DNA of 33,852 nucleotides, from IMG/VR virus record IMGVR_UViG_3300031758_000292, positions 1 to 33,852 of that record; one strand, written 5' to 3'. Numbering within the stretch: the stretch's first letter is position 1; each line of letters opens with the position of its first letter. Made by a program: the position numbers and the translations under genes. The notes beneath the pieces were generated by a model. It was not told where the DNA came from. It made no database searches and saw nothing but the letters and a program-made list of their open reading frames with translations. Below are positions 1 through 33,852 of the stretch, piece by piece. This DNA comes from a virus.

Positions 1-170
1 ATTAATTTAACAGTCACCTCACCTTTTGATAATGGAGATGATTCGGGATAACATAATCCCTTTGATGGTAAACTAATAATTTCCGTTGGGAATGGATACG
101 ATTTTTGTTGTTGATAAACAGGATTAGAATTTAATCCTCTACTAACTGCTTGTTCGGTAATTTCTTCCAT
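1..170 (-). CDS. Baseplate hub assembly protein, gp26/gp51-like (partial, 3' end cut by window)
   Basis: The first 56 residues are visible, starting at the ATG at 168-170. They read MEEITEQAVSRGL, then a short linker, then FPTEIISLPSKG, a tyrosine-proline pair, SPLSKGEV and TVKL. The pattern of a proline before 'LPSKG..Y....PLS.GEV.VK' is the N-terminal signature of the T4 baseplate protein family that includes gp26 and gp51, which help assemble the baseplate hub and are not necessarily kept in the virion. The rest lies beyond the left edge. A terminator (205-239) separates it from the upstream gene, and no Shine-Dalgarno sequence precedes the start. The family call rests on a short motif, and whether it is gp26 or gp51 cannot be decided here. 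Confidence 0.6.
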   Translation of the reverse strand, partial: MEEITEQAVSRGLNSNPVYQQQKSYPFPTEIISLPSKGLCYPESSPLSKGEVTVKL

Positions 171-204
171 AATAATAACATTTTGTTTAATTATAAGTAT
201 ATGT

Positions 205-239
205 AAAACAAAAAAATGGGATGTATTTCTACACCCCAT
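205..239 (-). terminator. Intrinsic terminator after the 64-aa gene
   Basis: A 10-bp stem at 216-225 pairs with 230-239, with one G-U pair and a 4-nt loop. On the minus strand it is followed by an uninterrupted run of T (A at 210-216 on the plus strand). It ends the small-gene transcript before the baseplate gene. Confidence 0.85.
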
Positions 240-267
240 ATTAAATTATTTTAAAATACTATTTTAA

Positions 268-462
268 CTACCAACCAGGATAACCCCTTTGAGCTAATTC
301 CTGTGTAACCTCATGATACTTCTCCTCACTCACTACACCATTCCAAAAACACCAATCATAATTGGTCTTATGGGGGTCATTATGTCCATTGAACTCCGCA
401 GTAGAAATCAACAAATCACAATACTCACTTACACTCATGCCAGCAATTTCTTCAGTTTCCAT
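268..462 (-). CDS. Small phage protein of unknown function (64 aa)
   Basis: I do not recognise this protein. It is acidic, starts METEEIAGMSVSEYC and contains the tryptophan-rich stretch YDWCFWNGVV. It has no membrane segment or known motif. It lies 18 bases downstream of the 87-aa gene and is followed by a strong terminator, so the two probably form a two-gene transcript driven by the promoter near 790-820. The stop is TAG. Its size, separate promoter and position between tail tube and baseplate genes suggest a non-structural accessory protein rather than a virion part; that is inference. Confidence 0.6.
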   Translation of the reverse strand: METEEIAGMSVSEYCDLLISTAEFNGHNDPHKTNYDWCFWNGVVSEEKYHEVTQELAQRGYPGW

Positions 463-480
463 ATCTTATTTATTTATTTG

Positions 481-744
481 TTAGTATTCAATTAAGGAAA
501 TTGGAACGATAAACACACCACCACTCTTTACACTTAAAGTAGCCTTTGTTCGATTAATTTTATTAACCCACAAATCTTTACCTCGCAATTTCGGGTGATT
601 AACCGTAACTTGCATACCCACACTTAAACCCACTTTCTTTTGAAGTGATTCGATATTGCGTTTTTGTTTGATTAACTCAACAACAATCTGATTGATGTTA
701 CGCAATTCTGATACTGACAATTTTGATAATTCTGAAATGTTCAT
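481..744 (-). CDS. Small KOW-like domain protein (87 aa), function unknown
   Basis: Residues 1-38 look helical and charged (MNISELSKLSVSELRNINQ, then VVELIKQKRNIESLQKK). Residues 39-87 read VGLSVGMQVTVNHPKLRGKD, then a segment ending in TLSVKSGGVFIVPISLIEY. The 'vGm.V.v....l.Gk...v..i...katl.v' pattern resembles KOW/SH3-like small barrels found in transcription and ribosome-associated proteins. The match is by eye and weak. It is the first gene of a two-gene unit with its own host-type promoter, unlike the surrounding structural genes, which fits early or middle expression. Confidence 0.6.
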   Translation of the reverse strand: MNISELSKLSVSELRNINQIVVELIKQKRNIESLQKKVGLSVGMQVTVNHPKLRGKDLWVNKINRTKATLSVKSGGVFIVPISLIEY

Positions 745-779
745 AACTTTTAGATTTTAGATTTTAAATGTTTAACTCT

Positions 780-800
780 TATTACATAGTAAAGGTAATA
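780..800 (-). promoter_or_regulatory. Inverted repeat overlapping the -7 element (possible operator)
   Basis: TATTAC and GTAATA arms are separated by 9 bases and flank the TACCTTTA element. A dimeric repressor could bind here, or the symmetry could be chance in AT-rich DNA. No regulator is encoded in the window. Confidence 0.3.
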
Positions 801-820
801 CATTCTGCTATAAAAGTCAA
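790..820 (-). promoter_or_regulatory. Bacteroidota-type promoter for the 87-aa and 64-aa genes
   Basis: On the minus strand TTGAC (816-820) is followed, 20 bases after the TTG, by TACCTTTA (790-797). This fits the Bacteroidota primary sigma consensus of TTG near -33 and TAnnTTTG near -7, differing only at the last base. It lies about 45 bases upstream of the 87-aa start codon. Confidence 0.6.
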
Positions 821-865
821 GTCTTTTTTCAATTATTTTTTAAATTTATAATGGTTCTAAATAAG

Positions 866-899
866 ACATAAAAAAAGGGATAGAAATCTACCCCTTTTT
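866..899 (-). terminator. Intrinsic terminator after tail tube gp19
   Basis: A 12-bp stem (872-883 with 888-899, one G-U pair, 4-nt loop) with A/T-rich base and a T run on the minus strand lies 27 bases past the gp19 stop codon. Confidence 0.85.
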
Positions 900-926
900 A
901 ATTATTTTAAAGTTTACAATTAAAGA

Positions 927-1415
927 TTAGTATTCAAGAATTGCGTAATCATAAGTTAAAGTTAATTCTATCGATAGTGGGTCGTTTGAAGCCCAATCCA
1001 ATTCACCAAAGTTTGCTGAAGTGATAAATGCTCCTTTTAAAGTCCATTGTTCAATCTTATCACCTACTGGTCCTAATAAGAAGAAGTTAATATCTTTCTT
1101 ATAGAATGCCGCGTATCCATCTCTACCTGTTAGAGATTCGTGTGAACTTCTAACCCACTCCATTACTTGCTGTGCTCCAGATGGAACGATTGGGTCATAA
1201 AGAGAGATAGTAATATCATCCCAAGTGGATTTACCCTTAATCTTTCTTTTTACGTTGATGTGGTCTAGTTCAACTATTTCCGATGTGAAAGTTGGTCTAC
1301 TAGCCGTTTTGATGATGTATGATTCAATACCATTGATTTCCATAATAAATCTATTCCCCAATTTGGGTTCAAAATTTCTGTAGAACATCTTGTCAAACTC
1401 TAATATTTCTGGCAT
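927..1415 (-). CDS. 19: Tail tube protein, T4 gp19-like
   Basis: At 162 aa it matches T4 gp19 (163 aa). Visible family features are the N-terminal FEPKLGNRFIMEINGIESYI strand pair, a central SEIVELDHINVKRKIKGKSTWDD-type block (residues about 45-67), YDPIVPSGAQQVMEWV, and a C-terminus rich in strands ending LTLTYDYAILEY. Hexamers of this protein stack into the tube through which DNA passes, inside the sheath. It follows gp18 directly, as in T4, with 46 bases between them that hold the recurrent ATATTTATA element, and it is followed by a strong terminator. The start is the only ATG consistent with the conserved N-terminus. Confidence 0.93.
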   Translation of the reverse strand: MPEILEFDKMFYRNFEPKLGNRFIMEINGIESYIIKTASRPTFTSEIVELDHINVKRKIKGKSTWDDITISLYDPIVPSGAQQVMEWVRSSHESLTGRDGYAAFYKKDINFFLLGPVGDKIEQWTLKGAFITSANFGELDWASNDPLSIELTLTYDYAILEY

Positions 1416-1440
1416 CTTTTTTTTATTTAATTGTTTCTAA

Positions 1441-1451
1441 TATAAATATCT
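1441..1451 (-). promoter_or_regulatory. AGATATTTATA element upstream of gp19
   Basis: Coding-strand AGATATTTATA, 25 bases before the gp19 start codon and just past the gp18 stop. One of twelve copies in the window; role unproven (late promoter or RNA signal). Confidence 0.5.
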
Positions 1452-1461
1452 AATTTCTAAA

Positions 1462-3696
1462 TTATCCGTTAAAACTTGCTCCAGTTGGTAAGATGTTGAA
1501 ATCAATTTGAATGAATTCAGCGGTTTTAGTCGGTTGTAAGAAGATAGCTCCTGCTAATATGTTTCTATCAATTACATCAGGCGTATTGTTAGTATCATCC
1601 ATCACTACTCTAAACGCGTAAAGTCCTTGTCTCTGTTGGATGCTATCCAAATATGGATTAACAATGTTTAAGAATCTGTTTCTAGTTTCAGAAGTATTTT
1701 GTTCAAACACTAAATATCTAGATGAAGATGCGATATACTTTCTAACAGTCAACAACAATCTTCTTACGTTGATTCTATCCAATGCAGATGGTCTATCTTG
1801 CAATGTTTTTTGTCCGAATACTACAATTCCTTGTCCAGGGAACTGAACGATTGGGTTTACTTTGTTTTCGTATAATGAATCTTTTTCGGATTGAGTTAAA
1901 CGATTTTGAACACTTACTGCTCCAATTAAACCACCTCTATTCAAACCTGCTGGTGCAAACCATTCAGCTGCTACTCTATCGTTAGCCGCAAATACCCCAG
2001 GCAATAATACTGATGGTGGTACTGCGATTAGTTTGTTAGTGTTAACATCGATTGTTTTAACCCAAGGGTAGTAAGTTGCTACCATATTTGAATCGATTGA
2101 TTGTGCTTCTGTATTTGCTTGTCCAATTGAATCACCATAAGCGGTTGTATCCAAAATGTAGAAACAATCATTTCGTTGCTCAACCATATCCAATACTGAA
2201 GTTGCTACTGAAGAGTGTAATCGTTTGATAACACCTGGAGTTACAACCATATTGATGTCAAATTCATCTACATTTGATAATGCCGCGATATGTTTAGCGT
2301 ATGCTGCTGAACCACTAGCATTTACTGTTGATAAGTTAAATCCTTGTGAGTTTCCTGCTGAAATATCTGCTCCTGTCAATATTGGAGTTGCTGGATTCAT
2401 ACCATCAAATCCTTCTTGGAATCCTACAATGAATTGTGCCGAAGTTGAACCTACTGCTAATGTACCACCATTTGATGCATCTAATCCAAATACAGAGTTA
2501 GAACCTACACCTGCTCCAGTCGGAATTGGCTTTAAGTAGATATTGTTATCAGTATTACCATCTAAATTGATACCACCATATTGTGTTGCCGATGAAGTTA
2601 AGAATGTTACTGCAGGAATCAATGCTCCAACTGCTGCCGATGCGGATACTGGTAAAGTATACGCTGCGTGTCCGAATGGAACTGCTTGTACGGGAGCCGA
2701 TGTATTTAAGTTAGCAATTCTAACATATTTTGAATTACTTACCCAATCTCCAGATTCAGATATTTTACCCTCTGAATCAATTGATAATTTTCTATCACCG
2801 ATTACTCTACTAATATAGTTAGGAGAATTAGGGTCTAAATTTACATTTGAATAAGTTTCTAATACTACTTTTTTCTTATTTGTATCACCAAATTCTCTTA
2901 CAACTACGGTGAATGTACCATAATCAGTACCATTTACAGAACCTGCTGCTTTAATATTTGTGATACCAATTTTTACTTTAGTATTTGCCGCATTACCTGC
3001 TCCGATTGTTTCAAATTGGAATAAGTTATATCTATCACCAGAGATTACTTGAGATGTAATCATTGGTGTTAACGCCTCTTGCGCATCAAATGTAAAAAGT
3101 TGGTCACCCAATACAGTTACTGAAGAAGATGCACTGGAATTAAATGTTATAGAAGAATTTTTAAAGAATCCATACACATAAGGGTCTTTAGAACCAAACG
3201 CAGATGTTCCAAATACTGCTTCAATATCGTTTGTATCGGTTACATCCAAAGAAGCAGATAGGTTTAATCCACTACCTCTTAATACGAAATCACCTGCTCC
3301 TGCATTAGAAGAAGTTAATTGTGCGTCTGCAAAACCTCCGTTTGCACTTCCTGAAGTATTGAATAAGATACCTAAAGATGCTGATACAGCTCCTGAAGTT
3401 GCAGTTAATAATAAAGGTGCTACTTCGGTATATCCTCCAACACCCCCAACTCTACAAATTGTAGCAGTTCCTGCCTCTCTTAAATAATTTTGTACGGCTA
3501 AAGGAGTAAGATATGTGCCATCTGCTGCTCCAAATAATTTTTCAAATTCTGCCTGTGAATTTACGATTGTAGGTACCAATGGTCCTTCTTTGAAAGGTCC
3601 GATAAATGCTGCTCCAATATCTGCTACCCCTTGCTGTAAGAATGAAAGGTCATTTTCTTTTGTAAATACACCTGGTGATACTATTTTGTCTGCCAT
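1462..3696 (-). CDS. 18: Contractile tail sheath protein, T4 gp18-like
   Basis: At 744 aa it is somewhat longer than T4 gp18 (659 aa). The N-terminus (SPGVFTKENDLSFLQQGVAD, then IGAAFIGPFKEGPLVPT) is the usual sheath opening. The C-terminal third is typical of the family: PGVFAANDRVAAEWFAPAGL, then NRGGL, NPIVQFPGQGIVVFGQKTLQ, INVRRLLLTVRKYI and AEFIQIDFNILP. The middle (residues about 85-450) is Ser/Ala/Gly-rich and variable, matching the surface-exposed sheath domains. The sheath contracts to drive the tube through the cell envelope. It lies directly upstream of the tail tube gene. It is preceded by the Hint-domain adhesin rather than terminase genes, so the T4 order is rearranged. Confidence 0.95.
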   Translation of the reverse strand: MADKIVSPGVFTKENDLSFLQQGVADIGAAFIGPFKEGPLVPTIVNSQAEFEKLFGAADGTYLTPLAVQNYLREAGTATICRVGGVGGYTEVAPLLLTATSGAVSASLGILFNTSGSANGGFADAQLTSSNAGAGDFVLRGSGLNLSASLDVTDTNDIEAVFGTSAFGSKDPYVYGFFKNSSITFNSSASSSVTVLGDQLFTFDAQEALTPMITSQVISGDRYNLFQFETIGAGNAANTKVKIGITNIKAAGSVNGTDYGTFTVVVREFGDTNKKKVVLETYSNVNLDPNSPNYISRVIGDRKLSIDSEGKISESGDWVSNSKYVRIANLNTSAPVQAVPFGHAAYTLPVSASAAVGALIPAVTFLTSSATQYGGINLDGNTDNNIYLKPIPTGAGVGSNSVFGLDASNGGTLAVGSTSAQFIVGFQEGFDGMNPATPILTGADISAGNSQGFNLSTVNASGSAAYAKHIAALSNVDEFDINMVVTPGVIKRLHSSVATSVLDMVEQRNDCFYILDTTAYGDSIGQANTEAQSIDSNMVATYYPWVKTIDVNTNKLIAVPPSVLLPGVFAANDRVAAEWFAPAGLNRGGLIGAVSVQNRLTQSEKDSLYENKVNPIVQFPGQGIVVFGQKTLQDRPSALDRINVRRLLLTVRKYIASSSRYLVFEQNTSETRNRFLNIVNPYLDSIQQRQGLYAFRVVMDDTNNTPDVIDRNILAGAIFLQPTKTAEFIQIDFNILPTGASFNG

Positions 3697-3729
3697 TTTA
3701 TATACTAATTTAAAATTTTATTATCTCAT

Positions 3730-3739
3730 TATAAATATA
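3730..3739 (-). promoter_or_regulatory. TATATTTATA element upstream of gp18
   Basis: Coding-strand TATATTTATA, 33 bases before the gp18 start, in the 68-base gap after the Hint-domain gene. Confidence 0.5.
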
Positions 3740-3764
3740 AACTTTTATTTCAAAACAACAATTA

Positions 3765-5492
3765 TTACTTTAATGTTGTTGAGAAATGATTATATACCTG
3801 CGCTACTGATGTAGAATTCTGTAATACATTGTAGAATAATACGGCTTGGATACCTCCATTCCAAAATGTTGTTCTTGCACTATTACATCCAATTGTTACA
3901 AAGTTAGTAGAAGATGGAGCAGTAAATGCTGATGAAGTGAATGTTCCTACTGAACTACCATCAACGTATATGGTACAAGTACCTGATGGTTGGAATGCTG
4001 CTGAAATTAAATAGTTTACCCCACTCGTTAATGATGTGGTTAATTGTGCACTATTTCCTAATGAACTACCATAAAACTTAACTCTATTTAATGTAGAATT
4101 ATCAGTAGATTCGATTGCTAACCCATAAAATCCAGCATAATCAAAAATATGTCGCGATGCTACACCCAATGTTGTAGTTGGTCTAATCCAAACGTGGATT
4201 GTACCAGTATTTGTATTAAATTGTGAATATCCACCATTAATGTTAGTTGTCGTATCTTTGTAGAAGAATTGGTTAGTTCCGTTAAATGTTACAAATGATG
4301 CTTTCTTATTTGCACCATTTGTAGATGTTGGATTACCACCCGTAATTCCCGCATCGTTTATAACACCTGCAGGTCTAACACCTGTATTATATCCACTCAA
4401 ATCTAACCAGTCTGCTGCTGCAGAACCTGAATTATAAGATGCCGTTTTATATTGGTCAACATATAATCTTAATCCTGAAGATGGAATATATGGTTGTGTA
4501 GTTGTTCCTTTGTTATGAGATATGATACCGTTTGCCAAATAAACGTCAGCATTTTCCACATTAAGTGTTACGATTTCAACATCTTCAATTATTACTTCAA
4601 TATCAGTAATTTCTACCTCATTTAAACCAGTTACCGAATCGTATGTTACTACTAAATCACCAATTAATACATCTTCGATATTCTTAAAACGATATTTTTC
4701 GATTTCAGAATCCCAAACCCAAAGAGGGTGAGTTCCAGTTGCTTTTATCAATCCACCATTTAAATCGTAATATCCACTTGCAAAGTTAAATACAATATCT
4801 GCTACATTTACTTCTTGATATGAACCAGATTGATTTTCTAACATATAGAATCTCCAATCAACTTGGTCTGATTCTGGATCCTGGTCTTCATCAGGTAAAC
4901 CATCAGGTACCCATGCTTTAATAGTATCACCTACTGAAAGGTCTTCTACATTTACAAGAGTTCCATCTGCTTTAGTTATTTTTGTTCCAAATAGTAAACA
5001 GAAATCTGGTTGGTTAATTGTATTATAAACATCTACTGCAAATAGGGTTTTGGTAGATGGTGTGTTATATCCAGTTGCTGCCAAATTATAACCATCGGCA
5101 TAATTTAAAGTCAATACTGAAGATGCTTCCGAATATGTTGATTGTGCAATAGATGCAGGTGTAATTGGAAATGACGGAGATGCACCTAATGTTGGAGAAC
5201 CTACTGAAAAGTTTGCGTTATTAAAAGATGCAGTATAATTTGCAGCTACACTACCTACTTTCGAACCATGTAATGAACCCGCTGTCCCAAATGAGAATGT
5301 TGCGGTTTCTGTTGTAGATTCTACTATATAAGTAAAAGTTGGCAAATTTGGCGTTACGGAGTCTATTGCGAATGAAGTTAGTGAACTATTCGAAGCTCCA
5401 CCTGATAACCCTCCCAATGAAACTGCTCCGGCTCTGTTTGAACCACTAACCGCTCTAAATAAATTTCCTAATGATAAATTAGTTCTTGGCAT
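3765..5492 (-). CDS. Adhesin with internal Hint (intein-like, A-type BIL) domain and C-terminal LamG domain
   Basis: This 575-aa protein has three parts. Residues 1-164 are a Ser/Gly/Thr-rich strand region. Residues 165-327 form a Hint domain: Cys165 opens CLLFGTKITKADGTLVNVED, a block-B TGTHP has His255, and it closes with YLANGIISHN (His326-Asn327). Residues 328-575 are a LamG/concanavalin-like domain resembling those of the 464-aa protein at 20409-21803 (LRLYVDQYKTASYNSGS). The residue after Asn327 is Lys, not Cys/Ser/Thr, so classical splicing should fail. A-type bacterial intein-like domains with such ends mainly self-cleave. The Hint domain is minimal, with no room for a homing endonuclease. 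The gene sits between a glycosyltransferase and the sheath gene. The domain calls are firm; cleavage in the virion is inference. Confidence 0.85.
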   Translation of the reverse strand: MPRTNLSLGNLFRAVSGSNRAGAVSLGGLSGGASNSSLTSFAIDSVTPNLPTFTYIVESTTETATFSFGTAGSLHGSKVGSVAANYTASFNNANFSVGSPTLGASPSFPITPASIAQSTYSEASSVLTLNYADGYNLAATGYNTPSTKTLFAVDVYNTINQPDFCLLFGTKITKADGTLVNVEDLSVGDTIKAWVPDGLPDEDQDPESDQVDWRFYMLENQSGSYQEVNVADIVFNFASGYYDLNGGLIKATGTHPLWVWDSEIEKYRFKNIEDVLIGDLVVTYDSVTGLNEVEITDIEVIIEDVEIVTLNVENADVYLANGIISHNKGTTTQPYIPSSGLRLYVDQYKTASYNSGSAAADWLDLSGYNTGVRPAGVINDAGITGGNPTSTNGANKKASFVTFNGTNQFFYKDTTTNINGGYSQFNTNTGTIHVWIRPTTTLGVASRHIFDYAGFYGLAIESTDNSTLNRVKFYGSSLGNSAQLTTSLTSGVNYLISAAFQPSGTCTIYVDGSSVGTFTSSAFTAPSSTNFVTIGCNSARTTFWNGGIQAVLFYNVLQNSTSVAQVYNHFSTTLK

Positions 5493-5503
5493 ATTCGTAT
5501 GTA

Positions 5504-6502
5504 TTATTCTCCGTTATAAATATCTAAAAGTTTTTCTTTCCATACTTCTTTGTTTGAAAAGTGGTTTATCATCCAACTTTTAAGTTTTTCAAATTCTGTT
5601 TTACGGGTTTCGTAATCATCGTTACAAATCGTTTGGTAGGTCTGCTTAAATGTTTCCGCATCACTAGCTTTGTATTTGTAGTCAAGTGGAACATGCCAGT
5701 CTTCATGTAATATGGGAAGCTTACCCCAATCCACTGCCTCAAATATACCGTATCCGAAGGGTTCGTACTCAAAACAAGAATGAGAGATTCCCCAATCAAG
5801 TCCATAGAACCTTTCTTTAAATTTGTAATCAAATTTGTAAACCTTTGACTTTTCGAATTTGAAGCCATATTTCTTTTTATAGTATTTGTTGAATGTTTCT
5901 GAATTTGTAGAAATAAATCCACCCAAACCATCCATATATTCAACATTCTTTCTACCTTCTACTCTTGCGGCATATCCTATCTCAATAGATTTAGAAAGTT
6001 CTTTATTTTGTGTAAATTCATATACATTTGGAATGTGATATAAATTTTCTGTTTCGTATGGAAAATGGTATAATCCTACCCAAACTTTATTTTTAATTTT
6101 ATTAATTAATTCACTTTCGTATTCCCAATTACCATACCAATGAAGATATTCATCTTTCTCCATTTGTGCCAATAAAGACACTTTTGTTAAATTGTGGAAA
6201 ATAATCGAATCAATTTTTTCCAAATTTTGATGTATAGCTCTGGTTGGAGTGTAATGACCATGTAATATGTGAATACGTCTAGCACTATCTAATATTTTTA
6301 TAATTTCATCTTCAGATGTTTCCCAAATATGTTCAATATCAATAGGGAATTCTTCGTAATTTTGGGGTTTATGTCTATGGAAAAGAAGAAGTGGCTTCAC
6401 TTCTAAATGAGGAGCCACTTCTTTTATCCATTCGGTTACCCACATATCAGCACCGCTATTGAACCAAGGACCTCCAGCGGTGGTGTAGTACACATCATAC
6501 AT
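5504..6502 (-). CDS. GT-B (family 4-like) glycosyltransferase
   Basis: A 332-aa protein. The N-terminal half has Rossmann-type features (MYDVYYTTAGGPWFNSGADM, then ARRIHILHGHYTP). The C-terminal half has GYAARVEGRKN (residues 177-186), which resembles the donor-site G-R-...-K-N pattern, and EPFGYGIFEA, which gives the E-x7-E motif (Glu247, Glu255) of retaining GT4 enzymes. It probably transfers a sugar from a nucleotide donor. The gene starts 3 bases after the stop of a fibre gene and lies 11 bases before the Hint-domain adhesin, so it is cotranscribed with fibre genes. A plausible target is the Ser/Thr-rich fibres, or host surface sugars; neither is shown. Its last codons contain a copy of the AGATATTTATA element. 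Confidence 0.78.
   Translation of the reverse strand: MYDVYYTTAGGPWFNSGADMWVTEWIKEVAPHLEVKPLLLFHRHKPQNYEEFPIDIEHIWETSEDEIIKILDSARRIHILHGHYTPTRAIHQNLEKIDSIIFHNLTKVSLLAQMEKDEYLHWYGNWEYESELINKIKNKVWVGLYHFPYETENLYHIPNVYEFTQNKELSKSIEIGYAARVEGRKNVEYMDGLGGFISTNSETFNKYYKKKYGFKFEKSKVYKFDYKFKERFYGLDWGISHSCFEYEPFGYGIFEAVDWGKLPILHEDWHVPLDYKYKASDAETFKQTYQTICNDDYETRKTEFEKLKSWMINHFSNKEVWKEKLLDIYNGE
5515..5525 (-). promoter_or_regulatory. AGATATTTATA element inside the end of the glycosyltransferase gene
   Basis: This copy encodes part of the Leu-Asp-Ile-Tyr C-terminus of the glycosyltransferase and lies 22 bases before the adhesin start codon. Confidence 0.5.
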
Positions 6503-6505
6503 TGA

Positions 6506-9376
6506 TTATAAACCTTTGTTATTTCTACAATTATTTAAATCTATTCTTAATTGCTCTATTTGTAATTGTTGTTCTTTAATACCTTCAATTAGTAATGCTA
6601 CTAACTTATCGTATTTAACTGCTTTGAATCCACTTTCTCTCGTCTGAACTAATTGTGGTAATACTGCTTCAATTTCTTGTGCAATTACACCCACATCGTT
6701 TCCTTCGTATCCGTGCTCAACTTTATTTTCTTCTTTCCAATCGTAAGTGTTACCACTAATCTTTCTGATTTTGTCGATTGCGTTTTCAATTGGTTTGATG
6801 TTTTCTTTGAAACGAATATCAGAAGATGAGAATGCTACAACATCATTTGCCGCATCAATTCTACCAGCGGTAGCGGATGCTGTCATACCAATACCCAATG
6901 AGTTGAATTGTACGTTAGATGATGTTGCTACTGCTTGTCCGATTGCAATTGTTGGGGTTGCTCCCTCACCACTATTATTTGTAATAGTAACACCAGTTCC
7001 TTGTACCAAAGATGCTACATAATCACCCGTTGTATCAGTGCCCAATGCAACTTGATTTGCCGCTACCGTAGTTGCAAATGAAACATTACCTAAATTTGTA
7101 ATAGTTCCTGTACCAGTTACATCACCAGTTAAAGTGATTGTAATATCAGTACCTTCCAAATTACTTAATCTTGTTAATGCAGAAGAACTAAATGCTTCTA
7201 AATTAGCAGTTTCAACTTCCAATACACCTAATCTAGTGATTGCAGAACCACTTGCAGTTGATAATTGGTCTAATCTACTCGTTTGTGTAGTGTTAGTCGT
7301 ATCATTTGATGCGGTGTATGAGTTTAATGAACTCAATATGCCGATTACTTGCGATGAACCACTAACAACCGTTTCTGCATTTAATCTTGTCTTAATTGTT
7401 GTATTAATAGAAGATGTAAATAATTCTAAATTAGCAGCTTCAACTTCTAATGCCGATAATCTAGTTAATGCAGAAGAACTAAATGATTCTAAATTAGCAG
7501 TTTCAATTAGTAAACTCGCAGTTGTGGAGTTTACATTTGAATTAAATACTGAAATATCAACTCCATCAACTGTTCCTGATATTGTTATACTACCAGTTAC
7601 TGCTACATTTGAACCCAATGAAATTGTAGTTCCATCATCAAATATATTTGAATCTACGATATGCTCTTTACCAGTTCCTTTTACTAATCTATTATTTGTT
7701 AAGTAAGTTTCATTACCTAAATTATTATAAGTTTCAGGACCCATCAATAGAACCGATGATGTTGTATCAGTTCCATTTCCTCTGTGAATAAATAGAAGTT
7801 CGTCTTGTACCGCATCGTATAGGAATGAACCAGAACCACCAGATGAACCACTGTCTATAATTTGTAATCCTGCAAATCTAGATGATGGAGTTGCTGTATT
7901 TAATGTTACAATTGATGCTCCAATTACTAAATTTGAAGAACTAATAGTTTGAATTGATGAAGAACCTAATACAATTAAATCTTCTGTTACAGTCAATGAA
8001 CCACTAACAGTTTGAGAACCGTTAAATGTATTTGTTGAATTTGTTCTTGCAAAAGTCCCACTAACTGCCTCATTTGCTGCAACTCTTTGTGTTAAACTTG
8101 CAGTTGTAGAGTTTAAGTTTGTTATTGAAATATCTTGTGAGTCATTTGTAGTTTTAGCAGCTGATGCCGAACTAATTAATGAACCTGTGATAGTTGCTAA
8201 TGCACTATTTTGAGTTAATTGCGAACCACTAAAATTATTTAAATTTGATACTGAAATATTTAAACTAGCGGTAGTTGATTCTAAATTAGTTAATCTACCA
8301 TCTTGTGAGTCATTTGTAGTTTTAGCAGCTGATGCTGAACTAATTAATGAACCACTTATTGTTGATAAAGCAGTATCAAATGCGGAAAATCCAGTTGTTG
8401 ATTGTAAAGTTACTTGAGATGAACCACTTACAACCCCATTTGTTGCTGCAATGGAACCAGTGATGTTTGCACGAATTGAGCCCGATATTTCAACTACCGA
8501 ACCACTATTACCTATAGTAATAAACTCACTATTATATGCTCCAATTTGTACATAATCACCATATACTAATGCTTGTGATTGTCCATTTTTTAAATCTTGG
8601 ACAGATACATTTGCTGTATTGCCACCAAGTACCCCTCCCGAAGGATATGCCTGCATATGTGCTCTGAATGGTGATACATTTAATTCCGCACCATAAGTTG
8701 GATTAGAATCATTATCAAAAGAATGTATTTGTAAAGAATGTTCGTATGTATCCGTACCATCATTCCAATGTTCAATTGCAATACCAATACCTTCATAAGG
8801 TCTGCCATTAGATGCAGTAAATGGTGCAAGTCTTAAAAAGTGTGACTCGCTTCCTACTGATGGCCATCCTCTTGTAAATTCTATATTAGAACCACTTGCA
8901 ATCAATGAACCAGTTATACTTACACCGTTTGAAAAGTTTTGAGAACCATCTGCATTAGCAGATAATGTAGATATAACTGTATTATTTGCTACAAATTTAA
9001 TAGAGCCTGTTGAAACATACAAATCTCTCCAAACTTTAGTAGCAGAACCTAAATCAAATGCATTTGTAGTTTGTGGGATAAGTGAAGAACTTAAAGATGC
9101 TACAACATTTACAGTATCTGCAGTTGCATCACCAATTGTAATAGCTCCACCAATTGTTACGTTACCTCCAATGTTTGCGTTGCCAGTAATATCCAATCCA
9201 GAACCTGAAATAGGTCCGAAATTTCCTGTGCTACCTGTACCACCTGCTGATAAAACGATGTCTCCGTTTGGACCACCGACTAATAGAGTTCCTAATGTTG
9301 TGTTTACGAATGGTTCTCCGAATGCTAACGAACCTGATTGTTGTGCGGTTGTCCCACGTCTAAATTTAAGTGCCAT
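6506..9376 (-). CDS. Long tail fibre protein with C-terminal peptidase S74 chaperone domain (956 aa)
   Basis: The N-terminus MALKFRRGTTAQQSGSLAFG matches the Mtd-like start shared with neighbouring fibres. Next come a beta-rich shaft with repeated SGSSQV and 'KTTNDSQ' segments, a module reading GLQIIDSGSSGGSGSFLYDA and ETYNNLGNETYLTNNR that is shared with the 531-aa fibre, and short coiled-coil repeats. Residues 851-956 are a peptidase S74 domain beginning SSDIRFKENIKPIENAIDKI. Ser852 and Lys857 are spaced as in the Ser-Lys dyad of endosialidase-type chaperones, which trimerise the fibre and then cut themselves off. It therefore probably forms a trimeric host-recognition fibre. The glycosyltransferase gene follows 3 bases later. 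Confidence 0.88.
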   Translation of the reverse strand: MALKFRRGTTAQQSGSLAFGEPFVNTTLGTLLVGGPNGDIVLSAGGTGSTGNFGPISGSGLDITGNANIGGNVTIGGAITIGDATADTVNVVASLSSSLIPQTTNAFDLGSATKVWRDLYVSTGSIKFVANNTVISTLSANADGSQNFSNGVSITGSLIASGSNIEFTRGWPSVGSESHFLRLAPFTASNGRPYEGIGIAIEHWNDGTDTYEHSLQIHSFDNDSNPTYGAELNVSPFRAHMQAYPSGGVLGGNTANVSVQDLKNGQSQALVYGDYVQIGAYNSEFITIGNSGSVVEISGSIRANITGSIAATNGVVSGSSQVTLQSTTGFSAFDTALSTISGSLISSASAAKTTNDSQDGRLTNLESTTASLNISVSNLNNFSGSQLTQNSALATITGSLISSASAAKTTNDSQDISITNLNSTTASLTQRVAANEAVSGTFARTNSTNTFNGSQTVSGSLTVTEDLIVLGSSSIQTISSSNLVIGASIVTLNTATPSSRFAGLQIIDSGSSGGSGSFLYDAVQDELLFIHRGNGTDTTSSVLLMGPETYNNLGNETYLTNNRLVKGTGKEHIVDSNIFDDGTTISLGSNVAVTGSITISGTVDGVDISVFNSNVNSTTASLLIETANLESFSSSALTRLSALEVEAANLELFTSSINTTIKTRLNAETVVSGSSQVIGILSSLNSYTASNDTTNTTQTSRLDQLSTASGSAITRLGVLEVETANLEAFSSSALTRLSNLEGTDITITLTGDVTGTGTITNLGNVSFATTVAANQVALGTDTTGDYVASLVQGTGVTITNNSGEGATPTIAIGQAVATSSNVQFNSLGIGMTASATAGRIDAANDVVAFSSSDIRFKENIKPIENAIDKIRKISGNTYDWKEENKVEHGYEGNDVGVIAQEIEAVLPQLVQTRESGFKAVKYDKLVALLIEGIKEQQLQIEQLRIDLNNCRNNKGL

Positions 9377-9423
9377 CTAGTTTACCTTTTTTTTAGTACG
9401 TTAATAAAATTATTATGTATGTG

Positions 9424-9434
9424 TATAAATATCT
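9424..9434 (-). promoter_or_regulatory. AGATATTTATA element upstream of the 956-aa fibre
   Basis: The copy overlaps the TAG stop of the preceding fibre gene and lies 47 bases before the next start codon. Confidence 0.5.
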
Positions 9435-11028
9435 ATTTATTTTCCAATACTTTAATTTTAGCTGATAATTCTTTGATTGCCTCAATTAGTAATGGAACTA
9501 TTTTTTCATATTGAACTGCTTTAAATCCGTTATCTCTATTTGTTACAATTTGTGGAAGTATTTGTTCAATTTCTTGTGCAATTACCCCAACATCATTTCC
9601 TTTATGAGAATGAACTACATCATATCCCTCTTTCCAATCGTAAGTGTTACCACTAATTGATTCAACTTTTTCTAATGCATTTTGAATTGGTTGGATATTT
9701 TCTTTTAATCTAATATCAGATGAATAAAATGCAGTAATATCTCCAGTTGCTCTAATCTCACCAGTAGTTGTTGATGCGGCAGTTCCTATACCCAATGAAT
9801 TGAATTGTGGATTTGCATCGGTTTTTATACTCTGTGCTAATGTCAATGTTACATCTGCACTTTCCAATCCGGAACCCGCAGCAGTTAAACCATTAGAAGT
9901 ATTGCCCGTAATAGTTTGAACATAATTACCAGATGTTCTCGTTCCTAATGCAATATCACCCGTTGTGGATGCTACATTGATTTGAGATGAACCAGAAACA
10001 ACACCATCCGTATTTAATTTATCTTTAATAGTTGTATTAATGGATGATGTAAATGTATTTAAACTCCCAGTCGAAGTTTCTAATAAACCTAATCTAGTAT
10101 TTGCTGATGATGTAAATGTTTCTATATTTGTTATAGAAATTTTAGCAGAAGCAGAAAATGTATTTAATTCAGTTAAAATTGATATTATTTGAGATGAACC
10201 CGATACAATCCCCGCAGGTATATTTGATAAATTAGGATACGAAACTTGTGATGAACCAGATACTAATGTAGTTCCAGTTGCGTAAAATGTTCCGTTTACA
10301 ACCGAATTTGACCCAAGAGTTATTAAAGTTCCAGTATCAGTGATATTTGAATCATTGAGGTGTTCTTTACCACTTCCTTTTGGTACTCTATTATTTGTAA
10401 GATAGGTTTCATTTCCTAAATCATCGTATGTTTCAGGTCCTAATAGGAAATGGGATGATGTTACATTTGTTCCATTACCTCTGTGTACAAATATGAATTC
10501 ATCTTGAAGTGCATCATATAGGAATGAACCAGATTGTCCTGCGGAACCACTATCGATTACTGCAATACCACCAAATCTTACCGATGGTTGATTTACTGCT
10601 ACAGTAATTAAATTAGTTCCAATATCTAAAGTAGATGAACTAATATGTTGTATAGATGATGAACCCAAAACTACAAAATCTTGAGTTACAGTTAATGAAC
10701 CACTAATTATTTGATTATCAGTAAATGTATTTACCGCAGCTAATCTTGCAAAACTAGATGTTAATTGAGAAGAACCCGAAACTACACCTTCTGGAAGATT
10801 TGAACTAACGCTTCCTATTTGTAATTGAGTCCAACCATTTGAATTTCCAACATTTGTGGTATCAGTCAATACCCATATTGTGTTACTATCTTGTTGAAAA
10901 ACTAGTAACCCTTCATATACATTAGCAGATGATAAAGCGTAACGGGCAGTCTGGTCCGCTAATGTTATTCTAGCATCAACGGGTTCGTTGTTAGTTATGT
11001 TAAATCCACCAGGTAATATAATTGCCAT
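9433..11028 (-). CDS. Tail fibre protein with C-terminal peptidase S74 domain (531 aa)
   Basis: A shorter relative of the 956-aa fibre. The N-terminus (MAIILPGGFNITNNEPVDAR) differs from the Mtd-like start of its neighbours. The centre contains the shared module FGGIAVIDSGSAGQSGSFLY and YDDLGNETYLTNNRVPKGSG, followed by TSSANTRLG-type coiled-coil segments and SGSSQ motifs. The S74 domain occupies residues 436-531 (SSDIRLKENIQPIQNALEKV, then GNTYDWKEG, and VGVIAQEIEQILP) with Ser437 and Lys442 as candidate dyad. It starts 14 bases after the 1513-aa fibre with no terminator or motif between, so the two are cotranscribed. Two fibres with S74 chaperones may assemble independently or be alternative tips. 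The stop is TAG. Confidence 0.87.
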   Translation of the reverse strand: MAIILPGGFNITNNEPVDARITLADQTARYALSSANVYEGLLVFQQDSNTIWVLTDTTNVGNSNGWTQLQIGSVSSNLPEGVVSGSSQLTSSFARLAAVNTFTDNQIISGSLTVTQDFVVLGSSSIQHISSSTLDIGTNLITVAVNQPSVRFGGIAVIDSGSAGQSGSFLYDALQDEFIFVHRGNGTNVTSSHFLLGPETYDDLGNETYLTNNRVPKGSGKEHLNDSNITDTGTLITLGSNSVVNGTFYATGTTLVSGSSQVSYPNLSNIPAGIVSGSSQIISILTELNTFSASAKISITNIETFTSSANTRLGLLETSTGSLNTFTSSINTTIKDKLNTDGVVSGSSQINVASTTGDIALGTRTSGNYVQTITGNTSNGLTAAGSGLESADVTLTLAQSIKTDANPQFNSLGIGTAASTTTGEIRATGDITAFYSSDIRLKENIQPIQNALEKVESISGNTYDWKEGYDVVHSHKGNDVGVIAQEIEQILPQIVTNRDNGFKAVQYEKIVPLLIEAIKELSAKIKVLENK

Positions 11029-11042
11029 TTCTTATTTTTATT

Positions 11043-14000
11043 TTATGTTAATGTATATGTTATGCTACTTCCTGCACCACCTGCATTCGGAACAGTTGTT
11101 CTGTAAACCTTATACTGTCCAATCGTTGTTAATGTAAATTGTCCTAATACCGCAAAACCACTCGTTGAGATACCTGTTAAGTTTGGTCTTGCTGAATCAA
11201 ATACTATATAAAGATATTTATCACCCGTCCAACTAATTGTTAGGGTTTGTCCACTTGCAGTAGTTGTTCCTTTTGATATTGTACCAATTGAACCACCCAA
11301 TGTAGTATCCCATGCTCCAATATTTTCCAATTCTCCGGCAGTAAATGAAGATGCGTCACTTGCACCATATCTTAAACTTCTAATTTTTGTATAAGTAGTA
11401 GTTGTCGTAGATGTGGTTGTTAAATCTGGTATATTATCACCTATTGGAGATGCGTAGTTCGCAGTAGCGGTTATACTAATTGAAGTAGAACCCGTTGCAG
11501 AACCTGTCACAAAGTATGGTGTACTAACATTTGTTGTAGTATTTACCAAATTCCAACTATTAGATGGGTCTGCTGATGAAGATGTGAATGAAATACTACC
11601 AGTCGCACCTTGTTCGATTTGATTTGATGATGCCCCTAACTGAACTGTCGCAGTTGGTGTCAACGTAGGAGAAGCGGGGCTTGATTTGGAAATTGTTCCA
11701 GTAGCCGTAGTTGACGTTTTATACAAAGTACCATCTAATGGAGAACTTGCAGTATATTCTAATCTATATGTATGTGAACCAGATGTAGTTGTACTGAATG
11801 ATAATGATGTTCCACTACCAACTTCAGTTAATAAAGTAGAACCTTCGTATAAAGATGCACTTACTAATGTATATCCCTGATTACTCCAAGTACCATTTAC
11901 AATGTACGCATCATTTACATTATTAAATCTATCTGTTAAAAATCCACTTAAAGATGTTGCTATTGATGTTGGTATTGCTGGAGTTCCGAAAATAAATTTC
12001 AAAGTTCCATTTATAAATGTTACTGCCACATTACTATCAAAATCTGCCACTTCGATTCCTGTTAATTGTTCTATACTATTTGTTACATAATTGATATATC
12101 CACTACTTGATTCTAATGCTGCAATAGATGCGGATACGGATTCACTAAAAGATGATGTAAATGTATTTAAATTTTCAATCGAAATTTTAGCAGAAGCAGA
12201 AAATGTATTTAATTGTGTTAAAGGATTTCCTCCACTAATTCCACCAATTCCTTCTAAATACACAAGTCTTTCTTCGTGGTCTTTAACAGACGATGTCATC
12301 AATGATGCACTTATATATGATTGAGATGCGGATATTATTAATGAACCCGTAATCGTTGCTAATGCAGTATTTTGAGTTAATTGAGAACCTGTGAAATTAT
12401 TTAAACTTGCAGTAGTTTGGTAAATAGATTCCAACGAAGCGGTTACACTTGCACTAAATAAATTTATAGATGCAGTAGTTTGGTAAACGGATTCCAACGA
12501 AGCAGTTACACTTGCACTAAAATTATTTAAACTTGCGGTAGTTTGGTAAACGGATTCTAATGATGATGTTACACTTGCACTAAAATTATTTAAACTTGCC
12601 GTAGTTTCGTAAATAGAACTCAACGAAGCAGTTACACTTGCACTAAAATTATTTAAACTTGCGGTAGTTTGGTAAACGGATTCTAATGATGATGTTACAC
12701 TTGCACTAAATAAATTTAAAGATGCTGATGATTGGTGAATACTTGCCAAATCATTATTTACAGATTGAGTATATAAATTTAAACTCGCAGTCGTCTGATA
12801 TACGGAAACCAATGAAGCCGTTACACTTGCACTAAATAAGTTTAATGAAGAGGTAGTTTGATAAATGGATTCTAATGAAGTGGTTACACTTGCACTAAAA
12901 TTATTTAAACTTGCCGTAGTTTGATTTAAAGAGGCAGTTGTATTATTTATTTCAGTTAATTGTAGTGAAGATGTAAATACACTATCACCACCTGCTAAAA
13001 GTATTTTTGATTCAGCTCCTTTTTTACCAGCCTTCCAATAATCGATTGTACTATCCCATAACAATGAACCCGATAGTAAAGAACCACCAGTTGCATCCGT
13101 TACTTCAATACCCGCTTGGGTTTGAGAATATCCATAATTTAATTGTATTATGTTATCTCCAATATTAACTTCATTACTATGAACTGTTGTAGTTACACCT
13201 AATACTGATAAATTTCCTAAAATGGTTGTATTAACACCATCAACTGTGATTGCAGTTTTTAAAGATGATGTATAGGAATTTAAACTAGCCGTAGTTTGAT
13301 ATATAGATTCTAATGATGAGGTTACACTTGCACTAAAATTATTTAGTGGATTTAATATAGATATTATTTGTGATGAACCTGATACTAGCGTTGGTTTATT
13401 TAGAACATTTGCAAATTCTACGTCAGCAGCGGTTACACCAGTCAATCCACTACCATCCCCAACAAATGAAGAACTAATTACCGATGCACTTACATATCCA
13501 CTAAAGTATGTATTAGATGAACTAATCAATAGTTCATTTACATTTGCACTGATTGTGTATTCGGATGTAGTTGTTACTTCACCTAATCCAGCCAATTTCA
13601 AACTTGCCAATCCTTCTCTTGCGGTTAAATTAGCCTGTGTAAATGTACCACCTACCAATACATTATCATTTGGTAGAAGTGTTACCGAGTTTACACTACC
13701 TGTGTTTAATCTATATGTACTAGTAGAAAATCCATCTATGAGACTTCCATTATCATAATCTACTATTATAAATCTATTAGTGGTTTGATATGATGCTAGA
13801 GGATTTCCAAGACTGGTAAAACTACCACCTATTAATATTTTATCACCATCGTAAAAATCAAAATCATTTACATATTGTACTCCTGGAGTATTTTGGTCTG
13901 AACCACTTATGTATAGTCTAAATCCATTATCATATGCACCCCTTCCAAAAGCCACATCATCGGTTGTTAATCTTGCAAATCCGGCATTTCTACCTTGTGC

Positions 14001-15584
14001 TCCTACTCTAGTATCTTTAAATCTACCAGCAATATAGATATAACCATTATCACCTGCGGTGTAGGCATCAGTTACTTTAATTTTTTGAATTCTATCTAAA
14101 CTATTACCAGTAGCTATATCTAAATTATTACCAGCAAATCCAAAATCTAAAGCACCACTAGGATGAAGTTTTACAAGATGATGGTAGTCGGAGAATGAAT
14201 TCCATTGTTGAAAATCACCACCAATTAAAATTGCCTCTTCGGAACCACTAGGTAGTAATGCTACTGAATAAAAATTATCATCTCCAAATCCAGGAGATGT
14301 AGATACTACTAAAGAAGTATCAATAGTACCATCTGGATTTACTCGTCTACTTCCTGATGGAAAACTACCTACACAAACTATTTTATTATCGCTTTGAATT
14401 GCAATATCTCTAATTTCACCAAATGAACCCCAAGATTGAGCCTCAAATGATGTATCTAATATACCATCGGAATCTAACCTTGCAAGTCCATAACGCAATG
14501 CACCATTAACTCTACTAAAATTACCACCTACTATAATTTTACCATCAGATTGAGTAACAAATGTATTTACATATCCGCCAGTATCACCTCCTATTGTTGT
14601 ACTAAATACAGGTGCGGAGAAAGAAGTATCTATCGTACCATTCGAATTTAATCTTGCTATATCATTTGTAGTATGTCCATCTACAGATGTAAATCTACCA
14701 GCAATTAATATCTTACCATCACCTAATACTAATGATTTTTTTATAATTGTAGATTCTGAACCTGAAAAATCTAAATTGAATGTGGAATTTAAAGCAGGTA
14801 TATTTTGTGTCAATGATGCATCTAATTCAAACCCATCAGAATTAATACTACCACTCACTAAAACTGAACCAGATAGTATTGTTGGACCTATATTTCTAAA
14901 AGTAGATGAACCACTAATAGTTAAGGAACCACTAATAGTTTGATTACCTACAAATATATTACTTCCAGTAGTCGCATAACTTGCAGTTACACTTTGTAAA
15001 TTATCTACTTCACCTTGTAATGATGAAGTGATAAGTTCTATATTATCTAATCTACTATCAGCAGATTGAGTAAAAGTGTTATATCCAGTATTGATTGATT
15101 CTTGTGATGCAGTAAATGCATTTAAAGATTGAGATACAATTGATATTGCATCAAATTGGGAATCTATTGAAGATGATAATAATACTATATCAATACCATT
15201 TACACTACCAGTAAAAGATGCACTTATACTATTAGCATATACAGTTCTCCATTTTGCACCAGATGTTCCTAAATCGAGAGTTCCGTTTCCACCTGGAACT
15301 AAATTAGTTGTAAATACACCTGGAACACTAATATTATCCCCGGTGTTGTTTCCTAAAAATAAGTTACCAGATATTGCAACATCACCACTAAAATATGCGT
15401 TTGATGCGGTTATATTTCCTGTCAATATAACATCACCATTTACAGGTGCATTTAAAGTTAATACATTGTAGTTATTTGAACCACTACCAAATTGTAAAGA
15501 ACCAGAACCCTGATGTAGATATAATTCACCTTCTGTAAGTGATTCATTTGTAGTTCCTCTTCTTATTTGAAATATAGCTGCCAT
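11043..15584 (-). CDS. Giant fibre/adhesin with Delta-60 beta-propeller and coiled-coil repeats (1513 aa)
   Basis: The order of parts is as follows. An Mtd-like N-terminus (MAAIFQIRRGTTNESLTEGE) is followed by an 'LDLGTSGAKWRTVYA' shaft module. A Delta-60 repeat beta-propeller occupies roughly residues 275-665, with units such as DGKILIAGRFTSVDGHTTND and IARLNSNGTIDTSF. A shared module reads AGIEVTDATGG and GSLLWDSTIDYW. Then come 21-residue repeats of the type NNFSASVTSSLESVYQTTAS, and finally Ig-like or jelly-roll Ser/Thr-rich strands at the C-terminus. There is no S74 domain. The spacing of F, V, L and I in the repeats suits a trimeric coiled coil. Its size and position suggest a main long fibre or a host-binding spike. 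Function is inferred from architecture only. Confidence 0.85.
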   Translation of the reverse strand: MAAIFQIRRGTTNESLTEGELYLHQGSGSLQFGSGSNNYNVLTLNAPVNGDVILTGNITASNAYFSGDVAISGNLFLGNNTGDNISVPGVFTTNLVPGGNGTLDLGTSGAKWRTVYANSISASFTGSVNGIDIVLLSSSIDSQFDAISIVSQSLNAFTASQESINTGYNTFTQSADSRLDNIELITSSLQGEVDNLQSVTASYATTGSNIFVGNQTISGSLTISGSSTFRNIGPTILSGSVLVSGSINSDGFELDASLTQNIPALNSTFNLDFSGSESTIIKKSLVLGDGKILIAGRFTSVDGHTTNDIARLNSNGTIDTSFSAPVFSTTIGGDTGGYVNTFVTQSDGKIIVGGNFSRVNGALRYGLARLDSDGILDTSFEAQSWGSFGEIRDIAIQSDNKIVCVGSFPSGSRRVNPDGTIDTSLVVSTSPGFGDDNFYSVALLPSGSEEAILIGGDFQQWNSFSDYHHLVKLHPSGALDFGFAGNNLDIATGNSLDRIQKIKVTDAYTAGDNGYIYIAGRFKDTRVGAQGRNAGFARLTTDDVAFGRGAYDNGFRLYISGSDQNTPGVQYVNDFDFYDGDKILIGGSFTSLGNPLASYQTTNRFIIVDYDNGSLIDGFSTSTYRLNTGSVNSVTLLPNDNVLVGGTFTQANLTAREGLASLKLAGLGEVTTTSEYTISANVNELLISSSNTYFSGYVSASVISSSFVGDGSGLTGVTAADVEFANVLNKPTLVSGSSQIISILNPLNNFSASVTSSLESIYQTTASLNSYTSSLKTAITVDGVNTTILGNLSVLGVTTTVHSNEVNIGDNIIQLNYGYSQTQAGIEVTDATGGSLLSGSLLWDSTIDYWKAGKKGAESKILLAGGDSVFTSSLQLTEINNTTASLNQTTASLNNFSASVTTSLESIYQTTSSLNLFSASVTASLVSVYQTTASLNLYTQSVNNDLASIHQSSASLNLFSASVTSSLESVYQTTASLNNFSASVTASLSSIYETTASLNNFSASVTSSLESVYQTTASLNNFSASVTASLESVYQTTASINLFSASVTASLESIYQTTASLNNFTGSQLTQNTALATITGSLIISASQSYISASLMTSSVKDHEERLVYLEGIGGISGGNPLTQLNTFSASAKISIENLNTFTSSFSESVSASIAALESSSGYINYVTNSIEQLTGIEVADFDSNVAVTFINGTLKFIFGTPAIPTSIATSLSGFLTDRFNNVNDAYIVNGTWSNQGYTLVSASLYEGSTLLTEVGSGTSLSFSTTTSGSHTYRLEYTASSPLDGTLYKTSTTATGTISKSSPASPTLTPTATVQLGASSNQIEQGATGSISFTSSSADPSNSWNLVNTTTNVSTPYFVTGSATGSTSISITATANYASPIGDNIPDLTTTSTTTTTYTKIRSLRYGASDASSFTAGELENIGAWDTTLGGSIGTISKGTTTASGQTLTISWTGDKYLYIVFDSARPNLTGISTSGFAVLGQFTLTTIGQYKVYRTTVPNAGGAGSSITYTLT
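12400..12915. repeat. 63-bp tandem repeats encoding a 21-aa coiled-coil unit
   Basis: The 16-mer ttacacttgcactaaa recurs at 12443, 12506, 12569, 12632, 12695, 12821 and 12884, exactly 63 bases apart, with a diverged unit at about 12758. The period is three heptads, in frame with the 1513-aa fibre. Confidence 0.92.
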
Positions 15585-15604
15585 TTATTGTTATTTCTGT
15601 TTTG

Positions 15605-15615
15605 TATAAATATCT
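15605..15615 (-). promoter_or_regulatory. AGATATTTATA element upstream of the 1513-aa fibre
   Basis: Overlaps the stop of the upstream gene by one base and lies 20 bases before the giant fibre's start codon. Confidence 0.5.
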
Positions 15616-16415
15616 TAAATATTAAAATCTAAATCACCTGATTCCGAAATATATTTTGCCAAGTGCATATAGTTTGCAGTTATACTGCCAGTTGTTACAT
15701 TTATTGCAGATGCACTTACCGATAAACGAGTAGTATTACCAATTACAACATCAAATGAACCTGTCCGTGCTATTGCTAGAGTATTAGCAGTTGAATCTTC
15801 TATGAAGTTTACAGTTCCTGCTGCTTCGGGGTCTAAATTAAAATCAAATGTGTTTGGTCCTGCGGATACACCAACTTCTGTTCCATTTACTAAAAATGAA
15901 CCACTTACAGAAACTGAACCTGTGAATGAATGAATATCATCGGATGTATTACCGAATTTAGAACTACCACTTTCAAAAAGTATAGATGAAGAAATTACTG
16001 ATATATTAAATTGTCTAGCATTTACTTCACCTAATACGGTTAAATTATTTGTAATGGTTTGAGAACCACTTAATATTAAGCTCCCACTTAATAATGCGGA
16101 ACTACCTGTAATATCTCCACTTATATCAATATCACCTGCTCCTATAATATCATTTGTTACATACAAATCTCTAGTTATATTGGCGTCTTGTGTTACTACT
16201 AATTCCCCAAAGGAACCCGTTCGAGTTAAGGCTATAGAGCCAGTTGTAATTGAGTTTGTTACTACAATACCTTCTATGGAATCTAAATTTCCGGAACGCT
16301 TAATAAATACCTTACCATCGTAAGTGTTTATTGCTATTTCCCCAACATTTAATGAACCAGTATCTGGTACTTTGCCAGGTAGCGATGAACGCTTTAGTAT
16401 AATACTTTGTGCCAT
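15615..16415 (-). CDS. Short fibre protein, Mtd-like N-terminus (266 aa)
   Basis: It begins MAQSIILKRSSLPGKVPDTG, SLNVGEIAINTYDGKVFIKR. This is the 'L.VGE...N.YDGK...' opening of many phage fibre and tropism-determinant-type proteins, which attach to the virion by this end. It continues with SGSL, SGSFLVNG-type strand repeats and ends ISESGDLDFNI. It is a close paralogue of the next gene to the right (16504-17154): both share PGKVPDTGSL-like, TNSITTGSI and DLYVTNDI/DLFVTRDI blocks. It carries no obvious receptor-binding or chaperone domain, so it could be a connector for a larger fibre. Confidence 0.78.
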   Translation of the reverse strand: MAQSIILKRSSLPGKVPDTGSLNVGEIAINTYDGKVFIKRSGNLDSIEGIVVTNSITTGSIALTRTGSFGELVVTQDANITRDLYVTNDIIGAGDIDISGDITGSSALLSGSLILSGSQTITNNLTVLGEVNARQFNISVISSSILFESGSSKFGNTSDDIHSFTGSVSVSGSFLVNGTEVGVSAGPNTFDFNLDPEAAGTVNFIEDSTANTLAIARTGSFDVVIGNTTRLSVSASAINVTTGSITANYMHLAKYISESGDLDFNI

Positions 16416-16449
16416 ATATATGAGCTGTAGATTATTTGATATTATGTAA

Positions 16450-16476
16450 TAAAAAAAGGTACTATATAGTACCTTT
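16450..16476 (-). terminator. Intrinsic terminator after the 216-aa fibre gene
   Basis: A perfect 22-base palindrome at 55-76 of this block (16455-16476) is followed on the minus strand by a T run (A at 16451-16457). The ATATTTATA element lies immediately before it. Confidence 0.8.
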
Positions 16477-16485
16477 ATAAATATA
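16476..16485 (-). promoter_or_regulatory. TATATTTATA element upstream of the 266-aa fibre
   Basis: Lies 60 bases before the start codon, and directly before a terminator hairpin, so a transcript starting here would begin at or inside the hairpin. Confidence 0.45.
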
Positions 16486-16503
16486 TGATATTTTTATAAT
16501 CGT

Positions 16504-17154
16504 TTAAAATTCTCCAGCATCTGGACCCAATGAAGAAGATGCTTCTAAAGCTGCTAATCTATTAGCTACTGAACCACTAAATGCTAATACATCTCCAATT
16601 CCATAAAGTGAACCACTAAAACCATTTGTAGTTGTAAAAGTTCCTCTAACTTCCTCATTGTATCTAAATTCAACTGCGGTAGGAGTAGTTGCTACTTTAT
16701 AAAGAGAGCCACTACCTTGTATAAATCCGATTGTTCCTGCAAATGGTTCCGAATTGAAATCGAAATCATCGGGTCTCATTGAAGCAGTGATACCCGTCAA
16801 TCCACCACCAAAACCTACATAAGCAGATGCTGATACAATAGATGCGGATACTGCTCCTGCAATATCAATATCACCATTGCCAACAATATCTCTAGTTACA
16901 AATAAATCCTGTCCAATGTTTGCATCAAAATCAATACTAGCTTCACCAAATGAACCAGTTCCAGTCAATGTTATTGAACCAGTGGTAATCGAATTGGTAG
17001 TAACTAATGTTTGAATTGATTGTGAAGAACCCGATTTATGTAAATAAACTTTACCATCATATACGTTTACACCTAACTCACCTACTAATAGAGAGCCAGT
17101 ATCAGGAACTTTTCCTGCTATGAGCGACCGTTTTTGTAATATTTTTTGAGCCAT
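16504..17154 (-). CDS. Short fibre protein, Mtd-like N-terminus (216 aa)
   Basis: It opens MAQKILQKRSLIAGKVPDTG, then SLLVGELGVNVYDGKVYLHK, matching its neighbour at 15615-16415. It then has TNSITTGSITLTGTGSFGEA and a YVGFGGGLTGITASMRPDDF segment, and ends with a short helical stretch (RLAALEASSSLG). It lacks the shaft repeats of the larger fibres. A duplication of one ancestral gene is the simplest origin for the pair. A perfect-palindrome terminator follows it, and a GC-rich terminator precedes it, so it may be transcribed as its own unit. Confidence 0.77.
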   Translation of the reverse strand: MAQKILQKRSLIAGKVPDTGSLLVGELGVNVYDGKVYLHKSGSSQSIQTLVTTNSITTGSITLTGTGSFGEASIDFDANIGQDLFVTRDIVGNGDIDIAGAVSASIVSASAYVGFGGGLTGITASMRPDDFDFNSEPFAGTIGFIQGSGSLYKVATTPTAVEFRYNEEVRGTFTTTNGFSGSLYGIGDVLAFSGSVANRLAALEASSSLGPDAGEF

Positions 17155-17185
17155 TATGATTGATGTTTTTTGTTCATTTATAATT

Positions 17186-17216
17186 TTAAAAACCCCCCTC
17201 TTTGGAAGGGGGGTTT
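17186..17216 (-). terminator. GC-rich intrinsic terminator after the 871-aa fibre
   Basis: Stem 17190-17199 with 17207-17216 (six C-G pairs plus A-T pairs, 7-nt loop) ends in TTTTT on the minus strand, just past the fibre stop codon. It is among the few GC-rich stretches in the window. Confidence 0.88.
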
Positions 17217-17221
17217 AGTAT

Positions 17222-19837
17222 TTAGAATGAACCACCATCAATTGTGTTACTCATTACAAAATCAGTGCCATCCCATTGTAGTAAATCTCCAGCTACACTT
17301 GCGGTTGGAACTAAATCCAAATTACCATTTGTGTTTCGGAATGCCACTCGTTTAGAACTTCCTGCTGCCGAACCCAAATTAAAGGATGCGGTAACCGCAG
17401 GTGCAATTAATGCTACCGATGAAGTAAATGATGTAGATGAATGTTGATAAACAAAATTTGCATTTGCTCCAGCGATTTCTATACCAGCGCCATCTGCCGT
17501 TGCCGATGATGTTGAACCACTTGCTAATGTAATTAATTTATCTTCTACTATTAATGTTGCAGTGTTTAATGTTACAGTATTACCTTGTACTACTAAATCA
17601 CCACCTACTACTACATCACCTGTCGTTGTTACTTTTGCAAATGTTACATTATTGCCAGTACCTACTCCTTGTATTGTTCCAGTTCCTTCTAATGTATCTA
17701 ATCTACTATCTACTGAAGAACTGAATGTTGTTCCAAAAGATGAAGTAAATGAGTTGATATTCGTAATAGAAATATCTACACTAGCTGATTTCGAATTTAA
17801 GTTAGTGATAGAAACACTAGCAGCGGATGCCGATGAAATCAATGAACCACTAACTACGCCGATTTCAGTCAATCTCGTATCAACGCTTGCAGTATAAGTT
17901 GCTAAAGTTGAATTTTGAGTTAATTGAGAACCACTAAATGTGTTTAAGTTTGTTATTGAAATATTAGCAGCGGATGCGGAACTAATTAATGAACCACTTA
18001 CTGTTGCTAATGCAGTATTTTGAGTTAATTGAGAACCACTAAATGAATTTAATGCGTCAATTGATACTTGCTGTGATGCAGAGGATGAGTTTAATGCAGT
18101 TACCGAAGTATTTACACTTGCACTAAATGTATTTAAGTTTGTTATAGAAACTCCTTGTGAATCATTTGTAGTTTTTGCTGCCGAAGCTGAAGCAATTAAA
18201 CTTCCACTAACTACTCCTATTTCCGTTAATCTAGTTTCAACTGAAGCAGTGTAGGTTGCTAAAGTTGAATTTTGAGTTAATTGAGAAGATGTAAATGAGT
18301 TTAAGTTTGTTATGGAAACTCCAACACCAGAACCTACGTTTGCAACTACTTCTGCGATTGATGCGGATACTGAACCACTAAATGAACTAAAGTTTGTAGT
18401 TTGAGTTACATCAATTTGAGATGAACCACTCACTACTCCGTTAGTTGCGTTTAATGTTCCAACACTCAATGAACCTGTTACGATTACATCACCTGCTACT
18501 GAAATACTTGTCGTACCATTCTGTGTGATAATGGAACTTCCAATGTGGTCTTCACCAAGCGCAACCATAATTTTACCAGCTGTCAATACGGTTTCATCAC
18601 CCAATGAACCAGTATTGATTGGACCGTATATTAGTACTGCGGAATTGGCAACTTCTGTTGAACTTGAAGGTCTAACTGAAACCCAATGGTCTCTTAATGA
18701 ATCCCAATAAAGTGAACCTGTAGCTTGAGTTGAACCAGAATCAATTACATCGATACCTGCAAATCTAATTGCTGGGGTTGAGGTGTTCAATACGATTGTA
18801 TTATCACCTAATTGTAATACACTCGCAGTTACATTTAGAAGTGATGATGAACCATAAACAACTAAATCTTGTGTAATATATAATGAACCAGTAATTACTT
18901 GTGTTCCATTAAATACATTACCACTATCAGTTCTTGCATAAGAACCACTATCTGCTTCAATTGCATCTAATCTTTGTTCGTGATTTGATGCAGTTGCGAT
19001 TAATGAACCTGTGATGGTTGCTAATGCAGTATTTTGAGTTAATTGAGAACCACTAAATGAGTTTAAGTTTGTTATTGAAACACTAGCTGCACTTGCAGAT
19101 GAAATCAATGAACCACTAACAACTCCGATTTCAGTAAATCTAGTTTGAGCGGATTCAGTAAATGAGTTTATGTTACTAACTGAAGTATTTAAACTTGCAG
19201 TTGTAGAATTCAAATTAGTTATTGAAACGTTTTGAGAATCATTTGTAGTTTTAGCTGCTGATGCGGATGCTATTAAACTTCCACTTACAACGCCAACTTC
19301 TGTTAATCGTGTTTCAACGGAACCTGTATAAGTTGCTAACGTACCATCTTTTTCTAATTGAGAAGAACTGAATGAATTTAGTGCTCCTAAACTAACTAAA
19401 GTACTACCACTAAAAGTATTTAATGCCGCTACAGATGTACCAATTGCACCACTACCAATTGATGCACTTAATGCGTTGATTGATGATGCAACCGATGAAC
19501 TAAAGTTACTAATGTTACCTGTTAAATCAGGAATATCATTGGCTCCTTCACCCAACAAATATAAGGTAGAACTACCACTTGCGTAGTAAGGAACTCCTTT
19601 TACTAATCCGTTGTAAGTACCAGCCGCAAATGTATTTGGTGCTGCGTTTCCTACGAGAAATCTATTTACCGCTTGTACCTGTCCATTTTCTGGAACTGCA
19701 AATACAATCGATGCACCATTCGTTACCGTAAGGTTAGATGAGCCTGAAGCAATTACTAATTCACCTTTCTGTAAGGATGATGTTACTGCGGATAGGGCTT
19801 CTAAACTACCGCGTCTGTGTTTAATGATTTGTGCCAT
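17222..19837 (-). CDS. Repetitive tail fibre protein (871 aa)
   Basis: The N-terminus MAQIIKHRRGSLEALSAVTS, SLQKGELVIASGSS follows the fibre pattern. The body is made of repeats of about 30-40 residues such as NSFSGSQLTQNTALATITGS, then LISSASAAKTTNDSQ, with hydrophobic spacing suited to a coiled coil. In the middle is the shared module AGIDVIDSGSTQATGSLYWD with GPINTGSLGDETVLTAGKIM. Near the C-terminus another common fibre module reads VVQGNTVTLNTATLIVEDKL (I/V-rich) with a following ADGAGIEIAG. It ends DLLQWDGTDFVMSNTIDGGS. Near-identical DNA repeats are shared with the other fibre genes. There is no S74 domain. It is probably a trimeric fibre shaft or a side fibre. Confidence 0.83.
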   Translation of the reverse strand: MAQIIKHRRGSLEALSAVTSSLQKGELVIASGSSNLTVTNGASIVFAVPENGQVQAVNRFLVGNAAPNTFAAGTYNGLVKGVPYYASGSSTLYLLGEGANDIPDLTGNISNFSSSVASSINALSASIGSGAIGTSVAALNTFSGSTLVSLGALNSFSSSQLEKDGTLATYTGSVETRLTEVGVVSGSLIASASAAKTTNDSQNVSITNLNSTTASLNTSVSNINSFTESAQTRFTEIGVVSGSLISSASAASVSITNLNSFSGSQLTQNTALATITGSLIATASNHEQRLDAIEADSGSYARTDSGNVFNGTQVITGSLYITQDLVVYGSSSLLNVTASVLQLGDNTIVLNTSTPAIRFAGIDVIDSGSTQATGSLYWDSLRDHWVSVRPSSSTEVANSAVLIYGPINTGSLGDETVLTAGKIMVALGEDHIGSSIITQNGTTSISVAGDVIVTGSLSVGTLNATNGVVSGSSQIDVTQTTNFSSFSGSVSASIAEVVANVGSGVGVSITNLNSFTSSQLTQNSTLATYTASVETRLTEIGVVSGSLIASASAAKTTNDSQGVSITNLNTFSASVNTSVTALNSSSASQQVSIDALNSFSGSQLTQNTALATVSGSLISSASAANISITNLNTFSGSQLTQNSTLATYTASVDTRLTEIGVVSGSLISSASAASVSITNLNSKSASVDISITNINSFTSSFGTTFSSSVDSRLDTLEGTGTIQGVGTGNNVTFAKVTTTGDVVVGGDLVVQGNTVTLNTATLIVEDKLITLASGSTSSATADGAGIEIAGANANFVYQHSSTSFTSSVALIAPAVTASFNLGSAAGSSKRVAFRNTNGNLDLVPTASVAGDLLQWDGTDFVMSNTIDGGSF

Positions 19838-19882
19838 ATTGTGTTGGTTAATCCCTTTTTGATTTAATTACGATTATACTTT

Positions 19883-19891
19883 AATAAATAT
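19883..19891 (-). promoter_or_regulatory. ATATTTATT element upstream of the 871-aa fibre
   Basis: Weaker copy (last base T), 45 bases before the start codon in a 102-base gap. No clear terminator was seen in the same gap. Confidence 0.35.
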
Positions 19892-19939
19892 GTTTTTTTT
19901 TACGAACCGAATGTTTCGCATGTTACATTTATATTTTTT

Positions 19940-20359
19940 TTACCATTCACCCATGTCGATGTTAATGTTTGATTGGGATAAGGTAAGTTCTGCATCTGTT
20001 GCAAATGTATTATCCAACGATGCGGTGAATTGGTTAATAGATGCGGAATGTTGGTTCAATGGATTTAATATATCAATTACTTGTGATGAACCAGAAACTA
20101 ATGTTGGTCTATTTAGTATATTTTCATATTCTATTGATGATGCCTGTGTTCCACCAACTACTCTAGAACCTGTGAGACTTCCCGTAGTATCTGATAATAC
20201 AACTTGTGCCGATGAAGATATAACTCCTTCGGGTAATACTGCACCAACTTCCGATGTAATAACATTAATTACAGATTGCGAAAAATCGTTACCAACTTGT
20301 GCCGCCGTATTTAATGCCGAACCACTTTCTATTTGTTTTAATCTTATAAAGTTTGCCAT
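19940..20359 (-). CDS. Small fibre-like protein (139 aa)
   Basis: It opens MANFIRLKQIESGSALNTAA and contains the array's SGSSQV motif (PTLVSGSSQVIDILNPLNQH) and an ENILNRPTLVSGSSQ block also found in the 1513-aa fibre (ANVLNKPTLVSGSSQ). The second half is a short coiled-coil-like stretch. It looks like a truncated or minimal fibre: N-terminal attachment region plus one repeat, without a tip domain. A copy of AGATATTTATA ends only 4 bases before its ATG, closer than any other. No alternative downstream start exists, and the N-terminus matches its paralogues. Confidence 0.72.
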   Translation of the reverse strand: MANFIRLKQIESGSALNTAAQVGNDFSQSVINVITSEVGAVLPEGVISSSAQVVLSDTTGSLTGSRVVGGTQASSIEYENILNRPTLVSGSSQVIDILNPLNQHSASINQFTASLDNTFATDAELTLSQSNINIDMGEW

Positions 20360-20363
20360 ATCC

Positions 20364-20374
20364 TATAAATATCT
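20364..20374 (-). promoter_or_regulatory. AGATATTTATA element 4 bases before a start codon
   Basis: If it is a -10-like element, transcription would start at or inside the ATG, implying a leaderless message; otherwise the motif acts in RNA. Confidence 0.5.
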
Positions 20375-20408
20375 TTCTTTATTATAATCCGTTTATTCAA
20401 TTTTTTTA

Positions 20409-21803
20409 TTATGCAAATCTAGGAGATAAGAAATTATATTGTTGTTGTATTTCGTTCAATGATAATTTTCTATTATATAAATACAAATTAGCCAAATATC
20501 CCCAAGGTTGACTAACTACATCATTATTACCCCAACCCCAATGAATATTTCCACCTACACCTTGTGCAATTGAATTTCCCACTTGTGAACCATTTATATA
20601 AAATGTTTGGGATGAATTATCACCAACTACTGCAAATTGAGTCCAAACTTCTTGAAATGCCGATGCATCGTATCCTGAACTTCTGAATGCAGTATCCCAA
20701 TAACCCAATATACTTCCACCATTTGAAATAGTAATCGGTGTATATCTTGGTGAACTTGTATAAAGTAATGTTCTAAATCCAGAATTATTATTTATCAATC
20801 TTGTCCAAGTAATGTATGTGTATCCCGTTGTTGGTAGGGTTGGACCTGTTCCGTTTACTGCAACTCTATTATTTCCGGTTGTGCAATCAAAACATTTTAC
20901 ACCATTTAATGTAGTAAATGTTGCACCTATCATTGTATGATTATACGAATTAGTTAAATCATAAACAGTTGTTCCACTACCAGGATAACTTGTTGAATTA
21001 TTTGCATCTAATTGAATTAACAATCCATCGGTGGTTAAATTAGGAAGTGTTGATACGGTAGAATTATAATTAGATAATATCTGTGCATCGGTTAGAGCAG
21101 AATTATATACTCTCATTATACCAAATCTACCATCGAAATTAGTTCCATCACCTTGACTTGTAGAATCTGCAAAACCAAAATTCATATAAAATGCCATAGA
21201 ACTATTCATTGGTGAATCCCATGCTACATTTACCGAACCTTTATATACACCATCGATATATCCTTTACATACCGAACCATTATAAGTTAAAACTATTTGA
21301 TGCCATTGATTAAATGAAACTGCACCTATGTTGCCACTTGATGTTACTATACCACCATTCCAAAATCCAACTTCTAAATTACCACCAACTATTTCTATTG
21401 CGGAATGGTGATATGATGTGTTTGGACTTGTACTATTATTGTACTGAACTAATACTCCATTATTGGTTGGATATACCCATAATTCTACTGAATGGGTTTC
21501 ATTAGCCGATGTTATTAGTGAACTTAAATTTGGTGTTGTTATATAATCATCAACAAAGGTAAAATAATTACCAGTCCAAGTTGGAGAACCTGTAATTGTT
21601 CCATTTCTACTATTACCACTTATATCAATAATAGTTACCCCACTACCATTATATGATGCCGTATTAAATGTGTTATAATGTAAAAGTAAATTTTGAGTAA
21701 CTACTGCAGATGTAGTTGGCCATATTTGATTATTATTCAAAAATGCTTTTGTTGCACTTACTCCGTTAAATTTTATATCGGTTGCATTTCCAAATACTGG
21801 CAT
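20409..21803 (-). CDS. Adhesin with two LamG/concanavalin-like domains (464 aa)
   Basis: The N-terminus (residues 1-35: MPVFGNATDIKFNGVSATKA, then FLNNNQIWP) is a short beta motif common in phage structural proteins. Two LamG domains follow. The first spans about 36-250 (LLLHYNTFNTASYNGSG, then the HSVELWVYPT strand and GYIDGVYKGSV). The second spans about 255-464 (GLLIQLDANNSTSYPGSGTT, VYDLT, later TFYINGSQVGNSI). Each ends with an 'LYLYNRKLSLNEIQQQYN'-type strand and helix, usual for LamG. Such domains bind carbohydrate, so this is a candidate receptor-binding protein. It starts 3 bases after the 291-aa gene and is in the same transcript. The LamG of the Hint-domain adhesin is related. Confidence 0.85.
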   Translation of the reverse strand: MPVFGNATDIKFNGVSATKAFLNNNQIWPTTSAVVTQNLLLHYNTFNTASYNGSGVTIIDISGNSRNGTITGSPTWTGNYFTFVDDYITTPNLSSLITSANETHSVELWVYPTNNGVLVQYNNSTSPNTSYHHSAIEIVGGNLEVGFWNGGIVTSSGNIGAVSFNQWHQIVLTYNGSVCKGYIDGVYKGSVNVAWDSPMNSSMAFYMNFGFADSTSQGDGTNFDGRFGIMRVYNSALTDAQILSNYNSTVSTLPNLTTDGLLIQLDANNSTSYPGSGTTVYDLTNSYNHTMIGATFTTLNGVKCFDCTTGNNRVAVNGTGPTLPTTGYTYITWTRLINNNSGFRTLLYTSSPRYTPITISNGGSILGYWDTAFRSSGYDASAFQEVWTQFAVVGDNSSQTFYINGSQVGNSIAQGVGGNIHWGWGNNDVVSQPWGYLANLYLYNRKLSLNEIQQQYNFLSPRFA

Positions 21804-21806
21804 AAC

Positions 21807-22682
21807 TTATCCTATTATAATGTAAAGAGTTCCACTTACGGGTGTCAATGCTGCGTATGAAGCCGATGTTATGGTTTGTATTGATGCTACATTTGATGAA
21901 CTAACAAAACTAGCACTCAATGCATATCTTGTATCAAATGAAGATGTTAATTGTGATGAACCACTAATTACACTATCTCCACCAATTGTTAAATATCTTG
22001 CATCGTATGATGAAGTTAATTGAGATGAAGAACTTATTGCTCCACTTAAACTTGTCAAAAATGAACCCGTTTCACTTTCAGTAATCCAACTACCACTTAC
22101 ACTCTCAATTGCATTTAATCTATTTACTAAACTACCAGTCGAAATACTTGCAGTATATTCATTAAAAGAAGATGTAGTTACTAAATGTGTTAAACTTTGT
22201 TCGTTTGTTGCTGCAATAATTCTATTATCTACCGATGCACTAAATGTATCAAATGAACTGGTTTGTAATCTAGCATTTATTCCGTTTGTAAATGCAGTAT
22301 TTAGTGTAGATTGTGAAGATGTAAATGAATTCAATGAACTTATATCTACTGATTCGGATATAAACCCAAATGATGTTATTTGTGCAGATGAAGATATAGT
22401 TCCCGTTGGTATCGTTACCGATGAACTAATAAATCCAAATGCGGTTATTTGTGCAGATGAACTTATAACACTTCTACCTTTTGATTCAAACGAAGATGTT
22501 ACAGATTCTAACGATGTTAATCTATCTCTATCTAATATATTTACTCTCGATGTAACTGCGTCTGCAAGAACATCCAATTCTATTCTATAAGTTGTACCAC
22601 CATCTACACCAACAATTGTTGTATCTAATGATGCGGATGGTAGTGGAGTTAATTCTAGTATTCTTTTTCTTACGTTTGCCAT
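21807..22682 (-). CDS. Fibre protein with SSAQI/SGSSQL repeats (291 aa)
   Basis: The N-terminus reads MANVRKRILELTPLPSASLD, then TTIVGVDGGTTYRIELDVLA. The middle has repeated 'ISSSAQITAFGFISSSVTIP'-type blocks (residues about 70-115) and SGSSQLTSSFDTRYA repeats that match the array vocabulary. It ends TITSASYAALTPVSGTLYII, a strand-rich tail. It is placed between the tail-completion genes and the LamG adhesin, with 3-base spacing on both sides, so it is translated from the same message as both. It may link the fibre array to the baseplate or tail; this is inference from order only. Confidence 0.75.
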   Translation of the reverse strand: MANVRKRILELTPLPSASLDTTIVGVDGGTTYRIELDVLADAVTSRVNILDRDRLTSLESVTSSFESKGRSVISSSAQITAFGFISSSVTIPTGTISSSAQITSFGFISESVDISSLNSFTSSQSTLNTAFTNGINARLQTSSFDTFSASVDNRIIAATNEQSLTHLVTTSSFNEYTASISTGSLVNRLNAIESVSGSWITESETGSFLTSLSGAISSSSQLTSSYDARYLTIGGDSVISGSSQLTSSFDTRYALSASFVSSSNVASIQTITSASYAALTPVSGTLYIIIG

Positions 22683-22685
22683 TTA

Positions 22686-23240
22686 TTATATTATTATATC
22701 TAAACCATCTTCGGTTGTTATGATAAAATTATCTTCAGTTGCAATTGGAATATCTACCAATTTACCTATAACATATATATCGTTTATTGTTATGGAATCA
22801 TAATCTATATAATTATCTAATAATGTGATTACCACATTGTTTCCAACTTCTTTAACAGTGTAATGTCCTGGTAAATGTAATCCATAAACTAATATCTCAA
22901 AATTTTCAGGAGATGCTCCTTCAGTTCCATAATCCAATGCTACATTATAAATCGTAAGAGTTCCAAAACCAGTATTATCAAAAGCATCTATTAGTCTTGA
23001 TACCACCCTTCCACTAAATTGTAAAATTTCATTATGAAATTCTGATATTTTTGTTTTATTATTTACTAATTTAGTTGGGTTTGGATTGGATTTAGAATTT
23101 GAATTAAATTTATTTGTAGTCGGTGATTCTATATTCAACAAGCTACCTGTGATGTATAACTCATCATTTAAATTATTAGGATTTATTTTTGGTATAATCC
23201 TATTTAATTTTTTCGCATTTGAATTAAATCTATTAAGCAT
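22686..23240 (-). CDS. Structural protein with C-terminal beta domain shared with two upstream genes (184 aa)
   Basis: Function not recognised. Residues 1-60 are Asn/Lys/Ser-rich (MLNRFNSNAKKLNRIIPKIN) and probably flexible. Residues about 114-165 (EILVYGLHLPGHYTVKEVGN, NVVITLLDN, then NDIYVIGKL) form a beta domain like the ends of the two upstream genes and like the 'vyvNG....dYtv...itl....gD.I.v' domain common in phage tail proteins. Its start overlaps the end of the 109-aa gene by 8 bases, so translation is probably coupled. The context points to a tail or baseplate attachment role. Confidence 0.7.
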   Translation of the reverse strand: MLNRFNSNAKKLNRIIPKINPNNLNDELYITGSLLNIESPTTNKFNSNSKSNPNPTKLVNNKTKISEFHNEILQFSGRVVSRLIDAFDNTGFGTLTIYNVALDYGTEGASPENFEILVYGLHLPGHYTVKEVGNNVVITLLDNYIDYDSITINDIYVIGKLVDIPIATEDNFIITTEDGLDIII

Positions 23241-23562
23241 ATTGTTCTATATCACCTGTTACTTCAATATAATCATCGTCATCCAACTCAAATTCAAAAT
23301 TATTTTTTATAAATTTGATTAGTATCCCTTCACTTCCTTGCTCTACTATATAATCGTTTGCAGAAATATATTGAGTGTTAATTATTACTCTCAATCTATC
23401 CTGCATTGCTCTGTATTCTATTTCTCTTAATAACTCAACAAATCTCCAACCTTTTGCTTCCCATATCGAATATGTAGGATGATTTAAATCCTTTGGAGTC
23501 AATTCAGGATCACCTAATTTTCTACTAATTTTTTGAGTTATATCTAAAAGGCTTCTCTTCAT
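23233..23562 (-). CDS. Small tail-associated protein (109 aa) with the shared C-terminal beta domain
   Basis: The N-terminal half (MKRSLLDITQKISRKLGDPE, then IWEAKGWRFVELLREIEYRA) is charged and mainly helical. The C-terminal half (residues 58-109, RVIINTQYISANDYIVEQGS, then LIKFIKNNFEFEL and DDYIEVTGDIEQ) matches the last 50 residues of the gp15-like protein upstream. Start and stop codons overlap (TAATG) with that upstream gene, and its own end overlaps the next gene by 8 bases, so the three are probably translationally coupled. No family assignment is possible from reading alone. Confidence 0.7.
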   Translation of the reverse strand: MKRSLLDITQKISRKLGDPELTPKDLNHPTYSIWEAKGWRFVELLREIEYRAMQDRLRVIINTQYISANDYIVEQGSEGILIKFIKNNFEFELDDDDYIEVTGDIEQYA

Positions 23563-24677
23563 TACACATTTATAAATTTACCTGTTATGGAAATTTCATC
23601 ACCGCTATCAACTTCAAATCCTAAATTTGCTTGAATAAAATTAATAATTAAAGATGATGATGTTATACTGATAGAAAAGTGTGTATTATGATAATATCTT
23701 GTACCATTTATATAAACTTTAATATCGTATGTATTATCACCAACGGTTATACCACCAGTAACTACGGATGTTAAAGCAGCTGGAGTTTTTATTAGTTTTA
23801 TTCCAGCAAATGTAATCGTATTAGATGCTATTGGATTTTGTATTTTACTATTATTTAAAGAAAGAAAATCAATCAAATCTTTATTATCATAATATGGTGA
23901 TGGTGTAGTTAATATACCTTCCAATCTACCAGTCCCACTTGTTACATCCGTTTCAGTTGATACCACCACTCTTTTCGTAGAAAATGATTTTTTAGTAGTA
24001 TCTTCTCCATCAAATTTTTCAGGAAGTAAATGAGCTTTAACTGATAAACTAAATTCAATTCTGTTAACTCTTTCAGTACCATCCCCAACTTCGTTTATTA
24101 CATTAAAATCTCCTAAACTAGTTCTAAATTGAAACCCATTTTTATCTCCCCAATATGTACCTGTGTATTGTAATTGTTCTATTACAGAATTTAAATGCTC
24201 TATATAAGAAGTCCAAACCATACAATCGTAGTTTAGTTCTACATATTCTGGCATTTGAATTTTATATATTTCATACTTTGGTTGAGAATTATTTCCCAAT
24301 AATGTAAATCTATCATATCTATTATCTTTTGAGTATTTTGTGATACCCTGATATGTTACATGCCGATTTTGCATTGGCATAGCATCATCTTTTGCAATAG
24401 ATGTTCTACGAATCATCATAATCGGTAATTGAAGTTTACCGTTTGCATCTCTGAAAACTCCCTGTCTCCTTGCTCCATTCCATCGTTCGGAATTACCATA
24501 TATGACAGGTATTTTTAAAGCTTTACCATTATCATCTAATGTAGGTAATGCAGTATCCTCCAAATAAGACATCATAGCATAATCAATATCAAATAAAGAT
24601 ATCGATTGTCTTAATTCTCCTTTTTCCTTTTTAGTTTGAAGAATTCTCTCCTGTTTTCTTAATGGGTTTGTAGACAT
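23562..24677 (-). CDS. 15: Tail sheath stabiliser/completion protein, gp15-like, with C-terminal extension (371 aa)
   Basis: Compared with T4 gp15 (272 aa), the order of features fits: FDIDYAMMSYLEDTA near residue 30, KIPVIYGNSERW (gp15 has a 'I.VPI.Y....' strand here), PIMMIRRTSIAKDDAM, MPEYVELNYDCMVWTSYIEH followed by LNSVIEQL, FQFRTSLGDFN, and RVNRIEFSLSVKAHLLPE. In T4 this protein caps the sheath and tube and joins the tail to the neck. Residues about 321-371 are an added beta domain also present in the next two genes. It follows the gp14-like gene by 4 bases. I am fairly confident of a tail-completion role, less of strict gp15 orthology. Confidence 0.68.
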   Translation of the reverse strand: MSTNPLRKQERILQTKKEKGELRQSISLFDIDYAMMSYLEDTALPTLDDNGKALKIPVIYGNSERWNGARRQGVFRDANGKLQLPIMMIRRTSIAKDDAMPMQNRHVTYQGITKYSKDNRYDRFTLLGNNSQPKYEIYKIQMPEYVELNYDCMVWTSYIEHLNSVIEQLQYTGTYWGDKNGFQFRTSLGDFNVINEVGDGTERVNRIEFSLSVKAHLLPEKFDGEDTTKKSFSTKRVVVSTETDVTSGTGRLEGILTTPSPYYDNKDLIDFLSLNNSKIQNPIASNTITFAGIKLIKTPAALTSVVTGGITVGDNTYDIKVYINGTRYYHNTHFSISITSSSLIINFIQANLGFEVDSGDEISITGKFINV

Positions 24678-24681
24678 ATTT

Positions 24682-25137
24682 TTATGTTATTCTCTTTTCA
24701 ATATTAAGATTAGATTTGCTTACTAAAAATGCAAAACATACTATACTATAAGTATTATTAGGTAAGCCACCAATAAATTGTACTTCATTCATATTACCTA
24801 TTTCATAATACTGATTATCAAAATAAACAACATCACCTATTTCAGGATGTATATTTCGTTCTTCTAACAATCCTCTATCGAATTTAAATACAACATCTTG
24901 GTTTGTATCAGGTCCAAATCCTTCATATAGAGCCGATTCGGGTTCTTTATCAATTAATGCGTATAGTTCTACGCCAGTATGCCAGGTTTTATTTAATGCT
25001 TCACCATAGATATTTACCTTCGTTTCGTTCAAATTTATTTTGTATAAAACGACAGTATTTTCTATGACAGTATCAACCAATTCTCTGGCTATACTTTTGA
25101 AAAAATCAATATCTCTACCTAATAAAAACTTTGGCAT
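24682..25137 (-). CDS. 14: Neck protein, gp14-like (151 aa)
   Basis: Key stretch PEIGDVVYFDNQYYEIGNMN, then EVQFIGGLPNNTYSIVCFAF (residues about 96-135) parallels the 'P.eGDliYf....fEI..v' block of T4 gp14. The N-terminus contains RELVDTVIENTVVLYKINL. At 151 aa it is much shorter than T4 gp14 (256 aa), as in several distant T4-like phages. It starts 1 base after the gene for the 402-aa neck protein ends and precedes the gp15-like gene by 4 bases, so order and coupling also support a gp13-gp14-gp15 cluster. The protein would form part of the neck joining head and tail. Confidence 0.6.
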   Translation of the reverse strand: MPKFLLGRDIDFFKSIARELVDTVIENTVVLYKINLNETKVNIYGEALNKTWHTGVELYALIDKEPESALYEGFGPDTNQDVVFKFDRGLLEERNIHPEIGDVVYFDNQYYEIGNMNEVQFIGGLPNNTYSIVCFAFLVSKSNLNIEKRIT

Positions 25138-25138
25138 A

Positions 25139-26347
25139 TTATCCTACATATATTTTAAGTGGAACTTTTCTCAACATTTCTTGCTGATGAGTTGATTCAT
25201 GTGCTTTATTTTCCATCACATTTTTTCTACTCAATTCTTCCAAATTTTCTCTTAATTGATTTATCAACATATCCTTCTCCACTTGTGCTTCAGCTCTTAA
25301 TGCAGCACCATCCAATGATACTTCACCATCAGGTATCGGAACATTTGAGTATTTCTCTCTAATTGCTCCTAATAATTCTTTTGAAAGTGCCAATGTGTAT
25401 TTTCTAATCCATTGTTTACCAACATCATTTATATTTGAGTATTGAATAAAATCATATGGAACATCGGAATAATCGGAAAGAGAATCTGCTTGAACGGTTT
25501 GTGAATCATGTTCAAACTCATCTCTACTCATATATTCAAAATATATTCTACTAACCGTTCCTTCGGTTGGTATTGGGAATATTTCTAATTTATTATCTAC
25601 AATGTTAAAGGTATGTGCGGATTTACGAATGTGGTCATTAAACTCAATTTGTTGCATTCTCAATACATCCTCATATATTGGCATCATTAAGAATTGTGCA
25701 GCAGGTGAGAAATTACCAAACCCTAATTCACTAATTAAGTTTAGAGTACCTTGTGCACCAACTGAATATGGGTCAAAGAAACGTGCAATAGCAGGGGTTG
25801 CTTCGTGATACATTCTAGTTACATCAATTGTAGAGCTTCCTGAAAATAATGTTGTAAATGATGCCGATGTTTCCACATCAATAGATGCACTCATTATATT
25901 GTATTTCTGTTGTCCAGGAGTTAAATTGATATATGCTTTCTTAATAGATGTATGCCCCCCAACTCCTGCCAATGTACCATATTGTTGGGACATACGAACT
26001 GCAGTTGGAAGAAACGAACCTTCGACAAGTGTTTGTGAATAGTTTGCAACTTTACCTTTCGGTTGTCCTTTTAGAATATCAAGGTTATTACGAAGATTGA
26101 ATTGATTTATTTGTGCAGAATACTCTGAAGTTGCTTCTTCAAAACACGCCCAAATTTGTTGGTTATCCAATTCTATGTTTATAACTGGATACCCCAATCG
26201 TTTTGCAACCCATACGGCTGTTTTAGGTGCATCAGTTCTAAATTCTGAATCTGAATCATATAATCCAAACGGAGTTGCTTCTGCCGATGCCGATGCCGAT
26301 AAAAATGCTGCTGCCGTTGAACCCGACCAATATGTGTTTATAGACAT
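25139..26347 (-). CDS. Neck/head-completion protein, possibly gp13-like (402 aa)
   Basis: The N-terminus has TPFGLYDSDSEFRTDAPKTA, then VWVAKRLGYPVINIELDNQQ and IWACFEEATSEYSAQINQFN. This combination is familiar to me from neck-region proteins of marine T4-like phages. Further on are INLTPGQQKYNI, ATPAIARFFDPYS, EDVLRMQQIEFN and KLEIFPIPTEGTVSRIYFEY. The C-terminal 50 residues are charged and helical (AEAQVEKDMLINQLRENLEE). It lies just upstream of the gp14- and gp15-like genes, which supports gp13. Whether it corresponds to T4 gp13 by descent I cannot confirm. It is the first gene of the tail-completion transcript and has the ATATTTATA element 24 bases before its ATG. Confidence 0.6.
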   Translation of the reverse strand: MSINTYWSGSTAAAFLSASASAEATPFGLYDSDSEFRTDAPKTAVWVAKRLGYPVINIELDNQQIWACFEEATSEYSAQINQFNLRNNLDILKGQPKGKVANYSQTLVEGSFLPTAVRMSQQYGTLAGVGGHTSIKKAYINLTPGQQKYNIMSASIDVETSASFTTLFSGSSTIDVTRMYHEATPAIARFFDPYSVGAQGTLNLISELGFGNFSPAAQFLMMPIYEDVLRMQQIEFNDHIRKSAHTFNIVDNKLEIFPIPTEGTVSRIYFEYMSRDEFEHDSQTVQADSLSDYSDVPYDFIQYSNINDVGKQWIRKYTLALSKELLGAIREKYSNVPIPDGEVSLDGAALRAEAQVEKDMLINQLRENLEELSRKNVMENKAHESTHQQEMLRKVPLKIYVG

Positions 26348-26356
26348 AATTCTTAA

Positions 26357-26376
26357 TTATAGTTTTACGACTATAA
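26357..26376 (-). other. Inverted repeat in the 5' leader of the neck operon
   Basis: TTATAGT and ACTATAA arms separated by about 6 bases lie between the ATATTTATA element and the start codon of the 402-aa protein. No T run follows, so it is not a terminator; it may form a 5' hairpin. Confidence 0.35.
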
Positions 26377-26381
26377 ATATA
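26372..26381 (-). promoter_or_regulatory. TATATTTATA element upstream of the neck operon
   Basis: Lies 24 bases before the ATG of the 402-aa neck protein. Confidence 0.5.
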
Positions 26382-26399
26382 AGAATAAAAAAAGAAGTG

Positions 26400-27083
26400 T
26401 TATGCTATTTGTGTAATTGTTGCAATAACGGATGGTGTACCTGGAATTGATGGTGTTCCTGCATCCGTATGTAAGATTCCACCATTATCATTACATGTCC
26501 ATTTTATCTCCAAATAATCATTATCATTTAAATCTGATAGGAAATTCCAAGCAGCAGGTACTTTACCCAATTGTGCCGATTGTGCTTTTGCAACATCAAC
26601 GTGTGTGTTTGAATTTGGTATTGAATTACCATTTTTTGCAAACCAAATGTTGAATACTATATTAGTATTTACAGTATTTTCTAATTGTGCACTAAATTGT
26701 AAATTATAAACACCTGCATTTTCAACTTTGATTTGTGAACCACTTACAATTGAAACACCCTCACTTAAATCGGTTGTGTTTAATTTCATTGATTGAATTG
26801 AACCAGATGAACCACTTTGAGAAGTCATATCATAAAACTGACCATAGTTATATTGTTTGTGGCCATTATAATATAATGAACCACTAATTTGTAAACTACC
26901 TGTAATTGTTTGTGTTCCTATTAAGTCATTGGAGCCAGTTGTTGCCAATTGTCCTGCGGAAATATACCCCAAATATCCGTCTTCTTGCTTTACTACAAAT
27001 TCATCGGATTGTTCTAATGTATATACTTTTGTATATTCTTTTGCGGTTTCTTGTCTATGATATTGTTTTTCTGGATACCCCAT
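26400..27083 (-). CDS. Head decoration or head-fibre protein with C1q/TNF-like jelly roll (227 aa)
   Basis: I start it at the ATG at 27081-27083 (MGYPEKQYHRQETAKEY), because the open frame above runs into the terminator and motif and the MGYPEK start matches MAYPEQ of the next gene upstream. Residues 1-50 contain the QEDGYLGYISAGQL block shared with that neighbour. Residues 60-75 hold an ITGSLQISGSLYYNG fibre-type strand. Residues about 78-227 (IKVENAGVYNLQFSAQLENT, then NIVFNIWFAKNGNSIP, later PSVIATITQIA) have the pattern of C1q/TNF-like trimeric jelly rolls found in phage structural proteins. Its place two genes after the major capsid protein suggests a capsid surface fibre. Confidence 0.75.
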   Translation of the reverse strand: MGYPEKQYHRQETAKEYTKVYTLEQSDEFVVKQEDGYLGYISAGQLATTGSNDLIGTQTITGSLQISGSLYYNGHKQYNYGQFYDMTSQSGSSGSIQSMKLNTTDLSEGVSIVSGSQIKVENAGVYNLQFSAQLENTVNTNIVFNIWFAKNGNSIPNSNTHVDVAKAQSAQLGKVPAAWNFLSDLNDNDYLEIKWTCNDNGGILHTDAGTPSIPGTPSVIATITQIA

Positions 27084-27097
27084 TATATGATGTTTTA

Positions 27098-27107
27098 TAT
27101 AAATATA
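27098..27107 (-). promoter_or_regulatory. TATATTTATA element upstream of the jelly-roll head protein
   Basis: Lies directly after a terminator T run and 14 bases before the chosen start codon; it helps to exclude the longer open frame. Confidence 0.5.
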
Positions 27108-27142
27108 AAAAAAAAGAGATAACATTTCTATTATCTCTTTTT
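27106..27142 (-). terminator. Intrinsic terminator after the 114-aa gene
   Basis: A 12-bp A/T-rich stem (27111-27122 with 27131-27142) is followed by a run of T on the minus strand. Confidence 0.82.
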
Positions 27143-27160
27143 AATAAATTTAATTATACT

Positions 27161-27505
27161 TTATGATAATCTTACTTTAACCGCTCCTTGTGAGTGATAC
27201 ATTTGCCCAACCGCAACACCTGCCGCAGATGCCGATGCATCGTTCCAAGCCGCCGATGCTGAACCTGTGATATATGCAAATGATGTGTTTGCCATTTTAG
27301 TTGCAACACTACCACTTAAATTAGTAATATCGGTATCAGTTGCTAAACCTGCACCATCTAATGTTGTTTGTAAGTTGGATGCAGAGATATATCCCCAATT
27401 ACCATCTTGATTTTTTGCTAATAAAGTTGTTCCTGTTACACTTTGATATTCAGGAAAGTCCATTGCTGCTCCAAATACGGAGTATTTTTGTTCGGGATAT
27501 GCCAT
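27161..27505 (-). CDS. Small head-associated protein (114 aa) sharing its N-terminus with the jelly-roll protein
   Basis: It opens MAYPEQKYSVFGAAMDFPEY and contains KNQDGNWGYISASNLQTTLD (residues about 31-50), which aligns with QEDGYLGYISAGQL of the next gene. The rest is Ala-rich (SASAAWNDASASAAGVAVGQ) and ends with a short strand. It has no jelly-roll domain. It comes first after the major capsid gene's terminator, with its own ATATTTATA element 35 bases before the ATG and a terminator behind it, so it seems to be a one-gene unit. The position is typical of small capsid decoration proteins, but no direct evidence shows this. Confidence 0.65.
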   Translation of the reverse strand: MAYPEQKYSVFGAAMDFPEYQSVTGTTLLAKNQDGNWGYISASNLQTTLDGAGLATDTDITNLSGSVATKMANTSFAYITGSASAAWNDASASAAGVAVGQMYHSQGAVKVRLS

Positions 27506-27540
27506 TTTTAATTTGTTTTTAGTTATTGTTAAATTACTAA

Positions 27541-27550
27541 TATAAATATA
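27541..27550 (-). promoter_or_regulatory. TATATTTATA element upstream of the 114-aa head protein
   Basis: Lies right after the T run of the gp23 terminator and 35 bases before the next start codon. Confidence 0.5.
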
Positions 27551-27579
27551 AAAAAAAGAGGGAACATTACTGCTCCCTC
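27550..27579 (-). terminator. Intrinsic terminator after major capsid gene gp23
   Basis: A 9-bp stem with one G-U pair (27558-27566 with 27571-27579, 4-nt loop) is followed by TTTTTTT on the minus strand. Confidence 0.9.
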
Positions 27580-27603
27580 AATTTTTATTTAAAACTCTAA
27601 ATA

Positions 27604-29217
27604 TTAAAGAGTTTCTAAACCATCTACGAGAATCTTACCGTAGAATTCTGGTCTTACGATTTTCTTTGCGTAACGAGTCATAACACCTCTACGTGGAGTA
27701 AAGTTGGTTGGGTCGTACACTAAAGGAGTCATAATCAATGGTACATAAGGTGCGTAAACTGCTCCAGTCTCGAAGAAGTTAGAACCTTTGAAACCTAACA
27801 AGATTACGTTTTCAGTCATGTAAGGGTTTTTGTAAACATCGTATCTGTTAGAGATTGAACCGATGTTAGTTACACCTGCTGCGAAAGTCAACGCATCTTT
27901 ACCAGGGTTTGCAGAGAATCCGTTCATTGATTCCAAAATTGTAGCTACGTTTGGAGAAACAACCAAGAAGTTTGCTCCACCACGCATAGTCAATTGGTGA
28001 ATTTTGTTAGATACTTTCTGCAATTTGATACCCAAAGTTTGGAACCAAGTATTCTTTTGGTAAGCCGAAGCAGCTGCTGCGTTAGAATCAATAGCGAATC
28101 CAGCACCAGTCCACTCATATCCTACTTTAGATGACCAGTATTCAGTTGTGAATGCGTTCTGCTGCAACATCTCAAGGATTTCCAAATCAATCTCCAAAGA
28201 GATGTATTCAGATAACATTTGAGTCAATTCAGCTTCTGCATCTACAGAGTGATATGCGTTCAAATCTTGCGCCAATTCAGGAGTCCAAATTGCCTTCAAC
28301 TTACGTGTTTTAGCAACGATAGGCTCTGATTTCAATTCCAATTCAATTTCTGGAATTGCCAAATCTGTTCCTCTATCTTCGAAATCACCACGAGAAATAT
28401 CAGTAGGTTGTACGTGATATGCCAATGATACACCAACAGTTGTAAGGTTAGATAAACCAGTTACAGATGCAACGAATTCAACATTTGAACCATTTTTAGT
28501 TGTGTATTGTGGATAGTATCCTGTTACAGAACCTGTTAATAAAGTTGGTTCGAAAGCTCTAACACCATTGAAATCAGCATCAGCTGGTAAAGCTACAACG
28601 ATTTTCTTCAATGTGTTACCTGCGAATGATGCAGAAACTGAACCAGAAGATAAATCATAATCGATATCAGCTAAAGATGCAGATGCAAAAGTAGCAGTGA
28701 TAGCAGCAGTAGCGTTGTTGATTGTATAACCAAAACGTCCTGCACCATAAAGACCTCCTTCTGGAGATTGAGTTGAACCTAGTTTGTTACCAGCTGGAGA
28801 TAAAGAATCTTTACCGAAAGTACCACTGTTACCAAACAAAGATGAACCTGTGAAATTTGGATTACCCGCTGGGTTAGTACCATATTTGAAGTCCATGTAG
28901 AAAATAAGACCTGATGGTAAGTTCATTGGTTGAACTGAAACGAATTCTTTCGCTGCAATAGAACCGAAGATACGTCTTACCAAAGGAAGAGCCACACCAG
29001 CCCACTCTTCAGAACCTGAAGAAGTACCAGTACGAGTTGCCTCATCCAATAATTGTTTAGCCTGGTTTTCTAACATTACTGCCATACCATGCTTTGTAGT
29101 TTCAGAACCTACTCCTTCAAGTAGACCTGTTCTTTCCCATTTGCCTTTCAAACCTCTGGTTTGCTCAAGCATCACGCTCTGTGGGTTCGCGCCGCTCATT
29201 AATTTTTTAATGTTCAT
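27604..29217 (-). CDS. 23: Major capsid protein, T4 gp23-like
   Basis: At 537 aa it is close to T4 gp23 (521 aa). Family landmarks are MAVMLENQAKQLLDEATRTG (near residue 45), WAGVALPLVRRIFGSIAAKE followed by FVSVQPMNLPSGLIFYMDFK (residues about 72-111), the ELELKSEPIVAKTRKLKAIW block (HK97-fold spine region), and NFLVVSPNVATILESMNGF near the C-terminus. It polymerises around the gp22 core into the prohead. T4 gp23 is trimmed by gp21 after a [I/L]-x-E sequence. Here MLE (Glu18) and LLE (Glu34) are candidate sites; which is used is unknown. It follows gp22 by 29 bases and ends in a strong terminator. Confidence 0.97.
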   Translation of the reverse strand: MNIKKLMSGANPQSVMLEQTRGLKGKWERTGLLEGVGSETTKHGMAVMLENQAKQLLDEATRTGTSSGSEEWAGVALPLVRRIFGSIAAKEFVSVQPMNLPSGLIFYMDFKYGTNPAGNPNFTGSSLFGNSGTFGKDSLSPAGNKLGSTQSPEGGLYGAGRFGYTINNATAAITATFASASLADIDYDLSSGSVSASFAGNTLKKIVVALPADADFNGVRAFEPTLLTGSVTGYYPQYTTKNGSNVEFVASVTGLSNLTTVGVSLAYHVQPTDISRGDFEDRGTDLAIPEIELELKSEPIVAKTRKLKAIWTPELAQDLNAYHSVDAEAELTQMLSEYISLEIDLEILEMLQQNAFTTEYWSSKVGYEWTGAGFAIDSNAAAASAYQKNTWFQTLGIKLQKVSNKIHQLTMRGGANFLVVSPNVATILESMNGFSANPGKDALTFAAGVTNIGSISNRYDVYKNPYMTENVILLGFKGSNFFETGAVYAPYVPLIMTPLVYDPTNFTPRRGVMTRYAKKIVRPEFYGKILVDGLETL

Positions 29218-29246
29218 TTTAAATGAATTTATTTGTTTTATTTAAA

Positions 29247-30500
29247 TTATTTAATAATACCTGCTAATTTCTTAAATCTGTTAGCAAAATTAGCTGATTC
29301 ATTGATTACCGCTTTAGATTGAGCAGGTTTTGTAGATTTAACTGCTTTACTAGCGATACCTTCTGAAATAGCCTTTTTAGTTAATTTGTTAGAAGATGAA
29401 GTATATTTGAAATTCTCTGCTAATGTAGAGAACACTAATTTAACCTCTCTTACTGATTTTGTTCTATCCAAAGTTTCAATCACTTTCACTTTTTGTTCGT
29501 TAGTCATGTTATGAGCTCTGAATAATTTGTTTGCAAACAATAATTTGGCGTTCAATAAGTTCACCTCATTAATAGTTTTTTGAAGAGTTCTGATAGTTCG
29601 GTACGCCTCATTCAAGTCTTTCTTTAGAGATTCTGCCTTTGGCTCTTCTTCACTTGAACCATACTCATCTTCCATTTCTCTCAAGATTTCTGCTAAATCA
29701 ACCGTATCTTCATCTTCTTCTTCACCTTCGTTAGTTACCACTACTTTAGGGTCTTCACCTTTATCAGTACCTGCTTCTGAACCATCTGCTAAATTTTCGT
29801 TAGCTGGGAAAGGGTTTTCTTCGTATTCTTCTTCTTCACCTTCCATAGCTGGCTCTTCTTCATCACCTAACTGTGCTTCTAATTCTCTGATGATAGCTTC
29901 CAATCCCATTTCGTCTTCTTCTTCACCCTCCATTGGGTCTTCTCCAAAAGAATCTTCTTCACCACCAGCCATTGCCATTGGGTCTTCTTCTTCTGTTGCT
30001 GCGAAAGGGTCACCTTCTTCTTCACCACCGAATTCATCTGCACCACCAAATTCGTCTTCACCTTCTAATTCTGCTAATCTTGCTTTTAATTCAGCAATTT
30101 CTGCATCCTTATCAGATTCTTCTTCACCACCGAAGTCGAATTCATCTTCTTCGTTAATATCTGCTACTTTTTTGTAGTCAGTACCTGCTGCCTCTGGCTT
30201 ACCACTATCTTTCTTTACACCTACTGATAAATCAGTAATTGCATCGTAAGATGGATTTGCTCCAGGGGTTTCAGGGTATCCAGCATCTGATTTAGACCCG
30301 ATACCATCTGAACTTAATTCCTCGTCTACTTGTTCTGCATCATCTTCCATTTCTGCTTCTGCTCTCATCTTTTGAGATAAGATAGATTGAAGTCGTGGAG
30401 TAAATGCCTCTTCAAGCGCAAGTTTTGCGTTTGCTAAAGCGGTTTCTTTAACGGCTTTGGCATCAGCGATTGCTTCTTTCAATAATTTTGAATTTGCCAT
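29247..30500 (-). CDS. 22: Prohead core scaffold protein, T4 gp22-like, with expanded acidic region (417 aa)
   Basis: Residues 1-45 are helical and basic (MANSKLLKEAIADAKAVKET). Residues about 50-290 are a very acidic, low-complexity region of E, D, G and P (for example GEEDSFGEDPMEGEEEDEMG). The last 120 residues carry the gp22 signature: SLKKDLNEAYRTIRTLQKTI, then NEVNLLNAKLLFANKLFRAH and QKVKVIETLDRTKSVREVKL. In T4 gp22 forms the inner core of the prohead and is degraded by gp21. LLKE near residue 9 fits the [I/L]-x-E cleavage rule. It is longer than T4 gp22 (269 aa), mostly because of the acidic part. It has a 170-base leader and is cotranscribed with gp23. Confidence 0.92.
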   Translation of the reverse strand: MANSKLLKEAIADAKAVKETALANAKLALEEAFTPRLQSILSQKMRAEAEMEDDAEQVDEELSSDGIGSKSDAGYPETPGANPSYDAITDLSVGVKKDSGKPEAAGTDYKKVADINEEDEFDFGGEEESDKDAEIAELKARLAELEGEDEFGGADEFGGEEEGDPFAATEEEDPMAMAGGEEDSFGEDPMEGEEEDEMGLEAIIRELEAQLGDEEEPAMEGEEEEYEENPFPANENLADGSEAGTDKGEDPKVVVTNEGEEEDEDTVDLAEILREMEDEYGSSEEEPKAESLKKDLNEAYRTIRTLQKTINEVNLLNAKLLFANKLFRAHNMTNEQKVKVIETLDRTKSVREVKLVFSTLAENFKYTSSSNKLTKKAISEGIASKAVKSTKPAQSKAVINESANFANRFKKLAGIIK

Positions 30501-30612
30501 TTTTGTTGTATGTTGATTGTGAAGTTATTTCTAAAAAACTCCAATAGGATTATGCTGATTGTTCGGTCACATCTTATATGAAAGAGTATTCGTTAATCAA
30601 CTGTACTTTAAT

Positions 30613-30637
30613 TAAAAAATCCTATATGAGATAGGAT
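30613..30637 (-). terminator. Intrinsic terminator after bS21
   Basis: Stem ATCCTAT (30619-30625) pairs with 30631-30637 over a 5-nt loop, followed by a T run on the minus strand. It separates the gp21-bS21 operon from gp22. Confidence 0.7.
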
Positions 30638-30644
30638 ATTCGAA

Positions 30645-30653
30645 AATAAATAT
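30645..30653 (-). promoter_or_regulatory. ATATTTATT element before the gp22 leader
   Basis: A weaker copy lying just before the terminator hairpin, 144 bases from the gp22 ATG. The arrangement repeats that at 16455-16485. Confidence 0.35.
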
Positions 30654-30670
30654 ATAAATTTTTTAGAAAA

Positions 30671-30859
30671 CTAAAGAAAACCCAAATCTTTTTGATTCTT
30701 TCTTATAGCTTTTTCTTTTTCTAATCTATTTTTAACGGATGGTTTAACAAATGTCTGCCGTTCTCTTAACTGCTCTACTTGTTTAATGTTCTGAACTTTT
30801 CTCTTATATTGTTTCAGAGCTAGTTCTATATTACCGTTTTTAATATCAATTATAATCAT
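30671..30859 (-). CDS. rpsU: Ribosomal protein bS21, phage-encoded (62 aa)
   Basis: MIIIDIKNGNIELALKQYKR, then KVQNIKQVEQLRERQTFVKP and SVKNRLEKEKAIRKNQKD follow bS21 from end to end: the 'I.V..ge.ie.AL+r+Kr+' helix, then the 'LR.RQ.F.KPS..R' segment that is characteristic of Bacteroidota bS21. Length fits (62 against roughly 60-70 aa). bS21 sits on the 30S platform by the 3' end of 16S rRNA. In Flavobacterium, bS21 together with bS6 and bS18 hides the anti-Shine-Dalgarno sequence. The gene lies 5 bases after the Dps-like gene, ends with TAG, is followed by a terminator and lacks any Shine-Dalgarno sequence. It could replace the host protein on ribosomes late in infection; that is inference. 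Confidence 0.9.
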   Translation of the reverse strand: MIIIDIKNGNIELALKQYKRKVQNIKQVEQLRERQTFVKPSVKNRLEKEKAIRKNQKDLGFL

Positions 30860-30864
30860 AATTA

Positions 30865-31236
30865 TTATTGATGATTTACTAATTTGTATTTTGTTCTATA
30901 TAACAGAGATACAACCGTATCAATATCGTTTTGTAACCAACTATCTTTTAATTTAGGATTTTGTCTTAATCTAGCTACCATATTACATAAAGTATCAAAG
31001 TATTTAATGATATTTTTAATATCATTATTTTTATCCAATGTTCCAATGCCAGATAATTGAATTAATCCTTCTTTACCCTGATATGTTTCTACTAACCCAT
31101 CAATCAATCCACCAATTGAATCATAGTAATCTCCCAATGCCAAATGAGCAGAATGAGAACCAATTCCTTTAACTCCTAAATGAAATGAGTGAGCTTGGGT
31201 TCTACTTTGTAATAATAATGATGCTAATTCTTCCAT
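30865..31236 (-). CDS. Minimal Dps-like ferritin-fold protein (123 aa)
   Basis: Residues 15-50 read AHSFHLGVKGIGSHSAHLAL, then GDYYDSIGGLIDGLVE. Aligned with E. coli Dps, HLGVKG fits HWNMRG, and the four ferroxidase ligands match at identical spacing: His19, His31, Asp46, Glu50 here for His51, His63, Asp78, Glu82 in Dps. The C-terminal half (IKYFDTLCNMVARLRQNPKL, then NDIDTVVSLLYRTKYKL) suits the last two helices. At 123 aa it lacks the N-terminal DNA-binding tail and is shorter than Dps (167 aa). Dps shells oxidise and store iron and can protect DNA. Six bases separate it from the gene upstream and five from bS21. Fold call is good; activity is unproven. Confidence 0.7.
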   Translation of the reverse strand: MEELASLLLQSRTQAHSFHLGVKGIGSHSAHLALGDYYDSIGGLIDGLVETYQGKEGLIQLSGIGTLDKNNDIKNIIKYFDTLCNMVARLRQNPKLKDSWLQNDIDTVVSLLYRTKYKLVNHQ

Positions 31237-31242
31237 TTATTT

Positions 31243-31680
31243 TTATGCTTTCCATTTCATTGCCTGCATTTTCTTACTCATGTCAGATGTTATTCCTCTT
31301 TCGGTAGCCTCATCATTCATTGCTTTGGTTGCAGTTCTTGTCAATTCCAATTCTAATTCTTGGTAATTAATATCTGGATCGTCTTTATATTGTTTTAATA
31401 TCCGTTGTGTATATGAATCGTTAACAAATGCAGTTATCCAAGCTGGTCCAATTCCAGTAGTAGAAACAATATCATTCATTCTACTAATAAACCCTCTGTT
31501 ACCATATAATTTTTTGTAAATATCTTTTAATGCTCTCTGTACTCCAACACTTCTACCATGATAATATGCATCGACATTATCGGCTAATTTACTAAAGAAC
31601 ATAGTAATAAACCCAAAGAATGCAATAGTGCCAAGTATTGCCAATAATCCTAGTTCATTCAAAGGTTCTTTTTGTGACAT
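31243..31680 (-). CDS. Small membrane-anchored protein (145 aa), paralogue of the gene right of gp21
   Basis: One membrane segment lies near the N-terminus (residues 10-28, LGLLAILGTIAFFGFITMFF). It is followed by a charged helical domain with GNRGFISRMNDIVSTTGIGP and VNDSYTQRILKQYKDD. The same order (hydrophobic segment, then KKFISDVTEYIEKNNGVN and VKSDYIQSLIKKVNND) occurs in the gene at 33196-33531 and its upstream extension, so the two are likely paralogues. T4 proheads start assembly on the inner membrane, so membrane proteins here could be head-assembly anchors; this is inference. It lies 12 bases after the 211-aa gene in the same operon. Confidence 0.7.
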   Translation of the reverse strand: MSQKEPLNELGLLAILGTIAFFGFITMFFSKLADNVDAYYHGRSVGVQRALKDIYKKLYGNRGFISRMNDIVSTTGIGPAWITAFVNDSYTQRILKQYKDDPDINYQELELELTRTATKAMNDEATERGITSDMSKKMQAMKWKA

Positions 31681-31692
31681 TATTTTTATATT

Positions 31693-32328
31693 TTAATATT
31701 TTGGACCCATATTACCTTTTGCCATAGAATCTGCCCAAATTTGGAACATCTTCTTTAAATCAGCAGGTAATTGTTTATCTCTAATGGATAGTTTTCCATC
31801 AGGTGAAATATGTGCGATTATTTTGTAATCACCATGTTGTTCTTCTGCTCTATTCCAAATAGTTAAACCATTTCCCATATAGCCAGAACCAATATCGTAT
31901 TTTTTAGCTTCTTGAATTGAACTTCTACCCAATCGTTGCTTCATAACTTCTTCAGATACATCAGCAATTTCAAAGTATCTACCCAATACATGACCCATAT
32001 CTTCGTACAATGCTTCTAATCTTTCTTCCTGTGCTTTTGCTTCAAGTGATTCTTTTTCGAATGCAGATTGTAATTTTTTCAATTCATTCATATTACGCTT
32101 AATTGTAACTCTATCGAACCAATCACCACCCTCTCTTAAAGTATATTCTTGTGCAGCATCTGCAATCCCACCTAAAGTTTCTGCAATAGTTCTGATGTCA
32201 GATTTTCTACGCATTCCCTCTCTATGCTGTCCATAGGTAGAAATAATTTCCAAAAAGTGTCTTTTCAACTCTGTTGGGAGTTGTTGAAGTTCTTCTGATT
32301 CTTTGAGTAAATTTTTTAAACGTATCAT
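31693..32328 (-). CDS. Possible internal head protein with capsid-targeting-like N-terminus (211 aa)
   Basis: The first ten residues, MIRLKNLLKE, resemble in length and ending the T4 capsid-targeting sequence (ten residues ending in hydrophobic-x-Glu) that sends internal proteins into the prohead and is removed by gp21. LKE followed by Ser would be the cut site. Residues about 20-150 are charged helices with coiled-coil character (RNMNELKKLQSAFEKESLEA). The C-terminal 55 residues are a separate compact unit: GSGYMGNGLTIWNRAEEQHG, then DYKIIAHISPDGKLSIRDKQ and LPADLKKMFQIWADSM. I cannot name a family. It starts 1 base after the 88-aa gene. Confidence 0.65.
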   Translation of the reverse strand: MIRLKNLLKESEELQQLPTELKRHFLEIISTYGQHREGMRRKSDIRTIAETLGGIADAAQEYTLREGGDWFDRVTIKRNMNELKKLQSAFEKESLEAKAQEERLEALYEDMGHVLGRYFEIADVSEEVMKQRLGRSSIQEAKKYDIGSGYMGNGLTIWNRAEEQHGDYKIIAHISPDGKLSIRDKQLPADLKKMFQIWADSMAKGNMGPKY

Positions 32329-32329
32329 A

Positions 32330-32596
32330 TTATTTCTTTAATATATCGTTTTTCTTAATTTTTGAAACGTATCTCATCATTTCTTGCTTATCAATTCCCA
32401 TAGCATCGATTACCTTTGCTAATACAAGAATTTCTTTTTTACGAGAAAGACTCATTCCTTTGATTTGAGCTACCATTTTATCCAAATATCTTTCTATCGA
32501 TACTGGTAAGTTAGTGTCCAAATCATCCAATGCTTCTTTGATTGTTGGTTTTGGAGCTGCGTTTCTGCCTGGTATAAAATTTACTAATTTTGCCAT
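32330..32596 (-). CDS. Small helical protein of unknown function (88 aa)
   Basis: Not recognised. The first 15 residues (MAKLVNFIPGRNAAPKP) are Pro/Ala-rich. The rest is helical with IKEALDDLDTNLPVSIERYL and LVLAKVIDAMGIDKQEMMRY, and ends in a Lys-rich tail (SKIKKNDILKK). It lies 7 bases after gp21. In T4 the genes next to gp21 (67, 68) encode small prohead core proteins, so a comparable small core or chaperone role is possible, but no sequence likeness to these is visible to me. Confidence 0.6.
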   Translation of the reverse strand: MAKLVNFIPGRNAAPKPTIKEALDDLDTNLPVSIERYLDKMVAQIKGMSLSRKKEILVLAKVIDAMGIDKQEMMRYVSKIKKNDILKK

Positions 32597-32603
32597 ATTT
32601 TTG

Positions 32604-33194
32604 TTAATTTAATTCTATTATAATTTCTCTCATTAAATCTTGTGATTTACACCACTTACCACATTCTTCTGCCATTTTAGCCCACTGCTTTGATTCATTC
32701 ATTGGTGCCATAAATGCTCCATGTGTGGATGGATTAGAAACGAAATCCCAACCAACCAATTCGAAATCTTCCTGAACCATTACGGTCCCATCTTTTAATT
32801 CCTTTACTGAACCTAATCCTCGTGATGAAATACCTAAACGGATATTATTTTTTAATAATTCTTTTAAGATATTACCAGATGGAGTTGAAAGAATTTCTAC
32901 TACACCACATACATCATCACCTTCCCAATAAATTTCTCTAATGTTGTGGGATACATTTTTTAAGTTGATAACAGGAGAATCTGGATGGTCCAACTCACCT
33001 AGCGCTCTACGTTCTTTAATAAGTTGTTTGTATTTTGCACATTCTCTTTCTAAAATTTCTCTAGGATAGCGTCTACCATTTTGATTAGCAGCACCTGCTC
33101 TTTGTAAGATGCCCTTTACCAAATATGTTCCATTTTCTTCTTGTTGAAGTTTTGCTTCAAACAAATGGGTTTCTATCAATAATCCTTTATTCAT
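32604..33194 (-). CDS. 21: Prohead core protease, T4 gp21-like
   Basis: A 196-aa protein. Family blocks are GILQRAGAANQNGRRYPREI, LGELDHPDSPVINLKNVSHN with His70, GVVEILSTPSGNILKELL, IRLGISSRGLGSVKEL with Ser123/Ser124, and WDFVSNPSTHGAF with Asp150. These fit the His-Ser-Asp arrangement of phage prohead serine proteases of the T4 type. It sits inside the prohead, cuts gp22, gp23 and internal proteins after [I/L]-x-E, and then degrades itself. LIE at residues 6-8 could be a self-cleavage site. It starts 1 base after the membrane protein gene and lies two transcripts upstream of gp22 and gp23, with five unrelated small genes in between. Confidence 0.95.
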   Translation of the reverse strand: MNKGLLIETHLFEAKLQQEENGTYLVKGILQRAGAANQNGRRYPREILERECAKYKQLIKERRALGELDHPDSPVINLKNVSHNIREIYWEGDDVCGVVEILSTPSGNILKELLKNNIRLGISSRGLGSVKELKDGTVMVQEDFELVGWDFVSNPSTHGAFMAPMNESKQWAKMAEECGKWCKSQDLMREIIIELN

Positions 33195-33195
33195 C

Positions 33196-33531
33196 TTACT
33201 TTATATCGTTTTTAACCTTTTCAATTGCTTTCTTACTATCGTTAGACCAAGCTTTCAAAAATATATTTTTTAAACCACTTTCAATATCTTCTTTATCAAC
33301 ATTATCGTTATTTACTTTTTTAATAAGAGATTGAATATAATCAGATTTAACCATTTTATCTGCAGCTGCAGCGTTTACTCCGTTATTCTTTTCAATATAT
33401 TCAGTAACATCACTTATAAATTTTTTATTTGATTGTAATTCATCTAATATTCCTGATATTTCTTTTTCAGTTTCTTTAGAACCACTAAAGTATTTAATTC
33501 CTTTTTCTATTAAACCCCCTATGTAATACAT
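33196..33531 (-). CDS. Membrane-anchored protein (111 aa from first ATG; real N-terminus probably further upstream)
   Basis: From the first ATG it reads MYYIGGLIEKGIKYFSGSKE, followed by a charged helical domain. The same frame stays open upstream to 33606 and encodes VNENIAIGILATLTGIIIGK, a full membrane segment that aligns with that of the 145-aa protein (GLLAILGTIAFF). No ATG, GTG or TTG starts this part. An ATG at 33591-33593, overlapping the upstream TAA, is one frame off: one added base in the next A run would give ATG-Lys-Asn-Ile-Ala-Ile-Gly. The alternatives are a sequence error, a -1 frameshift from the upstream gene at the A11 run, or a non-standard start. It lies 1 base before gp21. 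Confidence 0.65.
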   Translation of the reverse strand: MYYIGGLIEKGIKYFSGSKETEKEISGILDELQSNKKFISDVTEYIEKNNGVNAAAADKMVKSDYIQSLIKKVNNDNVDKEDIESGLKNIFLKAWSNDSKKAIEKVKNDIK

Positions 33532-33593
33532 TGCAATTTTACCAATAATGATACCAGTTAGTGTTGCCAGTATTCCAATAGCTATATTTTCAT

Positions 33594-33852
33594 TTACTTT
33601 TTTTTTTTAACCCCCTCGTTTGTTGATTCAGTTGTTATCTTATTTTTTTTGAAATATGCAATTACATCTTTACCAGTATCAAATGCTTTTTGACCTCCCC
33701 AAGAAGAATGATACATCCAATATGAATTGCTTCCATCTTCCCAATCAAAATCACCCGAAGATATTTCTCTACCATCATAGGTTAAATACCCAACACCTTG
33801 TTTAGAATAAAAACGATATTTACCATCTCTAAAATTAACATCTTCGTTTACT
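33594..33852 (-). CDS. Unknown protein, 3' part only (start beyond right edge)
   Basis: The last 85 residues are visible: VNEDVNFRDGKYRFYSKQGV, then GYLTYDGREISSGDFDWEDG and SNSYWMYHSSWGGQKAFDTG, KDVIAYFKKN, ending NEGVKKKK before TAA at 33594-33596. The aromatic, Gly/Asp-rich part looks like a compact domain, and the tail is Lys-rich. I do not recognise a family. Just before its stop are GAGGGGG and a run of 11 A containing A-AAA-AAG in its reading frame, the E. coli dnaX slippery heptamer. A -1 slip there would fuse it to the membrane segment of the next gene. Confidence 0.6.
   Translation of the reverse strand, partial: VNEDVNFRDGKYRFYSKQGVGYLTYDGREISSGDFDWEDGSNSYWMYHSSWGGQKAFDTGKDVIAYFKKNKITTESTNEGVKKKK
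33597..33617 (-). promoter_or_regulatory. Slippery A-run with upstream purine tract (possible -1 frameshift site)
   Basis: Coding strand: GAGGGGG, TT, eleven A, G, then TAA. The heptamer A-AAA-AAG is in the frame of the truncated gene, and the downstream membrane-protein frame is exactly -1. A homopolymer sequencing error would look the same. Confidence 0.4.

Follow-up and report, generated by a model that had tools for sequence, protein, structure and literature searches.

The DUF5856 proteins (PF19174), which Pfam lists as a family of unknown function and RefSeq names as a transcriptional regulator, are a phage-specific Dps-like branch of the ferritin-like superfamily. They keep an intact four-residue Dps-type ligand set, and they are not Dps proper. 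The member considered here is encoded in a virus record (IMG/VR record IMGVR_UViG_3300031758_000292, positions 1 to 33,852), the whole 33,852 nucleotides of which are called the window below. It is fairly probable that this protein is a minimal, Dps-like, iron-oxidizing head protein of ferritin fold, with a metal site between subunits, that protects the phage DNA. The placement of the family also gives meaning to matches in virion proteomics that had been left as a regulator or tied to an idea about iron and the tail, and phages may carry their own iron-chemistry protein together with their DNA.

Ligand residues and reach of the family

The gene and the codons of its candidate ligand and family-specific residues are as follows.

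30865..31236, minus strand: Dps-like protein (DUF5856 / phrog_858 / T4 rI.-1 family), 123 aa, ATG start
31180..31182, minus strand: codon of His19, aligned with E. coli Dps His51, end of helix A; invariant in 238/238 rows
31144..31146, minus strand: codon of His31, aligned with Dps His63, start of helix B; invariant in 238/238 rows
31099..31101, minus strand: codon of Asp46, aligned with Dps Asp78, helix B; invariant in 238/238 rows
31087..31089, minus strand: codon of Glu50, aligned with Dps Glu82, helix B; invariant in 238/238 rows
31189..31191, minus strand: codon of His16, an extra near-invariant His one turn ahead of His19; 237/238 rows
30919..30921, minus strand: codon of Asp106, helix D, family-specific; 238/238 rows, Glu in two Aeromonas phages (L403, L404)

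This reading frame had initially been annotated as a small Dps with His19, His31, Asp46 and Glu50 at the ligand spacing of E. coli Dps. The frame is real, and the residues at 19, 31, 46 and 50 read H, H, D and E. When the protein was shuffled 400,000 times, H-x11-H-x14-D-x3-E appeared in 103 of the trials; the pattern is thus uncommon, and by itself not decisive. Decisive is the conservation of the four ligand residues throughout the family, which settles the reality of the pattern.

The aligned rows were drawn from 336 loci with a profile hit, after removal of six short hit segments from five loci (two of these, L173 and L175, are still counted through their main hits). The 333 sequences, 237 of them distinct, made 238 rows together with the window and fell into 43 clusters under 70% identity, each with one representative; the window sequence is itself one of the loci (L001), so that the 238 rows hold 237 distinct sequences, and 234 over the window's columns. 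Among the loci listed by the scans, all four ligands are invariant, in 238/238 rows and 43/43 representatives, as the initial reading would have it; the invariance of the His residues is to be taken with caution, since the loci were found by short peptide patterns, some of them including these His, before confirmation by tblastn. The same four residues are invariant in 11/11 rows of a T4-like set taken from annotated records, the window included. A33, Y38, G54 and D106 are likewise invariant in the 238 rows and H16 is kept in 237, while G54 and D106 vary among some T4-like phages.

The claimed spacing of 12, 15 and 4 held in part. The His-Asp spacing of 15 and the Asp-Glu spacing of 4 are fixed in 238/238 rows, but the His-His spacing is 12 in only 79, being 9 in 136 and 13 in 23, so that the exact 12 holds for some clades only; the A-B loop takes up the difference in length. 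The position four residues after the second His (residue 35) is Gly in the window and in 29/43 clusters and Asp or Glu in 4/43, and it is Asp or Glu in T4 rI.-1, in RB49 and in gp108 of Klebsiella phage ValerieMcCarty03. In Dps this position holds the fifth ligand, Asp67 in the E. coli protein.

Membership in the family is clear for the window protein, which scores 49.5 bits on the DUF5856 model (gathering cut-off 34.6) and matches, at E<=1, no other Pfam model, Ferritin/Dps models included; among PHROGs it matches phrog_858, 'starvation-inducible transcriptional regulator' (E 7e-17). T4 rI.-1 (MobD.6) reaches 114.5 bits on the same Pfam model and bears that same name in RefSeq. The model also matches 70/70 members of one alignment (A4) at E<=0.1, and gave a signal, below the cut-off, in 1/14 control genomes (Bacillus subtilis).

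The family is widespread in phages. By tblastn the window protein found 353 of 50,697 phage records, and a member from a Klebsiella phage found at least 1,424 of the same 50,697. Five pattern scans of viral contigs returned at least 80 loci in four cases and 6 in the fifth; at most the best 80 loci are listed for each, and the counts are thus not totals. A scan of 84,980 bacterial and archaeal genomes with two patterns taken from alignment A3 produced 46 candidates, and the 3 that were confirmed sit on contigs of 4-8 kb. In alignment A1, conservation was too low along every stretch for a pattern scan. One member (L337, IMGVR_UViG_638276010) is split across two reading frames, related phages carrying intact copies.

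Relation to Dps

How is the family related to Dps? The single window sequence matches no Ferritin/Dps model at E<=1; the homology emerges only with profiles. A phmmer search of the PDB with the window protein alone yielded no significant match, the weak ones being two SSM1 entries (0.09-0.1), CAIP (0.11, in a segment that shows the Dps motif) and HP-NAP (0.27). With a profile of 70 diverse members run against the PDB sequences, HP-NAP was found at E 1.3e-5 with both His, the Asp and the Glu aligned, CAIP, which has the Dps motif, at E 7e-4, and Dps proteins from E 0.014 upwards. Most entries below HP-NAP were Dps proteins; a de novo designed protein stood fifth (E 0.0039), ahead of most of them. 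Comparison of the DUF5856 profile with that of eight Dps sequences (E. coli Dps and seven from phage records, one of them, L413, an unverified fragment) gave a probability of 96.8 and E 2.7e-10 over 121 columns, with the ligands in register, and the best of 21 decoys (the reversed profile and 20 column shuffles) reached E 0.077. The T4-like subset (11 rows, window included) still matched Dps at E 2.3e-6 over 64 columns. The kinship with Dps that the initial annotation proposed is thus supported.

The predicted structure agrees with it. AlphaFold, run as a monomer on the 70-row alignment, gave a four-helix bundle (mean pLDDT 96.4, pTM 0.89) with helices at 2-21, 27-56, 73-90 and 99-121. The bundle that the initial reading called for is thus predicted, and the best PDB structure matches are Dps proteins. 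The best 50 of 497 Foldseek matches in the PDB (E<=10) are all Dps or ferritin-like, the first at E 5.2e-3; none lies at E<=0.001, so that Foldseek alone is too weak and the case rests on the profiles and the invariance. In VIA the Z score was 14.0 for MsDps2 and 13.0-13.3 for E. coli Dps, with 121 residues matched at 2.4-2.5 A; values of about 13-14 are within reach of helical bundles without kinship. A model of the T4 branch (pLDDT 90, about 57 in the first ten residues) resembles YciE/YciF (Z 14.9) no less than Dps (Z 14.4).

Within the model, His31 and Asp46 lie 15 residues apart on the continuous helix 27-56, or about 22 A in one chain as reckoned from the helix rise, and can hardly share a single-chain site. 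Both being invariant, the metal site would be common to two subunits, as in Dps, and the protein would assemble into a dimer or a cage.

The likeness to Dps and HP-NAP thus lies in the four-helix fold and in the arrangement His-x(8, 11 or 12)-His-x14-Asp-x3-Glu, in register with residues 51, 63, 78 and 82 of E. coli Dps. The differences are several. The window protein has 123 residues, against 167 in Dps, and belongs to a separate Pfam family. Helix A begins at residue 2, so that the protein is indeed a minimal form without a DNA-binding tail, as had been proposed; a Lys-rich N-terminal DNA-binding tail is present in only some Dps. Gly stands at the Dps Asp67 position, no helix of four or more residues lies between 56 and 73 in the model, where the BC helix would be, and DUF5856 has a conserved His16 and Asp106. 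The BC helix of Dps sits at the dimer interface. Since this protein lacks the BC helix and has no ligand at the fifth position, the original name 'Dps' should read 'Dps-like', while profile, fold and ligand register uphold the rest of the identification.

These differences lend some weight to another reading, in which the protein is an internal head or structural protein of ferritin fold whose His, Asp and Glu bind a structural metal such as Zn or stabilize a dimer, with no ferroxidase activity. The fifth ligand is lost in most clusters, the BC helix is absent, Dps chemistry does not account for the invariant or near-invariant His16, Tyr38 and Asp106, and virions have yielded members of the family (see below). 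However, the residues kept are the Dps iron-ligand set, in exact register, throughout the family, and we consider this reading unlikely. As an iron-oxidizing protein, the window protein would have ferroxidase activity.

Canonical Dps proteins also occur in phages (Lactobacillus, Streptomyces, Campylobacter and gut phages). They resemble DUF5856 in bringing ferritin-like ferroxidase ligands into phage genomes and differ in forming a separate sequence family; an E. coli Dps query found 141 records of the phage collection, a few of which resemble host fragments.

Structural matches of the model in BFVD include proteins of two giant viruses of eukaryotes, Fadolivirus (A0A7D3V608, E 1.4e-4) and Pithovirus LCPAC404 (A0A481ZC29, E 5.7e-4), both with a TM of about 0.8. 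Weaker matches (E 0.02-0.1) are proteins of 333-763 aa named 'Prohead protease', which may, to judge from the models, be Dps-like domains fused to head proteases.

Genomic place

Most of the window is a long minus-strand block of T4-type structural genes, in which the neighbors of the gene are as follows.

32604..33194, minus strand: prohead protease gp21 (Peptidase_S77), E 1.7e-29
31693..32328, minus strand: 211-aa protein whose start, MIRLKNLLKE with L-x-E, resembles a capsid-targeting and cleavage sequence, which it may be; similar starts in the relative G001
31243..31680, minus strand: likely membrane protein, 145 aa, hydrophobic N-terminal stretch, no family match
30671..30859, minus strand: ribosomal protein bS21 homologue (PF01165, E 2.4e-13)
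29247..30500, minus strand: acidic 417-aa protein at what would be the place of the gp22 scaffold, no confident family match
27604..29217, minus strand: major capsid protein gp23 (PF07068, E 2.3e-76)

The frame begins 6 bases after the 145-aa frame and ends 5 bases before bS21. Ten further window proteins were scanned and include a tail sheath, a tail tube, a tail-fibre-like protein and a head-tail adaptor, the other six having no match. All 5 long relatives of the window have the gene between gp21 and gp23. Among the best 80 close loci, gp21 was found in 70, an 88-aa frame in 72, the 211-aa frame in 77, the gp22-like protein in 73 and gp23 in 65, counts that are lower bounds because of contig ends; the neighbors are always in the same order and on the same strand. 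The place in a head operon that was first noted is therefore conserved. Of the immediate neighbors named at that time, gp21, the likely membrane protein and bS21 are present in the window, but the membrane protein is not conserved (10/80, by the same lower-bound count) and bS21 is found in 58/80.

Elsewhere the surroundings change. In a podovirus-like clade the DUF5856 gene follows the portal gene in 78/80 loci listed. In RB49, two other T4-like phages and those large-phage records in which a head gene was found, it lies about 20 kb or more from gp21 or gp23. T4 rI.-1 adjoins rI and tk, and its frame overlaps rI by 4 bp. This overlap, together with a report that overexpressed rI.-1 slightly delays the collapse of lysis inhibition (Golec et al., 2010, as described in the available part of PMC6832632), speaks for a lysis-timing accessory, as proposed for T4 rI.-1, in which the fold would be a relic. 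In two large clades, however, the gene adjoins head or portal genes and not rI; RaK2 has an rI.-1 homologue but, according to the available text of the RaK2 paper, no homologue of rI, rI.1, rIII or t; and the ligands are invariant. That the protein is a lysis-timing accessory is accordingly very improbable. For the handling of iron or peroxide during lysis that the initial annotation put forward, the overexpression result is no more than an indirect hint.

The window gene would be expressed late. A T4-type late promoter was looked for, and the coding strand of the window has no TATAAATA. The same letters occur 11 times within 1441-27548 of the window (8.35 expected, no excess), always with the minus (coding) strand reading TATTTATA, and 7 of the 11 lie within 60 bases upstream of gene starts, a zone that makes up 5% of the window. 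It is possible from these positions that TATTTATA is a promoter box of this phage lineage; none lies ahead of the DUF5856 gene.

Virion association and function

An outline of the favored mechanism, that of an iron-oxidizing head protein, is as follows. In a pair of subunits, one would contribute His19 and His31 and its partner Asp46 and Glu50 to a joint iron site. This inter-subunit site would oxidize Fe(II), as in Dps. The protein, produced together with the head proteins, would become part of the virion and there guard the DNA, whether packaged or freshly injected, against damage by free iron and peroxide.

The initial annotation had guessed that the protein may be packaged with DNA, and DUF5856 members in the virion proteomes of phages from two families support this. 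In CsCl-purified virions of ValerieMcCarty03 and 04, a 'starvation-inducible transcriptional regulator' (gp108 and gp100) was detected with 26 and 27 PSMs, above the 15 PSMs that the authors took as a natural break (PMC13119998, available part). The gp108 gene (OR106137, 52451-52837) matches DUF5856 at 117.6 bits, and gp100 is the same-named gene of the same size beside rI in OR271596. An RNA ligase and a DNA helicase also passed the cut-off, and 153 and 135 proteins had at least 2 PSMs (PMC13119998, available part), so that carry-over is possible. Likewise, gp217 of Salmonella phage Sajous1 was found with 10 spectra in CsCl-purified virions and modeled as a ferritin by Phyre2, with the authors' warning that low counts may be contaminants (PMC10892097, available part). 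Its locus (MW021757, 154947-155300) has 97.7% DNA identity to the Maynard locus and matches DUF5856 at 100.3 bits. This 'ferritin' of Vi01-like phages is thus like the window protein in family, proposed fold and detection in virions; it differs in that its authors place it in a tail 'ferrojan horse' idea, an iron-based entry route for which, in the part of the paper available, dependence on TonB or FeoB was not found in the host tested (PMC10892097). Taken together, these data make it probable that phages of at least two families carry the DUF5856 protein in their virions.

An alternative is that the same Dps-like ferroxidase acts in the infected cell, controlling iron and peroxide during replication, and that its presence in virions is incidental. 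Dps has been reported in Lactobacillus phages (PMC6669764) and in gut phages, where phage Dps was proposed to raise the tolerance of the host to oxidative damage (PMC8008677). Host dps is among the most strongly induced genes in Yersinia infected by phage YerA41 (PMC7354516), which suggests that iron and peroxide control may matter during infection. The T4 gene lies beside rI and tk, and the available text of the RaK2 paper names the rI.-1 homologue, gp015, only under lysis and host interaction and not among the structural proteins detected by MS. On the other hand, the 26 and 27 PSMs in the ValerieMcCarty virions exceed the authors' break (PMC13119998, available part), the gene of the window clade lies among head genes, and many relatives carry a start like that of a capsid-targeting sequence (CTS). 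An infected-cell role is possible, though rather doubtful.

The evidence for such a start in relatives is as follows. In 49/333 sequences an ATG lies 8 or more residues ahead of the domain, and at any such ATG the start M-x(1-3)-[FY]-x-[DEST]-[FILV] occurs in 22/26 large-phage, 5/6 T4-like and 0/17 other rows. A like rule on six genomes fits 80 of 1,243 frames at any of the first three ATGs, and 48 by the first ATG, both counts including DUF5856 genes and spurious frames. Since the loose pattern allows any upstream ATG and 80/1,243 frames fit, the tag is suggestive only, and the matching rows, being homologous and in some cases nearly identical, make no independent test of it. A strict CTS pattern has five matches in four large-phage records, and four of these matches are the DUF5856 gene; G001 and RB49 have no match. 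According to a review of T4 heads, residues 4 and 7 of the ten-residue tag matter most for targeting in T4, and an Asp at position 10 prevents processing and not targeting. In ValerieMcCarty03, MKTYKEFITE and MKTYQEFLNE are the starts of proteins annotated as internal virion proteins, and MKFNDFVKD is that of gp108. The DUF5856 starts of many relatives are thus suggestive of the T4 sequence.

The window protein, which starts at helix A, lacks such an extension. In this it differs from the internal CTS-carrying head proteins of T4, and its clade, with the gene between gp21 and gp23 and no tag, differs from T4 rI.-1 and other DUF5856 proteins. Packaging in this particular phage would hence need another route, such as direct contact with the scaffold.

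A broader proposal is put forward tentatively, as something that may well prove wrong: DUF5856 would be a family of virion-borne small Dps-like proteins across tailed phages including T4. Its members would be ferroxidases packaged in the head, many lineages using a capsid-targeting start of T4 type for this, and would enter the cell together with the genome, so as to suppress Fenton damage ahead of any phage gene expression. If this is true, T4 rI.-1, so far regarded as an accessory of lysis inhibition or a 'starvation-inducible transcriptional regulator', becomes the model member. Laboratory sublines of T4 differ by a frameshift at rI.-1 Glu61 (PMC8573959, available part). By count on the T4 sequence this residue is the ligand Glu, and rI.-1 looks dispensable in the laboratory. 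As the family occurs in T4 as well as in so many phage records, existing genetics allow the question of a head-borne iron-oxidizing protein to be put to the test in the best-studied of all phages. A literature search by name found no paper naming DUF5856, and the literature searched held none linking T4 rI.-1, Dps ligands and the virion; the ferritin fold was proposed earlier for one DUF5856 protein, the family name being absent from the available part of that paper (PMC10892097).

Two further observations concern targeting sequences. Three proteins of the close relative G001 (loci L358-L368) start M[IL][KR]L[KQ][DNS]LLKE, in which an L-x-E site resembles the cleavage sites of T4 gp21, and one of them is encoded two genes upstream of the DUF5856 gene, as is the 211-aa protein at 31693-32328 of the window; this motif is a candidate capsid-targeting sequence of the lineage. 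In a 634-kb phage (W01; loci L378-L397, also L338-L357), 28/489 frames fit a loose pattern of CTS plus cleavage site, scored at one of the first ATGs without a shuffled control, a count that would fit the targeting of many proteins into the heads of large phages.
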